54,744 bases of DNA from a virus: positions 1 through 54,744 of the IMG/VR virus record IMGVR_UViG_3300027996_000045, one strand, 5' to 3'. A program made the translations under genes and the position numbers. Every line of letters starts with the position of its first letter. The first letter of the stretch is position 1. The notes below the pieces were generated by a model. That model was not told where the DNA came from. It ran no database searches and was given only the letters and a program-made list of their open reading frames with translations. Shown piece by piece: positions 1-54,744 of this stretch.

Positions 1-389
1 ATAAAATCAGAGGAAAGATGCTGGACCACTTCTTGAACAGCTCTTCCAGCAGCCCGAATTGGCACCACCCTGCACCTAGCTACGACAACGCTGACGACCT
101 GAAAAACCTGCCTGTCACGGAGCAAGCAACCGATGTGGCTACTGCCACTGTACTGGCTAGCGACATGAGGTATCGCGCATACAAAAGGCATCGAGTGCAA
201 TCAGTTCCTATTGGCGTTGTACCGATTTGCCACGTCAGACCCGATGATAACAACGAGCTGACAGCACCAACACCTCTAGATGATGTCATCATGAAATACA
301 TCGATGAGCTAGAAACAGCTTCACCCACAGCCGCTGTCGGCGAGCCACAAGGTGTCGTCGAAGCTGAAAACCAGTATGGATTTAGGTAG
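1..389 (+). CDS. Tail fibre/adhesin, C-terminal part (continues from 53899)
   Basis: This open frame has no start of its own at the window edge. It is the continuation of the gene starting at 53899: bases 1-70 equal 54656-54725 and the frames match, so the reconstructed protein is about 381 aa. Residues encoded here begin with the conserved stretch ending PNWHHP and then run into an acidic tail rich in T, A, V and P. An internal ATG at 18 could be mistaken for a start but has an in-frame upstream continuation. The family is not recognised; its position among fibre genes suggests a virion surface protein. Confidence 0.8.
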   Translation, partial: KIRGKMLDHFLNSSSSSPNWHHPAPSYDNADDLKNLPVTEQATDVATATVLASDMRYRAYKRHRVQSVPIGVVPICHVRPDDNNELTAPTPLDDVIMKYIDELETASPTAAVGEPQGVVEAENQYGFR

Positions 390-397
390 AGGACTCA

Positions 398-1210
398 ATG
401 CCAAGCCCCGCTTTTAGTATCAACGGAAAACCTATCGGAGTTAAGGCACCCGTCGCCGCAGGCGGTGCAGTGTCAGCCTCTCTGGACAGCACAGTTGGCG
501 TAAGAACTGCCTCCTGGGAACTCATAAGGACTGACGACACCTCAACACCTGCAGGATACACTCTTCTTGTATCTGGACCGGTTAACGAGAACTGCTCGAC
601 GACGGCGCTAGGCGTAGGCACAAGCGCAGCGCTCCAGGTGACGATCAACTCCGGTCTTGATGAACAGACAAGCCTTCCAAGCGAAGAGACAAAGTACGTT
701 GTTAAGTTCTATGTCCCGACAACTGGCGGACTTGAGGTACTCAATGCCGGAGAGCTGGAAGATGACAACAGAGAATCATCTGCCGTCTTTGGAGCGGTTG
801 AGCCACTGAATGCAAGCATCCGACTGTCATCTGCGGGCTCAAGCTCTCCAACCTATATCAACCTAGTCTCATCAATATTTGACACGCAACTGACGACCTT
901 CACAACGGTCTCATCTGTCCCTATCGATGGAAGCAACTTTGTGAATGGGTCAAGTGTTCAGTTTGAATGTGTGCTGGAGACAGATAATGTGGCAGACGCT
1001 GCAGAGGTTCGTCTTTACAACAGGACCGCTGGCCTGCCCGTTGTTGCTATCAACATCGCTTTGACGTCTCCAACCATCCTAACTGCTCCACTTACGATTG
1101 GAACAGACATCCCCAACTCTCCTAACATCTACGAGGTCCAAGTTCGTCTAGTTACGACTGGGGCTCCCAACACAGCCAAGCTTGGCTCAGCACTAATCAG
1201 GAACCCATAA
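398..1210 (+). CDS. Beta-rich tail-associated protein (unrecognised)
   Basis: The product is 270 aa, rich in S, T, V and G with alternating hydrophobic strands, as in Ig-like beta-sandwich virion proteins. It resembles in style the N-terminal part of the fibre protein at 53899 but I see no diagnostic motif. It lies 8 bases after the fibre gene and 3 bases before the next gene, inside the fibre cluster, so a tail-surface or adhesin-decoration role is inferred from position and composition only. Confidence 0.7.
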   Translation: MPSPAFSINGKPIGVKAPVAAGGAVSASLDSTVGVRTASWELIRTDDTSTPAGYTLLVSGPVNENCSTTALGVGTSAALQVTINSGLDEQTSLPSEETKYVVKFYVPTTGGLEVLNAGELEDDNRESSAVFGAVEPLNASIRLSSAGSSSPTYINLVSSIFDTQLTTFTTVSSVPIDGSNFVNGSSVQFECVLETDNVADAAEVRLYNRTAGLPVVAINIALTSPTILTAPLTIGTDIPNSPNIYEVQVRLVTTGAPNTAKLGSALIRNP

Positions 1211-1213
1211 AAG

Positions 1214-1618
1214 ATGTCTACCTACGATTATCAGCTTCTTCGAGTTAAGACGGGATTTGCAGACGACCCGGACTACTCTGCAACCCAAAGCGCTCCTCCA
1301 GAACTGGTCGTAATTGCCCCTCAAAAAGAGAGCATCGTTAACGTTCAGGTAGAGCTTGTCGTTGAATGGCTCGACGGAGCAGATGCTGTTGTTGCCGGCA
1401 AGGGCTCTTTTGACATTCATGTTGTTCGAGTTATTGACCGGGCGGACGGAAGCCAGATCGTTGTCGACAGCACTCTTCTCCAAAGCGTTGGGAACCGAGC
1501 TCTTCTAATTGATGATACCCGAGCCGGTGACCAGCTCGGCGTTCGCTTGAGCAACATTGTTCCCCCTGGAGCAGGTGCTGCGAAGTGCCGCGTTCTCTAC
1601 AAGGAAGGTCTTGAATAA
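1214..1618 (+). CDS. Small beta-rich tail protein (unrecognised)
   Basis: The product is 134 aa and starts MSTYDYQLLRV. It has predicted beta strands, many acidic residues and no cysteine-rich or membrane segment. The stop overlaps the next start (TAATG at 1616-1620), which couples it to the large spike-like protein downstream. It could be a fibre adaptor or chaperone; nothing in the sequence decides this. Confidence 0.65.
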   Translation: MSTYDYQLLRVKTGFADDPDYSATQSAPPELVVIAPQKESIVNVQVELVVEWLDGADAVVAGKGSFDIHVVRVIDRADGSQIVVDSTLLQSVGNRALLIDDTRAGDQLGVRLSNIVPPGAGAAKCRVLYKEGLE

Positions 1619-3114
1619 TGTCTTTCAGAGAGTGGGGATCACCCAATAACGCAGGCGGCGGAGGCGGCGGCACTGTCCCTGACAATCTGCCTATGCAAGC
1701 TGTTGCAGACACGACTGCCCTGGGCGCCCTGTCAATTACAGCTTTGGACGATGGTTCTGTCGTGTCGATGCGGTCTGTTAAGGGCCTCTGGTATCTCGAC
1801 AAGACGTCAGCATTGACTGTTGATGGGATTACAATCATTGCAGCTAGCGGAGGGGCAGGCCGATGGATGCGCATGATTCAAAGCCACCTGTCTTGGCGGA
1901 AGCAGACCGCGTGGTTCATTAATCAGGGCGCAGGCAATGACGAGAACGACGGTCTGACTGCAGGCACGGCTTTAGCTAGCCATGACGAGTTTCAGCGCCG
2001 AGTTGCTGATGAAGACCAGCCAATCGACGTTGGCATGGTCGTCACATTCACAGCTGCCTACGTTGGAGACATCAAAAACACGGTTGGCGTAAGCCAGGTG
2101 TCACCTTACGGCTCAATCACGTATCAGGGGCAGCGAACCACCTTGTTCTCTGGAACCCTGACGGCCGCCACCGCGTGGGTGACAGGTACTACAGCAGGAA
2201 CGATATCAGATGCATCCATCGCTACCAGCTGGACAGCCAGCGGTGGCATGGGGAAGCTCTGCGTTTTGACTAGCGGGGCAGCATCAGGTTCAGCCTCCTG
2301 GCTGACGCTTGAGCCAGTCGCGAAGACAGCTCGATATTCTGGCTTCTTCAATGACTCTACTTTCGCAGTTTCAGACCCTGCGGGGACAGAGACATACGAC
2401 GTTGTGGACCTAACTCAAATCACAGGGAAGGTGACCCAGGTTGGAGACGGATACACAGTGTTCAAGAACATCGCTTTCCGAAGCCCAGGCGGTTTTGACA
2501 CTCAGGTCCAGGTGTATGGAGGCTACGTGGCCTTCACCTTCTGCGACATCGAGTGCAACACGATGAACTACTCAGGCGGAGGTACCTTCGGGCACTCACT
2601 CCTAGGGTCTAAAATCAACGCCTCTTCAGGAAGGCCAAAGTTCTTTAACTGTGACATCTCAATGTACGCGAGCTGGTTCCTGTCGAACACTCCATTCGCT
2701 AGCTCTGGCTCCCGCATCAACCTGCCTGCTCGAAACGTTGCCCAGCAGGCATCAGGCGGAGCGGTTATCGACAAGGCAATATCAGCTGAAGCAGATGGCC
2801 GTGTCACAATTGTCCTTGGTGGTGAATGGTGCGTCTTGGACCTAGTAAGCGCTGCAAGCCGAGCCCTTCGATGCGGCAAGTTTGGCCGCGTAGAGGTCGA
2901 TGCATCAAGCGTTGTTTGGGGACTGGGAAACACAATGGACCACGCCGTTGAAGTAGACAGCGGAGGCACGCTAATCTTTGCCCAGCCTGCTGCAACACGA
3001 TTCCAAGTCAGCGGCACGACGGTTTCTGAAGTCCTAGTCGGAGCTGTTCAAAGCACCTTCGCAGGATTGCCTGTTAATGACCTAGGGAAAGCAGCATTTG
3101 CGAGTGAACTATGA
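1618..3114 (+). CDS. Tailspike-like beta-helix protein
   Basis: The 498 aa product opens with a flexible glycine run (GGGGGG near residues 13-18). It then has the signature of pectin-lyase-like phage spikes: a NQGAGNDENDGL segment near residue 105 followed by long T/S/G-rich repeats such as FKNIAFRSPGGF and FTFCDIECNT. Proteins of this fold bind or cleave surface polysaccharide. No catalytic residues can be assigned by eye. It belongs to the receptor-binding cluster, and its stop overlaps the next small gene (ATGA). Confidence 0.65.
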   Translation: MSFREWGSPNNAGGGGGGTVPDNLPMQAVADTTALGALSITALDDGSVVSMRSVKGLWYLDKTSALTVDGITIIAASGGAGRWMRMIQSHLSWRKQTAWFINQGAGNDENDGLTAGTALASHDEFQRRVADEDQPIDVGMVVTFTAAYVGDIKNTVGVSQVSPYGSITYQGQRTTLFSGTLTAATAWVTGTTAGTISDASIATSWTASGGMGKLCVLTSGAASGSASWLTLEPVAKTARYSGFFNDSTFAVSDPAGTETYDVVDLTQITGKVTQVGDGYTVFKNIAFRSPGGFDTQVQVYGGYVAFTFCDIECNTMNYSGGGTFGHSLLGSKINASSGRPKFFNCDISMYASWFLSNTPFASSGSRINLPARNVAQQASGGAVIDKAISAEADGRVTIVLGGEWCVLDLVSAASRALRCGKFGRVEVDASSVVWGLGNTMDHAVEVDSGGTLIFAQPAATRFQVSGTTVSEVLVGAVQSTFAGLPVNDLGKAAFASEL

Positions 3115-3263
3115 TCGTAGTTGATATTCAAAACATGGATGAGTTTGACCAAGCTCGCTCAGAAAACCCAGAAGCAATCATCCGCCTCGTGCTGGATGAA
3201 GTTTGCTGCACACTGTTTTTCCCACACGGACACCCCGTGGGCCGACATGTAGTGAGGTGCTGA
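3111..3263 (+). CDS. Small 50-aa protein in fibre cluster
   Basis: A 50-codon frame begins at the ATG that overlaps the TGA of the spike gene (ATGA at 3111-3114) and ends one base before the next GTG start. The product starts MIVVDIQNMDEF and ends with a Cys/His-rich segment (VCCTLFFPHGHPVGRH). The exact fit between neighbours and the coupling overlap argue that it is translated. Function unknown. Confidence 0.5.
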   Translation: MIVVDIQNMDEFDQARSENPEAIIRLVLDEVCCTLFFPHGHPVGRHVVRC

Positions 3264-3264
3264 C

Positions 3265-3804
3265 GTGGCCATCTCAAGCAAAGGCGCCATCGGCGCAGAG
3301 CTGCTAGAGCTAGCCGATGGACAAGGAGCCGCCGTAGCCTCTGCATCCACAGTTAGAATCAGAGCCAACGCCGCAACTGGCAAAGCAGAGGTGTCTGCTT
3401 TTGGTGGTTCGTATGCTGCCATGGGGGGCGTCTTTGGAGAAGACTACGGAGGAGCCTCCGACCGGTCTCGAACGACGACTACATCTGCAACTTTTCAAAC
3501 CAAAGTGGCGCTGGTCACGCCGGTCCTGACTGGAAGTTACATAGTTCGCTGGGCGGCGCTTGTTGAACAGTCTTCGACTGTGTCGCAGATTGAGGCTCGG
3601 CTACAGAACACCACGATGGGGTACTCTATGGGGGCCTGGCAACTTATACAGCCGCATGCGGCCATCAACCGAATGATAATGGGTGGCTCAGTCGGATTCA
3701 GCTTGGCAGCCGCGAGCAACACGTTTGAGATTCAATACCGAGCGCTTGGAGGAAACACGGCTGCAATCCAAGACGCAGTGATTGACTTTTGGAGGACCGG
3801 ATAA
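3265..3804 (+). CDS. Receptor-binding protein A with shared anchor module
   Basis: The 179 aa product uses a GTG start. Its first ~50 residues (MAISSKGAIGAELLEL through FGGSYAAMGG) recur in the proteins at 4420 and 5109, while the rest is different. The pattern of a conserved N-terminal anchor and a variable C-terminal body is typical of fibres that dock on the same baseplate position. The C-terminal ~110 residues look like a compact beta domain, possibly the tip that contacts the host. DNA identity of 28 bases with the third copy (3380-3407 and 5224-5251) suggests recent exchange. Confidence 0.65.
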   Translation: MAISSKGAIGAELLELADGQGAAVASASTVRIRANAATGKAEVSAFGGSYAAMGGVFGEDYGGASDRSRTTTTSATFQTKVALVTPVLTGSYIVRWAALVEQSSTVSQIEARLQNTTMGYSMGAWQLIQPHAAINRMIMGGSVGFSLAAASNTFEIQYRALGGNTAAIQDAVIDFWRTG

Positions 3805-3806
3805 CC

Positions 3807-4406
3807 ATGGCATTCCCTAACTACACTACAGCAGACACAAGCGACGGAACATTGGACATTGCTCTGCTTTCTAAGCAGATTGAGTCAGACTCACAACTGG
3901 CTGCCGGTATTTCGTTTGACGGCATCAACCGGTCTGATGATGACTTTACTCTGCTTTTTGACAGCACGCCGAGCCCCGGTGACCAGTCCCAGTGCGACGC
4001 GATTGTAGCCGCACACAGCGGGCTGTCTTCCTTCAAGGACGGGCTTGTCGCGGAGCTTAAAGCTCATCGCAGCAGACGCCTAGAGTCACACATCAAGGCT
4101 GAGTACCCAGCAGATTCTGGCAACCTGTTCTCTTGTTCACAAAAGAGCCAAGGCGAGTGGACTAAACTCGTCAGCATGCATATGCAGGGCTTGGTGGTGT
4201 ACCCGTTTCGGGTCTACACTTTTGACGAGCGAGGAAGCTACGACTTAGCTGACGCCGCCGACTTGAACGGGGCAATAGCAGTCGTCTCTGCTGCCGTTCT
4301 CGCTGAGCGGTCTCTTGCCCAGGGCTACATTGACGCGACTTTAGCAGCAGCAGATGAGTCAGCTGCAACAGAAGCTGCTGCACCCTACAAAGCTCTCACC
4401 GTTTGA
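3807..4406 (+). CDS. Possible tail-fibre assembly/chaperone protein
   Basis: The product is 199 aa from MAFPNYTT; the frame is open a few codons further upstream but this ATG follows a closer ribosome site (GGAG at 3791-3794). It is largely helical and acidic, with an alanine-rich C-terminal helical region, and sits between two receptor-binding proteins. Small proteins with this helical, Ala-rich end between fibre genes are often fibre-assembly chaperones, but no family signature was recognised. Confidence 0.5.
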   Translation: MAFPNYTTADTSDGTLDIALLSKQIESDSQLAAGISFDGINRSDDDFTLLFDSTPSPGDQSQCDAIVAAHSGLSSFKDGLVAELKAHRSRRLESHIKAEYPADSGNLFSCSQKSQGEWTKLVSMHMQGLVVYPFRVYTFDERGSYDLADAADLNGAIAVVSAAVLAERSLAQGYIDATLAAADESAATEAAAPYKALTV

Positions 4407-4419
4407 CTGAGGTACTCCA

Positions 4420-5109
4420 ATGGCAATTTCAAGCAAAGGCGCAATAGGCGCAGAAATCTTAGAGATTAGCAACGGCGCGAGCTCTGCTTTGTCTTCTGGA
4501 ACAACAGTTAGAATCAGAGCAAACATTGGCACGGGCAAGCTTGAGGTTTCAGAGTTTGGCGGAGCCTATGCTGCCATCGGAGGAAGTGTTAACTTGCCAG
4601 CAGATGAGACGGTATACAGTTTCGCCAGAAACCTGTACGCCGGCGGCCTCAACGCAAGCATGGGAAGTTCCGCAAGCTTCACGCAAGGCGTGGCAATTGC
4701 TCCGGTACAAGAGCGCATCATCACAGGCGTTCGCTTCTGGTCCAACTTGGTGTCGCCAGTCGACTTCAAGGTATCTATCTGGGACACAGACACGGGTGCG
4801 CGCGTTGCTGACGGGACCGCAACAGTCCCGGCCGGAGACGCCTTCTATGAAGTGTCTTTTTCTACGCCGTATACGTTCACCGCAGCAGACCTAGGAACAG
4901 AGTTTCGCATCACGCTTTACCATGTATCGGGCACCGCATATCCGCGAGCCACCTCAAACAATTACTTCGTCCCAGCCATCCCTTTCTCGGCTGGTGTATA
5001 CATCCAAGACGCCTATAGTTACTTTAACTCAGGTGACGCTTACCCAAGTTTAGTAACGGGCTCAGAGTACTATATGCTTGAACCGGTACTCGGAAAGGTG
5101 ACCGCATAA
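4420..5109 (+). CDS. Receptor-binding protein B with shared anchor module
   Basis: The product is 229 aa. Residues 1-50 (MAISSKGAIGAEILEI to FGGAYAAIGG) match the anchor of the proteins at 3265 and 5109. The C-terminal part (VRFWSNLVSPVDFKVSIWDTD) reads like a carbohydrate-binding beta-sandwich domain of the kind often annotated DUF4082, which is my reading from memory. The stop overlaps the next start (TAATG at 5107-5111). Probable host-recognition protein on the baseplate. Confidence 0.65.
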   Translation: MAISSKGAIGAEILEISNGASSALSSGTTVRIRANIGTGKLEVSEFGGAYAAIGGSVNLPADETVYSFARNLYAGGLNASMGSSASFTQGVAIAPVQERIITGVRFWSNLVSPVDFKVSIWDTDTGARVADGTATVPAGDAFYEVSFSTPYTFTAADLGTEFRITLYHVSGTAYPRATSNNYFVPAIPFSAGVYIQDAYSYFNSGDAYPSLVTGSEYYMLEPVLGKVTA

Positions 5110-7403
5110 TGTCCATCTCCACTAAAGGCCCAGCAGGGTCAGAAGTCCTTGAACTAGACGACGGCCAGAGCGCCGGACTGTCCTCTGCATCCAGTGTTCG
5201 CATTCGAGCAAACGCTGCAACAAGCAAAGCAGAGGTGTCTGCTTTTGGTGGCGCCTATGCGACCCTCGGCGCCCCCGTAGGAACTGGCAACACCTTATGG
5301 GTTGACGCACTACTGGGCGACGACGCCACAGCCATAACTGACAGACAGGACAAGCCTTACCTCACGGTCGGAGCTGCTCTTGGAGCCTCCACTTCGGGTG
5401 ACTTGGTTCAAGTGCGGCCTGGCACTTACACGGAAACAGGGCTCACCCTGCCGGCAGGTGTTTCGCTGAAAGGGTCGGGCTGGACTGTTACGTATATCGG
5501 CGACGCGGCTGGGGCTGCGAACGTGCTAGCCATGGGGGCCGGTTGTGCAATCGAAGGCATCACTGTCGTTGTACCAGCCGGAGCGTTTGCTGGAATCGTG
5601 CATAGCGCGGGAACCGGCTCCGTGGTCGCCATCAACATTCAAGGAACCGGAACGACCGGGTCGGGTTGGGGTATCTATAAAAACGGCGCCGGCAAACTCA
5701 TCGGCGGAAACATCCGCAATGAGCAGGGCGGACTTGCCAGCTTTCTACTAGTGAACTCCGGTGTGCTTGCACTGGATGACGTTCACATGCCCCAGAGCGC
5801 AGGCGCTACCGGTAGCGCTTTGCACGCTCTCAACACTGGCACCTTTCAAGGCCAAGGGTTTAACTGCGGCAACGGCAACTGTACCGACGGCATCCTGATG
5901 GCGGGGACTGCTCTGGCCCGCATATACTCTCCCAACATCTTCGACGTCACCAATGCTGTGCACTTCACGTCAGACGGGGTTAGCTTAACCATCTTGGGCG
6001 GACGCATCGGTTCCGTGACACTGTCTGTCCTGCTGGACCCAGCGCTTACTGGGGCCGGGTCTGCTGTTCGTGTTCTTGGAACAGTGATCGAGCCGTTGTT
6101 CTTTTTCCCTCCCGCTGCGGCAGCAAACACCGACTTCGCTCTCCAGTTCAACCAGGAGGCAACTAATCTCCGCGAGACGCGCCAGCGGCTAATTGGTGGA
6201 GACATGGCGCTCGGCTTCCCGGAGCTAGGCAGCGCACTGTCTGTCGGCAGGGGCGAGCCTTATAGTGACAACATAAAAGTAGTGACCAGCGACTCAACTG
6301 CGACGAGTACAACACTTGGCGGAAGCCTGACGGACGTCACTGCGGAAGCGCAGAGCAGGACCAGCTCGACGTTTACCTTCCAGGGTGTAGCCGCAGACCA
6401 CTGCATATACATCGCCACAAATCGACAGGACGCTACGGGGACTCCGCTTAAGCACTGGGGCCACGTATTTGACCAGGTTGTGGCTGGCGTAGGCGGAAGC
6501 TATGTCTGCGAGATATGGAACGGCAGCGCATGGGTTGACGTGAGTGTGATGGCGAGCAGCGAGGCTGAGTTGTATCGGTATGCCAACTCCGTGTTCTTGC
6601 GAGCGTCCTCTACAGAAACGGTCCAACTTGGAGCAGACGAGAACACGGCCTGGACGACGAACACAGTAGACGGCGTGACCAGCTACTGGACGCGCTGGCG
6701 GATTGCCACAGGTTTAACCACTGCCCCTGAGTGGGAGAGGGTTAGGCTAGAGGAATCGAGCGCGTCGACAAACCGGCTTGGGCAACTTAAAGCACGCGGG
6801 TTGGCGCGCTGGCGCTCTCAGCTATTCGGTGTTGGGAACGTGTGGGGTGAAGTCGGTGGAGGAGGAGCAGCCGATGCCAACATCGATGTTGGGTCAGGCG
6901 GGGCGCCCACGGGATGGACGCAAAAGATTAAGAAAGGTGGCTTGAACTCGAACGGTGACTCCATCTCGTTTCAGTTTCAGATTCCTGAAGGCATCTGCAC
7001 TGCGTTTCCCTTGTATTTTAACCTGCACTATTCCTACTATGGCGTGAACACTCCAGTGACTGCGGGAGCAGACGTCATCATCAGTTATTTGGTTCTCGCG
7101 AGCGGGAACGTAGATATCGCGGACAGCGCGGGTGCGATTGTCCCAGTCAAGCGGGCTGCCACAGATGCGGAGGGCTATGAAAGCAAAGCTGCGGTTGCTC
7201 TTACCGAGACCGGAGCGACTGGAGCTATCTTAGCCACTCCGCAGGTTCTGCGGTTTGGGCCTGTTGATATCTCTGACTACTACGTAGGCGACCAAGTCGT
7301 CATGCGGATCGAGATGGATCAAGAGACGACACCCGCGAACGATCTAGCCGTATGGACGCTCGTAGCAGATGGCGTCCGGTTTACAACTGGGGATAGACTC
7401 TGA
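5109..7403 (+). CDS. Receptor-binding protein C, large beta-helix spike
   Basis: The product is 764 aa. Residues 1-50 form the same anchor as in the two preceding proteins. From about residue 60 a pectin-lyase-like region begins (TLWVDALLGDDATAI, then DLVQVRPGTYTETGLTLPAG), typical of right-handed parallel beta-helix tailspikes with a DUF1565-like opening. A long C-terminal part (about residues 380-764) is beta-rich and lacks a recognised motif. It is the largest of the anchored set and the last fibre gene before the lysis cassette. Confidence 0.7.
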   Translation: MSISTKGPAGSEVLELDDGQSAGLSSASSVRIRANAATSKAEVSAFGGAYATLGAPVGTGNTLWVDALLGDDATAITDRQDKPYLTVGAALGASTSGDLVQVRPGTYTETGLTLPAGVSLKGSGWTVTYIGDAAGAANVLAMGAGCAIEGITVVVPAGAFAGIVHSAGTGSVVAINIQGTGTTGSGWGIYKNGAGKLIGGNIRNEQGGLASFLLVNSGVLALDDVHMPQSAGATGSALHALNTGTFQGQGFNCGNGNCTDGILMAGTALARIYSPNIFDVTNAVHFTSDGVSLTILGGRIGSVTLSVLLDPALTGAGSAVRVLGTVIEPLFFFPPAAAANTDFALQFNQEATNLRETRQRLIGGDMALGFPELGSALSVGRGEPYSDNIKVVTSDSTATSTTLGGSLTDVTAEAQSRTSSTFTFQGVAADHCIYIATNRQDATGTPLKHWGHVFDQVVAGVGGSYVCEIWNGSAWVDVSVMASSEAELYRYANSVFLRASSTETVQLGADENTAWTTNTVDGVTSYWTRWRIATGLTTAPEWERVRLEESSASTNRLGQLKARGLARWRSQLFGVGNVWGEVGGGGAADANIDVGSGGAPTGWTQKIKKGGLNSNGDSISFQFQIPEGICTAFPLYFNLHYSYYGVNTPVTAGADVIISYLVLASGNVDIADSAGAIVPVKRAATDAEGYESKAAVALTETGATGAILATPQVLRFGPVDISDYYVGDQVVMRIEMDQETTPANDLAVWTLVADGVRFTTGDRL

Positions 7404-7629
7404 TGGCTGTTGTTGCCTATACCAGAGTGTCAGACACTTCCTTGCTTCCCTTGATGCCGTAGCGTCTCTTTTGGCAAAAGGAAGGTCGGTTATGCTGCGA
7501 ACGCCGGATAAGCGGACCTGATAAGCAACAACCAGGATAGAGCGCGAGTTGTTTAAGAAGATGTGTAGAGTAGTGCAGGAGCGGGAAGCCCGCTTCGTGT
7601 GTTTTTGTCTGAATGAAAGGGTTAGTTTT
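7404..7629 (+). other. Gene-poor gap before lysis cassette with hairpin
   Basis: About 226 bases carry no convincing gene. A 19-codon frame (7403-7462) overlaps the previous stop and encodes MAVVAYTRVSDTSLLPLMP, too short to call. A hairpin with 6-bp stem (AGCGGG-AAG-CCCGCT, 7580-7594) is followed by GTGTGTTTTTG and may be a weak rightward terminator ahead of the holin gene. Confidence 0.4.
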
Positions 7630-7941
7630 ATGCCTGAATTGAAAACAATTATTGAGTGGTTTATGAGCGGCAACGGCCGCTTGGCAGCGGGAGCCTCGCT
7701 GTTCCTACTTATGTGGCTGATCCAGTCTGTTCCAAAGGTAAAACAATGGCTTGACCAGGACAGCGGAAAGCTCACAAGTGGAAGGAAGAAAGCAGCTGCA
7801 AACGTTCTTCTCGCAATGGCCCCTGTTGCCGTTGCTTTGACACAAGACAAGCCTCTTATGGAAGCTTTTGCTACTGCAATCGTTGCCGCGACATCAGCCT
7901 CTGGAATTCATTCCCTAGGCAAATCTGCACTGGGAAAGTAA
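7630..7941 (+). CDS. Putative holin
   Basis: The product is 103 aa from MPELKTIIEWF; the frame extends upstream, but this ATG follows an AAAGGG ribosome site. It has two hydrophobic stretches, one near residues 18-32 (RLAAGASLFLLMWLI) and one near 58-85 (VLLAMAPVAVAL, then AFATAIVAATSASGI), separated by a basic loop. Size, topology and place directly ahead of a membrane/coiled-coil protein and a lipoprotein fit a holin that permeabilises the inner membrane. Confidence 0.55.
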   Translation: MPELKTIIEWFMSGNGRLAAGASLFLLMWLIQSVPKVKQWLDQDSGKLTSGRKKAAANVLLAMAPVAVALTQDKPLMEAFATAIVAATSASGIHSLGKSALGK

Positions 7942-7942
7942 A

Positions 7943-8239
7943 ATGCAAACCGAAGTTATAAACGCCCTTGTTCAGTATGGGCTGCCATCTACGCTGCTTG
8001 CTGCTGTCAGCTATGCGTTTTATGGCTTCATCAAGCAAAGGGATGAGGATTTTTCAGAGCAATCCAAAGACTTCTCAGACCAAATAAAAGCTAAAGACAA
8101 AGAAATTGCCAGACTCAATGAAGAGCGAGTCAAGGAACACAGACAATGCATGGAGAAGCTAAGAAAAATATCGGACAATGCTCTGCAGATGACACACGCT
8201 CTATCGAGCTTGAGCGAGTTAGAACTGACCGACGAGTAG
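7943..8239 (+). CDS. Spanin-like membrane/coiled-coil protein
   Basis: The 98 aa product has an N-terminal membrane segment (about residues 8-30, LPSTLLAAVSYAFYGFI) followed by a charged heptad region (KAKDKEIARLNEERVKEH) predicted to be coiled coil. This is the architecture of inner-membrane spanins. A lipoprotein gene starts 80 bases later. It could alternatively be a holin partner. Confidence 0.5.
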   Translation: MQTEVINALVQYGLPSTLLAAVSYAFYGFIKQRDEDFSEQSKDFSDQIKAKDKEIARLNEERVKEHRQCMEKLRKISDNALQMTHALSSLSELELTDE

Positions 8240-8325
8240 AAGAGGCTGTTCAGAGCATGCGTGAGATCACACAGAAGATCATCCGTAAGCTCAGAACCGA
8301 TTCATCAAAAGAACGAGTCGCATGA
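8146..8325 (+). CDS. Overlapping 59-aa charged helical protein
   Basis: A second frame begins inside the preceding gene (ATG 8146) and ends at the TGA that overlaps the next ATG (ATGA at 8322-8325). The product, MHGEAKKNIGQCSADD onward, is highly charged and helical with no signal peptide. The exact stop-start coupling to the lipoprotein gene and the lack of another gene at 8240-8321 argue for translation. Overlapping frames are common in spanin loci, but here the outer lipoprotein is separate, so the role is unclear. Confidence 0.4.
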   Translation: MHGEAKKNIGQCSADDTRSIELERVRTDRRVEEAVQSMREITQKIIRKLRTDSSKERVA

Positions 8326-8747
8326 AAAAGCTTATTATTGTATCTCTGTTTTTCCTTGTTGGCTGCTTTGAGAGCTACGGCAAGGTTGCTTCGACGGCAG
8401 TCGACCAGGCAGTTGTTGCTAACAACACGCTCGTGTCACTGCTTGAGCAAGCCCAGGCCATTACTAAGAACAAGCGCAAGTCACTGCTTAAGCAGATTGC
8501 CACCTCTGCAGCGACGCAAGCTCAAGGAGAGGCCGACATGGCAAAGGTCTCTCAAAAGTATGAGCCTATCTTCAATGCTTTTAAGAAGGCAGAAGTTCTT
8601 CAGAACTCGCTAGCAGATACCCTTGTTGCATCTCAAGCAGCACTGAAGGCAGGAAAGTCGCCCAATCTTAGCAGTGCAATCGAGCTTTACTCAAAGCTTC
8701 AGCAAGCACACGCTTCCATAGCTAAATCACTCGCGGAGCTGCAATGA
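8322..8747 (+). CDS. Lysis-region lipoprotein, possible outer spanin
   Basis: The 141 aa product starts MKKLIIVSLFFLVGC, a clear lipoprotein signal with the lipobox LVGC (cysteine 15). The mature part is a long alanine/glutamine-rich helix (residues 25-141), probably coiled coil, long enough to span much of the periplasm. Together with the membrane protein at 7943 it would make a two-component spanin that fuses the membranes in the last step of lysis. It is longer than classical Rz1 proteins, so the assignment is inferred. Confidence 0.55.
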   Translation: MKKLIIVSLFFLVGCFESYGKVASTAVDQAVVANNTLVSLLEQAQAITKNKRKSLLKQIATSAATQAQGEADMAKVSQKYEPIFNAFKKAEVLQNSLADTLVASQAALKAGKSPNLSSAIELYSKLQQAHASIAKSLAELQ

Positions 8748-8935
8748 TGTTGTCACTTATTGAACCGATTCTAGCTGCAGCAGGCAAAGCAATTGCTGCT
8801 GCAACAAAAGAAGCCAACGATGGCAACCAAGAAGCAGCAGAGCGAATCGTGAAAAAGTTTGTAGCAGCCAGTCAAATCGACCTTGATGAAGACATGGCAG
8901 AAGCTTATGAGTTACTAGAGAAACGGTTTGAATAG
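8744..8935 (+). CDS. Small helical protein in lysis cassette
   Basis: The product is 63 aa (MMLSLIEPILAAAGKAIAAATKEAN), with an amphipathic or weakly hydrophobic N-terminal helix and an acidic C-terminus. Its ATG overlaps the TGA of the lipoprotein gene and its end overlaps the following gene. It could be an antiholin or lysis modulator by position. The family is unknown. Confidence 0.5.
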   Translation: MMLSLIEPILAAAGKAIAAATKEANDGNQEAAERIVKKFVAASQIDLDEDMAEAYELLEKRFE

Positions 8936-8945
8936 CACCGTTATC

Positions 8946-9551
8946 ATGGTTGTCTGGGCCATACTCCAGACAAGGCCATCGATGCCGATTCATCAGGCAG
9001 TCTCCTACGCGAAGGCTGCCGTTTCTTTTTCTAAGAAGGCCAAGTTTCACCCTCTGACGCCGGTGGCCATCATTCACCATGAGAGCGGATGGAGGGCTTC
9101 TGCAATCAGTAGAGACAAGGAAGATATAGGCCTTGGACAAGTCAGATCTCGGTTTATCGGAGCTTGCAGAAAAGATCCCTCGCCCGTAAAAAACCCAGGC
9201 CCAGAGTGTCGTGCTGTTCGGGCTCGACTTCAGGGGGGTGTGTATAATATAAAACATGTCCTGGCCTCTCTTAAGGCCTGGAGGAAGCTCTGCAAAAAGA
9301 AGACAGGCAAAGCTCTTTTTCGCGATGTTTTGATGGGATACGGGGGTCTTACGAGGCCCAAGAGTGGCCAGTGGTGTGGCCTGGTAAGGAAAAAAGGCAG
9401 ATGGAAAAGAACCAAGACTCCGTGGGTCGTGCGCAGGATCTTAAAAAGGCGCCGACGCCTCGTAAGAGAATGGGCCAAGTGTCGAAGACGCTGCACCGAG
9501 TATCGTTCTCTGCGCAGCAAGTTGATGCGATGGCAAAAGAAAAAGCGCTAG
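8946..9551 (+). CDS. Lytic transglycosylase-like protein
   Basis: The product is about 201 aa from the ATG at 8946; a TTG at 8928 is an alternative start. Residues ~40-75 contain IIHHESGWRASAISRD followed by DIGLGQVRSRF, which matches the catalytic glutamate and the following G-x-GQV motif of soluble-lytic-transglycosylase (SLT/goose-type) domains acting on peptidoglycan. The last ~60 residues are extremely Arg/Lys rich and overlap the next gene, so the C-terminal boundary should be treated with care. It may help degrade peptidoglycan at infection or lysis. Confidence 0.55.
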   Translation: MVVWAILQTRPSMPIHQAVSYAKAAVSFSKKAKFHPLTPVAIIHHESGWRASAISRDKEDIGLGQVRSRFIGACRKDPSPVKNPGPECRAVRARLQGGVYNIKHVLASLKAWRKLCKKKTGKALFRDVLMGYGGLTRPKSGQWCGLVRKKGRWKRTKTPWVVRRILKRRRRLVREWAKCRRRCTEYRSLRSKLMRWQKKKR

Positions 9552-9658
9552 ACATGCTTCAGACTTCAGGACTGCGACTCGACGTGATGTCCTTTGCCCA
9601 GTCTGCTTTGGTGACAAGGCGAGATGATGGCGGGGTAGATATCGAGGTCATCCTGTGA
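9401..9658 (+). CDS. Small protein overlapping transglycosylase end
   Basis: The product is 85 aa from MEKNQDSVGRAQ. It overlaps the preceding gene by 151 bases in another frame; a shorter form from the ATG at 9530 would overlap by only 22. The C-terminal half (VSFSAQQVDAMAKEKALDMLQTS) is helical and well composed. Its TGA overlaps the GTG of the next gene (GTGA). Function unknown. Confidence 0.45.
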   Translation: MEKNQDSVGRAQDLKKAPTPRKRMGQVSKTLHRVSFSAQQVDAMAKEKALDMLQTSGLRLDVMSFAQSALVTRRDDGGVDIEVIL

Positions 9659-10098
9659 CCGACACCTCTTCAACCATGTACCTGTGGCTAGCATTCGTCA
9701 TAGGAGGTCTTGGCTATTGCTTTACCTGGATGTTTGTACGAATGACCTCAAGACGGACGCTCCCGAAGCAGCATGCTGAAGTTCGAGAGCAGGTGATTTA
9801 CACCTGTATGAGATGGATTGAGGCCGAGCAAGAGCGGCTATACTGCGAGCACGAGCTGGTTCGGTTGCGGGAGTCGGCGCCCGACGAGCAAAGCCTCTGG
9901 ATTGTTCACAGCATGGAGCAGCTTCGGTCGCTCCCTCCGGTGTTCGTTCATCTCTCAAGACGGTTCGGTTTCAAGGTTCCAGATCATGACCACGCACGGT
10001 CACCTGAGCCCTCGATGGCATTCGCTGTAGAGCAAGAAGAACAAACAGAAGAAGAAAGCGCATGGGGCTCCTATGAAGATTCAGGAAGCAGTTTATAA
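9655..10098 (+). CDS. Membrane-anchored small protein
   Basis: The 147 aa product starts at GTG overlapping the previous stop. It has one N-terminal membrane segment (about residues 8-28, MYLWLAFVIGGLGYCFTWMF), a basic flank, a charged helical middle and a very acidic C-terminus (EEQTEEESAWGSYED). It overlaps the MazG-like gene by 26 bases. No family recognised; it lies between lysis genes. Confidence 0.5.
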   Translation: MTDTSSTMYLWLAFVIGGLGYCFTWMFVRMTSRRTLPKQHAEVREQVIYTCMRWIEAEQERLYCEHELVRLRESAPDEQSLWIVHSMEQLRSLPPVFVHLSRRFGFKVPDHDHARSPEPSMAFAVEQEEQTEEESAWGSYEDSGSSL

Positions 10099-10429
10099 AG
10101 CACACGATAACTCCTGTGAAAAAGGATGGTGGGACAAGTACGAGTCAGTTGACTCTGGAATTGTCGCCGACATCGTGTCTTCAAAACTAATGCTTGTCGT
10201 AACAGAGCTTGCAGAAGCTGTTGAAGAGATCAGGGACGCAAAGGGGTTCAACCAGACCTACTTGTCGATTGAAGGAAAACCTGAGGGGTTCCCAATCGAA
10301 GTTGCTGATGCCATGATTCGACTCTTTGACCTCTGCGGGTGGCTGGGCATCAACATCGAAAAAGCCGTCAAGACGAAGATGGAATACAACAAGAGCCGTC
10401 CTATCCGCCATGGGGGCAAGGTCATATGA
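10073..10429 (+). CDS. MazG-like nucleoside triphosphate pyrophosphohydrolase
   Basis: The 118 aa product shows the all-alpha NTP-pyrophosphatase pattern: KLMLVVTELAEAVEEIRD near residues 38-55 (E-x-x-E-E metal ligands) and EVADAMIRLFDLCGWLGI near 76-93 (E-x-x-D), ending with the common KMEYNKSRP-RHGGK tail. Such enzymes hydrolyse (d)NTPs to monophosphates and in phages are thought to adjust nucleotide or alarmone pools. Its stop overlaps the endolysin start (ATGA). Confidence 0.7.
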   Translation: MKIQEAVYKAHDNSCEKGWWDKYESVDSGIVADIVSSKLMLVVTELAEAVEEIRDAKGFNQTYLSIEGKPEGFPIEVADAMIRLFDLCGWLGINIEKAVKTKMEYNKSRPIRHGGKVI

Positions 10430-12294
10430 GCGCTTTTACTTCTGACCTTAGCAATGTTTGCATTCACAAGTCTGGATGGCAGCTTCTTCCTAGCGGAGTC
10501 GAAATAACTCGCCTGCCGCTGTGGGACAAGGCCACCAAGGGATTTGCTCGCATGGGTCACTCGGTGGCCTATGAATGGTGCCAGTCCCACGGCATGAGGA
10601 TGGCTACTGCTGCGGAGATCCGAGAGATGTGGTCGGAGGCAGAAACCACCTACATCAAGCCCTACACGATGCCCACGATGTCGATGCTTAATTCCGATGG
10701 CATCAATACATCAAGCCAGTCCGATATTGACCGATACCGCAACGCTCACATGATGAGCTTCGAGTGGTGCAACAAGCACGATAGAGTTGTGCTCCAAATG
10801 GCAGAAGACGCAGAGTGGGAAGGCGACTCCTGCGTAGCCAACGCTGGGAAGCACTGGGTAAGCCCACCCGGAACTATCTTCGGTTGGCTGAAGCCAGATG
10901 GTTCACTTATCCAAAACGAAAGCCGCTTCCATGCATCCGATGGAACCTATGTCGACTACGCCACTACCGTTCACGCGATAAAGCTTGAAGAAGTTGACTT
11001 CGACGACCCCAAAGAAACCATCCCTGTAGCACCACATGTTTCACGTGGAACACTGGGCCAAGCGGTACTCGACCAAGCAATGGTTGACCTTAACGCTGGA
11101 ATTCATGAAGACAAAGGCCGTAACGACGGCAATCGAATTAGAGAATACCTGGCCCCGTGGAACCTACGCCCGCCTCAGAACTGGTGCTCAGTGGCCGTAG
11201 CAGCGTGGCTAAGGCAAGCTTGCAAGCTTCACGGACTCGAGCAGCCGATAGCAGGTTCTCCGGGCGCACAGGCGACCATGGCTCAGCTCAAGAAGGCTGG
11301 ACTGTGGACACCTGCAAGCAAGATCAAAGACGCAGACCTTCAAGCTGGCAACATCGTCATCTGGAGAAGACCACCCGCTACCTGGACGGGGCACATCGGA
11401 CTGCTTGAGCGCATGTCAGGCGGTGAGATGGTATGCATCGAAGGAAACAGCGGCTCTAAGGCGGACAGAGTGGCCCGTATGAGGCGCAGAATCGATGACC
11501 CGCTACTGCTAGGCATCGGACGGTTAGATGGCTACGAAGGGTACCCAATGCCTGTTGAGCACGTTCCTGCTGTCGAGCTACCGCACAGCGGAAGTGACCC
11601 ATTGAGCCTGGATGCGGACAACTTATACAGCAGATGGATGGGACTTGATGTCCTGATGGATCCTATCAGCATCATTGGCTACGTAGATGAAGAGCCAGAG
11701 TCAGAGTCAACCGGCATCGACATCAGCTCGTGGCAAAAGCCGGAAACAATGCACTGGGAGCAGATTAAGAAAGCACACTCTTTTGTTATCTGCAGAGCAA
11801 CCTACGGAACCAAAGTCGACAGCACGTTCCACAGCCACTGCGAGAACATCTCTAAACACGACTTGACCCTAGGAGCTTACCACTTCTTGCGCACCTCTCA
11901 AGACCTCGACGCTCAGATGGAGACCTTCATCCATGAGATTGAGTCGGTGGGATACGGAGCTTCAGAGATTCTTCCCGTTATCGACATCGAGAAGAACGAA
12001 CCTTACGACACGTGGGACCCAAGCAAAATTATGGACTACGCACACCACATGGCAGCGGAGCTGTCAGATAGATACGGCGGCGTCATTATCTACACCAACC
12101 CAAACGTCGATGCGATTCTAGGAAAGCCTAAGCTTTTCCGGTCGCACCATGTATGGATTGCACACTACGGAGTGTCATCGCCACGATGGGATGGCGAATG
12201 GATAATATGGCAGTCGAGTGGAAGCCACCAAGGCCCGGAGGCTGATGGCCCCATCGACTTCAACTTCGCAAAGAAGCTACCGCTCTGCGACTGA
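10426..12294 (+). CDS. Bifunctional endolysin: CHAP-like plus GH25 lysozyme
   Basis: The 622 aa product starts at the ATG overlapping the MazG-like stop. Residues ~1-200 form an unrecognised domain (HSVAYEWCQSHGMRMATAAE, VANAGKHWV). Residues ~240-370 look like a CHAP/NlpC-type peptidase: QNWCSVAVAAW with Cys 254, GHIGLLERM with His 323, then EGNSG. Residues ~430-622 are a GH25 muramidase: TGIDISSW (Asp 432), LPVIDIEKN (Asp 520, Glu 522) and a C-terminal W-Q-S segment. It would cut both peptide and glycan bonds in peptidoglycan. No signal peptide is visible, so it needs the holin. Confidence 0.8.
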   Translation: MSAFTSDLSNVCIHKSGWQLLPSGVEITRLPLWDKATKGFARMGHSVAYEWCQSHGMRMATAAEIREMWSEAETTYIKPYTMPTMSMLNSDGINTSSQSDIDRYRNAHMMSFEWCNKHDRVVLQMAEDAEWEGDSCVANAGKHWVSPPGTIFGWLKPDGSLIQNESRFHASDGTYVDYATTVHAIKLEEVDFDDPKETIPVAPHVSRGTLGQAVLDQAMVDLNAGIHEDKGRNDGNRIREYLAPWNLRPPQNWCSVAVAAWLRQACKLHGLEQPIAGSPGAQATMAQLKKAGLWTPASKIKDADLQAGNIVIWRRPPATWTGHIGLLERMSGGEMVCIEGNSGSKADRVARMRRRIDDPLLLGIGRLDGYEGYPMPVEHVPAVELPHSGSDPLSLDADNLYSRWMGLDVLMDPISIIGYVDEEPESESTGIDISSWQKPETMHWEQIKKAHSFVICRATYGTKVDSTFHSHCENISKHDLTLGAYHFLRTSQDLDAQMETFIHEIESVGYGASEILPVIDIEKNEPYDTWDPSKIMDYAHHMAAELSDRYGGVIIYTNPNVDAILGKPKLFRSHHVWIAHYGVSSPRWDGEWIIWQSSGSHQGPEADGPIDFNFAKKLPLCD

Positions 12295-12501
12295 CCAACT
12301 GCAGTTGCTGTCGATGCACTCCAGGTCAACCACGTTGCAGGCGAGATCGTAACCAGCAATCTTGTATCCAGGTATGAACTTCCTCAGCTTGGTCGACTCT
12401 TTTTGGTCGACACAGACCTCAATCTTGTACCTGGACACATCCGACACAGTGACAGCGCTTGAGTGACAACCAGCAATAGCGAGAAGAGATAGCCACTTCA
12501 T
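12277..12501 (-). CDS. Small lipoprotein at end of early operon
   Basis: The 74 aa product begins MKWLSLLAIAGC, a short lipoprotein signal with lipobox AIAGC (Cys 12). The mature part has four further cysteines. The ATG overlaps the previous stop (ATGA). Its 3' end overlaps the 3' end of the convergent endolysin gene by 18 bases. It might act in superinfection exclusion or envelope modification; the evidence is only its localisation. Confidence 0.55.
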   Translation of the reverse strand: MKWLSLLAIAGCHSSAVTVSDVSRYKIEVCVDQKESTKLRKFIPGYKIAGYDLACNVVDLECIDSNCSWSVAER

Positions 12502-12659
12502 GACAAGAAGCGCTCCTTTCTCCTGCCGTTTGCATCGTACTCGATTATCATGATGTCCTGGTCATCAGGACGGAAGACCACTGCAATATCTCCAAACCAT
12601 GGTATATCAAGCGTCTTAGCCAGCCACTCGGCTGAACAATCTCCTGAATTCACAATCAT
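12498..12659 (-). CDS. Small 53-aa protein
   Basis: I chose the ATG at 12659 because it follows the ribosome site AAGGGAGTAAGC and because longer forms would run back through the terminator hairpin. The product, MIVNSGDCSAEWLAKTLDIP, ends RKERFLS and overlaps the lipoprotein start. Function unknown. Confidence 0.5.
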   Translation of the reverse strand: MIVNSGDCSAEWLAKTLDIPWFGDIAVVFRPDDQDIMIIEYDANGRRKERFLS

Positions 12660-12676
12660 TTTGCTTACTCCCTTGG

Positions 12677-12707
12677 GCGGGGGCCTTCGTTGGCCCCCGC
12701 TTTTTTT
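12677..12707 (+). terminator. Strong rho-independent terminator (rightward)
   Basis: A perfect 9-bp stem (GCGGGGGCC / GGCCCCCGC, 12677-12685 and 12692-12700) with a 6-base loop is followed on the plus strand by seven Ts (12701-12707). The minus strand has no T run after the stem, so it stops rightward transcription leaving the lysis/late unit, 0.4 kb beyond the endolysin, inside the leftward operon. Confidence 0.85.
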
Positions 12708-12712
12708 GTTTT

Positions 12713-13012
12713 TCACTTTGTTTTGTAGCGGGCCTGGCCCCGCTCTCCTTCCATCACAATCTTACCAGCATCACGAAGGCGCTGTATCGTTCTTGTAATG
12801 GAGGTAGAGGGGACTTGAAGAAGGTCGGCTATGTCCGACATGCTAAGACTCGAACTGCTTTTTTGAATAGCCTTTAAGACCATCCAGTCCTTGCCACCTT
12901 CTGGGGCTAGACGAGGAGCCCTTGACCGCAGAAACATCTCAAGAAGCTCCTCATCAGAAAGACTCTCACGCAAGAAGTCCGCTATCTGCTTGCGGTCTTC
13001 ATCAATGCTCAA
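12713..13012 (-). CDS. Winged-helix DNA-binding protein
   Basis: The 99 aa product starts at a TTG overlapping the SSB stop (TTGA). Residues ~45-95 form a winged helix: WMVLKAIQKSSSSLSMSDIA, then VPSTSITRTIQRLRDAGKI and a short wing. This is similar to MarR/IclR-type DNA-binding modules. It sits just downstream of the recombination genes and could be a regulator or a replication accessory factor. Confidence 0.6.
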   Translation of the reverse strand: MSIDEDRKQIADFLRESLSDEELLEMFLRSRAPRLAPEGGKDWMVLKAIQKSSSSLSMSDIADLLQVPSTSITRTIQRLRDAGKIVMEGERGQARYKTK

Positions 13013-13455
13013 AACGGAATGTCTTCCGGGTTAACCTTAGACGGTTGCTTGCTTTTATTCCTTAAGGCCATTGCTCTTCCCTTCATCTTTTGAGCAAAGT
13101 TCTGAAGCTGCACATCGTCCATTGGGTTGTTTAGCTTTGGACCTCCCGAGCGCGCTCGGTTAATCCAGCTAATTCGAGTTCTGCTTTCTCCGTTGTAGTT
13201 GTCCTCTTCTACTACGGCGACGAACTCCTCTGTACCAAGTCCCTCAAAAGCAACGAGTGACTCACCGTCCCAGCCTGCAATCATCAGGCTCTCAAGTGTT
13301 CTGTCCGTTGTTTTTTCAGTGAAGTAACCATACCAAGTCATTTGGCTACCGGTATCAATCATGTCTACCAGCATGGCTACCTGCTCGGTTCCGTTGTTGG
13401 TGTATCCTAAAGCAGCCGAAACTGCCTTTGCCTTGTAATATCCTGGTTCAATCAT
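13009..13455 (-). CDS. ssb: Phage single-stranded DNA-binding protein
   Basis: The 148 aa product starts at the ATG overlapping the Sak4 stop (ATGA), preceded by AAGGAAAA. It has an OB-like beta core (PGYYKAKAVSAALGYTN, VAMLVDMIDTGS) and ends NPEDIPF, the acidic hydrophobic tip of bacterial-type SSB proteins that recruits partner enzymes. It is adjacent to a Sak4-like recombinase; this pair is known in other phages, where the SSB stimulates strand annealing. Confidence 0.75.
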   Translation of the reverse strand: MIEPGYYKAKAVSAALGYTNNGTEQVAMLVDMIDTGSQMTWYGYFTEKTTDRTLESLMIAGWDGESLVAFEGLGTEEFVAVVEEDNYNGESRTRISWINRARSGGPKLNNPMDDVQLQNFAQKMKGRAMALRNKSKQPSKVNPEDIPF

Positions 13456-14333
13456 AGTTTTCCTTTCATCCAATCGATGAGTTTAGTTAGTTTTTGGTTG
13501 TCTGTTCCGGCACGCTTAAAAGCGTCCTGAGCCTTCTTTTTGTCGTCGCCTTTGAGCATCTTAATCATCTCCTCGGCATCCTTCTGGCGGTCAGCGCTGA
13601 CGTAGGACCATACCGTCTCCCAGTCCATGCTGATCTCTGGTGGCATATCGAAGCGGTTCTTGGCATCAAAACCAGCCCGCCTCTCCGTGTAAAGCACACG
13701 CTTGCCACTTGATATCCCCTTTGCTCGGTTGTCCTCCGTATGAAGAAGAGTCTCGAAGTTGGCAAAGAACACTGCATCCGGCCACTCCTTCAGAAGGCCT
13801 GACGCCTTGGCGTTGAGTTTTAGCTCGTACCGGTCATAGTCCTCACCGAGCGGGTTCTTGAAGTTGCGGATGTGCGCGTGGGCCAGCAGCACCACGTGCA
13901 TGTTCTTCTTGCTCCGAAGCTCGTCGAGCTTGTGAAGAAACCCTCGCCAGACGTCGAGCGCTGCAGCGTAGCCCTGGCCGTAAGGGTAGCTTGCTATTGT
14001 GTCGTGCTTGCGTCCCTTGTCGTCGCTGAACGTGCTGCAGACATGCTTCCAGAGAAGCGGCTCTGCCCAGTCCACGGTGTCAACCACAGCAGTCTTAAAG
14101 TCGTGGTCCTCCGCTATGAGTGTCTGAACAGCATCCAAGATGTCTTGGAAGGTCTTTGGCTCAGGGAATCGAGCGATGTCCAGCATCGATGTTCCGTCCT
14201 CTGCACCGATAAAGATCGGCTTCGGGCACTTGCTTGCCAAGTATGACTTCCCAACACCCTCTGGCCCGTAGACCGTTAGCCTTACCGGCCGGTCAAGCTT
14301 TCCACTTACAACGTTTTTCAAACTCATCCTCAT
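13452..14333 (-). CDS. Sak4-like RecA-fold ATPase (recombinase)
   Basis: The 293 aa product has a P-loop GPEGVGKS (residues 23-30), a Walker B-like segment (TAVVDTVDWAEPLLW) and VVLLAHAHIRNF in the position of the RecA-fold sensor strand. These are hallmarks of the AAA_24/Sak4 family, phage single-strand annealing proteins related to RecA. The start is supported by AGGAG 8 bases upstream; its ATG overlaps the nuclease stop. It forms an exonuclease-annealing module with the genes on either side. Confidence 0.75.
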   Translation of the reverse strand: MRMSLKNVVSGKLDRPVRLTVYGPEGVGKSYLASKCPKPIFIGAEDGTSMLDIARFPEPKTFQDILDAVQTLIAEDHDFKTAVVDTVDWAEPLLWKHVCSTFSDDKGRKHDTIASYPYGQGYAAALDVWRGFLHKLDELRSKKNMHVVLLAHAHIRNFKNPLGEDYDRYELKLNAKASGLLKEWPDAVFFANFETLLHTEDNRAKGISSGKRVLYTERRAGFDAKNRFDMPPEISMDWETVWSYVSADRQKDAEEMIKMLKGDDKKKAQDAFKRAGTDNQKLTKLIDWMKGKL

Positions 14334-15304
14334 GATGACAACTCCTGGTGTTCCACTCTGTCTTTGTACTGCGTACCGTCAATTGAGTCCTCTCCTGAGC
14401 AAACAGGGAAGTACTCACACTCTTTGTTGAAGAGAAAGCAGCTGTTGGGGTTTCGCGGCCAGCGGTCGTTCTTCTTGCTGTCCGCAATCTGCTTTCCCGT
14501 ATGCCACAGGTCCAGGTTGGCTGCCTCTATCTCTTTTCCAAACCTCACCACGGTGGCCTGTCGGTAATAAGCCTCAGGTGACTCGGCTATTGCCTCCATA
14601 ACTCGGTGGAAAAACTCCGACGGCGTCTCGTCTTCTTTGCGCTGGTTTCCGTACAGACTTCCGTCTGCCTTGTACTTCCGCTTCTCCATTGCAGTGGCCT
14701 TTCTCGGCCGTAGCTTTGGCTTCTTAAGGACGTCGTAGATGCACCCCTGTGGCTCAAACCCAAGAACCGTTGCTCCGCGAAGGTAGTTGCTGATTTGGTC
14801 ATCCACGCGGAGCTTTGACCAGTAGGCGCTGCCAGCACCTATGTCCTCGCTTGATGTCTTGTGCTCCATGATGAACGTGCCTTCGCCCACTCGCACAATG
14901 GCGTCTATCTTCCCCCGGTGAACCCAGGTTCTACTGCGTGACATCGTCTCCGGGTTAAGCACCTTGTCTTTGTACTCAACCTCGACAGCTAGTATCTCGA
15001 TGTCCATCGGGTACCAGCGCTGCACATAACCGGTGACCATTGCCCTGCACCTAGCTACGTCATATGGGTCCGACAGCCCATCGATGGCGGCAAGCCCAGC
15101 TCTCAGGGCCTCTTCTTGCTCTCCCTTGCGCTGCTTCGTCTTCCAGATTGCCTCAAGCGCAAGATGGGTTGCTGTTCCAAAACGTAGCGCGCCTGACTTC
15201 TCTAGCCCTTCGCGCTTGTCTACGTATCTGTGCTTGTATTTACGCTGACAGCTTCTGTAGCAACGAATGCTACTTGACGTCAGCACGGCTAATGCTTTAC
15301 CCAT
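14330..15304 (-). CDS. RecB/Cas4-like PD-(D/E)XK nuclease with Fe-S cysteines
   Basis: The 324 aa product shows His47 (FGTATHLAL), GKIDAIV (Asp134) and FIMEHKTSS (Glu147, Lys149), the H-D-ExK core of the RecB-family nucleases. Cysteines 15 and 19 near the N-terminus and three C-terminal cysteines (NSCFLFNKECEYFPVC) resemble the iron-sulphur staple of Cas4/AddB nucleases. It probably resects DNA ends for the neighbouring Sak4. A strong AGGAGG precedes the ATG. Confidence 0.75.
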   Translation of the reverse strand: MGKALAVLTSSSIRCYRSCQRKYKHRYVDKREGLEKSGALRFGTATHLALEAIWKTKQRKGEQEEALRAGLAAIDGLSDPYDVARCRAMVTGYVQRWYPMDIEILAVEVEYKDKVLNPETMSRSRTWVHRGKIDAIVRVGEGTFIMEHKTSSEDIGAGSAYWSKLRVDDQISNYLRGATVLGFEPQGCIYDVLKKPKLRPRKATAMEKRKYKADGSLYGNQRKEDETPSEFFHRVMEAIAESPEAYYRQATVVRFGKEIEAANLDLWHTGKQIADSKKNDRWPRNPNSCFLFNKECEYFPVCSGEDSIDGTQYKDRVEHQELSS

Positions 15305-15330
15305 ATGTGTGCACCTCCTGCGTGCATGTG

Positions 15331-15365
15331 GCCATCGACGTCCTTACTCCCGTCGATGGCTTTTT
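15331..15365 (+). terminator. Hairpin with T-run upstream of nuclease gene
   Basis: A perfect 10-bp stem (GCCATCGACG / CGTCGATGGC) with a 10-base loop is followed on the plus strand by TTTTTC. As a terminator it would act on rightward, antisense transcription. On the leftward mRNA it lies in the leader of the nuclease gene, about 25 bases before its start, with a GGAG in the loop. Confidence 0.6.
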
Positions 15366-15429
15366 CTATTTGTTGAATTTTGGTTTCAAACCCCAAGGCA
15401 CTTTTTCAGAATTTGTTTTTGTAAGTACC

Positions 15430-15720
15430 TCAGTGGTACCTTCTAGGGTTCTCTGTGTAGTCCCTGAGCTTCTTCATCTGGGTCTCGCCAACCCCAGCTT
15501 GCCTTACTCCAGCCTGCTTTAGCTCGTTGCGCAGTCGCAATATCATGCCTGCAAGCATACTGTCACCTCGGATGATCCGCCCCACGGTCTGATAGCTTGT
15601 ATCCAGCAGCTCTGCTGCAACCCTGCCGTTGCCGCTGGCATCACGGTACGCATTCAAGATGCGCTCCCGCCCAGCCTGGGGGTCAGATATCAAAAGTGCC
15701 TTGAGTCTTGTTACGCTCAT
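15430..15720 (-). CDS. Helix-turn-helix protein
   Basis: The 96 aa product has an HTH in the middle: REAILNAYRD-like helix followed by NGRVAAELLDTSYQTVGRII, as in Fis/transposase-type HTH domains. The C-terminal part is basic. It lies between the replicase and the recombination genes in the leftward operon and is likely a transcriptional regulator. Confidence 0.55.
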   Translation of the reverse strand: MSVTRLKALLISDPQAGRERILNAYRDASGNGRVAAELLDTSYQTVGRIIRGDSMLAGMILRLRNELKQAGVRQAGVGETQMKKLRDYTENPRRYH

Positions 15721-15803
15721 GTCGATGCCACGCTCATGTCGATTTTTTTGACCTTCTCACACGCCGGCCCGTGGGTAAACCACAAAAAGCAACGGCGTTG
15801 TCT

Positions 15804-17915
15804 TTATTGCTCCGAAGACGCCCTCACGTACCAGGTCTCTCGTCCAGGGCCTGTTTCGCTTTTCAAGCGCTTCTTTTCGAGTCCAATGCGGCGAAGTATT
15901 TTCCCAATGCGCATCTGGTCGCTCCGTGTCACGCGGCCCATCTCGATGCCGAGCGCTTGCGTGAACACGTCTTCAACCCTCATTTTCTGCCTTGAGCCAG
16001 CCCATCGCTTCACAACCGTCTCCCAGACGTCCTCGTCGAACCGCTCCTCTTGGTGCACGCTGAACATTCGGGCAAAGCGCTGGTCTGGCCACCAGACCTC
16101 TCCAGACTCAAACCGAGCAACCGCTTCGGCCCATATCTGATACCGGTCTCGCTTCAGTGCTTCCCTGTCGATGAACTGCCCCTCTACCGCAACTTGAACT
16201 GGCCAGAACCGCCGGCCCCCTGTTGGGTCAGTCAGCCAGCTTTTCTCGTTCGTTGTTGCGACGATGACGCACTGCCTTGGAAACCTCACCACCTTGCGTG
16301 CGTAGCTCGGGCGGTACTCGTCCCAGCATTGGGTGATGAAAGACTTGATCCTCGTCTCTGCTGCACCCCTAAACGAGTCCAACTCGGCGACCTCGATGCC
16401 CCACTTGCCGCGCATAACCATCAGCGCATCCTTCTGCCGAATGTCTGGCAGAGAATCCAGAAACCAGTCACGGCCGAAAAGCATAGACATCGAGCTGCTC
16501 TTGCCGGCTCCCTGTCCGCCTTCTAAGACGAGCACATGGTCTGCTTTGACTCCAGGCCTCATAATTCGAGCAACGGCGCTCACAAGCCACGCACGCCCCA
16601 CCTCGGCCGTATATTCGCTCTGCTCTGCACCCAGGTAAGTCGACAGCCACTTGTCTAGTCGAATGGTGCCGTCCCACTTCAAGCTTTGTAGCCAGTCGCG
16701 AACTGGGTGGAACTCGTTATTTCTAGATACAGCATCGATGGCAAGCCACAGGCCGTCTCGTGTGAACTTTACGCCCTCGTGCTTGTGAGCCAGCCACTGC
16801 TGAACATATAGAACATGATCGTCTCGAAGCACGCCAAGGTCCGGTCTGCGATAGCTTGCAGCGATTAAAGGGGGCTGCTTGACCCACAGCGTTTCGGACA
16901 TGAACGAGTCATACGCAAGAGTACCTTTCCAGTCTGGGTGGTTGCTCAATATGACCACCGCGTTGCCTGGGTGACCAGTCAGCTTTCCTCTTCTGTTGTG
17001 GACGAGGGCTGTCTTCCACTCCTCTGATGGGTCATCCCCCTCTTTCCCGTCCTGTATCCACTGACCCAGTACTGGATCAGCAGGCTCGTACCTGCTGATA
17101 GACCATGCAATTTTCTTCACCTCGTCGTCGTCGAGAGGCGGCCTGCATCGCTGGGCGTTCTGAACAAGTAGAGCTGCTTCAATGGACTCACGGCTGAGCC
17201 CACGCCGACGCATCGTACCAGCGAGGGAGCTTAGTGCTACATTTCGTCGCTCGCCGATGAATGCGTTGAGCATCATTGGGTCGGGGTCGCTTGTGTCCCT
17301 TCTTGACCCTCCGCCCTTCTTGGCCTGCTCGCATAGCCTGAATAGCCACTCTGGAGCTTCGGTAACGTGGCCTTCGCCTTCTGCTACCTCAACCAACCCT
17401 TCCCAGTCGTAATGGTTTCCGCTCTTGTGACGACTTGGTGGAGCTACCACGTACCCGCCGTCACCTCGGACATCAAGCCCATCGGCAACCACCGATACGC
17501 TGCATGAAACGGCGCTCGGAACAGAGAAATAATGGTGGGAGCCTCCCCCGCCCGTCTTTACGCTGATGGTCTCAGCCCACTCCGGGTTCTCCATTAATTC
17601 AGCTAGGCTCTCGTCGCCGCCCTTGTCTGTGTCGACATCGAGGACCATGAGCCCGCCGCCTGTTCGGATGGCTATGTTGGACATGGGCCACTGTCTTATC
17701 CATTTCCTGACAGTATCCTCGTCAGTAGTGGCTCCCTTAAACCCGTCAGGCAGGCGAGGGTGTTTACCGGCCGCAGAGCAGTTGGTTTTCCCGCACGTGC
17801 ACCTTCCAGCCCAAACCGTGTGAAGGGGAAACACGCTCCAACCTCGCTGGATATATCCCAGCGCGCTTTCTAGCACTGCAGCTGCGTGAGCTGCAGCCAG
17901 GTCTGTCTCACCCAT
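15804..17915 (-). CDS. PrimPol-VirE-type primase/helicase replicase
   Basis: The product is 703 aa from MGETDLAAAH, preceded by AGGGAG; a GTG 15 bases upstream is an alternative. N-terminal ~220 residues: a bifunctional primase/polymerase domain with a zinc motif (CTCGKTNC...GKHP, Cys39/41/46, His52), catalytic DVD (93-95) and GGSHHYF. Residues ~380-650: a VirE/D5-type superfamily-3-like ATPase with Walker A GGQGAGKS (~465-472), EVAELDSF and ATTNEKSWLTDPTGGRRFW. It would prime and unwind at the phage origin. No DNA polymerase follows, so host polymerase is probably used. Confidence 0.85.
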   Translation of the reverse strand: MGETDLAAAHAAAVLESALGYIQRGWSVFPLHTVWAGRCTCGKTNCSAAGKHPRLPDGFKGATTDEDTVRKWIRQWPMSNIAIRTGGGLMVLDVDTDKGGDESLAELMENPEWAETISVKTGGGGSHHYFSVPSAVSCSVSVVADGLDVRGDGGYVVAPPSRHKSGNHYDWEGLVEVAEGEGHVTEAPEWLFRLCEQAKKGGGSRRDTSDPDPMMLNAFIGERRNVALSSLAGTMRRRGLSRESIEAALLVQNAQRCRPPLDDDEVKKIAWSISRYEPADPVLGQWIQDGKEGDDPSEEWKTALVHNRRGKLTGHPGNAVVILSNHPDWKGTLAYDSFMSETLWVKQPPLIAASYRRPDLGVLRDDHVLYVQQWLAHKHEGVKFTRDGLWLAIDAVSRNNEFHPVRDWLQSLKWDGTIRLDKWLSTYLGAEQSEYTAEVGRAWLVSAVARIMRPGVKADHVLVLEGGQGAGKSSSMSMLFGRDWFLDSLPDIRQKDALMVMRGKWGIEVAELDSFRGAAETRIKSFITQCWDEYRPSYARKVVRFPRQCVIVATTNEKSWLTDPTGGRRFWPVQVAVEGQFIDREALKRDRYQIWAEAVARFESGEVWWPDQRFARMFSVHQEERFDEDVWETVVKRWAGSRQKMRVEDVFTQALGIEMGRVTRSDQMRIGKILRRIGLEKKRLKSETGPGRETWYVRASSEQ

Positions 17916-18078
17916 GTTTCTCCCTACCACAAATGTCTTCCCATGCGCGCTCTAGCGCCCATCTTACTGCAGGCAAGACGCTGTCTGGCTTTTCTAGCCA
18001 TCGTTGCACAGTTCGCACGCTGCAACCAACGGTTGCTGCAAGCATCGCTTTCTCGGATTCGCTCATCCCATCATTCAT
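17908..18078 (-). CDS. Short HTH (Cro-like) protein
   Basis: A 56-codon frame, MNDGMSESEKAMLAATVG onward, contains a clear helix-turn-helix (TVGCSVRTVQRWLEKPDS) and ends inside the first codons of the replicase gene (overlap of 8 bases). A 17-bp imperfect palindrome covers its start codon. The size and HTH match small phage repressors or Cro-like proteins; an ATG at 18066 is an alternative start. Confidence 0.6.
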   Translation of the reverse strand: MNDGMSESEKAMLAATVGCSVRTVQRWLEKPDSVLPAVRWALERAWEDICGREKHG

Positions 18079-18094
18079 GTCAGATTGTCCGACA
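18078..18094 (-). promoter_or_regulatory. Operator-like palindrome at HTH gene start
   Basis: TGTCGGACAATCTGACA on the minus strand matches its own reverse complement at 12 of 17 positions, with perfect TGTC/GACA ends. A TTGACA hexamer lies 4-9 bases upstream (18098-18103). The palindrome's last base is the A of the start codon of the HTH gene, so the HTH protein may regulate itself and the replicase. Confidence 0.4.
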
Positions 18095-18137
18095 TTTTGT
18101 CAATGCAATATTGTGTGCTCCTTAGCGTTTTCATGGC

Positions 18138-18374
18138 TTATTCTCCCAGCTGCTTCTTCTTCGCAGCGCACCACTGCGCCATCGAGTTTGCGCGGTGCAT
18201 CTCTTCAAGCGTCTTTGACACGTGTCCGCCAATCTTTTGCAGGCATTTGAGCAGCTCAGGGTACGAGCCGGGGTGCTCACCGAATGTTTTCTGGAAATCC
18301 GTCAGCCACAAGTCGCGCATCTCGCGCTTCATTGTCTCAAGCTGTGCAATTCTCTCCTCGAACGGATACCTCAT
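18138..18374 (-). CDS. Small helical protein (unrecognised)
   Basis: The 78 aa product starts MRYPFEERIAQLETMKREM and is mostly charged helix. The ATG overlaps the previous TGA (ATGA). No motif recognised; one of a run of coupled small early genes. Confidence 0.55.
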   Translation of the reverse strand: MRYPFEERIAQLETMKREMRDLWLTDFQKTFGEHPGSYPELLKCLQKIGGHVSKTLEEMHRANSMAQWCAAKKKQLGE

Positions 18375-18640
18375 GCTGCCTCCTTCAGATAACGCTGTAT
18401 AGCCAATATATACTCGCTGCGCTCCAGCTCGGCCTGGAAGTGCCTCACTTTCTCAAACTCGTCGTGCTCGTCGCTGCCGTCGAGTACGCTCTGAGGCACC
18501 AGCACGCTCGTGTCGACGTGGTGCCCTGTGATCGTAAACTCCCAGACTTTGCAGGTTGCTGCGCTCCACAGGAAGCGCCTGCGCTCGACACGTAACCGTA
18601 TCAGTTGGCCTACGCTGCTGACCCAGATGCTACGATGCAT
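18371..18640 (-). CDS. Small early protein (unrecognised)
   Basis: The product is 89 aa from MHRSIWVSSVGQ; longer forms would run deep into the upstream gene, whereas this start overlaps it by 11 bases. The N-terminal half looks beta-rich and basic, the C-terminal half helical (EFEKVRHFQAELERSEYI). Function unknown. Confidence 0.5.
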   Translation of the reverse strand: MHRSIWVSSVGQLIRLRVERRRFLWSAATCKVWEFTITGHHVDTSVLVPQSVLDGSDEHDEFEKVRHFQAELERSEYILAIQRYLKEAA

Positions 18641-19043
18641 TGCACAGCTCCCGCGCTGTTTCGAGCCAGTCAAGCTGGTCCTCAATTGTGGACTGCTCGT
18701 CCGTGCCTCCGGGGGAGCCGTCAAGCAGCTCCTCCAGCACTTTGATGCGACCATCGACGCTCAGGTTGTCGAACCACGCGCGCAGCGCAGCCCAGCACTC
18801 GTCTCCGGTGAGCTTGACGCGGCCTTTGTTAATTGGCTCGCTGTGGTGGGCGTGCGAGTCGCAGCCACTGCCCGCGTCTGCAACGCAGCTGCCGTACTCG
18901 TAGAACGTGGCGTCCACGCCATCGCCAGTGACCCAGAACTGCCAGAGGCTGAACCCCCAGTCGTCCTCGCTCTCCAGGTGGTAGAGGTGGGCCATCTCGA
19001 CCCGGAGGTTGAGTTCTTTGTCGACGCTTTGAATGTAGATCAT
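18630..19043 (-). CDS. Acidic early protein (unrecognised)
   Basis: The 137 aa product (MIYIQSVDKELNLRVEMAH) is acidic, with a beta-rich first half, several Cys/His residues (CVADAGSGCDSHAHH) and a helical C-terminus (KVLEELLDG). The start overlaps the previous TGA. Acidic small early proteins are often host-enzyme inhibitors, but nothing here shows that. Confidence 0.55.
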   Translation of the reverse strand: MIYIQSVDKELNLRVEMAHLYHLESEDDWGFSLWQFWVTGDGVDATFYEYGSCVADAGSGCDSHAHHSEPINKGRVKLTGDECWAALRAWFDNLSVDGRIKVLEELLDGSPGGTDEQSTIEDQLDWLETARELCNAS

Positions 19044-19255
19044 GCTGCCTCCTCCTCTTTGATCATGCGCTTGGCCTCAGCCACGCTGGTCGGCCACCCC
19101 ATCGGCGACATGGTCGCGGTGTCCACCAGCGGCCCATCGACGCGGTAAAGCGTTACGGTCGCGCGGTAGCTGCGGTTGAAACACCGGCGAAACACGTCGC
19201 GGCTGGTGTTGGTCTCGGTGATGGTGTGGCCTTTGTAACTCGTGATCGTGCTCAT
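19040..19255 (-). CDS. Small early protein (unrecognised)
   Basis: The 71 aa product (MSTITSYKGHTITETN) is beta-rich then helical (SVAEAKRMIKEEEAA). The pattern of an initial YKGHTI hairpin with a final SVAEAK-x-x-I helix is common in small phage proteins of unknown function. Coupled to the next gene by ATGA. Confidence 0.55.
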   Translation of the reverse strand: MSTITSYKGHTITETNTSRDVFRRCFNRSYRATVTLYRVDGPLVDTATMSPMGWPTSVAEAKRMIKEEEAA

Positions 19256-19324
19256 AGTCTTACTCCCTATACCTGCAATGTGTGTCTGTTATGATAACCG
19301 TCAAGGGGTTATCTTCAGAAAAAA

Positions 19325-20110
19325 TCAACCGGTGTCTAACATTGGGTCGATGTTAGCCAGTCGGCGCAGGACGCAGCCGATCACCATTGCGCACTGCGGG
19401 ACCACCGCATTGCCTAGCGCTCGGAGTCGGGCACGGTCCAGTCGCGTGCTAGTCCCATCATCCACTCCACAAACCGGGGGGCCAGATGCCCACCCTTCGT
19501 GTCGCCTGCTGTTGGCGTGGGCAGCAGGCCCCGTCGAGCTAGTGTGTGCAGTGACGGGGTGCCTTTGTGGGCGTACTCCGTCCGTCCGTCGCCGGGGTTG
19601 CCGTTGCCGCTCGTTCCGTACACCGACGCCGATGGTGTGGGCAACAATGAATACTCGCCGTCGCAGGTGCGGAGCGCCGACATCTGACGCCGCAATTGGG
19701 ATCGGTAGCGTTTCGTACCCGAGCTGTCCCAGCGACCCACGCACGGCATCAACCCAGCGCTTGGCTCCGCTTGCGACGTTTTCAACGACAACCCAACTTG
19801 GCCGTGCTTCGCCGACGAGTCGCTCGAACTCATACCAGAGGCCGCTTCGAGCACCAGCGAGGCCAGCTCCTCGGCCTGCGGCAGAAACGTCCTGGCAAGG
19901 GAATCCGCCGCAGATGAGGTCGGGGTTTTGTAGGTCTTGTCCTCTGGCATCTCGTATGTCCTCCAATTGCTTTGCTTCCGGCCAGTGCCGCCGGAGCACG
20001 GCTCGGCAGTACGGGTCCTGCTCAACTTGCACCACCGTGTGTCCGACACCAGCGGCCTCAAGCCCAAGCTCAAGGCCGCCGATGCCGCTGAATAGGCTGG
20101 CGATTCTCAC
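19325..20110 (-). CDS. dcm: C5 cytosine DNA methyltransferase
   Basis: I chose GTG at 20110 because it overlaps the upstream TGA (GTGA) and follows GGGAGAG; GTG at 20128 is an alternative. The 261 aa product has motif I SLFSGIGG, motif IV GGFPCQDVS (Cys72 nucleophile), motif VI ENV, motif VIII RRRVFIVA and motif X RALGNAVVP. The target-recognition region between VIII and X is short (~75 residues), so specificity cannot be read. It may protect phage DNA from host restriction. A second reading frame is used through most of its length (see 19414-19950). Confidence 0.88.
   Translation of the reverse strand: MRIASLFSGIGGLELGLEAAGVGHTVVQVEQDPYCRAVLRRHWPEAKQLEDIRDARGQDLQNPDLICGGFPCQDVSAAGRGAGLAGARSGLWYEFERLVGEARPSWVVVENVASGAKRWVDAVRGSLGQLGYETLPIPIAASDVGAPHLRRRVFIVAHTIGVGVRNERQRQPRRRTDGVRPQRHPVTAHTSSTGPAAHANSRRHEGWASGPPVCGVDDGTSTRLDRARLRALGNAVVPQCAMVIGCVLRRLANIDPMLDTG
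19414..19950 (-). CDS. Overlapping-frame protein inside methyltransferase gene
   Basis: A 178-aa frame lies wholly within the methyltransferase gene on the same strand. Its ATG (19950) follows GGAGG with 9-base spacing. The product contains two LLPTP blocks (SLLPTPSASVYG and GLLPTPTAGDTKGG) and ends with HLAPRFVEWMMGLARDWT. I recognise this PTPTA-x-D ... P-x-F-V-E-W-x-M-G-x-x-x-x-W-T pattern from proteins seen beside or within phage C5 methyltransferase genes. It is not a random shadow. Function unknown; a partner or specificity factor of the methylase is one possibility. Confidence 0.6.
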   Translation of the reverse strand: MPEDKTYKTPTSSAADSLARTFLPQAEELASLVLEAASGMSSSDSSAKHGQVGLSLKTSQAEPSAGLMPCVGRWDSSGTKRYRSQLRRQMSALRTCDGEYSLLPTPSASVYGTSGNGNPGDGRTEYAHKGTPSLHTLARRGLLPTPTAGDTKGGHLAPRFVEWMMGLARDWTVPDSER

Positions 20111-20493
20111 GCGCACTCTCCCGTGCACTGCATCCCCAGCACCTCAAGCAGAGCCTGCAGGCGCACTGTGAACCGCGCCACGGCTTGCTCGCTGCAGTGA
20201 CACTCAGACGGGCGCAGCCGGCCCGCCATCCCGCAGGGGCAGCCCCATGTGCGGACGACCAGCGCTCGCGGCGGCAGGTCATTCATCACGCGGGCCATCG
20301 TGTCGACAGCTTGCATTGAGAAGCTCTCCAGCTCGTCGAGAAGCAGTACGCCGTCTTCGGCCATCTCCGCTTGCTCAGCGCACGCTAGCGCCCCGCAGGA
20401 GTGGTGAGGGGCGCGCATGGCCACGCCCTCTCGCTCTGCGATAGCGCAGGCGGTGATGCCTGCGCCAGCTCCGTTGATAAGGATCTTCTTCAT
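20107..20493 (-). CDS. Miniature ComM/YifB-like (Mg-chelatase) AAA+ protein
   Basis: The 128 aa product starts at the ATG overlapping a 30-codon gene (ATGA). It carries the core of the ComM/YifB branch: MRAPHHSCGAL, Walker B DGVLLLDELESFSMQ, then CPCGMAGRLRPSECHCS followed by ARFTVRLQ, equal in order to RAPHHS, GVLFLDEL and NPCPCG...C-x-C in the full ~500-aa ATPases. The expected P-loop is replaced by GAGAGITACA without lysine, and the Lon-like N-terminal and C-terminal domains are absent. It may bind a host ComM-like helicase or act in trans. Confidence 0.65.
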   Translation of the reverse strand: MKKILINGAGAGITACAIAEREGVAMRAPHHSCGALACAEQAEMAEDGVLLLDELESFSMQAVDTMARVMNDLPPRALVVRTWGCPCGMAGRLRPSECHCSEQAVARFTVRLQALLEVLGMQCTGECA

Positions 20494-20582
20494 CGGTTCA
20501 GCCATTCGTCGAAGGTTACGTATGGAAGCCCCAGGTCTTGCATTGCTCTCACGTAGTTGTCGTAGCGGTCTTCAAGTGTCAT
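20490..20582 (-). CDS. 30-aa micro-protein
   Basis: A 30-codon frame, MTLEDRYDNYVRAMQDLGLP then YVTFDEWLNR, has AGGAG at good distance upstream and ends with a TGA overlapping the ATG of the ComM-like gene. It reads as a compact helical peptide. It may mainly couple translation or be a true micro-protein. Confidence 0.45.
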   Translation of the reverse strand: MTLEDRYDNYVRAMQDLGLPYVTFDEWLNR

Positions 20583-20597
20583 GTCTTGTATCTCCTA

Positions 20598-20801
20598 TTA
20601 ACCCAAGGCGGGAATCTCTCGGGTGGTGGGTAGCTTTTTGAACGCTTCAGCCTCATCTTCGGTTTGTTTGTCCATATATTTAATCCTCTCAAAGGCACCA
20701 TCTTCATACTCAATGACCCAGGTCGTAGAGAATCCATACACATAATCCTTGATCGCGATTACTTTGATGTCGTGACGGGTGCGAAACTTTTCAACGTACA
20801 T
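20598..20801 (-). CDS. Small early protein (unrecognised)
   Basis: The product is 67 aa from MYVEKFRTRHDIKVIAI, chosen over a longer form because GGAGA precedes this ATG and it overlaps the previous gene by only 11 bases. Beta-rich centre (VIEYEDGAFERIKYM) with a helical end. Function unknown. Confidence 0.5.
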   Translation of the reverse strand: MYVEKFRTRHDIKVIAIKDYVYGFSTTWVIEYEDGAFERIKYMDKQTEDEAEAFKKLPTTREIPALG

Positions 20802-21021
20802 ATGGTGTCTCCCTAATCTCAAAAACGCCTGATGTGCTGGCGCCGCTGCAGTGAAGCTCGCGGGCGATGCGAAAGCGCTCGGCTTCCTCCAGCTCGTTAA
20901 TCCAAAAGAACTCAGAGATGCGGCAGCTGTCGATGACCTCTCCGTCACAGATAATGTCAATCGTTGCGCTGCCGCTCTCGCTCAGCTCCCCAGGTACCTG
21001 TCTCCAATCAATCTCTCTCAT
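20791..21021 (-). CDS. Small early protein (unrecognised)
   Basis: The 76 aa product (MREIDWRQVPGELSESG) has a beta region (ATIDIICDGEVIDSCRI) and an acidic helix (INELEEAERFRIARELHC). It is the first gene after a 232-base gap, so a promoter may lie upstream, though no good -35/-10 pair was found. Confidence 0.5.
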   Translation of the reverse strand: MREIDWRQVPGELSESGSATIDIICDGEVIDSCRISEFFWINELEEAERFRIARELHCSGASTSGVFEIRETPYVR

Positions 21022-21135
21022 GACACCAAGTTAACGCCTCTCCAGCTATGCACAAGTGGGCAATGTCGTTTTTCTGAACATTAGTTGGAATGGGTGTGCG
21101 TAAGTGTCTGGAGTCCGTTGTCGCCTGCGCTGGCT

Positions 21136-21250
21136 GGCGTCTAACGTTGGTCGATGTTAGCTGGCGCTTGACAAAAGGTCCCGACCCGCCCGCTTGCGCA
21201 CCATTGCACTGCGCTGGGGGCCGGGATTGCACAAGCGAGTGCACCGGCCC
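21136..21250 (-). pseudogene. Possible relic of a second methyltransferase 3' end
   Basis: On the minus strand this stretch resembles the 3' end of the methyltransferase gene: a GCAAT...GCAGTGC-AATGGTG block corresponds to the motif-X codons (GNAVVPQ) and a CTAACATCGACC block corresponds to the codons for ANIDP. The reading frame is broken and the spacing is altered (46 versus 33 bases). It may be decayed duplicate DNA or a shared regulatory sequence. Confidence 0.3.
21141..21160. repeat. CTAAC-GTTAG inverted element, copy 2
   Basis: CTAACGT and ATGTTAG flank a 6-base centre. The same element with perfect 7-bp arms (CTAACAT / ATGTTAG) occurs at 19336-19356 within the methyltransferase 3' end. 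Could be an operator or part of a duplicated gene end. Confidence 0.4.
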
Positions 21251-21253
21251 CGG

Positions 21254-21475
21254 TCATAGCGGTCTCATGAAGTGCTCGCAAGTGACCTTTAGCGCGTCGA
21301 TCAAGTCCAGCGCCGTGTCGAACCGTGGCCAGAGGATGTTGCCCCTCTCCATGTGCACGATGTGCGTGCGCGGTATCCCCGCTTTATGGGCGAGGTTTTC
21401 TTGCGTCAGACCTTGGTGTTTGCGCTCTCTGCGGAGGTAGAGGCCGAAGAAATCTTCATCAGGCAAGGGCTTCAT
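21254..21475 (-). CDS. Xre-family HTH regulator
   Basis: The 73 aa product is almost entirely a Cro/C1-type HTH: FGLYLRRERKHQGLTQENLA, HKAGIPRTHIVHMERGN, then the fourth and fifth helices. Such proteins bind operators as dimers; with no cleavage domain it would be Cro-like. It is coupled by ATGA to the gene upstream and preceded by the promoter at 21775-21803. Confidence 0.75.
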   Translation of the reverse strand: MKPLPDEDFFGLYLRRERKHQGLTQENLAHKAGIPRTHIVHMERGNILWPRFDTALDLIDALKVTCEHFMRPL

Positions 21476-21747
21476 GCCGCCACCTCAACGTGAAACTCGG
21501 TCTCACGGCGGCACATTATCTCGCACAGCTCCTCCTCTTCGAGCCCGAGTGCTGAGTAGGCGTCAAGCTCCTCCCTTGTGTCGTTGTCTACAGCGGACAC
21601 GTCGCGCAGATTGTAGTCGTAGTCATACGCCACGCCGCTGTCGTCGCAGTACAGCGCCTCAGATACGAGCACAGCGTACACCGACAGCTCAGCAACGAAC
21701 TCCCCGTTGCAGGTGATGGTGATGTTTTTCTTGACGTTCTCTTCCAT
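21472..21747 (-). CDS. Acidic early protein (unrecognised)
   Basis: The 91 aa product (MEENVKKNITITCNGEF) is strongly acidic with a beta N-terminal half and a C-terminal helix (LEEEELCEIMCRRETEF). It is the first gene behind a good sigma70-like promoter and is preceded by an AGGAG ribosome site. Function unknown. Confidence 0.55.
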   Translation of the reverse strand: MEENVKKNITITCNGEFVAELSVYAVLVSEALYCDDSGVAYDYDYNLRDVSAVDNDTREELDAYSALGLEEEELCEIMCRRETEFHVEVAA

Positions 21748-21774
21748 AGCTTACTCCTTTTTGCTGACACCAAC

Positions 21775-21803
21775 AGTATGGTCACCCGGACATGTTGTGT
21801 CAA
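21775..21803 (-). promoter_or_regulatory. Sigma70-type promoter, leftward
   Basis: TTGACA (21803-21798) and CATACT (21780-21775) are separated by 17 bases on the minus strand, placing the transcription start about 20 bases upstream of the ATG at 21747. It would give an internal start for the early operon, driving the Xre gene and genes beyond. Confidence 0.6.
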
Positions 21804-21872
21804 CCACTCACGTGGCTTTTGTTGTCTTCACTGTATAGACGTCGCGAGCGGCGGGTATCTGACAGCGGTGGT

Positions 21873-22082
21873 TTATTTTTTCGCGTCAAACCACTCTGCG
21901 TCGAGATGCTGGACCCATATGTCCAAGCATTTCTTGCACTTAACAGACTTGTAGCTGGGTGAGACCTTGGTCCCTTTGCCGCATAGACTGACGGCGGGCT
22001 TGTCTTGCCGGTCTCTGCCGACGGCTCTGTGGTAGCCGTCTTTCCACACCCAGAGGTTCATCGCGTGCGTGACCTCAGGCAT
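21873..22082 (-). CDS. Small putative zinc-binding protein
   Basis: The 69 aa product starts MPEVTHAMNLWVWKDGYH. It has LCGKG and VKCKKCLDIW, a spaced C...CxxC arrangement with a nearby His, as in the small zinc-ribbon proteins frequent in phages. The start overlaps the previous stop and follows AGGTGG. Function unknown. Confidence 0.5.
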   Translation of the reverse strand: MPEVTHAMNLWVWKDGYHRAVGRDRQDKPAVSLCGKGTKVSPSYKSVKCKKCLDIWVQHLDAEWFDAKK

Positions 22083-22338
22083 CAAACCACCTGATGGGCT
22101 GGTAAAGGTCGTCTTTTATCCAGACGGGCTCTGTGAGTGCCTCGCCAAGCTTGGTTGGGCGCACCGTCCTGCGCACGCCCTTGTCCCACTTGACGAGGCC
22201 TTTGCTCCTGAGTCGGCGCACCGCTTCAGTGGCCGCAGTAGGGCGGACCTTCGCCTCCCTCGCCAGCTCCCGCACTGCGCAGTTCTGCAGGCGCACGATG
22301 ATCATCAGGTATTGCATCTGTCTCTCTGTTATTTGCAT
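22075..22338 (-). CDS. Winged-helix (MarR-like) regulator
   Basis: The product is 87 aa from MQITERQMQYLMIIV. It is a winged helix: CAVRELAREAKVRPTAATEA, VRRLRSKGLVKWDKGVRRT (recognition helix and wing). A longer form starting 45 bases upstream is possible. Likely DNA-binding regulator of the early operon. Confidence 0.6.
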   Translation of the reverse strand: MQITERQMQYLMIIVRLQNCAVRELAREAKVRPTAATEAVRRLRSKGLVKWDKGVRRTVRPTKLGEALTEPVWIKDDLYQPIRWFDA

Positions 22339-22417
22339 CGACGAGGCCCCAACACATAACACACATGGCAATAGCGCATGCAAGAAAGAGGACAGCAGAT
22401 ATCACTTCCTTAAGCAC
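22226..22417 (-). CDS. Possible small membrane protein
   Basis: A GTG at 22417 overlaps the upstream TAA and opens a 63-aa frame with one clear membrane helix (VISAVLFLACAIAMCVMCWG). It overlaps the winged-helix gene by 113 bases in another frame, so the C-terminal half may be a shadow. Offered as a tentative gene because of the hydrophobic segment and start coupling. Confidence 0.3.
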   Translation of the reverse strand: MLKEVISAVLFLACAIAMCVMCWGLVDANNRETDAIPDDHRAPAELRSAGAGEGGEGPPYCGH

Positions 22418-22592
22418 GACCGCGCCTTGCCATCTCCGCGCCAATATACACCAGCGCATCTGCTAGCTCTTCTGCCAGCTCCATCAGAAAGTCCCTTTTG
22501 TCGTCCTTGAGTTCGAGCGGACCATACTCTCGCCGGCCTTGGTCTAGGCGCTCTTTGATGAACTTGAGCACCCGCTCCTCGTCTCGGCTCAT
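22410..22592 (-). CDS. Short MazG-like/helical protein
   Basis: The 60 aa product (MSRDEERVLKFIKERLDQGR) contains EYGPLEL followed by RDFLMELAEELADALVYIGA. The second part recalls the E-x-x-E/E-x-x-D metal-binding helices of phage MazG-like pyrophosphohydrolases but is very short. GAGGATC precedes the chosen ATG. Confidence 0.45.
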   Translation of the reverse strand: MSRDEERVLKFIKERLDQGRREYGPLELKDDKRDFLMELAEELADALVYIGAEMARRGRA

Positions 22593-22593
22593 C

Positions 22594-22896
22594 TCAGTTG
22601 ATCCTCTTTTGAAGGGCCTTGCCGATGCGAGCAACAGCCTCGCCCTCTTGAGAGGCGCATTGGCTGATGGCCTGGCCGATGAAGTCGAGCCTGGCCAGCG
22701 CTCTGACGGCGCTCTTAGCTTGCTCCAGGGCCTCGTGGGTAATCTCTGTCTGTGGGCTTTCGAGCACCTCGCTCAAGTCATCAAAGGCAACGACGTACTC
22801 GCTCATGAGGAACGTGAAGGTCTGCTTTTTCGTGACCTCGCTGAGGTTGTCTTGAAGGTGCTCAAGGTATTCTTCCATCCAATCTTTATCAATCAT
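22594..22896 (-). CDS. Helical early protein (unrecognised)
   Basis: The 100 aa product (MIDKDWMEEYLEHLQDNL) is all-alpha and acidic at the start, with a long Ala/Gln-rich C-terminal helix. ATGA coupling to the VRR-NUC gene upstream. Function unknown. Confidence 0.55.
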   Translation of the reverse strand: MIDKDWMEEYLEHLQDNLSEVTKKQTFTFLMSEYVVAFDDLSEVLESPQTEITHEALEQAKSAVRALARLDFIGQAISQCASQEGEAVARIGKALQKRIN

Positions 22897-23246
22897 GCTC
22901 TTACTCCTGTTGTTTTGTTGTACTCGTTGATGATGTTGTGAGCCTCCTCCACCGACCTGACGACGTCTGCGACGCCCCCATACCTGCGAACTAGCTCAAT
23001 GAACCGTTTCTGCTCAGGCCTGACCCTGCCTCGGGCGGTCTTGACTTCAAGGGCCAGGAACGTGCCTGTGGGCTTGATGATGCCGACGAGGTCTGAGGCG
23101 CCCACACAGAGGCCGTATGGCACGCGGCTGCAGCGCCCGTGTCTGTCGTAGTACTCGGCCGTGCCTGTGCTGTTGCGCCACAGCAGGACGTCTGGGCGCC
23201 CACCGATGGCGAGGCGTATCTCCCTGAGTATCTCGTGTTCTTTCAT
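22893..23246 (-). CDS. VRR-NUC domain endonuclease
   Basis: The product is 117 aa from MKEHEILREI, whose ATG overlaps the helicase stop. It fits the VRR-NUC fold: VGASDLVGIIKPTG (catalytic Asp), FLALEVKTARGRVRPEQ (ExK) and YGGVADVVRSVEEA. Stand-alone VRR-NUC enzymes are common in phages beside SF2 helicases and act on branched or flap DNA in replication and recombination. Confidence 0.8.
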   Translation of the reverse strand: MKEHEILREIRLAIGGRPDVLLWRNSTGTAEYYDRHGRCSRVPYGLCVGASDLVGIIKPTGTFLALEVKTARGRVRPEQKRFIELVRRYGGVADVVRSVEEAHNIINEYNKTTGVRA

Positions 23247-24637
23247 GACCTGGCTGTCCCTCGGTAGTTGTGCCCAAACGTTCTCTTGAACATCGTATAG
23301 GCATACCCCATGCGCCACCCTCTTTGGTGGGCTTTGGACGCGAGCATCTTAAACTCGCGGTCTTTGTCCTCATCCGTGAACAGTTCCAGCGAGAACGGTA
23401 TTTTCTTTTTCTGGCACTCAGCGATGGCCCACCAGGCGCTGCGTCGCATTGCCCGCATGTGGTCAAGCACAGCAAGGGCTATGTCTAGCTGGTCGCTTGA
23501 CATGCTGTCGGCGCCAATCTCAATCATCGCCGTCCGGCGCACCTTCGTGCTCATGTCCTTCTTGAGAGGCATCTCCCAGCCACACTCCGGGCACGCCCCA
23601 CCACCCTCAAACGTTAGACCGCAACTCATGCAAAGCATCAGCCCCGACTGCGAGCTGACCTTCATCGCCTTACCCTCCAAGCTGTAGTCCCGGTCTGCAG
23701 TAGGAAGTCCATGAAAGTGCACGTTGCTGCACAGGTCGATGAGCTTGGCCTCCTTCTTCCCCGGATGGCACCGCAGCACCCGACCCACGCATTGGAGATA
23801 CGTGGAGGGGTGACCAAACCGACGGGCCAGGATGCAAGCTGTGGCTTGCGGCGCGTCGAAGCCCTCTGTGAGCACGTGGACGTTGAGAAGCACCTTCACG
23901 TGACCACGCTTGAACTGCGCAATGTCAAACTCACGGTTCTCCTTGCGCGTGTTGCCCTCGATGACCGCCGATGTGATGCCCGCCTGGTTGAACCTGATAC
24001 CCAGCTCGTATGCCTCAGTCACCCCTCGGCAGAAGATGAACGCCTGCTCGCCAGGGCACAGCTTCTGGTAGGCCTCAAGCGGGTCCATCGACAGCTCACG
24101 GTTCTCCATCACAGAGTCCGGCGTCCATATCCGAGCGTCCACCAAGTTGCCCGCCTTGATAAGCTCACGGTAATGAGCCCCGATGACCATGTGGTTGAAT
24201 GTGTCACCTAGGGGCTTGCCATCACCGCGCTGCGGCGTAGCGGTCAAACCCAACCACCGAGCATGCTCCCAGCGCCTGAGCGTCTGGTACCACAACTGGT
24301 CATTCGGTAAATGATGGCATTCGTCGATGACCACCAGATGGGCGTCGTGGTCGATGTCGTTGCTCACCATCGACTGCAGGGTGGAGACGATGACAGGCTT
24401 GCCGGAGCCCACGCGGCCCGCCTGGGGCAGGCGCTCCACCAGCTGGTCCACTAGCTCCCGGCGGTGGCAGACAGCCAACACCTGGGCGCCTGAGTCCAAA
24501 GCGCGCTGGACGATGTAGCTGGCCACGCGGGTCTTGCCACCGCCTGTGGGTAGGACACCCACGATGCGGCGCTTGCCCGATTGCCAGGCGCTAAGGACGC
24601 CGGCAGCCATGCGGCTTTGATGTGGCCAGAGAGGCAT
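23243..24637 (-). CDS. SF2 DEAD/DECH-box helicase with zinc finger
   Basis: The 464 aa product has motif I LPTGGGKT (29-36), motif II DECHH (105-109), motif III LTATP, and motif VI QCVGRVLR in the second RecA domain (~200-310). A C-terminal zinc finger (CMSCG...CPECG) follows, then a helical region. It resembles Type-III-restriction/XPB-like phage helicases that remodel branched DNA. It is the second gene of the early operon and is coupled to the nuclease. Confidence 0.85.
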   Translation of the reverse strand: MPLWPHQSRMAAGVLSAWQSGKRRIVGVLPTGGGKTRVASYIVQRALDSGAQVLAVCHRRELVDQLVERLPQAGRVGSGKPVIVSTLQSMVSNDIDHDAHLVVIDECHHLPNDQLWYQTLRRWEHARWLGLTATPQRGDGKPLGDTFNHMVIGAHYRELIKAGNLVDARIWTPDSVMENRELSMDPLEAYQKLCPGEQAFIFCRGVTEAYELGIRFNQAGITSAVIEGNTRKENREFDIAQFKRGHVKVLLNVHVLTEGFDAPQATACILARRFGHPSTYLQCVGRVLRCHPGKKEAKLIDLCSNVHFHGLPTADRDYSLEGKAMKVSSQSGLMLCMSCGLTFEGGGACPECGWEMPLKKDMSTKVRRTAMIEIGADSMSSDQLDIALAVLDHMRAMRRSAWWAIAECQKKKIPFSLELFTDEDKDREFKMLASKAHQRGWRMGYAYTMFKRTFGHNYRGTARS

Positions 24638-24639
24638 GG

Positions 24640-24867
24640 TTAGAGGCCCACGCGGGATAGGATGGTGCTGATGGGCTCGTCCAGAGCATCGGATAAGCGG
24701 TGCATGGTGCTCTCGCTTGGGGTGCGGCCTCCGTTCTCAAGGCGGGAGAGGAAGGGCTGAAGCCAGCCGGTGAGGCTGCAGAGCTGAGGCTGGGTGAGGT
24801 TGTGGTGGAGGCGAGCTGCGTGGACGGCGTCGCCGAAGGTGGGGGTGGGTGTTGGTTCGTTGCTCAT
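24640..24867 (-). CDS. Xre-family HTH regulator at operon head
   Basis: The 75 aa product has a C1/Cro-type HTH: FGDAVHAARLHHNLTQPQLC, SLTGWLQPFLSRLENGGR and further helices. It is the first leftward gene beside the control region. The promoter at 24874-24901 would place transcription start close to its ATG, so the mRNA may be leaderless. It is a plausible repressor of the early promoter or of rightward promoters across the control region. Confidence 0.75.
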   Translation of the reverse strand: MSNEPTPTPTFGDAVHAARLHHNLTQPQLCSLTGWLQPFLSRLENGGRTPSESTMHRLSDALDEPISTILSRVGL

Positions 24868-24873
24868 GAGGGT

Positions 24874-24901
24874 ATGATACGCATCTGGGGATGGGCGTCA
24901 A
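24874..24901 (-). promoter_or_regulatory. Early leftward promoter
   Basis: TTGACG (24901-24896), 16-base spacer, TATCAT (24879-24874) on the minus strand. Only six bases separate the -10 box from the ATG at 24867, so the expected start site falls at or next to the A of the start codon, as in leaderless repressor mRNAs. Confidence 0.6.
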
Positions 24902-25023
24902 GTGCTGTGACGATATTATGTAGTGATAGATAGGGTGTCGGTTTTTGTGTAGGTAGGTGTGGTGAGGTGTGAGGAGAGGTGGTGGGTGTAGGGTGAAATG
25001 TTGGGAGAGCTAGACAAGATCGT

Positions 25024-25303
25024 CCATACCTAAACCATACCTAACCATACCTGTGCCATACCTGTGCCATACCTTGCGCACAATGTGGGATAGAGTCATG
25101 TTCCCGTTATCGTTGAGGTAATGGATGTCAAGGGGGTCGTGAACCATACCTGAGCGATTTTCAACAAATCTAAAAAAAAATAAATATTCTATCTGTATAG
25201 AACTGTAATAAGTAAGGCAGGGAAGATATTTAGAGGGATTAACCCAGCGATTCCCAGAGCTTAACTGAAGCCATACCTTGGCGCTAGGTATGGTTTGGTA
25301 TGG
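25024..25303. repeat. CCATACCT iterons (origin candidate)
   Basis: CCATACCT occurs at 25024, 25035, 25045, 25056 and 25067, spaced 11, 10, 11 and 11 bases, that is on one face of the helix. Further copies are at 25144 and 25271, and inverted AGGTATGG at 25286 with a variant TGGTATGG at 25296. The pair at 25271 and 25286 forms an 8-bp inverted repeat. An A/T-rich tract lies between the clusters. Iterons beside an A/T-rich element are the usual signature of initiator-dependent origins. Confidence 0.7.
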
Positions 25304-25459
25304 ACGCCGCTCGGCAGGGTAGCCCAAACAATGCCCCGTAGGGTATTCGTTTTTGCCAATTTGTCACTTGACGTGCAGTTAATACTCTGAGGCTCGCCCT
25401 TTTGTGTTGCATAATGTGCCGATGTGTGCCGGGTGCGCCCCATAGGCGGTACATAGAGA

Positions 25460-25674
25460 GGGACCCTTCGAGTCCACGGCCAACGGTCACTGGTCCAATT
25501 TGCTTTTGTAACCCCTATGCATCCAGTGCCGGCCGGAGCCGAGAACCAGTGACCATAGACGCAAAACCCTACGATACAAGGGGTAGGGACCCTTCGAGTC
25601 CACGGCCAACGACTGTTTTCTGGTTTTGCCTTTCTATGCATAAAGGGGGGACCCTTTGTTTTCCACGGCCAACG
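25460..25674 (+). repeat. Three 26-bp direct repeats in ~62-bp units
   Basis: GGGACCCTTCGAGTCC followed by ACGGCCAACG occurs at 25460-25485 and 25586-25611; a diverged copy is at 25648-25674. Offsets are 126 and 62 bases. Each copy is followed by a TTTGCTTTT-like block and CTATGCAT (or its inverse), so the repeated unit is larger than the 26-mer. Between copies 1 and 2 a 10-bp inverted repeat (GGTCACTGGT 25485-25494 / ACCAGTGACC 25545-25554) encloses another arm. Confidence 0.65.
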
Positions 25675-25796
25675 ACCCTTTTTCGGATTTGCTTTTCGAG
25701 CCTAGACTCGAGCGCTCGAGACGCATAGCCGATGCATAGAAAGTGGGCCGAAAACGGAGGAAAAAGGGCACTTGGTTTTTCTTACCTGCCTGTTGC

Positions 25797-25820
25797 TTTT
25801 CTATTGAGATTTATAGAAAA
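25797..25820. repeat. Inverted repeat TTTTCTAT/ATAGAAAA
   Basis: A perfect 8-bp A/T-rich inverted repeat with an 8-base centre inside the control region. It could be a protein-binding site or cruciform; no gene is adjacent. Confidence 0.4.
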
Positions 25821-26088
25821 GTGTGAGCTGTGCTTTTACCTTAGCCTTCACGCCGGTGCAGGTAGCTGACCGGGAGTTTGATTGGTTTTTTGGAGTTTCA
25901 CCAGGCCGCGCGAGGAGGTTTCGGTGAGTATTCATCTGATGTTCTAGCATTTACGTAAATGGCATCACCGGTACTATGGATTAGTTCTATACATACAATC
26001 GTATACATATATGTACGGGCATAAAAAAGCTTACACGTGCGCGCCCGCCCGCGCGCAGTGGGCCGCTCGAGCCCAAAAAAAGCTCTTT

Positions 26089-26195
26089 ACCTACATGTAG
26101 GTGGGGTGCATATATGTGCATATATGTGCCTAGGCGCACTCCACCTACGTGTAGGTGCGGTGGAGCACATAGGCGCACTCCACCTACGTGTAGGT
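26089..26195. repeat. ACCTAC-GTAGGT palindrome array
   Basis: Three palindromes share the arms ACCTAC / GTAGGT: 26089-26102 (perfect), 26143-26156 and 26182-26195. The last two lie in 26-bp direct repeats (26131-26156 and 26170-26195) starting 39 bases apart. Between the first and second is a tandem TGCATATATG repeat. Likely binding sites for a dimeric regulator of the rightward unit or initiator. Confidence 0.6.
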
Positions 26196-26273
26196 AAATT
26201 TGTCCTTGTTAATTACGCGCGCGCGTAGCGCGTAGCAGGAACTATGCCAACATGTGCACGACTAGAATCGAGC

Positions 26274-26353
26274 GCAACCCTTGGCGCGGTATTTGCTAGC
26301 AGTAGGCATGCCCAACAGGGCAACCCTTGGCGCGGTAATTGCTTGCGAATAGG
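26274..26353 (+). repeat. Tandem 33/34-bp direct repeat
   Basis: GCAACCCTTGGCGCGGTA followed by a TTGCT-x-GC...AGG tail occurs at 26274-26306 and 26320-26353, 46 bases apart, just upstream of the first rightward gene. Each copy holds TTGGCG followed 16-17 bases later by TAGG, a poor match to -35/-10, so paired operators or tandem weak promoters are possible. Confidence 0.5.
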
Positions 26354-26422
26354 TCAAAAAAGAAACGTGAGAAAACCACACAATTCTTCCCAATGCCCAC
26401 CCGGTTATGTTACGTTGGATTT

Positions 26423-26548
26423 ATGAAAACGGCGACGAACACACACTTCAACTTTCACAGCCTAGCCGAGACTCCCGAAGAACAGCGCGAGCGGTTCGAG
26501 CGCGAGATTCAGCGCAAGCTCAACAACTCAGCCAAGGTGGGGATTTAA
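26423..26548 (+). CDS. 41-aa protein, first gene of rightward unit
   Basis: The product MKTATNTHFNFHSLAETPEE has a charged helix (QRERFEREIQRKLNN) and stops 4 bases before the next ATG. I chose this ATG because upstream codons run into the direct repeats. Function unknown. Confidence 0.45.
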   Translation: MKTATNTHFNFHSLAETPEEQRERFEREIQRKLNNSAKVGI

Positions 26549-26552
26549 TAAA

Positions 26553-26966
26553 ATGAGAATTTATCAAAATACAACAACCGCGCGCGGTTTGAATCCTCAC
26601 ATGATTTCGGACGTCAATATTCTGCACACAATCGACCGAACGCCTTTTGGAATCGGCTACCATGACGACCACACCTATACCTACAACGGCAAAATCAATG
26701 CAGCACAGTCCGGTGACAGGTACCGCGCAGTGCTTCCCGGTGGCCGGTACCTGTCGCTGTCAAATATGGGCTCGTGGGATGGAGCTTGGTCGCTTGCTGT
26801 GCTCGACGAAAACGGTGAATTTGTACAGCTACCCGAGTGGCTAGCCGAAGCGCTCGACGGCGATTTGTGTCTTGAGGTTGTGGAATTTGCACTTGACGAA
26901 ATGACGCCCGAAACTTTCGCCCAAATCTACTACGCCGCCGCGGCAGCAATTAAGGAAGCAAACTAA
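26553..26966 (+). CDS. Accessory protein (unrecognised)
   Basis: The 137 aa product (MRIYQNTTTARGLNPHM) has a beta-rich middle (RYRAVLPGGRYLSLSNMGSW) and an acidic helical C-terminus. It is the first sizeable gene of the GCGC-rich island. The stop overlaps the next start (TAATG). Function unknown. Confidence 0.6.
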   Translation: MRIYQNTTTARGLNPHMISDVNILHTIDRTPFGIGYHDDHTYTYNGKINAAQSGDRYRAVLPGGRYLSLSNMGSWDGAWSLAVLDENGEFVQLPEWLAEALDGDLCLEVVEFALDEMTPETFAQIYYAAAAAIKEAN

Positions 26967-27331
26967 TGCTAATCCAAATCCAACAGTACGCCGACGCCGC
27001 GCGCGAAGCGCGCCAACTGGACGCGAGGAAGCGCGCGCTTGCCAAGCAAATCCTGGCAACGGTGACCCCTGGTAGCGTTTGGCAATGGGCAACCGAAGCG
27101 CGCGCGCTTGGTGTGTCGCTCGTCTCTGCAACCTCGCCAAGCCAAGCCACGGACGCCGCAGCAACCACGGCGAGCGCGCTAGCGCTTGCCAATGAGCTTT
27201 TGCGGGAACTCCGCAAGCCAAAGCTTGCGCGAACTAGGCTGCTGGCGGTTGCGTCGCGACTGCTAGCGCTCGCCACAAATCCACCCACTAAGCAACGCGC
27301 GGGACGGTCTGCGCACCTTCGGAGCAAGTAA
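26966..27331 (+). CDS. Ala-rich accessory protein (unrecognised)
   Basis: The 121 aa product (MLIQIQQYADAAREARQL) is helical, alanine-rich and basic at the C-terminus (KPKLARTRLLAVASRLLALA). The codons are rich in GCG/CGC, as in its neighbours. No family recognised. Confidence 0.55.
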   Translation: MLIQIQQYADAAREARQLDARKRALAKQILATVTPGSVWQWATEARALGVSLVSATSPSQATDAAATTASALALANELLRELRKPKLARTRLLAVASRLLALATNPPTKQRAGRSAHLRSK

Positions 27332-27332
27332 C

Positions 27333-27419
27333 ATGGTTTTATCGTTTTTCAGTTTCATGGTCATCATTTCAACCAGTGCCCTAGCAGGGCACCTATTTCA
27401 GGAGCTTGTCAATGTCTGA
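27333..27419 (+). CDS. 28-aa hydrophobic micro-protein
   Basis: A short frame, MVLSFFSFMVIISTSALAGH then LFQELVNV, starts one base after the preceding stop and overlaps the next start by 8 bases. It is a single membrane helix or signal-like peptide. Tentative. Confidence 0.3.
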   Translation: MVLSFFSFMVIISTSALAGHLFQELVNV

Positions 27420-27618
27420 TATTGAAGCAATCGAAATTGCCGATTATTTTCGCGCACAGCTTGAACCAATAAAATCGCACCCCGTAGCGCGCGATTTGCT
27501 CGCTTGCGATTATCGCCAGCTTGACGCGCTGCAGGACTGGAACAATGAGCGCACAATAATAAGCAAAGGAGACCGCGCGCTTTCGTTCTGTTCGGATTGG
27601 GTGGAGGTGCTGTCGTGA
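27412..27618 (+). CDS. Small accessory protein (unrecognised)
   Basis: The product is 68 aa from MSDIEAIEIADYFRAQL, with AGGAGC upstream of the ATG. Acidic N-terminal helix, then DYRQLDALQDWNNERTI. The stop overlaps the next GTG (GTGA). Function unknown. Confidence 0.5.
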   Translation: MSDIEAIEIADYFRAQLEPIKSHPVARDLLACDYRQLDALQDWNNERTIISKGDRALSFCSDWVEVLS

Positions 27619-27905
27619 CACGCAAAGAAGCACGGGCAGCGGTCCCGAAGTCGCAAGTTCAAGCGGTGGTCGATGCCTACCACGTAGGCACGCCTCAAGA
27701 CGAGATAGTGGATAGAATGGGGCGCCTAGTAGACGACGCTTGCAAGCGTAATGGCCTGGTAGTCATCGATGCTAGGCGTTGGAAAGCGGCTTGCATTGAA
27801 TATGCGAAGCGAGTGCACGAAAGCAATCGCGTGGAGTATATCCGAGTGATGAATCCACTTGTTGGCGCCAAGAGCGCTCGGAAGATTGCGAAGGGTTGGG
27901 CATGA
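27615..27905 (+). CDS. Small accessory protein (unrecognised)
   Basis: The product is 96 aa from the GTG overlapping the previous stop (VTRKEARAAVPKSQVQAVVD). It is a basic, all-alpha protein. ATGA coupling to the Gp88-like gene downstream suggests they are made together. Function unknown. Confidence 0.5.
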   Translation: MTRKEARAAVPKSQVQAVVDAYHVGTPQDEIVDRMGRLVDDACKRNGLVVIDARRWKAACIEYAKRVHESNRVEYIRVMNPLVGAKSARKIAKGWA

Positions 27906-28726
27906 GAAGAATAGGCAAAGCGGTAGCCAAGCGCCTAGCCGCGCTTGGCATAGTCGACACGACAGACAAGCGGGCGGTATTTCAAGCGCTAGCGCTAACG
28001 CCGGGAGGTAACCCGCGCAAACTGCTAGGGACGTCGACGAAAGTCGAAAAAGGCTCGAAAGTTAAGGTGTTGACGGCGGTGATGTATTTAGCGCCGCATA
28101 AGCTAAGTGGGACCAATTTATGCCCATGGGCTACCGCGGCTTGCGCAGCCGCTTGCTTGGGGCATAGCACTGGACGCCTTAAGATGCGCAACAATCAACG
28201 CGTGCTAGTTTCGAAAGCCTTGCTATGGCACTTGTTCCCGCAGTACTTCTTGGCTCGACTGGATGCTGAGATACGCTCTCACGCGATGGACGCGCGCGCG
28301 CTAGGTTTGCAAGCTGCTATCAGGCTAAACGGTAGCAGTGACATCAGATGGGAAAAGCATCTCGACTTCGCGGGCTATGATTGTATATTCTATGACTACA
28401 CGAAAGCACCGCGCGCGAAACGGGACGCGACCAGTTATCACCTAACGTATAGCGTCAGCGACAAGCGCGGCAGCGTCGCAGAGGCTAAGCGGTGGCTGGC
28501 CGATGGTGGTAACGTGGCGATTGTAGTAGGTGCAAAAGATAGCGCCAAGCTCGGCGACGCTAAGCGCGTATCGCTTAACGTAGTGCGCGATGGGTGGCAG
28601 GGCTTCCCGGCGCACAGTGCCGATGACACGGACGCGCGGTTTTTAGACGAGCCTGGTAGCGTTGGCGTACTGTATGCCAAGGGTGCGGCGTTGCGTGATA
28701 GCTCGGGATTTGTAAAGCGGTACTAG
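27902..28726 (+). CDS. Gp88-like (DUF7227-type) cysteine-motif protein
   Basis: The 274 aa product starts at the ATG overlapping the previous stop. It has the family block GTNLCPWATAACAAACLGHS, then GRLKMRNNQRVLVSK, AAIRLNGSSDIRW, CIFYDYTKAP, YHLTYSVSD and a C-terminal VLYAKGAALRDSSGF. I recognise this order of motifs from a phage family related to mycobacteriophage Gp88, whose biochemical role is not established. Three cysteines in C-x6-C-x3-C spacing could hold a metal cluster. A strong hairpin terminator follows. Confidence 0.7.
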   Translation: MRRIGKAVAKRLAALGIVDTTDKRAVFQALALTPGGNPRKLLGTSTKVEKGSKVKVLTAVMYLAPHKLSGTNLCPWATAACAAACLGHSTGRLKMRNNQRVLVSKALLWHLFPQYFLARLDAEIRSHAMDARALGLQAAIRLNGSSDIRWEKHLDFAGYDCIFYDYTKAPRAKRDATSYHLTYSVSDKRGSVAEAKRWLADGGNVAIVVGAKDSAKLGDAKRVSLNVVRDGWQGFPAHSADDTDARFLDEPGSVGVLYAKGAALRDSSGFVKRY

Positions 28727-28731
28727 TAGAA

Positions 28732-28768
28732 AACCGCGCGCGGAAATAGACCGCGCGCGGTTGCGCTT
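28732..28768 (+). terminator. CG-repeat hairpin terminator
   Basis: AACCGCGCGCGG (28732-28743) and CCGCGCGCGGTT (28751-28762) form a perfect 12-bp stem with a 7-base loop, followed by GCGCTTTTC. Each arm is itself nearly palindromic. It lies 5 bases after the Gp88-like stop and probably ends that transcript. Confidence 0.65.
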
Positions 28769-28776
28769 TTCTTGTC

Positions 28777-28796
28777 GCATACCCGCTCGGGTATGC
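28777..28796. promoter_or_regulatory. Palindromic operator before 28809 gene
   Basis: GCATACCC-GCTC-GGGTATGC is a perfect 8-bp inverted repeat, 12 bases upstream of the ATG at 28809. A -10-like TATGGT (28797-28802) directly follows, six bases from the ATG, the same spacing as at the early leftward promoter. Likely an operator-promoter. Confidence 0.5.
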
Positions 28797-28808
28797 TATG
28801 GTGCCCTC

Positions 28809-29243
28809 ATGTCCGACGCAGACGACGACTTTGAGTGTTTCACAATTGAATTGACGCCGCTACGTCGCGTCACAACTTGGGACGAAATTGACGAAATAGA
28901 AGCGCGCGCGGGAGACGTTAACCTTGCAGCATGGGCCGCATTCAAAGGCAATGCCCCCGCGCTTGCTCAGAGGCTGGAAGAAACTATGATCGTTCAAGCT
29001 GGCATCGATGCGAGCACAGCGCTAGCGATAGCACAGGCTACCGCGCGTACGTTAGTGCGTCGCGGTGAGCTAGTGCCGATTGCACAGCACGATGCACGAG
29101 CATGCACCCGCATTGCTGTCGAAATGGATCGGACTGAACGACTACGCCAAGGGCGAAAATTAACCGCGGCGGCGAAACTTCGCATCAAGCGCGCCCAAAT
29201 CGCCGAAGCGACAGGAGCCGCTCTAAGGGCCATTGGCAGCTAA
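28809..29243 (+). CDS. Accessory helical protein (unrecognised)
   Basis: The product is 144 aa from MSDADDDFECFTIELTPL; longer forms would read through the operator. It is all-alpha after an acidic start, with a basic C-terminal helix (RQGRKLTAAAKLRIKRAQIA) that could bind nucleic acid. Last gene of the GCGC-rich island. Function unknown. Confidence 0.55.
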   Translation: MSDADDDFECFTIELTPLRRVTTWDEIDEIEARAGDVNLAAWAAFKGNAPALAQRLEETMIVQAGIDASTALAIAQATARTLVRRGELVPIAQHDARACTRIAVEMDRTERLRQGRKLTAAAKLRIKRAQIAEATGAALRAIGS

Positions 29244-29280
29244 GGTACTACCCTACCAGGAACGTCAAAAACGCGCTAGC

Positions 29281-29299
29281 GTGAGGCTCAGAGCCTCAC
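29281..29299. repeat. Perfect inverted repeat in 185-base gap
   Basis: GTGAGGCTC-A-GAGCCTCAC has 9-bp arms around one base. A second inverted repeat (AAAACCG / CGGTTTT, 29358-29377) lies in the same gap. Neither has a T-run; they may be operators or mRNA structures at the border between island and packaging genes. Confidence 0.45.
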
Positions 29300-29428
29300 A
29301 GGCATAGTTTAGTGGAGAGCTCCCGCCCCCGCCTCCCCCACCATATACCTACCAGCAAAAACCGGGTTAACGGTTTTACCTTCACCAAAACATAGAGCGC
29401 AGAAATTTTTTGGGGTAGTTTCTCGTGT

Positions 29429-29899
29429 ATGCAGCGACCCAACGACGATCTTGTTTGGTACTACGAGCACAGCGCATCAGAGCTAGGCTTCTCTTCATCC
29501 TCTATAGACGGTATATACATCCAGTCTGAGCCTCAGCCCCCATCTCGTCGTCAGCTGGCTGCGGCATCGAAGCAAGCTCGCATCAAGTTGTCGCTTGGCG
29601 AGCTGAGCCCGCGTCTACGTTCAATTCTGGAGAGCTGCTACGACCAGGCGGCATCGAGTGTCCCGTTGCGGCACGAGCACGGTTTGGCGGCATCGCTTGT
29701 GGCGCGAGCCATTTCGGAGGCCCGCTCAGCCAACTGGACAAAAGAACAGCTGAACAATTCGATTGCAACGTGCCACATGATGGTGTTAACAGCACACCGC
29801 GCATTTTCGATGTTGCACAAGCCATCATCGACGCCGAAGCGCCGTCGAGCGCGTGTGAGCCGTTGGCTCAGCGAGGATGGGGTGACCCCTATCCCCTAG
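29429..29899 (+). CDS. Pre-terminase protein (unrecognised)
   Basis: The 156 aa product (MQRPNDDLVWYYEHSASEL) is helical in the middle (LAAASKQARIKLSLGEL, LVARAISEARSANWTKEQ) with a basic C-terminal tail (KRRRARVSRWLS). Its place ahead of the packaging genes and its basic tail suggest a DNA-binding role, but no family is recognised. Confidence 0.55.
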   Translation: MQRPNDDLVWYYEHSASELGFSSSSIDGIYIQSEPQPPSRRQLAAASKQARIKLSLGELSPRLRSILESCYDQAASSVPLRHEHGLAASLVARAISEARSANWTKEQLNNSIATCHMMVLTAHRAFSMLHKPSSTPKRRRARVSRWLSEDGVTPIP

Positions 29900-29924
29900 T
29901 GTTATTCCTTGACCCCTATCCCCT
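29883..29924 (+). repeat. 15-bp direct repeat upstream of packaging genes
   Basis: TGACCCCTATCCCCT occurs at 29883-29897 and 29910-29924, 27 bases apart, over the stop codon of the preceding gene. Repeats close to the small terminase gene can be packaging sites; they could equally be a short local duplication. Confidence 0.4.
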
Positions 29925-29946
29925 GAGTCCCGCACAATGAACACCA

Positions 29947-30336
29947 ATGCGACGTCACTATCTTTGCCGCCCGATCACGATGGGCGAGCTAGCAAACCAC
30001 CTACACGGGGTGGACAACGCAGCCAGCCGGAGGAAGGTGACCCGCATGCTTCGACGCAGAGAGGGCGAAACAGGGAAAATGATTTTATTGGGTGGGGGTC
30101 ATGGCAGGGCTCTGTACACGACCATGCAGATGCTATCGGATGGAGCACCTGAACTCGTCGACAGGCGCGACCAAATGGTTGGAATGCTTGAGGAATTCGT
30201 GGATGACCTCCGTGAGGACGTGCGCACCACGAGAGACTACGCCCGAGGCGTTGGCAGGCGGGTCTCTGCACTGAACACGCAGCAAGCAACATTGACAAAG
30301 ATAGTCACAGAAGGACACCCCCTTAAACTAGGGTGA
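29947..30336 (+). CDS. HTH/coiled-coil protein near terminase
   Basis: The 129 aa product has an N-terminal winged-helix-like segment (ITMGELANHLHGVDNAASRR) and a C-terminal helical coil (MVGMLEEFVDDLREDVRTTR). It precedes the small terminase by 6 bases. It may be a packaging accessory or regulator. The start at 29947 is uncertain; ATG 29980 is an alternative. Confidence 0.5.
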   Translation: MRRHYLCRPITMGELANHLHGVDNAASRRKVTRMLRRREGETGKMILLGGGHGRALYTTMQMLSDGAPELVDRRDQMVGMLEEFVDDLREDVRTTRDYARGVGRRVSALNTQQATLTKIVTEGHPLKLG

Positions 30337-30342
30337 GGGCTT

Positions 30343-30807
30343 ATGGGCTACCTTATTACTCCCGAGCAGATTGCCGACATCACCGCAGCGGTGGCGGAGG
30401 GCGCAACCCGAGGCAAGTCTTTGACTGCGAATGGGGTCGGCGAGGCCATCTACCGGCAGATAAAGCGAGCGGCAGGTGATAAGAATCACCCACACAGCTC
30501 ACTGTACAAAAGCTTCCTCAAGGGGCTCGACAAGGCAGAGGCTCAGGCAGAGAAAACGCTTGTTAAGACAATTAGTGCTAGTACTGATTGGCGAGCTGCG
30601 GCATTTTTGTTGGAGCGAAGGTGGCCTGACGAGTGGAGTCAACGGATTCAGCTTGAGGTCAAAAAGGAAGTTGAGCACGTATTAGATGTCGCGGAGAGGG
30701 CGCTCCCCCAAGAGCACTTCGAAAGATTCCTTGAGGCACTCAGTGGCGGCGGCGCGGAGTCGCTTGTTAAGGGTGCAGAGCAAGTCACAGCGTCAAACAT
30801 ACACTGA
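30343..30807 (+). CDS. Putative terminase small subunit
   Basis: The 154 aa product has an N-terminal helical region and the block DWRAAAFLLERRWPDEWSQR followed by a coiled region, the sequence style of small terminases in which an HTH unit is followed by an oligomerisation helix. It overlaps the large subunit gene, the usual arrangement. It would recognise phage DNA for packaging. Confidence 0.6.
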   Translation: MGYLITPEQIADITAAVAEGATRGKSLTANGVGEAIYRQIKRAAGDKNHPHSSLYKSFLKGLDKAEAQAEKTLVKTISASTDWRAAAFLLERRWPDEWSQRIQLEVKKEVEHVLDVAERALPQEHFERFLEALSGGGAESLVKGAEQVTASNIH

Positions 30808-32182
30808 CGACCCTGTAGGCTTTTCCAAGGAAGTGCTGACGACGCCCCCGTGGGGCCGTCAGGCCGACATCATCAAGGCGGTGGCGAAGTACCCTCGTGT
30901 TTCTGTTCGCAGCGGTCACAAGATAGGCAAGAGCACCTCGGCGGCCATCTTGGCGCTGTGGTGGGCTTCGACGAAGCCTGGCGGTCGCGTGGTGATGACA
31001 GCGACGACGAACCAGCAGGTGCGTAACATCCTGTGGAAGGAGTTGAAGCGTCTGGCTCACCGGGCGACGATTCCTCTACCTCGGCCGGCTCAGCTCCCGA
31101 GTTTGGGTATGCAGTGGCCTGACGGTCGAGAGATTATCGGCTTTTCGACGAAGGAGTCGGAGCGGATGGCTGGCTTGTCGGGAGCGAACATGCTGTTCAT
31201 CGTGGACGAGGCCTCTGGTGTGGCTGAGGACATCTACGAGGCCATCGAGGGTAACCGGGCGGGTGGTGCACACATCCTGATGATCGGAAACCCGACGCAG
31301 CCTGTGGGGACGTTTTACGACAGTTTCCACAGCAAGACAGAGTTTTGGCATGCGATGCATGTTTCGAGCGTTCAGGCGAGCAAGGCTCGACCGCATATTC
31401 CTGGCATAGCCACGAAGGCGTGGTGCAACGAGAAGCTTCGCGAGTGGGGGCAAGAGGACCCACGCTACCAGGTCCGCGTGTTGGGGAATTTCGCGGACAC
31501 GGCTACATGTAGCGTGGTTCCTCTTGGCGTTTTGAGTTTATCCCAGGACTCTTACGACGACATGCCTGTGCCGAGCTCCCGCTTGGAGATGGGAGTTGAC
31601 GTGGCTCGCTTTGGTGATGACGAGACAGTGATCGCCTGCCGTCGTGGCAACAAGCTTTTGAGCATGACTGCCCGCAGCAACATGGACGAGCACGAGGTGG
31701 CTGACTTGGTGCTTCGGATAGCAGCGGACAACCACCGAGCGGGCGAGGGGAAGCCTTTGGTGAAGGTGGACGCCTGCGGTGTGGGCCTCGGTGTGGTGAG
31801 CATCTTGAGGCAGAAGGAGAGCGTGCAGGTGTTGGGTGTGAATGCAGCGGACCCGTCGAGCATGCCGGACGAGTTTCCGAATGTGCGGAGTCAGCTGTGG
31901 TTCGCTGTTGCGGACTGGCTGCGGGATGGCGGGTCCATTCCTAAGGACACGAAGCTTGAGGCTGACTTGCTCAGTGCGCAATATGACTTTGACGCACGGG
32001 GCAGGCGCAGGGTAGAGAAGAAAGAGTCAATCAAAGCAAGGCTACATCGGTCACCCGACCGAGCCGACGCTCTGGCATTAGCGGTGTATACGCCGCGAGC
32101 GAGGCTGGTTTCCAGCTCCTCGCTACAGCGCTCGCAATCGCGGGCTAGCAACTACCGCTTTGGTAATACGAAAGGCTATTGA
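30764..32182 (+). CDS. terL: Terminase large subunit
   Basis: The product is 472 aa from a TTG at 30764 preceded by GGAG; an ATG at 30686 would add 26 residues and overlap the small subunit by 122 bases. ATPase: SGHKIGKST (P-loop variant) and NMLFIVDEAS (Walker B). Nuclease: GVDVARFGDDETVIACRRGN, then VDACGVGLGV and RADALALA with the spaced acidic residues of the RNase H fold. It powers DNA translocation into the prohead and cuts it. Confidence 0.85.
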   Translation: MLRVQSKSQRQTYTDDPVGFSKEVLTTPPWGRQADIIKAVAKYPRVSVRSGHKIGKSTSAAILALWWASTKPGGRVVMTATTNQQVRNILWKELKRLAHRATIPLPRPAQLPSLGMQWPDGREIIGFSTKESERMAGLSGANMLFIVDEASGVAEDIYEAIEGNRAGGAHILMIGNPTQPVGTFYDSFHSKTEFWHAMHVSSVQASKARPHIPGIATKAWCNEKLREWGQEDPRYQVRVLGNFADTATCSVVPLGVLSLSQDSYDDMPVPSSRLEMGVDVARFGDDETVIACRRGNKLLSMTARSNMDEHEVADLVLRIAADNHRAGEGKPLVKVDACGVGLGVVSILRQKESVQVLGVNAADPSSMPDEFPNVRSQLWFAVADWLRDGGSIPKDTKLEADLLSAQYDFDARGRRRVEKKESIKARLHRSPDRADALALAVYTPRARLVSSSSLQRSQSRASNYRFGNTKGY

Positions 32183-32184
32183 GA

Positions 32185-32511
32185 ATGGCACGATCCTGGG
32201 GTGAGACCCTTGCACGCAAGATTACGGAACAATCCAACATGGGCGCGCTGCGCTTTCAGACGGGTGGCCTCGCCCTCGCTGCTGGCACTGCCACAGTGGG
32301 AACCACCGTTTCGCTGACTGCAGACAGCATCATTCAGGTCCAGATGGTGATCCCCGGTGCTGGCGCCAAGGGTGTGCACTACAAGGTTGACGGCATCGTA
32401 TTGGGTGGCCCCGGCACCGCAAGCTTCGACGTGACCGCAGTGGACGCTGCCGCTGGTGACAACATCGTCGTAACAGACGACTCTGTCTTGACCTACATCA
32501 TCATCAACTAA
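32185..32511 (+). CDS. Small beta-rich head protein (unrecognised)
   Basis: The product is 108 aa from MARSWGETLARK. After a short helical start it is a single beta-rich domain (TVSLTADSIIQVQMVIPGAG to VLTYIIIN). It lies between terminase and portal, as decoration or head-spike proteins sometimes do. Stop overlaps the next start (TAATG). Confidence 0.55.
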   Translation: MARSWGETLARKITEQSNMGALRFQTGGLALAAGTATVGTTVSLTADSIIQVQMVIPGAGAKGVHYKVDGIVLGGPGTASFDVTAVDAAAGDNIVVTDDSVLTYIIIN

Positions 32512-32708
32512 TGGGCGAGACGGTCAAAAAGAAGCGGGTTTCGCGCAGGCGTATGGCTAAGCCAGCGCCTGAGGCAGAGCCGGCTCCGGCACCCAAGCCG
32601 AAGAGCAAGCTTGGCTTTGCCTCCGACTGCTCGTATAAAGACAGGCCGCTGTTCGAGCCGGGCTGCTGCTGCTGTCCTCCTTGCCTCCGCATGCGCGGCG
32701 GCCTCTAG
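32511..32708 (+). CDS. Cys/Pro-rich small protein
   Basis: The 65 aa product has a basic N-terminus, a PAPEAEPAPAPKPKSK linker and a C-terminal FEPGCCCCPPCLRMRGG block. Four consecutive cysteines plus a fifth suggest metal binding. Position between head genes; function unknown. Confidence 0.5.
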   Translation: MGETVKKKRVSRRRMAKPAPEAEPAPAPKPKSKLGFASDCSYKDRPLFEPGCCCCPPCLRMRGGL

Positions 32709-32719
32709 TACACTAAGAC

Positions 32720-34123
32720 ATGGGTATCTTCGCACGGATGAGCAAGGCGATCACTCTTCGCAAGGAGAGAAGGTCGCGTTCGCTTGTCCGTCGAGCCCCT
32801 GTCATCTCGAGTCTTAGCCTCGACCAGCAGTTTAGCCGCATTGGTGGAGGCCTTTCGCCCTTGGCTGTGAGTTCCATCGTGCGCGAGGCGGACACGGGCT
32901 ACATCTACCGCCTTATTGACCTGGCGAATGAAGCCCGGCAGAAGGACTGCCACCTTCAGTCCCTCCTAGGGACCCGTGAGGCCGCCATCAGCGCGCTTTC
33001 GTGGAAGGTGACGCCAGCTGTCGCTCCGGGCGAGGTCATGGCCACAGACAGCGACAGGGAGGTTGCCACGATGGTGTCAGCCGCTCTCCGTGCTGCCGAG
33101 GGTGACAACAAGGCGGACTGCAGCAAGAACTGGTCAGACATGGTGAGTCACCTTTCGTCTGCGATATTCTTTGGCTTCTCTGTGGCAGAGATTGACTGGC
33201 GCTTGCATGACAACATGCTGGTGCCTCGTGGGTTTCGGCCTATCTCTCACCGCCGGTTCCGTTTTGCGCAGGAGAACGGGCAGCTTCGTCAGTGGGACGT
33301 AGAGCGCCCGGCAACGCCTGACGGGATTGACCTTCAGAAGACGTATCCTGACAAGTTTATCGTTCACCAGCCCCGCATCAACGGAGACGTCCCTGCTCGT
33401 GAGGGTCTAATCCGGGTGTTGATGTGGGCGACTCTGTTTCGGAACTGGGCGTTCACGGACTGGCTTCGTCTGGCTGAGCTTGCATACAAGCCTTGGCGCA
33501 TTGGACGTTACAAGACGGATGCCTCTACCGAGGAGATTGATGACCTTGAGACTGCTCTGCAGCTTTTGACCACCAACGGTGTGGCGACGTTCTCTGAGCG
33601 TGCGACTGTGAGCATTGAGTGGCCTCAGCGTGGCCGAGGCGGGCGACCTGAGCATCGGGAGCTTTCGGACTATCTGGGAGCTGAGATGAGCAAGTGCGTG
33701 CTTGGCCAGACGCTGACAGTGGAGTCTGGCGAGCGTGGGGCTCGCAGCTTGGGCGAGGTACATGATCGCGTGCGCAAGGACTTGCGCGAGAACGATGCGA
33801 TAGCCTTGGCGGCAACCATCCGCCGAGACCTAATCAAGCCGATGGTGAAACTAAACTTCGGCAAGGACACGATGGTCCCCGGCTTTCACTTCGTGACAGA
33901 CGACGCGGTGGACATGGGCGCTCTATCTCGCGCCATCGAGGGATTTGTACGCGGTGGCCTTGAGGTGCCGCAGTGGTGGGTTCGTGATAAGGCTGGCATT
34001 GCCGAGCCTGAGCCCGGTGAGAAGTTGATGAAGGGTGAAGACTTCATTGGCGACGGGCAGGACAACCAGATTGACGAAGAGGACGAACTTGAAATCGACT
34101 CAGCAGACATCGAGCAAGATTGA
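32720..34123 (+). CDS. Portal protein, DUF935/Mu gp29-like
   Basis: The 467 aa product follows the DUF935 pattern: LIDLANEARQKDCHLQSLLG, TREAAISALSWKVTPA, IFFGFSVAEIDW, FRPISHRRFRF, and the acidic C-terminus (QIDEEDELEIDSADIEQD). In Mu-type phages it forms the dodecameric ring through which DNA enters. The adjacent gene encoding a MuF-type protein, usual in this order, is missing. Confidence 0.8.
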   Translation: MGIFARMSKAITLRKERRSRSLVRRAPVISSLSLDQQFSRIGGGLSPLAVSSIVREADTGYIYRLIDLANEARQKDCHLQSLLGTREAAISALSWKVTPAVAPGEVMATDSDREVATMVSAALRAAEGDNKADCSKNWSDMVSHLSSAIFFGFSVAEIDWRLHDNMLVPRGFRPISHRRFRFAQENGQLRQWDVERPATPDGIDLQKTYPDKFIVHQPRINGDVPAREGLIRVLMWATLFRNWAFTDWLRLAELAYKPWRIGRYKTDASTEEIDDLETALQLLTTNGVATFSERATVSIEWPQRGRGGRPEHRELSDYLGAEMSKCVLGQTLTVESGERGARSLGEVHDRVRKDLRENDAIALAATIRRDLIKPMVKLNFGKDTMVPGFHFVTDDAVDMGALSRAIEGFVRGGLEVPQWWVRDKAGIAEPEPGEKLMKGEDFIGDGQDNQIDEEDELEIDSADIEQD

Positions 34124-35426
34124 AAAAGACCAGAGTTTCGCTGTTGGCGAGCTTTTCCTAAAGGCCTACGAGGGCATTGGGGAAGAGCGCATGGCGAGCT
34201 TTGTTGCATCGACGGAGTCTATTGACGCCGACGGTGACATTGTTGAGCAGAACTGGCGTTTGGACCGGTTCCGCAACAACCCCGTGATTTTGTTCGGCCA
34301 CGACAGCAAGTCGCTTCCAATAGGCAAGGCCACGCAGGTTGATGTGGTCGAGGGCCGCCTGGAGGTGACTGTGCAGTTTGCTTCGAAAGAGGCGAACCCG
34401 ATGGCCGAGCATGTTTATCGCAGCGTGCAGGAAGGCACGTTGAAGGCAGTGAGTGTGGGGTTTCGACCCCATGACGTTCGTCAGGAGCGCCGTGACCAGA
34501 AGATGGTTTACGTCTTGAGTGACAACGAGCTGTTTGAGATTAGTGTCGTTCCGATCCCCAACAACGCAGACGCTTTGCGCAAGCACAAGAGCTTCTTGGC
34601 GGGCAAGTCCGTGTCGTTTGATGACGAGCAGACAGAGCCTGCGGAGCAGGACCCAGTTGACCCAGTTGACACCGCTCCCTGGGACAGCTCGGATGCGAAG
34701 AAGCGTCTTGAGGGCTGGGCCATGAAGGACGGTGAGATGGACTACAAGCGCTACGAGATGGGCTTTGCCTACTTCGATGCCGAGAAGGCAGACACGCTTG
34801 GGGCATACAAGCTTCCTCACCACGACGTGGTTGACGGAGAGCTTGTTACGGTTCGTGCCGGGCTGATTGCAGCGGGCAACGCTGTGATGGGTTCGCGCGG
34901 AGGGGTGAACATCCCCGAGAGCGAGATGGAGGGTGTAAAAGAGCACCTTGCACGTCACTACAAACAGTTCGACCTCACCCCGCCGTGGGAGAGGAAGGAA
35001 AATTCCGTCAACGGCGGAGAGGAGAACAAAAACATGGATCTTGAAGAGATCAAAAAGAGCCTAGATGGCGAACGAAACAAAGTTGCTGTTCTCGACCAGC
35101 GTTGCAAGGACCTCGAAGAGGAACGCAACATCTGGAAGGGAAAAGCTGGCGATTACTACAAGCAGATTGTGGATGATCGTCTAACGGCTCTAGTCGGTAA
35201 GAAGATTACGCCGAAGGAGAAAGAGACCCTCATCAAGTTGGCAAACGCCGACGAGGTTCTTTTTGATGAGCACATGAAGGCTGTCAGCGACCGCGAGGAC
35301 ATGCCTTTGTTGAAAGAGAAAATTTTGGGAGACGACCCGTCGCCCCAGGCTGCGTTGCCGGCACCAGCAGGTGATTCCGGTGCGCAATTTGACAAGCTGA
35401 TCATGCAGCGAGCTTTCGGAGGCTAA
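34089..35426 (+). CDS. Prohead protease with C-terminal scaffold
   Basis: The product is 445 aa from TTG 34089, preceded by GAGGA; GTG 34035 is an alternative with poor ribosome site. Residues ~30-180 are the HK97-type serine protease (FGHDSKSLPIGKA with His, TLKAVSVGFRPHD with Ser, ISVVPIPNNADAL). Residues ~210-300 are a second domain (YKLPHHDVVDGELVTV, HLARHY) frequent in such proteases. The last ~130 residues are coiled coil and would be the scaffold, also expressed from an internal start. Confidence 0.78.
   Translation: MKSTQQTSSKIEKDQSFAVGELFLKAYEGIGEERMASFVASTESIDADGDIVEQNWRLDRFRNNPVILFGHDSKSLPIGKATQVDVVEGRLEVTVQFASKEANPMAEHVYRSVQEGTLKAVSVGFRPHDVRQERRDQKMVYVLSDNELFEISVVPIPNNADALRKHKSFLAGKSVSFDDEQTEPAEQDPVDPVDTAPWDSSDAKKRLEGWAMKDGEMDYKRYEMGFAYFDAEKADTLGAYKLPHHDVVDGELVTVRAGLIAAGNAVMGSRGGVNIPESEMEGVKEHLARHYKQFDLTPPWERKENSVNGGEENKNMDLEEIKKSLDGERNKVAVLDQRCKDLEEERNIWKGKAGDYYKQIVDDRLTALVGKKITPKEKETLIKLANADEVLFDEHMKAVSDREDMPLLKEKILGDDPSPQAALPAPAGDSGAQFDKLIMQRAFGG
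35034..35426 (+). CDS. Nested scaffold protein (internal start)
   Basis: An in-frame ATG within the protease gene follows GGAGAGGAG at 9-base spacing and opens exactly where the coiled-coil scaffold begins (MDLEEIKKSLDGERNKVAVL). The product would be 130 aa. Nested scaffold genes inside the protease gene are well known in lambda (Nu3) and Mu (Z). Confidence 0.55.
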   Translation: MDLEEIKKSLDGERNKVAVLDQRCKDLEEERNIWKGKAGDYYKQIVDDRLTALVGKKITPKEKETLIKLANADEVLFDEHMKAVSDREDMPLLKEKILGDDPSPQAALPAPAGDSGAQFDKLIMQRAFGG

Positions 35427-35429
35427 ATC

Positions 35430-35840
35430 GTGAGTACTGCACTTCGCAAATTTGAATACGCACATATTAAATCTTACACGGTTGAAGCCGCTAGCACCGC
35501 CACTGTCGGTCGTCTGGCTTCGTTCGGCGCTAGTGACACCACTGTCGCCGACAGCGGTGCTGCTGCAGACGATGCCATCGGTGTCTTTCTGACTGGCGGC
35601 GCTGCAGGCGACCGCGTTGACCTTGCCTTGTTCGGACCTACCGTTGCGGTTTTGGTTGGAGCGGGTGGTGCCACTCGTGGCTCTAAGGCAATCAACGTTG
35701 CTAACGGTGTTGCGAACGCTCCTGCCCAAGCTGCAGGTGGCGCAACCGCAGATCCCATCTATGGCATCTTTATGCAGAATGGGAATGTAGGCGACGTGGT
35801 CGGCATGCAACTGTTGGCTTCCAACCGTGTTAGCGCCTAA
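35430..35840 (+). CDS. Capsid decoration protein (DUF2190-like)
   Basis: The 136 aa product starts at GTG preceded by GGAGG. It is a beta-rich, Ala/Gly/Val protein (VAVLVGAGGATRGSKAINVA) placed between protease/scaffold and major capsid genes, the standard site of head decoration proteins of the DUF2190/gpD type that cement expanded capsids. Confidence 0.6.
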   Translation: MSTALRKFEYAHIKSYTVEAASTATVGRLASFGASDTTVADSGAAADDAIGVFLTGGAAGDRVDLALFGPTVAVLVGAGGATRGSKAINVANGVANAPAQAAGGATADPIYGIFMQNGNVGDVVGMQLLASNRVSA

Positions 35841-35851
35841 GGAGAACTAAG

Positions 35852-37048
35852 ATGGAACGCCGAATCATTGAACTTACTGATAACGACATGTCTGAGGTCA
35901 AGCGCCTCAGCTCTCGCAAGACGCTCACCCACGGTGACATCGTTGCGTACAACCAGCGTCAAGCAAGCCGCAACGGCCGCGTGACCAAGTCTCAACAATA
36001 CAAGAACTACATGGATGCCGTTGACTGGATGCTTACCAGTCAAGAGGGCAGTGTTAAGCGAGAGCGCGACGCAGCCAACAAGGCCATCCTTGGTATGCAG
36101 AGCAAGGACATCGCCCCCGGCGCTGTTCATCAAAACGCTACTTTGAGCAACATGAGCGTCCAGTACGCGAATGAGGCTTACATTGGCGAGACTCTGATGC
36201 CTGTTCTTCAGGTTTCGAAAGAGACTGACGTCTATTACCGCTACGGCCAAAGCGACCGTCTTCAGTACCCTGATGACGAGATGGGCAGCCGTGGTCAAGC
36301 GAACGAGATTCAAGAGACTCGCGCGACGACCACCTACACCTGTCAACCTTACGGCTACAGCAACTTCGTTTCGCAGCGCACCTTGAACAATCAAGATGCA
36401 CCGCTTGACGAGATGGTGGACTTGGTTGAGGCAATCAACGAGGGCCTTTCTTTCCGTCGTGAGCGTCGCATTGCGAACGTGTTGACCAGCGGTGCCAACT
36501 ACGGCGGCAACACCACTGCAATCGCAGCGGCAAACCGTTGGGACACGGCAACCGGTGGTGACCCCATCGCCGACATCCAGAGTGCCATGGCGCAAATCTG
36601 GATGGGTCGTGGAAGCAGCAACCTGTGGATGTTCAGCTCGCTGAACGTGTACAATGTCCTGAGCCGTCACCCCGCCATCCTTGACTTGTTCAAGTACAGC
36701 GGCTCGACACCTGGTCTTGCTACTCCTGACATGCTGGCTCGTTTCTTTGGCGCTGACGGCTTCGTCATCGGCAAGGCTCGCGAGGACGACAGCAACGAAA
36801 ACGCCGCGCTTCCTAACTACCAGCGAGTCTGGGGTGATGTTTGGGGCTGCGTTCGTGTTGCACAACGTGCGAGCATCCGTAACGCGGTGTTCGGTTACAC
36901 CTTCCGCAATCTTCAGCCCGAGACGGCTGTTGTGTTTGACCCATTGAAGGGCCATGGCGGCGGTTACACTGCACAGGTAAGTGTCTCGGAGACTCACGAT
37001 GTCGTCGCGTCGCCGACGGGCTTCCTCATCACGACGCCAATCAGCTGA
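35852..37048 (+). CDS. Major capsid protein (HK97 fold)
   Basis: The 398 aa product has a helical N-terminal arm and then the coat domain (ANEAYIGETLMPVLQVSKET, FVSQRTLNNQDAPLDEMVDL, a long central helix, TPDMLARFFGADGFVIGKA, VWGDVWGCVRVAQRASIRNA). This is the Mu gpT-type arrangement. AAGGAG precedes the ATG. It builds the icosahedral shell on the scaffold. Confidence 0.8.
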   Translation: MERRIIELTDNDMSEVKRLSSRKTLTHGDIVAYNQRQASRNGRVTKSQQYKNYMDAVDWMLTSQEGSVKRERDAANKAILGMQSKDIAPGAVHQNATLSNMSVQYANEAYIGETLMPVLQVSKETDVYYRYGQSDRLQYPDDEMGSRGQANEIQETRATTTYTCQPYGYSNFVSQRTLNNQDAPLDEMVDLVEAINEGLSFRRERRIANVLTSGANYGGNTTAIAAANRWDTATGGDPIADIQSAMAQIWMGRGSSNLWMFSSLNVYNVLSRHPAILDLFKYSGSTPGLATPDMLARFFGADGFVIGKAREDDSNENAALPNYQRVWGDVWGCVRVAQRASIRNAVFGYTFRNLQPETAVVFDPLKGHGGGYTAQVSVSETHDVVASPTGFLITTPIS

Positions 37049-37253
37049 TCTGACCGATAAGGTCGAGAAGCCGATTGCGTTGAAGGACGAACGTTACGTC
37101 GTTTGGCGTAACGAGACTCCTCGCATGGTAGAGCCCACCATACATGGCCACTTTGTTCGGCTGTGGATGGTGGGCACGACCAAGTCTCTTCCTGAGTCTT
37201 GGACAAAAGAAGCTGAAAAGCTAGGGTTGACAAGGGTAGGATTCGCACAGTGA
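36999..37253 (+). CDS. Small head-tail joining region protein
   Basis: The product is 84 aa from MSSRRRRASSSRRQSADL, overlapping the capsid gene by 50 bases; GGAG lies 7 bases upstream of the ATG. Basic N-terminus, beta C-terminal half (IHGHFVRLWMVGTTKSLPE). Stop overlaps the next GTG. Function unknown. Confidence 0.5.
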   Translation: MSSRRRRASSSRRQSADLTDKVEKPIALKDERYVVWRNETPRMVEPTIHGHFVRLWMVGTTKSLPESWTKEAEKLGLTRVGFAQ

Positions 37254-37717
37254 CGTATATCGTTCAAGCAGACTTGGAGGCGCGCATTAGCGCGGAAGCC
37301 GTGAGGCAGATCCTCGATGATGACTTGGACGGCACTCCTGACGCGAACGCCCTAACCCGCGTAATTTCCGACGCAGAAAGCTACGTGGAGAGCTTTCTGC
37401 GCGGGAACTACGATCTTGAGTATGTACGGTCTCTTGGGGTAACTGTCCCCAACGAGGTCAAGAGACTTTGCCTTGACGTAGCCACCTCTTACTTGTGGGA
37501 ACGATTCCCAGAGTATGTACGAGCAGACGGCTACAAGTTGATGTCGAGAGCCAAGTCTGATTTGATGGAGCTTCGCGAGAGCAGTCGAAGGCTAGACGCT
37601 ATCGACAGGCCTGAGCCTCCAGCTAACCAACGTCACGTCGTCAATACGGGTGACCCCAACAATCCACAGATCGAAGGTAAGTTCTTCCTCGATCCAGATG
37701 ACTTTGGAATTTACTAA
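37250..37717 (+). CDS. Head-tail connector, DUF1320/Mu gp36-like
   Basis: The 155 aa product (GTG start) is helical: YIVQADLEARISAEAVRQIL, ALTRVISDAESYVESFLRG, then LCLDVATSYLWERF. This is the DUF1320 (Mu gp36) connector pattern. It would sit under the portal in the neck. Confidence 0.7.
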   Translation: MTYIVQADLEARISAEAVRQILDDDLDGTPDANALTRVISDAESYVESFLRGNYDLEYVRSLGVTVPNEVKRLCLDVATSYLWERFPEYVRADGYKLMSRAKSDLMELRESSRRLDAIDRPEPPANQRHVVNTGDPNNPQIEGKFFLDPDDFGIY

Positions 37718-37968
37718 TGAACCCGATTGGAAGAGGCACAGTCCCATTTTACAGCGAAGCGGTTGCAGTCACCCCCGACGACGGAGCTGACATTGCACCC
37801 ACGCTAGCTGTTCAGCTTGGAACCGGCGGCGACCTAACGGTCGACATGGTGGGCATTGGGACGAACGTGACCCTCTCCGACCTTCCAGCCGGCATCCATA
37901 AACTAGCAGTAACACGAGTCTACGCGACGAATACCTCTGCTGCAGCCATCGTGGCTTTGCGTGCCTAG
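37717..37968 (+). CDS. Spike-base-like protein (RCAP_rcc01079 family)
   Basis: The 83 aa product has the short beta pattern AVAVTPDDGADIAPTLAVQL, then GTGGDLTVDMVGIG and VTRVYATNTSAAAIVALRA. This matches small head-spike base proteins known from the Rhodobacter gene transfer agent and many phages. It lies between the connector genes and is coupled by TAATG and an 8-base overlap. Confidence 0.6.
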   Translation: MNPIGRGTVPFYSEAVAVTPDDGADIAPTLAVQLGTGGDLTVDMVGIGTNVTLSDLPAGIHKLAVTRVYATNTSAAAIVALRA

Positions 37969-38749
37969 TCAAACGAGTTCGGTAGGTGGCTTAACCATCC
38001 CGGTTCCTGCGGAGCCGGTAGGGACTAAGTTTGCCGACCCAGCCGTTGAGTACATTCTGGACTTTGCATCGTTCTTTATAAAAGACGCTCTTGATGCTCG
38101 CCTGGCGACAATTCGACCAGCTGGTTTAACTGTAGATGCGGTGCCTGTTCAGAACAGGTTCACCTTCGACCCGATGGAGCCGCAGGGTGTAAACAAGAAG
38201 CTCCCGTTGCCTTGTTTGTTTGTCTACTGGACGGGCAAGTCGGAGCGAATCATTCACTCAAGCCTTCTTCAGTACCGCAAAAGAACATTGGGTCTGATGT
38301 ATGCCTACGAGGAGCTTCCTAGCTTTGCTTCTTTGGACGAAAGGCGAGGCTGGAGCAACGCGGTTGACGCGGCTCTTCATAAGATGAGCGAGAGGCAGCT
38401 CCACCCAGACTACACTCCACCTGGAGGAAGCCCAGGCATGTCTCTTTACCAAGCACTTGCGCCCCTTGGCGTTATCTGCTGGAAGTACCTAGGAGGACAG
38501 TCTGGTCGCTTTGGGATCGACCAGGGACCCAACGCGGCTCGTGCCGCTAAAAAGCGCTCAGGTCGCGACTGGCCGGCTGTCATGGGCATGTTCGAGGTGA
38601 CTGAGAGGATTCAGCAGGAGACTATGGTTGACCCAGACGACGTCACCACCGATATTGCGATGGGCATCTACGGTGGCAGCGAGAGCGACCAGACCCAAAA
38701 GATTATGGACCGCTTCTTGCCGGCTCCAGATGGCACGGAAGAGTTGTAA
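37961..38749 (+). CDS. Neck/tail-terminator candidate
   Basis: The 262 aa product (GTG start) has helical and beta segments (AVEYILDFASFFIKDALDAR, LPCLFVYWTGKSERI). It occupies the position of the Mu gp37-like tail terminator between connector and sheath genes. No clear family signature. Confidence 0.5.
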   Translation: MPSQTSSVGGLTIPVPAEPVGTKFADPAVEYILDFASFFIKDALDARLATIRPAGLTVDAVPVQNRFTFDPMEPQGVNKKLPLPCLFVYWTGKSERIIHSSLLQYRKRTLGLMYAYEELPSFASLDERRGWSNAVDAALHKMSERQLHPDYTPPGGSPGMSLYQALAPLGVICWKYLGGQSGRFGIDQGPNAARAAKKRSGRDWPAVMGMFEVTERIQQETMVDPDDVTTDIAMGIYGGSESDQTQKIMDRFLPAPDGTEEL

Positions 38750-39264
38750 TGGCAAACCCAAGAAGAGCTGCAACAGTCAGGACAAGCATTGCCGCGATGG
38801 AAGCGGACTTTGGTCCTAAGATTACGCACTACAACTCTCCGCTCGACAAGCCTCGGTTGTACCGATGGTCTGTTGGGGCGACAGACACCATCGACAATGT
38901 GGCAGTCCTTGGTCATAACGGCGGCACGCCTGGTCGCTGGTTCTTGGTACGAGACAGCATTAAGGGCGCAGACCTAACTGACGCGGACGAGACGCTCACC
39001 GTTGGTGGGAACTTCTTCCGAGTCCTCCCGGCTGCGACTCCCCTTACGGCCCCCCGCACGATGACGATAAGCGCATCGAACGCTGCAGCCGGTGACATCA
39101 TCCACATCCTTCGGCAGGGTCTCGGAGCTTTTGCCATGGTGATCGACAACGGTGGCCCTGCAGTTGGTACGGTGTTCACTCTTCCTGCCTCACAGTCTTG
39201 GTGGGCGAGGGTGTACTTTGACGGAGCAAACTGGATCGCGCACAGCGCGGGTCAGCTTCCATAG
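38749..39264 (+). CDS. Beta-rich neck or head-fibre protein
   Basis: The 171 aa product has a short basic helix and then a beta-rich C-terminal domain (RTMTISASNAAAGDIIHILR, FTLPASQSWWARVYFDG, ANWIAHSAGQLP). The ending is the style of small fibre tips or whisker-like proteins. Function unknown. Confidence 0.5.
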   Translation: MANPRRAATVRTSIAAMEADFGPKITHYNSPLDKPRLYRWSVGATDTIDNVAVLGHNGGTPGRWFLVRDSIKGADLTDADETLTVGGNFFRVLPAATPLTAPRTMTISASNAAAGDIIHILRQGLGAFAMVIDNGGPAVGTVFTLPASQSWWARVYFDGANWIAHSAGQLP

Positions 39265-39272
39265 GAGAGAAC

Positions 39273-39578
39273 ATGAAAAGATTTATGGTGCTTGAAGGCA
39301 TCGACAAGGTTTTGGTGCCGGACCCGTTCGCTGAAGATCCGCATCGTATGATTGGCCAGCAACGAAAGAGCTTGGAAGACCGCAAGGGCAAAGCCCGAAG
39401 CGAGCAGTACAAGACGATCAAGCGCGTATATCCATGGCATGCATATCTCGTTAAAAACGTGATGAAAGGCTGCCTCAAACAACATGGTAAAGCCTTCGTG
39501 GCTGAGTCACTGGAACAAGCAATGAAAAAACTACAGGACAAACCGTCCCGTTCAACCAAGTCTAAGGGAGGTGAATGA
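39273..39578 (+). CDS. Small basic protein before sheath gene
   Basis: The 101 aa product (MKRFMVLEGIDKVLVPDPFA) is basic and helical. It overlaps the sheath start by 4 bases (ATGATG). In Mu-type phages a small protein lies here; the role is unknown. Confidence 0.55.
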   Translation: MKRFMVLEGIDKVLVPDPFAEDPHRMIGQQRKSLEDRKGKARSEQYKTIKRVYPWHAYLVKNVMKGCLKQHGKAFVAESLEQAMKKLQDKPSRSTKSKGGE

Positions 39579-41152
39579 TGGCTCTTACAGGCATCGATCC
39601 GTTCGACCCGACGCCAGCAACCCGGCGTGAACTTATTTTCGGCGCAGGCCTCTCAAGTACGGGACCTGACCGCCAAGTTCTTCTTTACGGCAACAAGCAA
39701 GCAACAGGTAGCGAGACTCTCGACACCCTAAGCGACACGCCGATTGCAGACGACTCGGACGCAATTGCCCGCTTCGGTGAGCGCAGCGAGCTGTACAACA
39801 TGTACCGCAAGTATGTCGCCATCGACTCCGGCGCGACCATCTTTGGCATCGCGGTGACTGAGTCAGGTGGCAGTGCAGCTACTTGCGAGCTGACTTTTGT
39901 CGGCGGCGCTACAGCAGCAAGCACTCTTGAGGTGTTCATCACTGGAGTCAAAGTGTCGGTGCCCATCTCGGCAGGCGACACCGTCTCTCAGATTGCCACT
40001 GCAACCGCAGATGCCATCAACAGCGGCGATGACGGCAAGCTGATGGTCACAGCATTAGCAGCTCTCGGTGTTGTCACCATCACGCACATCCACCCCGGAC
40101 CTCGCGGCGACTTCGTCATTGGAGACGCTCCAGCGACTTTTGGCATCCGAGCAAGTTTCACCAAAGACGCTACGACAACGGTGACCAAAGGTGCTGTCGT
40201 AGCTGGCGTCACCGACGACATCGCTACCGATGCTATCCAAAGCGCGATGAACAGTGAGATTTATTATCACGTTGTACCGTGGAGCACCAACGACGGCGCA
40301 GGCGGTGTCGGTCCTAACTATGTTATCGGAGATTCTGACGAGCACATCGGAGAGCTGAAGTTTAACATTCTGCAGCAGAACCTTCCGATCAACGGCAAAG
40401 AGCAAACCTTGACTATGGGCCACATCGGTACCGTGGCAGCAGTCAGAAGTGTAGGCATCAAGCTAAACAGCGTGTTTGCATTCTGTTTCCACTCAGAGGG
40501 CAACGACCTGACGCCAGGTATGCTTGCAGCGCACAACGCAGCGGTTGTTCGCAGTCAGCAAATCACTCAGCCTGCAGCTAACTTCGCTGGTTATACGCAG
40601 ACTGACAACACGCTCTACAGCATCCCGGCTCCATTCACCATTGGCAACCGACCGACCTCGACTGAGATTCGTCTGTTGCTGAACAATGGTATCTGCCCGA
40701 TTGCCTTCCGCCCGAATGGCACCCCTTACCTGGTGCGGTTCATCACCTCAAGCAACGAGAACTCGTCTGGCAATAAAGACTACCGAGCTCGCCCCGGTCA
40801 CGTCACGAGTGTCGTTTCGTTTGCATGGGGTCAGGTAAAGCAGCGTTGGGAGCAAACCAAGCAACCGTTCGTTTCTGAGGACCCTGTTGAGGGACAGAAG
40901 CCAACCGCCAGGACGACCACGCCGCTTCGTATCAACGCTCTTATTAAGAGCGTCATCGACGACCTTGTATCCAGCAAGCCGCTCGGTGTTTACGACGGAC
41001 CAATCTTGGCGCCCGACAAGATTGAACAAATGAAGAACAGCGTTGTTGTCAGCAAGTTTACGGCTGGCATTAGCGCCCAGGTGGACTTCGTAGCCGTTGA
41101 GCACCTGTACAAAGGCGAGTTTACTATTCGCGAGACTGGTGAGGCTTACTAA
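39575..41152 (+). CDS. Tail sheath protein
   Basis: The 525 aa product matches contractile sheaths of the Mu gpL type: DRQVLLYGNKQATGSETLDT, AIARFGERSELYNMYRKYVA, a mid domain with SGGSAATCELTFVGG repeats, RSQQITQPAANF, and the C-terminal YKGEFTIRETGEAY. It surrounds the tube and contracts at infection. Confidence 0.85.
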   Translation: MMALTGIDPFDPTPATRRELIFGAGLSSTGPDRQVLLYGNKQATGSETLDTLSDTPIADDSDAIARFGERSELYNMYRKYVAIDSGATIFGIAVTESGGSAATCELTFVGGATAASTLEVFITGVKVSVPISAGDTVSQIATATADAINSGDDGKLMVTALAALGVVTITHIHPGPRGDFVIGDAPATFGIRASFTKDATTTVTKGAVVAGVTDDIATDAIQSAMNSEIYYHVVPWSTNDGAGGVGPNYVIGDSDEHIGELKFNILQQNLPINGKEQTLTMGHIGTVAAVRSVGIKLNSVFAFCFHSEGNDLTPGMLAAHNAAVVRSQQITQPAANFAGYTQTDNTLYSIPAPFTIGNRPTSTEIRLLLNNGICPIAFRPNGTPYLVRFITSSNENSSGNKDYRARPGHVTSVVSFAWGQVKQRWEQTKQPFVSEDPVEGQKPTARTTTPLRINALIKSVIDDLVSSKPLGVYDGPILAPDKIEQMKNSVVVSKFTAGISAQVDFVAVEHLYKGEFTIRETGEAY

Positions 41153-41523
41153 TGGCTCTATACAGAGAAATCTTCCTGTTTGCCAACGGCATCCTCTTGG
41201 CCGAGAACACAACGGTCGAGACGGCGCTCGAGGCAGACATTCAGGATGTTACGACCACGGTCAAGAACTGGGCTGGCATCACGCCCGCTCCTATTGTTCG
41301 CACCATCACCGCGTCCAACGTTGTTCCGTTGCCTGGCGTGGAGTTCGACTTTGAAGAAAAGATGCTTTTCTCAGAGGAGGTCGAGATGATGATGCAAGAG
41401 GGCGGCAGCGGCAAAAAGTGTGTGTCGAAGGGCTACATTGTCAACGTGCCTCGAAGCGCTGGTGTGGGAGCTACCACTACCATCAGCTTCACGTTCCGGG
41501 GAACACCTAGCAAGTTCGAGTAA
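41152..41523 (+). CDS. Tail tube protein 1
   Basis: The 123 aa product has the small beta-barrel tube style: NGILLAENTTVETALEADIQ, TASNVVPLPGVEFDFE, VPRSAGVGATTTISFTFRG. It follows the sheath gene directly. A second, related protein follows it (41524), so this phage has two tube-type proteins. Confidence 0.7.
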   Translation: MALYREIFLFANGILLAENTTVETALEADIQDVTTTVKNWAGITPAPIVRTITASNVVPLPGVEFDFEEKMLFSEEVEMMMQEGGSGKKCVSKGYIVNVPRSAGVGATTTISFTFRGTPSKFE

Positions 41524-41913
41524 ATGCCTCTCTATAACCAGGCGTATGTTTACATTGATGGGCAGCTTTTGGCTGAGAACACCACTGTTGCTACGCACAT
41601 GGAGAGGTCTTCTACCGACATATTCTCAATCACCGGCAACTACGAGGGGCAAGACGTTGGTCCTTTCATTCGCATAATCGAAGCGACCAACGTCTTCCCT
41701 GCTGCCGGCGGAGACATCAACTACGAGAAGCTGATGTTCGACAACACAACGATTGAGATGATGATAACAGATGCTGGCACTGATCAGTTGTTTGAGACCG
41801 GCGGAACAGTCGTGTCGACAGGACGAATTGTGAGTGTTACGCGGTCGGCTGGTGTAGGAAAAAACTACTCTATCAGTTTTACCTTTAAGGGGTCCGCATC
41901 GTCTTTTGAGTGA
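41524..41913 (+). CDS. Tail tube protein 2 (paralogue)
   Basis: The 129 aa product shares LLAENTTV near the N-terminus, EATNVFP in the middle and SVTRSAGVG...SISFTFKG with the preceding protein, so the two arose by tandem duplication. One could build the tube and the other a tube-initiator or terminator ring at the baseplate or neck. Confidence 0.65.
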   Translation: MPLYNQAYVYIDGQLLAENTTVATHMERSSTDIFSITGNYEGQDVGPFIRIIEATNVFPAAGGDINYEKLMFDNTTIEMMITDAGTDQLFETGGTVVSTGRIVSVTRSAGVGKNYSISFTFKGSASSFE

Positions 41914-42511
41914 CGTCACTAGACAGCCGCCTGAAGACATACCTCCAGAAAAACTGTTCAGGCTGATAACTCGGAGGCCGTATCCTGTTGCTCCAATAGG
42001 AGTCAGGATACGAGGAGCGGAGAGCATTGCCTTGAGCGTCAGGGCAATAACTTGGTCGGAAGAAGTGGAGGTAAGAGACTTCTGCTCAGAAAAAGAAAAC
42101 TCTCTAGCCCTTGCCTACATAAGCAAATGCCTAATGGCAGATGGAGAGCAAGCGTTCTCGTCTTACGAAGAAGCATCCATGCTGAACGAGAGTGAGATAT
42201 CTAGGCTAGAGCCAGATGTTGTCAATGCTCTTTCAAGAATATGCCCTTCGTTCTTCAGGAGTGATTGCGAAGCGTGGCTGTCAGCTCTTTACGCTGGAGC
42301 AAAAGACTTCTCTAATATCCACGCTGTTTTACTTGCTTCGTCTTGTCTTGAAGATGGCATGTCGGGTTCAGCAACAAGGCCAGACAGATTTTACGGCATG
42401 CCTTTGCTTGAATTGACCGAGGGTCATGTATTAGCATTTCGCTCAGCATGCAAAGTTATATGGGAGGCTCGCGATGAGCACCGTGAGCGGTCAAAAACAA
42501 AACGACGTTAA
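41906..42511 (+). CDS. Tail protein, possible assembly chaperone
   Basis: The product is 201 aa from TTG at 41906, overlapping the previous stop. It is helical (YISKCLMADGEQAFSSYEEA, LSALYAGAKDFSNIHAVLLA) and resembles in position the chaperone genes between tube and tape measure. Start uncertain. Overlaps the next gene by 38 bases. Confidence 0.5.
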   Translation: MSDVTRQPPEDIPPEKLFRLITRRPYPVAPIGVRIRGAESIALSVRAITWSEEVEVRDFCSEKENSLALAYISKCLMADGEQAFSSYEEASMLNESEISRLEPDVVNALSRICPSFFRSDCEAWLSALYAGAKDFSNIHAVLLASSCLEDGMSGSATRPDRFYGMPLLELTEGHVLAFRSACKVIWEARDEHRERSKTKRR

Positions 42512-43142
42512 GAGCAAACTAGCCCTGGCCATCGAGTCTCGACCGCGCATTGCGCACGAGTTCGAGGTTCAGGGCTTTTTCGGTTTGGGCGAAAGCCCAA
42601 TTATGAAAGTTGCTGTTTGGGTCAATGTTAAGTCTGAGCAAGACTCTGCTCTTGCTTCTGCTTACCAGGTGGTTGACCGTCTAACTTTAGAAAGCAAGCG
42701 AGCCGCCGATGATGAAGATATTTTGGTGGATGCCAAGACCACTCAGATTTTGTTCAAGGCGTGCCGCAGAGCTGAAGAAGGTGACAAGGGATCTGGCTAC
42801 AAGTACCCAGCTTTTCCTTCGCCTGAGTGGATGCGTCAGAACCTGACGACAGACCAGCTGGGCGTTCTTCTTAATCTTTACCATGAGGTTAGGCGTCGAG
42901 AGGCCCCAGTTACTTGGGAGATATCGAATGAGTCTGTCTTGTCTCTTTACGCAATCTGCTCAGACTACAGCCAATCAGAGATGGCTACGACTCTGCTTTC
43001 TGTCCAAAGCAGGGAGTGGCTTCAGCAGGCATTCATATTACTAAGTCAAATTCACGCGGAAAAACTCGATGATAAAAGTCAGCTTGACAAGCCTGGAGAC
43101 GGAGCACCTGAAGTGGAAGAAGAGGTTGAGCGAGACGACTGA
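42474..43142 (+). CDS. Tail assembly chaperone (N part)
   Basis: The 222 aa product has a beta start (FGLGESPIMKVAVWVNV) and a helical rest ending in an acidic tail (EVEEEVERDD). Located between tube and tape-measure genes and overlapped at its end by another frame, it fits the first of the two tail-assembly chaperones that load on the tape measure. Confidence 0.6.
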   Translation: MSTVSGQKQNDVKSKLALAIESRPRIAHEFEVQGFFGLGESPIMKVAVWVNVKSEQDSALASAYQVVDRLTLESKRAADDEDILVDAKTTQILFKACRRAEEGDKGSGYKYPAFPSPEWMRQNLTTDQLGVLLNLYHEVRRREAPVTWEISNESVLSLYAICSDYSQSEMATTLLSVQSREWLQQAFILLSQIHAEKLDDKSQLDKPGDGAPEVEEEVERDD

Positions 43143-43443
43143 GATCATGCAGGAGGAAGTTGACAGAGCAGCCGCAGGCAACGCGATAAACCACTCATTC
43201 GAAAACTATACCTATCGCCTTCAGAGTTCTCTTCGTGCAGAGGTGATATCTGATTCACCCAACGAATCTCAAGTTGACCTTATAATGGGCGCAACCGACG
43301 ACTGGTCAGAAGAAAAGAAAAACACAAGCTCTAAGTACGCGAAAATAGTTTACGACAACGGAAGAAACCCACAGTTCGACGGCAACGCTGAGGCGGCTTC
43401 GGAGAAAATACTAGAATCCTTTAATCGACCAGTTTCTGAATAA
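43069..43443 (+). CDS. Tail assembly chaperone (C part, other frame)
   Basis: The 124 aa product overlaps the preceding gene by 74 bases. The local ribosome site before its ATG is poor. An AAAAA run at 43057-43061 just before the overlap could allow a -2 slip, giving an extended chaperone as in Mu. Independent initiation remains possible. Confidence 0.5.
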   Translation: MIKVSLTSLETEHLKWKKRLSETTEIMQEEVDRAAAGNAINHSFENYTYRLQSSLRAEVISDSPNESQVDLIMGATDDWSEEKKNTSSKYAKIVYDNGRNPQFDGNAEAASEKILESFNRPVSE

Positions 43444-45842
43444 TGCCTGAGATTAGATACACATTTACCGCTTCAGACGCAAACACGGTTGTTGCGGCTT
43501 TTAACAGCATTGAGCAGGCTGCAAAAAAGTCGACTCGTGCTGTTATAGATCAGGGTAAAGCGAATGCGAAGGCGACTAAGGGACCCGCTGGCGGACAGAA
43601 TACGAGTTCCCAGAAGACGAGGGATGCAAAAAGGGCCGCAGCTAATCGACATAGAGAAGAGATAAGACAAGCTAAAGCTGCCGCAAAAGAGCTTGAGAAT
43701 ATTGCGAAAAAAAAAGCAAGGACCGAAGAGAGAATTCACAAAGGCCACTTGCGCCGAAAGCTAAGGGCTGTAGACCGCCACATTGCTGACAGAAAAAGAG
43801 CAGAGAAAAAAGCTCAGCAAGACGCCATAAGAGCTGAGCGAGACGCTCAAAGAGCCTCGGACAGAATAAGAAGAGGGCGCCGCCGAATGATGATGCGCGC
43901 CGGCGGATACGTTGGCCGAGGCATAATGAGGGCGGGCCGATACGCAGCGACTGCAGCGCTTGGGGTAGCCGCTGCTTCTGCCAGAGAGGGCGTATCTTTA
44001 GAGAACCAAGCTCAAAGGCTAGCCATTAAAGGTCAGACCGGTGTCCTAAAAGGCCAAAGGCTTACCGGCAAAGATCTTGAAAGAAACGCAAGAGGCGTCG
44101 CAGCCTTAACCCCAGGTGTCAAAGCCTCAGGGGTGCTAGAGGGAATGGGCTCATTTGTCCAGAAAGTAGGACGAGTAGATGTTGCCAAAGACTTCTCAGG
44201 CTTGATGGCCAAAGTCTCGATGGCAACCGGAGCCTCAATGAGAGACATCGGCTCCTCGATGGCAGACATGTTTCAGAAGTTCGACGTTAAAACCGTGGAC
44301 GACATGGCAAACGTCATGGCTACATTGAATGTCCAGGGCAAGAAAGGTGCATTCGAGCTTTCTGACATGGCGAAGTACCTTCCCAAGATAGCTGCTGCGG
44401 GAAAAGTTTTTGGTGTCGAGGGCGCCCAAGGAGCAAAGACGCTAGGTGGAGTTCTTCAGCTGATCAGAACGGGCACAGGAACAGGAGCAGAAGCTGGAAC
44501 CGCCGCTGTCAACCTCATGGAAGAGATGAGCATGAAGCGAGGGAACATTAAAAAAGCTACTGGGCGCGAAGTTAACAACGACATTGTTGAGAATATTGTC
44601 TCAATTGCTCAAGCAACGGGTGGCACAACACAAGGCCTAGACCAGTTCAAGTTCCAAAAGAGGGCTCGTCGAGCGATGAACCCATTTGTTGCGATGTTCA
44701 GGGACTTCAAAAAAGAATCAGGAAGCGCTGCAAAAGCGACCAAGATGCTCCGAGAAGCCATCATGAACGCCGTCCGGGCGAAAGGGGCAGAGGAGGAGAT
44801 GGATAAGGATGCACAAAGAGCATCAAAAACCACTCAGTCTCAGATGACTCATGCTTGGAATTCAATATCTGCCAGCTTAAACGAGTCTCTTATGCCAGCG
44901 GTTTTAAGCGTTGCAAAAACGCTCTCTAGTGTAGCCGGCAACACGAACTTGTTCGAGCAGCTAGGGACAGCAATAAGCAACGTAATAAAGCTTTTTGGGT
45001 GGCTAGTTAAGACGTTTGGGTCGGATGAGCTGAACAATGAGGTCAAGAGAAACAAAGCCCGTGTCGAAGAAGAGCAGCTAGCAGGCAAGAGCAAAGCGCT
45101 AAAAAAAGCCATGGACGAGGCCGACAAGGGAGAAGACCCAATTGCAAAAAACTGGACAAGGCGAAAGTTTGAAGAAAACGAAGCCAAAAGAAATAAGGCA
45201 GCAAACGTATTCTCAAAAATAGAGACTGGAGGAAGCAGGAACCTTGGCAAGGAGGCTTTCGTAAATAAAGTTGCTGGCATATACGCAAAAGGCCGACTTG
45301 AGCAAGAGGGCTTTGCCATGGACTCAGAAGCTGGCAAGATAATGTATAAAAGATATTATGATCAAGGAGTGGGTAGAGCAGGAAGCGCTTTTGAACAGGT
45401 TAAAAACAAGGAAACTCTTTCAGAGGACCCATTCGATTTTCTAGAAATGCCTTCCTACCGAGGCAACACACAGGCTGGTCACATCGGTGAGAAAGCGGCT
45501 CTTTTTGGGAGCGAAACCGCCTTCTCCTCCGAACTTAGACGCACTGTCCCCGGCATGACTCACCCTTTATCACAAAAAAGTGAAGTAAAAATAGAAGACG
45601 CTATTAGGGAGCTTCTCATTACCCAAAGGGCCAGTGAAACGCTGGGTGGAGAAGAGGGCTCAAAGTCAAGAGAGGCGATGGGTGGAGTAAAAGAGCTTAG
45701 GTCTTTTGTCCCTGGACTAATAACAACGCTTGGGAGCCTTGATAGCGCGGTCAGTACAACGGCGGCAAAGATCAAAGAAGCAGCGGGCGGTCTCAAGCCA
45801 GCGGGGAGCGTGGCTCCTGGCGCAGCGAAAGTGGTTCCGTAG
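43443..45842 (+). CDS. Tape measure protein
   Basis: The 799 aa product starts IRYTFTASDANTVVAAFNSI, followed by ~120 residues of basic coiled coil, a Gly/Ala hydrophobic segment (RAGRYAATAALGVAAASA), the VKASGVLEGMGSFVQKVG/ATGASMRDIG region typical of phage tape measures, and a long helical C-terminus. Length suggests a tail of roughly 120 nm at 0.15 nm per residue. Confidence 0.75.
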   Translation: MPEIRYTFTASDANTVVAAFNSIEQAAKKSTRAVIDQGKANAKATKGPAGGQNTSSQKTRDAKRAAANRHREEIRQAKAAAKELENIAKKKARTEERIHKGHLRRKLRAVDRHIADRKRAEKKAQQDAIRAERDAQRASDRIRRGRRRMMMRAGGYVGRGIMRAGRYAATAALGVAAASAREGVSLENQAQRLAIKGQTGVLKGQRLTGKDLERNARGVAALTPGVKASGVLEGMGSFVQKVGRVDVAKDFSGLMAKVSMATGASMRDIGSSMADMFQKFDVKTVDDMANVMATLNVQGKKGAFELSDMAKYLPKIAAAGKVFGVEGAQGAKTLGGVLQLIRTGTGTGAEAGTAAVNLMEEMSMKRGNIKKATGREVNNDIVENIVSIAQATGGTTQGLDQFKFQKRARRAMNPFVAMFRDFKKESGSAAKATKMLREAIMNAVRAKGAEEEMDKDAQRASKTTQSQMTHAWNSISASLNESLMPAVLSVAKTLSSVAGNTNLFEQLGTAISNVIKLFGWLVKTFGSDELNNEVKRNKARVEEEQLAGKSKALKKAMDEADKGEDPIAKNWTRRKFEENEAKRNKAANVFSKIETGGSRNLGKEAFVNKVAGIYAKGRLEQEGFAMDSEAGKIMYKRYYDQGVGRAGSAFEQVKNKETLSEDPFDFLEMPSYRGNTQAGHIGEKAALFGSETAFSSELRRTVPGMTHPLSQKSEVKIEDAIRELLITQRASETLGGEEGSKSREAMGGVKELRSFVPGLITTLGSLDSAVSTTAAKIKEAAGGLKPAGSVAPGAAKVVP

Positions 45843-45844
45843 CA

Positions 45845-46792
45845 ATGCCTGTTTCTCAGCCAGTTACTCCGTTTAACGCACTGCCTAGTCTTGAGGAGTT
45901 CTCTTGGAGAGGCCTTTTGGCACCTCCCTACGACAACGTGTCTTTAAGCGGTGGCTACAACCAGTCTGAGAAGGTTTACCCTTACATCGATGGCTCAGGC
46001 CACGACAACGTTGGCGCGTCGTCCATCCCGATGCAGTTCAAGCTTTACTTTTTGAACAGCCTTCGGAAGGACTTATTCCCCGGACTGTTTCTTGATTGGA
46101 AACTTGCCGTCGTAGAAGACGGGACAGTAGGCGACTTAATTCATCCCATAATTGGAAAAGTAAGAGCTGTTCCAGTTAGCTGGGAGATATCAGCTAAAGC
46201 TTCATCGACAAGTGGCGTGGTCATGACTGTTGGGTTTTCAACCACGGTTGAAGACCCTGAAAAAGAACCTGAATTCAATAACGGGATTGTCTTCGTTTCC
46301 GCTCAAGCTGAGCAGGCCCAGAAAGACCTAGAGGCTCTTGAGATAGATTTCCCAAGCATATCCATCGCAGCCCCTTCCACCAACCCGCTAACGATACGCC
46401 ATCCAGAAGCTCCGTTGCCCAATCTCCTTGACTTAATAAAGAGCATAGAAGGTCAGATATTCTCCAACCGTCTAGCCGTCGAAGGTGTACTCAACCAAGC
46501 AGTTGGGATTGTTGATGGCCTTGTAGATGCCGTCGAAAGACTAAACAGCCACCAGGCTTGGGCTGCTGAGGCCAACTTAAAAGGTCTGAGGAACAGCCTG
46601 GTTGACCTTGGTCAAGCGATAGGCACAACCGCTCGAAAGACAGCTGAGTTTATAATACAAACATCTAGCCCATTGGATGTTGTGGCCAGGCTAACAGGAA
46701 ACACTGTTGGTGAGATAATCACTCTGAACCCCAGCAAGCTTAAAAAGCCCTTCGTCTCAGAGGGTGAGTCGGTTAAGTATTTTGTAGAATGA
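45845..46792 (+). CDS. Baseplate hub protein, Mu gpN-like
   Basis: The 315 aa product begins with FSWRGLLAPPYDNVSL, YPYIDGSG, resembling the DNA-circulation/gpN N-terminal domain (W-R-G-x-x-x-P). The C-terminal end NTVGEIITLNPSKL...YFVE looks like a LysM-type module. It connects tail tube and hub. Confidence 0.6.
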   Translation: MPVSQPVTPFNALPSLEEFSWRGLLAPPYDNVSLSGGYNQSEKVYPYIDGSGHDNVGASSIPMQFKLYFLNSLRKDLFPGLFLDWKLAVVEDGTVGDLIHPIIGKVRAVPVSWEISAKASSTSGVVMTVGFSTTVEDPEKEPEFNNGIVFVSAQAEQAQKDLEALEIDFPSISIAAPSTNPLTIRHPEAPLPNLLDLIKSIEGQIFSNRLAVEGVLNQAVGIVDGLVDAVERLNSHQAWAAEANLKGLRNSLVDLGQAIGTTARKTAEFIIQTSSPLDVVARLTGNTVGEIITLNPSKLKKPFVSEGESVKYFVE

Positions 46793-48114
46793 CGATATCT
46801 GAGAGGGCAAAAGTTACGCTTTCATTCATCGAGCCAGATGACAAGATACTCGTATGGGAAAGCCTTGAGTGGTCTGAGTCTTACTTGGACCCGATAGGGA
46901 GGCTTAGAGTAAGGCTTCTTCCTTTGAGGAGCCAGGTAAGAGAATACATAAGCAAAACTTCAAAAGGTGCTTTTGTTAAGCTCTTCTTCGGGTCATTCCA
47001 GCAATGCGCTTACCTTATAACAACCCGGCAGATAACGAGTGGCAAAGAGGGCGTGTCCATCGACATCGAAGCCAAGTCTGTTCTTGTCACTCCTTACGAG
47101 GGAAGCGTTAATCCCACAATCGGCAAAAAGTATGGCACAAGCGTAAAGATATCTCAGGTGGTAAACGATGCCTTGAGGGACTACGGCTTTGAGAACGTGT
47201 TCGCCGGACTTGAGTTCAATGACGAGAACGTAGACCTGAATATTAAGACAGGAGGCAAGCTAACGGCAGCAGTTAGAGGTGACCAGCCTGTGATTGTTGA
47301 CGCTCTGAAGCACAAGGACATACAGCCTCAGCCCTCGGAGACTGCATACGGTTTTTGCTCAAGAATATTCTCAAGGTACGGTCTTGTTCTTAGAGTGACA
47401 GCCCTGGGCGAACTGGTGTTGTCTTATCCTAGATACAAAAACCTATCTCTCTACAAGATCTATCATGGAGCAACTGGGTCCCAGGGACAAACGGTAGACA
47501 GGGCGCTGGGCAAAATAAGGATCAGCGAGACAAACGACGGGTTGTTTTCTGAAGTAGTCGTGTCTGGAAGAAAGACGAAAAACAAGAAGACCAAGCGCGC
47601 TAACCAGCCAGTGCTTCGGCTTAAAGTTGACTACGAAGGAGACAAGCAAAAAGCTGTCAGCGGAAGACCTGATGCTGCTTTTCAGAACGTGAGAACTGAC
47701 TTCCTGCCCTACGATTACTTTTTCTACACATCTGAAAATGGCTCCAGGTACAAGCCTAAGTTCATAGTAGACAAAGGTTCACAAGACGTCGAAAGGTGTA
47801 GAAACATGGCATTCATGGCGATGTTTCTAAACACATCAAAGGGCTTCAAGTTCGAGTGCTCTGTTGACGGTATCAGATCTAGGTCTGGTGCTTTCTGGGC
47901 GGTCAACTCCATGTGCGACGTCGAGACAGACTTGTTCCAGGTAAAAAGAGGAATTGATCCTGAGTCAGGCGAAAGATTAGTAGATGGATCTTTTTCAGCT
48001 AGAATGCTGATCATTGAGAAGACAGTAACAGTTAACACCGATGGCCAAAGAACAGACCTAACACTCATACCTGAATTTTCTTTAAGGCTCGGTCCAAGGC
48101 CTGGTGAAAAATGA
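46789..48114 (+). CDS. Baseplate hub, Mu gpP / T4 gp27-like
   Basis: The 441 aa product has EGVSIDIEAKSVLVTPYEGS, then PSETAYGFCSRIFSRYGLVL followed by LGELVLSYPRY, the pattern of gpP/gpD hubs (tail tube-like barrels with a long inner linker). The neighbouring gpN-like and spike genes support this. Confidence 0.7.
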   Translation: MTISERAKVTLSFIEPDDKILVWESLEWSESYLDPIGRLRVRLLPLRSQVREYISKTSKGAFVKLFFGSFQQCAYLITTRQITSGKEGVSIDIEAKSVLVTPYEGSVNPTIGKKYGTSVKISQVVNDALRDYGFENVFAGLEFNDENVDLNIKTGGKLTAAVRGDQPVIVDALKHKDIQPQPSETAYGFCSRIFSRYGLVLRVTALGELVLSYPRYKNLSLYKIYHGATGSQGQTVDRALGKIRISETNDGLFSEVVVSGRKTKNKKTKRANQPVLRLKVDYEGDKQKAVSGRPDAAFQNVRTDFLPYDYFFYTSENGSRYKPKFIVDKGSQDVERCRNMAFMAMFLNTSKGFKFECSVDGIRSRSGAFWAVNSMCDVETDLFQVKRGIDPESGERLVDGSFSARMLIIEKTVTVNTDGQRTDLTLIPEFSLRLGPRPGEK

Positions 48115-48842
48115 TTCTTTTATCTTACCCAGACTTTAGAAGTAAGTTTGCCTTTCGCTCAGTTGACACAACCGCTGGCGCTGGGTTTCCCACATCATTT
48201 GTTGACAGCAACCCCGACACCATAACTCGACCTACTGTGTCGGGGTCTTATGTGACAGATGGGTTTGTTGCTGGAATGCTCATCACCGTAACGGGAACAG
48301 CTCTTAATGATGGCGTGTATCGAGTCGAGTCGGTTTTGCCTCAGACTCTGACGTTAAGCTCAGAAGAGTCATTGAGTGCAGAGACTGTCCTTTGCACCAT
48401 ATTAGGAGTTGAGACCTGCGTTGATGGGTACGAGAAGTGGCCCTATCAAAACGTAAGGAAGCCGGGCAGCGGATTCGGAGATGCGGGTACCACGATAGGT
48501 GGCTTTCCTAAGCCTTGGCCAACGTTCTCAGGCTTCACAGTGACATGCAATGCGTTTGTACCAGATGCGGTTCCTGGTGTTGATGAGTACGACTGGTACA
48601 TCTCGCAAAGAACAGAGAACCCTGCTGCTCAGCCTCTGACTATCTATCCGGTGATTGGAGGCAGCTCGACTCTTGTCGTCGAGCCCAAGGCTGATAACTT
48701 CGGCAAGTTGGTAAATGACACAATAACTCCAGATGACCTAATCAAGATATTCAGGAACTGTCACTTTTACGTGATTAGAAAGTCAGACAGGGCAATCCAG
48801 TGGATTGACATGTTAAGGGCGCAGGTGGCAAATACACCATGA
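48111..48842 (+). CDS. Baseplate-region protein (unrecognised)
   Basis: The 243 aa product is beta-rich (VDSNPDTITRPTVSGSYVTD, ITVTGTALNDGVYRVESVLP) with a helical end. It is coupled on both sides (ATGA). In Mu this position precedes the spike; function unknown. Confidence 0.55.
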   Translation: MILLSYPDFRSKFAFRSVDTTAGAGFPTSFVDSNPDTITRPTVSGSYVTDGFVAGMLITVTGTALNDGVYRVESVLPQTLTLSSEESLSAETVLCTILGVETCVDGYEKWPYQNVRKPGSGFGDAGTTIGGFPKPWPTFSGFTVTCNAFVPDAVPGVDEYDWYISQRTENPAAQPLTIYPVIGGSSTLVVEPKADNFGKLVNDTITPDDLIKIFRNCHFYVIRKSDRAIQWIDMLRAQVANTP

Positions 48843-49513
48843 CCTACACTTACGTCGACCAGTCTGTTGATTACGCGGATGTGCTTTCTAGCACAGCGGA
48901 GGATGGAGAAGTCCGATGCAAGCTAGGCGATAGTGTTAGTTCAGAGGGCATTGCTCCAGACTGTGTTGTGTGGGGTACAGATGGTTTTGTTTCTAGGCCC
49001 AATGACCCGGATGAGAACGGTGCTGCTCAGGCTTTCTACATTAACGACGGCAATGAGCTGACCGTTCTTGGGACGCAGGATAACCGCTACGCGGACAAAG
49101 TTGCGACCTTATCTGCCGGTGACAGAGCGATTGTTAGCAACTCTGCAGCAAGGTTTTTCCTGAAGAAAGAAAAGGACGGCTTGGTGCTTTACACTGAGAG
49201 CAAGCCGAATGGCGGCGAGGCCATGATCTTCGATATGGACGGGGAGAAAGGCGAAGTGTTTCTTGGCTGTGCAGGCAGCTGGATCAAGATGAGCAACGAT
49301 GAGATCCAGATTGGGGCAGCAGGCGGTGCCACCATCGTGACCATCGACAAGAACGGTGTTCAGATTAACGGTGCGTCTTTTGTTTGTGCAACTGCATCAG
49401 GTACCCTTGGAGTACTAGGCGCTGTGGCACCTCCAATAGGAGCCAGCTCGATTCTCTATGGTCCGACAGGTGTTGCAGGTGTGGCATCGACTAGCTGGGT
49501 GGTTGTCCCATGA
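48839..49513 (+). CDS. Baseplate spike, Mu gp45 / P2 gpV-like
   Basis: The 224 aa product has an OB-like N-terminal part and then NNELTVLGTQDNRYADK-type strand repeats (SAGDRAIVSNSAARFFLK, GEVFLGCAGSWIKMSNDEIQ, TIVTIDKNGVQI). This is the OB-fold plus beta-helix design of the puncturing spike. It is followed by a proline-rich protein rather than a PAAR tip. Confidence 0.7.
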   Translation: MTYTYVDQSVDYADVLSSTAEDGEVRCKLGDSVSSEGIAPDCVVWGTDGFVSRPNDPDENGAAQAFYINDGNELTVLGTQDNRYADKVATLSAGDRAIVSNSAARFFLKKEKDGLVLYTESKPNGGEAMIFDMDGEKGEVFLGCAGSWIKMSNDEIQIGAAGGATIVTIDKNGVQINGASFVCATASGTLGVLGAVAPPIGASSILYGPTGVAGVASTSWVVVP

Positions 49514-49845
49514 GCAATTGCAAGATTCCATTCTTCAAGCTTCCAGCGATCCCCATACCGCCGCCGCTTCCAATCCCTAACATCAACATTAAGTTGCCGT
49601 CGCTACCGGCCATCCCAGGGATATCGATTAAGATCCCAAGCTTGACGTTGCCGTCAATTCCCATACCGCCGCCGCTTCCAATCCCTAACATCAACATCAA
49701 GTTGCCTTCGCTACCGGCCATCCCAGGGATATCGATTAAGATCCCAAGCTTGACGTTGCCTGCTATCCCAATACCACCGCCTTTGCCGTTCGTATTGCCA
49801 AGCTTTTCACTATCACTACCTTCCATCCCTTGCCCGTTGGACTAA
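49510..49845 (+). CDS. Proline-rich tandem-repeat protein beside spike
   Basis: The 111 aa product consists of 36-aa repeats (IPIPPPLPIPNINIKLPSLP then AIPGISIKIPSLTLP-S/A), residues 14-49, 50-85 and a partial copy to 111. Cysteines occur only near both ends (Cys4, Cys108). No membrane segment or signal. The 108-bp units at 49549 and 49657 are nearly identical in DNA. Placement after the spike suggests an extended polyproline structure on the baseplate or spike. Confidence 0.6.
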   Translation: MSNCKIPFFKLPAIPIPPPLPIPNINIKLPSLPAIPGISIKIPSLTLPSIPIPPPLPIPNINIKLPSLPAIPGISIKIPSLTLPAIPIPPPLPFVLPSFSLSLPSIPCPLD

Positions 49846-49848
49846 GCC

Positions 49849-50247
49849 ATGGCTCTTGTTGCTGGAACAGTTACTATTGCCGACAACGGCACTGAGACGA
49901 AGACGCCAAACAGCCTGGCAGAAGCTATCTATGACAGCTTCATAAGCAACTACAAGGATGACACCGGGTTTCAGCTTCCACCGGCTGGAGAGGATGCGCC
50001 AGTTAAAAAAGGCTTTGCCACTCTGGCGACAAGAATATCGGAAGCTGTGATTGATTACTTGGTAGCAAACACTGAGGTGACTACACAGGTCCAGGTTGGC
50101 CCGCTAACCGCAGGTCTTCAGAAGATACCACCGGCAGTCTTGGCAAACCTGACTCCGGCGCTACCTGCTCCTGTTTTTACAGATGCAAATAACTCATTGG
50201 TTCCCGTTACGCTAGACAACCAGACTGGAACAGGAACAATCGCCTGA
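49849..50247 (+). CDS. Baseplate-region protein (unrecognised)
   Basis: The 132 aa product (MALVAGTVTIADNGTETK) has helical (SLAEAIYDSFISNYKDDTGF) and Pro/Val-rich segments. It follows the repeat protein and precedes the gp25-like gene; many contractile phages have a small unknown protein here. Confidence 0.5.
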   Translation: MALVAGTVTIADNGTETKTPNSLAEAIYDSFISNYKDDTGFQLPPAGEDAPVKKGFATLATRISEAVIDYLVANTEVTTQVQVGPLTAGLQKIPPAVLANLTPALPAPVFTDANNSLVPVTLDNQTGTGTIA

Positions 50248-50645
50248 TGCCTTACTCCACGGGTCCATACAACAAGTTCACATCTCTCCCTGTTCCTCCT
50301 CGGCCTGAGATTCACTCGGCCAGGAACATAAACTTTACGACCCTGCAGTTTACTGTGAATGGCGTGACAGGCGGCTTCGATAGCATGCCACCCACGGTTC
50401 AGCGTGTGATTATGCTTGTCATGTTCAACACAGAGACCCCTAGGTTCAACACAGAGAGAGACCGCAATGCTCTCGACCAGTCCATAAGAACAGCTTTGGA
50501 AGATTTAACCAAACCACCGGGGCCTCTTATCACAATCAAGGAAATAACCATCGAGCGAGACGAAGCCGGAAGTGCTTTCCGAAGAGTGGTTTTCCGTGAC
50601 AACACCCTAAACACTGGCATCGACACAACAATACAGTTGAAATAA
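50247..50645 (+). CDS. Baseplate wedge, gp25/W-like (Mu gp46)
   Basis: The 132 aa product is helix-plus-sheet (PTVQRVIMLVMFNTETPRFN, RTALEDLTKPPGPLITIKEI) and sits directly before the J-like gene, the invariant location of gp25/W wedge proteins. Coupled by TAATG. Confidence 0.6.
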   Translation: MPYSTGPYNKFTSLPVPPRPEIHSARNINFTTLQFTVNGVTGGFDSMPPTVQRVIMLVMFNTETPRFNTERDRNALDQSIRTALEDLTKPPGPLITIKEITIERDEAGSAFRRVVFRDNTLNTGIDTTIQLK

Positions 50646-52156
50646 TGGCAATTCCCAGCGTAAACAACAGTGCCTATCCCACACCCGAAGAGATACTTAA
50701 CCAGTATCTGAGCGATGTCCGTTATGGATACGAGAGGATTGGCGTTGTTGCCAACGTATCAAAGGGCAGTGAGCCTTACATTCGTGGCCAAGCTCTAGCC
50801 AACCGAATTTCCATTGCGATTCAGAACAACAAGCTTGCTCTTGCTGATGTCTCCCCGCTGGATGCGACAGGCGATGCTCTCGTAGAGCTAGCTGGAGTTT
50901 TCGGTGTAAGCAAGCGGCCTGCGTCTTCAGCATCTGGAAACGTGAATGTTGAGGTGATTGGGACCGGAGCTGTCACAATACCTGCGAGCTTCACATGCAC
51001 ATCTGCATCTGGCATTCAATATCAGACAACGGGATCATTCACTGTCAGCGATGGTGGCAGTGTCGAAGTTCAAGCAGTTTCTGCTGGCATTGATACCGAG
51101 CAGGTATCTGGAGCTGTCCTTACGTGGGACAGCGCTGCCATCGGCGCCCTTGGTCAGAACTGCACTGTTGACCTAGGAGGAATCGACGGAGGCTCAGACG
51201 AAGACACCGAAGAGGTGTTGCGAAGAAGGCTCATCCAGCGGCTTTCTTTCCCCGAGGTGGGTGGAAACACAGCGCAGGTTGTTTCGTTCGCTGAGGAGTC
51301 TACCAGCGCCGCTCAGGCAGCATTCGTGTACGCAGCCGTGCGCGGTCCTGCAAGCTACGACGTAGCAGTGACATCGACATCTGCTGACCGCTCTCTGAGT
51401 GCAGCAAACTTGTCTATTGTCACCAACAACATCTTGGCCAACATGCCAGGCTCAGCTGACTTGAACGTCACCAGCGTCGATGCAGAGCAGCTTGATGTTG
51501 TGCTCAACTGTGCTTTGCCTTTGCCTGTAAATGCAGGCGGTGCAGGTGGTGGATGGAAAGATGCAGTTCCCTGGCCAAGCAGCAAAGACGGCGCGCTTTA
51601 CGCGCAGGTGATTGCTAAGCCACCTGGGTTCCCCAACGTGATTACGGTAAACTCAACCGCTTTGGACCCGCCCTTGGTTGGCCAGAGGTTTGCCATCTGG
51701 GACTACGTAAACAGCAAGATGCTCCTATTCACTGTCCTTTCCGTGGCAGGTATCCCAGGCGCTTGGGAGATTACACGCACGAACGACAGTGACCCCTTCA
51801 CCAGCGTAGAGATTGGGTCCTACTGCTCAGCGGACTGTGTAAACCTGTCGACGTATGCGACGCAGTTTACGGACTCGATAGCTCTTCTGGGGCCAGGCCA
51901 AAAGACAGTTAGCCCCGACATCCTTCCTCGCGCGAAGCGCCAGCCAGGACCTGACTTCACATTCCCAACCGACTTAACGAACGCAACGCTAAACAATGTC
52001 CTGTCTCAAAACGATGAGATGCTGGATTTGGCCTACGCAGCTCGTTACGAGACTGGTACAACTACGACCAGACTTTCGCCTTCGATTCCGCTGACTACGG
52101 CGGACCCACCGAAGGTACTGACAATGAAGTATTTTGCAATTAGGGCTCAGGTCTAA
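50645..52156 (+). CDS. Baseplate J-like protein
   Basis: The 503 aa product begins TPEEILNQYLSDVRYGYERI, followed by ALANRISIAIQNNKLALADV and the J-domain strands IPASFTCTSASGIQYQTTGS, VEVQAVSAGIDT, GGSDEDTEEVLRRRLIQRLS. It is the gp47/J family wedge protein. A Ser/Thr-rich insertion near residues 300-420 is longer than usual. Coupled on both sides. Confidence 0.8.
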   Translation: MAIPSVNNSAYPTPEEILNQYLSDVRYGYERIGVVANVSKGSEPYIRGQALANRISIAIQNNKLALADVSPLDATGDALVELAGVFGVSKRPASSASGNVNVEVIGTGAVTIPASFTCTSASGIQYQTTGSFTVSDGGSVEVQAVSAGIDTEQVSGAVLTWDSAAIGALGQNCTVDLGGIDGGSDEDTEEVLRRRLIQRLSFPEVGGNTAQVVSFAEESTSAAQAAFVYAAVRGPASYDVAVTSTSADRSLSAANLSIVTNNILANMPGSADLNVTSVDAEQLDVVLNCALPLPVNAGGAGGGWKDAVPWPSSKDGALYAQVIAKPPGFPNVITVNSTALDPPLVGQRFAIWDYVNSKMLLFTVLSVAGIPGAWEITRTNDSDPFTSVEIGSYCSADCVNLSTYATQFTDSIALLGPGQKTVSPDILPRAKRQPGPDFTFPTDLTNATLNNVLSQNDEMLDLAYAARYETGTTTTRLSPSIPLTTADPPKVLTMKYFAIRAQV

Positions 52157-52674
52157 TGATACCCAAGACGATCACGAACTACGGCGGACCAAAGATAGAC
52201 GCCCAGCCTGTTTCCAACCCGGAGACGCAGATTGCAGCAAACGAGTTCAACCGGGCCATCGAAGATACCGCCCAGATGACTCGAACAGCTTACAGAGCGA
52301 TTGTTCAGTGGACTACGGTAACAGCCGTTCCTCCACCAGATGTTCCCGTTCCTGCGGGCACAATCCAGGTTCGAACTGTGTGGGGGAACGGCAATGCCCA
52401 GAAGCCTTCGATTAAAAAGGTTTCAGCCGCCGGCATCTACACAGTGACTTTCCCTTCAACCTTTACGGATGACATCGGGTTCATTGAAACCGTCAGCTTC
52501 TTTGACTGCCATGTGTCGGTTAGAAGCTCAAACCCAGCAGACGAAGTTCTAGGTAGGGTTTTGGTTGTAGCTGGAAACGTCATTAGCGTCGCTGTCTACA
52601 GCCCGGTTGGAACGTTGGAAGATGTGGGCAACGTTGGCCTCACACCTCTTACTGTCACGGCTTGGATGGTCTGA
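52156..52674 (+). CDS. Baseplate/fibre adaptor (unrecognised)
   Basis: The 172 aa product (MIPKTITNYGGPKIDAQPVS) has a helical segment (AANEFNRAIEDTAQMTRTAY) and a beta C-terminal domain (SAAGIYTVTFPSTFTDDIGF). It is inserted between J- and gp48-like genes. It could be a fibre adaptor. Confidence 0.5.
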   Translation: MIPKTITNYGGPKIDAQPVSNPETQIAANEFNRAIEDTAQMTRTAYRAIVQWTTVTAVPPPDVPVPAGTIQVRTVWGNGNAQKPSIKKVSAAGIYTVTFPSTFTDDIGFIETVSFFDCHVSVRSSNPADEVLGRVLVVAGNVISVAVYSPVGTLEDVGNVGLTPLTVTAWMV

Positions 52675-53333
52675 TGGCGATTGGTCTAGGACGAACGACC
52701 CCCTTCCCCTTCAGCTTAGGAGGAGGAGACTCGACTGTTGAGCAAGAGCAACAGGCGATACTGGGTGCGTTGGAGCCTGGCTTTGACATTAGTGAAGAGT
52801 CCGGTCTCTACTGGGAGGCATACGCAGAGGCGGTCATCGTAGGCATCATTTGGAACAGCAGCATAAGGCTGTCTAATCAGATGATTCCTCTGAAGATGCT
52901 GGAGAACCTTCCGACATGGGAAGAGTCATGCACTCTTCGTCCATACGAATCACAGACGGACATTGACCGTCGCAAGAGATTGAACGCAAAGCTACGAGGT
53001 CTGATCGGCAATGCAATCGGAGACCTTTCAGACGCAAGCGCAAACGTGCTCGGCACTTACTTTGTTGAGCTTCGGCAGGTTACGGCTGCAAACCAGATCA
53101 CTTACTGGCCTGGTGTGAACCCTGGACCGCCTGGCTACGAGTGGAGCAGCAATAGAGCTGTAGTTGCAATCGAGGTCGACAACTCGACACTCAACAACAA
53201 CGCTCTGAACGACCTGATTGATGCGACTATTATTCAGCTGGATGCGATGGCTCCTGCCTGGATGGACTTTAGAATAGGAATTGGTACGAGCTTTATCGTG
53301 AACCAAGGGATTGTAGGACAGAATTTGGTATGA
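52674..53333 (+). CDS. Baseplate tail-fibre connector, gp48-like
   Basis: The product is 219 aa from the ATG overlapping the previous TGA (TGATG). The segment LPTWEESCTLRPYESQTDID, RRKRLNAKLRGLIGNAIGDL matches the DUF2313 (Mu gp48/YmfQ) family that connects the baseplate to fibres. Confidence 0.65.
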   Translation: MAIGLGRTTPFPFSLGGGDSTVEQEQQAILGALEPGFDISEESGLYWEAYAEAVIVGIIWNSSIRLSNQMIPLKMLENLPTWEESCTLRPYESQTDIDRRKRLNAKLRGLIGNAIGDLSDASANVLGTYFVELRQVTAANQITYWPGVNPGPPGYEWSSNRAVVAIEVDNSTLNNNALNDLIDATIIQLDAMAPAWMDFRIGIGTSFIVNQGIVGQNLV

Positions 53334-53899
53334 CGTTTTCAAGAGCAAAGCCCGCTGGCTGGACAGATGATATCGACACGATCACAGCTGCTCAGGTAAA
53401 CCAGATTGATACCAACCAATCTCGAGCTCTAGATGGCACCGCAGGCGGAACCTACTCGCCTGTTCCACCGCTCAATATCAATGGTCTAACAGCAACCACC
53501 ATTGGCGTGTTCACCAGGGGACCCCTGGCACAACACCCGATGCGGTTCGACACGACTACGATTCTAGATACTGCTCTGCCCCAGATTTTAGACACGCAAC
53601 CGGTAGACATTTTTTACATCGACACCTGGGGGTCGTTTGCTAACTCACTAGATTTAATACTAGGAATTGGTAGTTCGGCTATTGGACCAATTCGCGGGCA
53701 GGTTATTACAATCGCTGTTCCAATTGCGAACGGAAACACAATCACTTTCTATGTAGAGGGTAGTTACCCAGGAGCACCTTTCGCTACAATACAAGGAGTA
53801 TACTCTTTCCAGGCAGGTGGCTCGCCACTCTACGCAAAGTTCATCTACGATGGCTCGACTTGGCGAAGTCTTGAATTCAGTGGAGACGTCTCAGGCTAA
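53330..53899 (+). CDS. Tail fibre protein
   Basis: The 189 aa product begins with a helical attachment (ITAAQVNQIDTNQSRALDG) and a beta-rich C-terminal domain (NTITFYVEGSYPGAPFATIQ, FIYDGSTWRSLEFSGDVSG) as in small fibre or whisker proteins. ATGA and TAATG coupling to neighbours. Confidence 0.55.
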   Translation: MTFSRAKPAGWTDDIDTITAAQVNQIDTNQSRALDGTAGGTYSPVPPLNINGLTATTIGVFTRGPLAQHPMRFDTTTILDTALPQILDTQPVDIFYIDTWGSFANSLDLILGIGSSAIGPIRGQVITIAVPIANGNTITFYVEGSYPGAPFATIQGVYSFQAGGSPLYAKFIYDGSTWRSLEFSGDVSG

Positions 53900-54744
53900 T
53901 GGCTGTCACGACGACACCTGATTACCCGGTAGCAGGCTCAGAGGTCACTCTGGGCCTGTCTGCTACCACGGGCACGGTATTCGGATTTGAGATCCAATCT
54001 GTTCCGTCCAAAAGCACGATCACTTCGGGGCTTTTGTTGCGAGGTGTCGAAGAGCTTGCAACCCCTCCGACCAATGCGGTTGAGGCTGCTGGTACTGAGA
54101 TCAGCCCAGGCGTCAGTATCCTGTCGAACACCTTCACACCAGACGTCGCAGGCGAGTACACGATTGTTGGATACGACATTCGGCAAATCCTGGGTTTTCC
54201 GGCCTTCCCCGGTGACCCGTCAGGTGAGACTCGGTACGAGCTTGTTGGAACACAAGTAACCACCATTCAGGTTGGTCAGCTTATCGAGCTTCCCATCATC
54301 ACCATCCGGGGAGATGGGGCCAACCTTCAGATCAACTGCAACGAAACAACCGTGCGAGCTGCGACGCTTACAGCCTTCGCCAACGACAAGAGCAGGTCTG
54401 CCTCTCTGACAACTGCAGTGCAGGGTGCTATCAACGCACTGGTTGGGGTGCCAATTGCTACGCTGGGCACGCCCCTTCAAGCTGCGGTCAACGACCTGCG
54501 AGACAACTTCAACAACCACATAGCTAACATTGCGGTACCCTTTCTTCCTGCAACGCAGAACTGGCATCAAGACGGAACCGTCGCGTCACCTGACACAGTC
54601 AACACCGTGTTCTTGGACAAGTGCGATTCAATGGAGGGAGCAGTCATTCTTCTGAATAAAATCAGAGGAAAGATGCTGGACCACTTCTTGAACAGCTCTT
54701 CCAGCAGCCCGAATTGGCACCACCCAACAGGAAGAGACAACGCT
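53899..54744 (+). CDS. Tail fibre/adhesin, N-terminal part (continues at 1)
   Basis: The frame runs off the window end after 282 codons and is continued at base 1. The N-terminal half is beta-rich (AGSEVTLGLSATTGTVFGFE, VQGAINALVGVPIATLGT) with a helical linker. The final 19 bases differ from the equivalent bases at the left end (HPTGRDNA versus HPAPSYDNA), so the two ends carry two sequence variants of the same site. Confidence 0.75.
   Translation, partial: MAVTTTPDYPVAGSEVTLGLSATTGTVFGFEIQSVPSKSTITSGLLLRGVEELATPPTNAVEAAGTEISPGVSILSNTFTPDVAGEYTIVGYDIRQILGFPAFPGDPSGETRYELVGTQVTTIQVGQLIELPIITIRGDGANLQINCNETTVRAATLTAFANDKSRSASLTTAVQGAINALVGVPIATLGTPLQAAVNDLRDNFNNHIANIAVPFLPATQNWHQDGTVASPDTVNTVFLDKCDSMEGAVILLNKIRGKMLDHFLNSSSSSPNWHHPTGRDNA
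54656..54744 (+). repeat. Terminal repeat of window start
   Basis: 54656-54725 is identical to 1-70, then 54726-54735 differs from 71-83 before GACAACGCT realigns (54736-54744 and 84-92). It marks the circular overlap of the assembled genome and a polymorphic spot. Confidence 0.8.

Follow-up and report, generated by a model that had tools for sequence, protein, structure and literature searches.

A probable split C5-cytosine methyltransferase encoded in two overlapping frames of one phage locus

Two-polypeptide C5-cytosine methyltransferases have been described before. For M.EcoHK31I, which recognizes YGGCCR, Lee, Kam and Shaw reportedly found in 1995 that the small polypeptide, of 176 aa, comes from another frame of the large gene. 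The larger M.EcoHK31I polypeptide carries motifs I-VIII, motif X and the predicted TRD, and the smaller one only motif IX, while M.AquI is split between motifs I-VIII and motifs IX-X (PMC3404938). The kind of split enzyme defined by the M.EcoHK31I motif partition is thus already known; it is also widespread in phages, where it is mostly unannotated, and a limited literature search found no description of its breadth among phages, of dual-coding evidence, of a de-overlapped relative or of shifting boundaries. The locus presented here is very probably one such enzyme, a single split C5-cytosine methyltransferase made as two proteins from overlapping frames, in which the second protein, beta, would provide motif IX and target recognition in trans to the first, alpha.

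The window, meaning the whole 54,744-nt stretch of an IMG/VR virus record that was analysed, carries the alpha gene in a phage replication region, with genes for a Sak4-like annealing protein, an exonuclease, a primase-helicase, a second helicase and an HTH regulator as neighbours; no restriction enzyme was recognised among the neighbouring genes scanned. Alpha has motifs I-VIII and X, with I, IV, VI, VIII and X in one catalytic chain, as the preliminary description had said without stating that motif IX is missing. PF00145 matches alpha with an E value of 1e-38 over residues 8-167 only, and none of the Pfam, NCBIfam and PADLOC profiles goes beyond about residue 165-180, so that they cover alpha up to and including motif VIII. 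No motif IX was found in the alpha chain; it is located in the +1 frame instead. The features of the alpha frame are:

19325..20128, minus strand: alpha, the C5-cytosine methyltransferase catalytic subunit (267 aa, GTG start, in the annotated-type frame)
20069..20101, minus strand: motif I (ASLFSGIGGLE), alpha
19883..19906, minus strand: motif IV with the catalytic Cys (GFPCQDVS), alpha
19775..19792, minus strand: motif VI (VVVENV), alpha
19640..19678, minus strand: motif VIII (GAPHLRRRVFIVA), alpha
19397..19423, minus strand: motif X (RALGNAVVP), in the alpha frame directly past the end of beta, with a slight overlap with beta

The gene upstream of alpha (20107-20505, minus strand) shares 22 nt (20107-20128) with the alpha GTG start, which suggests translational coupling. 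An antisense ORF of 309 codons spans the whole gene (19242-20171, plus strand). As a candidate third gene it was discarded: in each phase the antisense frame is open in 2 of 60 relatives, close to the 0.9-5.0 expected from permutation, so this ORF is probably due to chance.

Beta lies wholly inside the alpha gene and on its strand. The same-strand frame of 178 codons proposed in the preliminary description, 9 nt after a GGAGG, is indeed there at 19414-19950 on the minus strand, with an ATG start, and its two LLPTP blocks and terminal PRFVEWMMG..DWT block were found again at 19615-19647, 19489-19527 and 19435-19488. The phrog_1008 family, named "DNA methyltransferase", matches beta in two stretches (E 3.1e-19), and no Pfam or NCBIfam family matched it. 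The features of the beta frame are:

19414..19950, minus strand: beta, phrog_1008, predicted motif IX and recognition subunit (+1 frame relative to alpha, 178 codons plus stop, ATG 19950)
19948..19964, minus strand: candidate ribosome binding site GGAGG, 9-nt spacer and ATG 19950 (AATTGGAGGACATACGAGATG)
19852..19871, minus strand: second candidate start of beta, GAGGAG ... GTG 19854, in the zone where relatives with a short open frame start
19615..19830, minus strand: beta N-domain (approximate limits) through LPTP block 1, dual-coding, overlapping alpha motifs V-VIII
19615..19647, minus strand: LPTP block 1 (LLPTPSASVYG), an other-frame reading of the end of motif VIII
19489..19614, minus strand: VIII-IX stretch, by the family-wide substitution pattern constrained in beta and apparently a read-through linker in alpha
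19489..19527, minus strand: LPTP block 2 (LLPTPTAGDTKGG), beta
19435..19488, minus strand: motif IX of the split enzyme (HLAPRFVEWMMGLARDWT; LAPRFVEWMMG..DWT), at the C-terminal end of beta

The start of beta is not certain, ATG 19950, GTG 19854 and a further in-frame candidate, ATG 19833, all being eligible. Where a stop shortly upstream closes the frame, nearly every locus shows an ATG with a strong Shine-Dalgarno sequence at 10-13 codons ahead of the N-domain. Among the 118 loci with the layout of the window, ATGs preceded by a Shine-Dalgarno sequence occur in the zone next to the N-domain in 36 (24.2 +/- 3.6 under permutation preserving alpha) and in the upstream zone, where ATG 19950 lies, in 28 (12.1 +/- 2.7).

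Conservation of one protein by itself makes the other frames of its gene look alike to some degree. A codon-permutation control was therefore used, in which the alpha amino acids were held fixed, synonymous codons were permuted, and the openness and profile scores of the other frame were compared. Of 2000 such permutations of the window locus, 0.7% leave the 178-codon frame uninterrupted. Profiles were then built without the window or its nearest relative; that of the beta N-domain gives 74 bits on the window, against 29 +/- 9 after permutation, and that of motif IX 36 bits against -7 +/- 8, none of 300 permutations reaching either score. About 40% of the N-domain score is a shadow of alpha, and the remainder is not. 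A motif IX profile free of any overlap, built solely from the 42 loci that have IX in the main frame, gives 33.3 bits on the +1 frame of the window (permuted -7.4 +/- 8.3; 0/2000 as high), and the non-overlapping beta of one relative, L058, used as a profile, gives 16.3 (permuted -4.3 +/- 6.3; 0/2000).

The searches yielded 182 distinct loci. With the window beta as query, tblastn found no named phage at 1e-5; a search with the beta of a relative returned 174 records. The layout of the window, with the N-domain and motif IX in +1 and motif X in frame 0, is found at 118 of the 182; about 40 have motif IX in frame 0 again, four (L034, L114, L127, L166) have both IX and X in +1, and one, L058, has everything in frame 0. 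Of the 118 window-layout loci, 116 have an open beta frame, where permutation predicts 5.9, and none has an open third frame. Most relatives were retrieved by beta similarity, which biases this count toward intact beta frames; the loci retrieved with alpha alone (L003, L004, L005, L007, L136-L138, L447, L451) matter for that reason, and all of them have beta. Beta is conserved as a protein among relatives that are about 20-57% identical and of differing length, motif IX being its best-conserved part. No beta signal was seen in two ordinary enzymes with IX and X in frame, E. coli Dcm and that of the virus Drs3.

At six loci (L030, L043, L047, L049, L062 and L119) the boundary between the frames is a wandering one; IX and X are back in frame 0, the LPTP blocks are in frame 0 or +1 depending on the relative, and the N-domain is still selected in +1. 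Across the family the N-domain stays in +1 under motifs V-VIII, while LPTP, IX and X are each found in +1 or in the main frame according to lineage. On this basis it is conceivable, if short of probable, that methyltransferase segments wander between two frames and that some apparently single-chain phage enzymes make an N-domain beta peptide. If so, long dual coding would be an old and stable phage design, and the family an exceptionally clean natural experiment on the formation and dissolution of overlapping genes.

Methyltransferase genes of Streptococcus phage 94 (L446:917-1780) and phiC2 (L448:1093-2043) contain a +1 peptide (..SESPKTENECSLSDILEE..KYFLS..) that is N-domain-like and scores slightly above permutations against the beta N-domain (3/200 and 2/200, respectively); it may be a relic or another overlapping product. 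At L006:1738-3142 an HNH-type-looking insertion (CxxC..HHDDYNKP..CxxCHHDWHK) splits alpha between motifs III and IV. At L016:3046-3429 an HNH-like zinc-ribbon peptide (CAQCGKTEKLQRHHPNYTSTDCVILCHSCHTEIHRK) follows the beta stop in the beta frame, and sits inside a long alpha insertion ahead of motif X.

Substitution patterns show how far both frames are selected. Over 48 disjoint pairs of the window type, 48.0% of four-fold sites differ outside the overlap and 30.3% inside it, and divergence is lower inside in 37 of 46 pairs. The phiBT1 family behaves likewise, with four-fold divergence of 47.6% in its alpha-only part and 52.9% in its beta-only part, against 18.4% at alpha sites and 13.8% at beta sites within the overlap. 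Behind motif VIII the pattern is another one. In the VIII-IX stretch the third position of beta codons is the most changed (0.407) and the alpha third position, which is the beta second, the least (0.210); in motif IX the corresponding values for the beta and alpha third positions are 0.270 and 0.078. Dual selection thus lies mainly over motifs V-VIII, about 200-260 nt. Since VIII-IX substitutions follow beta, alpha would merely read through there: beta is the constrained protein behind VIII, and alpha looks like a linker leading to motif X.

The clearest view of beta outside the overlap comes from L058. The genes for alpha and beta share 220-263 nt in the phiBT1 family, the N-domain lying over motifs V-VIII. 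L058 instead has a single ORF of 588 codons without any overlap: its first part, to motif VIII, corresponds to phiBT1 alpha (57% identity), and the part behind it to phiBT1 beta (52% identity over 227 aa, N-domain included); the fused alpha and beta occupy L058:1355-2710. Because the N-domain is non-overlapping here, it stands as an independent protein domain. In the vacated +1 frame of L058, which has decayed, the beta signal is gone (10.3 bits, against 14.8 +/- 5.5 permuted), whereas all other loci in the same run score above their own permutation mean. L058 and phiBT1 thereby form a before-and-after pair for overlap loss.

With these results the preliminary description can be read more narrowly. 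Its second conserved protein, linked to target recognition, has gained support from the phrog_1008 match and from the permutation and selection analyses, and beta is almost certainly a real gene. Homologues outside forced overlap do exist (L058 with the whole of beta in frame, and about 40 relatives with motif IX in the main frame), close relatives were examined for stops in the beta frame and as a rule have none, and the proposed suppression of synonymous change was observed in window-type pairs and the phiBT1 family alike. The claim that both frames are selected over more than 500 bases holds mainly over motifs V-VIII and fails from VIII to X, where substitutions follow beta. The suggestion that beta compensates for a short recognition region is probably right in linking it to recognition, but falls short in that beta also holds the missing motif IX.

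The signal of beta might be a shadow of alpha, its openness and apparent conservation forced by the methyltransferase protein and codon bias; permuted sequences do still reach 29 bits on the N-domain profile, and the codons of motifs VIII and IV underlie LPTP block 1 and SADSLART, respectively. Alpha-preserving permutation, however, reproduces neither the openness nor the N-domain nor motif IX; synonymous change is suppressed in the overlap, E. coli Dcm and Drs3 lack the signal, and L058 has a non-overlapping copy whose old frame decayed. The non-overlapping homologue and the permutation results refute this explanation, which we consider scarcely credible. A constraint on the nucleic acid, such as RNA structure or a site, would fit the synonymous suppression taken alone just as well as a second protein, but beta-only and VIII-IX substitutions follow beta codon positions, and the protein is conserved at about 20-57% identity despite differences in length, so that the chance of this is practically nil.

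Two further readings accept the coding signal in +1 and differ over the product. Programmed ribosomal frameshifting would join alpha (I-VIII) to beta (LPTP, IX) with no separate beta; the +1 geometry is constant, and natural single-chain fusions such as L058 imply that a joined product would work. Yet a shift behind VIII would omit the N-domain, which is selected in +1 across V-VIII, and the joined product would in the window be devoid of motif X. The enrichment of Shine-Dalgarno-preceded starts ahead of the N-domain, together with the selection on that domain, favours independent initiation over such a shift, which is accordingly unlikely. The idea that beta, instead of being the recognition subunit, is a separate protein that regulates or antagonizes the methyltransferase finds some encouragement in the weak N-domain-like +1 peptide retained by the in-frame enzymes of Streptococcus phage 94 and phiC2. 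Against this, motif IX is missing from alpha and present in beta, of which it is the most conserved part, and L058, L030 and L034 carry beta segments within a methyltransferase chain; a regulator is very unlikely.

There remains the split enzyme. The computations show that beta is selected as a protein, that it contains the motif IX missing from alpha, and that a relative has both in one fused chain. In the proposed mechanism, alpha (267 aa) would fold as the catalytic domain, with motifs I-VIII and X, AdoMet binding and the catalytic Cys, and between VIII and X would need no more than an open frame to bring the ribosome to motif X. Beta would initiate inside the alpha gene in the +1 frame, presumably independently, at ATG 19950 or GTG 19854, and provide in trans motif IX together with the segment for recognition, made up of the N-domain and the LPTP blocks. 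The two would form a heterodimer that methylates the phage genome, either as protection from host restriction or in regulation. Target recognition by beta is suggested by its position and by motif IX; the motif IX helix itself is clear, and it would be beta rather than alpha that touches the DNA bases.

AF2 of the window beta alone (113 sequences) gave a pLDDT of 62 and a pTM of 0.26, with about 80 for the C-terminal 48 residues; so poor a model would be expected if beta folds on alpha, and proves nothing. The natural fusion L058, modelled with separate alpha and beta rows, gave a pTM of 0.72, with pLDDT of about 75-85 for the N-domain strands and the motif IX helix and a weak LPTP part; the best PDB matches of this model are M.HhaI, MET1 and DNMT1.

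It is rare for a long stretch to code on the same strand for two proteins that are both needed by one enzyme, and here the layout is common to 118 distinct loci. In several annotated records one of the two genes is missing. In Streptomyces phage phiBT1 (L126:1257-2304) alpha (gp9.1) is labelled "may be inactive" and beta lies unannotated in the gap behind it; in Pseudomonas phage VB_PaD_phPA-G (L452:939-1667) beta is the annotated "hypothetical protein" CDS0044 and the alpha frame is unannotated. This means that the phage methyltransferases now recorded as truncated or inactive probably include some complete enzymes of two subunits, which would come out as false negatives if just the annotated frame were expressed.

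Among known systems, single-chain enzymes such as M.HhaI and Dcm share the catalytic motifs and fold, but have the TRD, IX and X in frame in one chain, and the +1 frame of E. coli dcm is without a beta signal. The phrog_1008 or "DNA methylase" pairs of actinophages (JangDynasty gp6/gp5, Andrew gp43/gp44, Samy SAMYPH_49/50) resemble the window in having alpha and beta, their annotation giving two genes that follow one another or overlap; no motif X was found in their alpha frame, whereas the window alpha reaches X and encloses beta. M.AquI (CYCGRG) is likewise two polypeptides complementing each other in one C5-methyltransferase, but has IX and X together on its small subunit where the window has X in alpha; an M.AquI-like split is seen in the relatives phiBT1 (in whose family the genes overlap by 220-263 nt), L034, L114 and L127. 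M.EcoHK31I, finally, has the same partition, with I-VIII and X in alpha and motif IX only in the small beta polypeptide, and, given the other-frame origin reported for its small polypeptide, the same arrangement, beta (19414-19950) lying inside alpha (19325-20128) in the +1 frame. The window pair differs in being phage-borne with no restriction partner seen nearby, and in that the evidence points to a recognition segment in beta, where M.EcoHK31I has its predicted TRD on the large subunit. By motif partition rather than by beta sequence, the analogy that the window pair would work like M.EcoHK31I is well supported.
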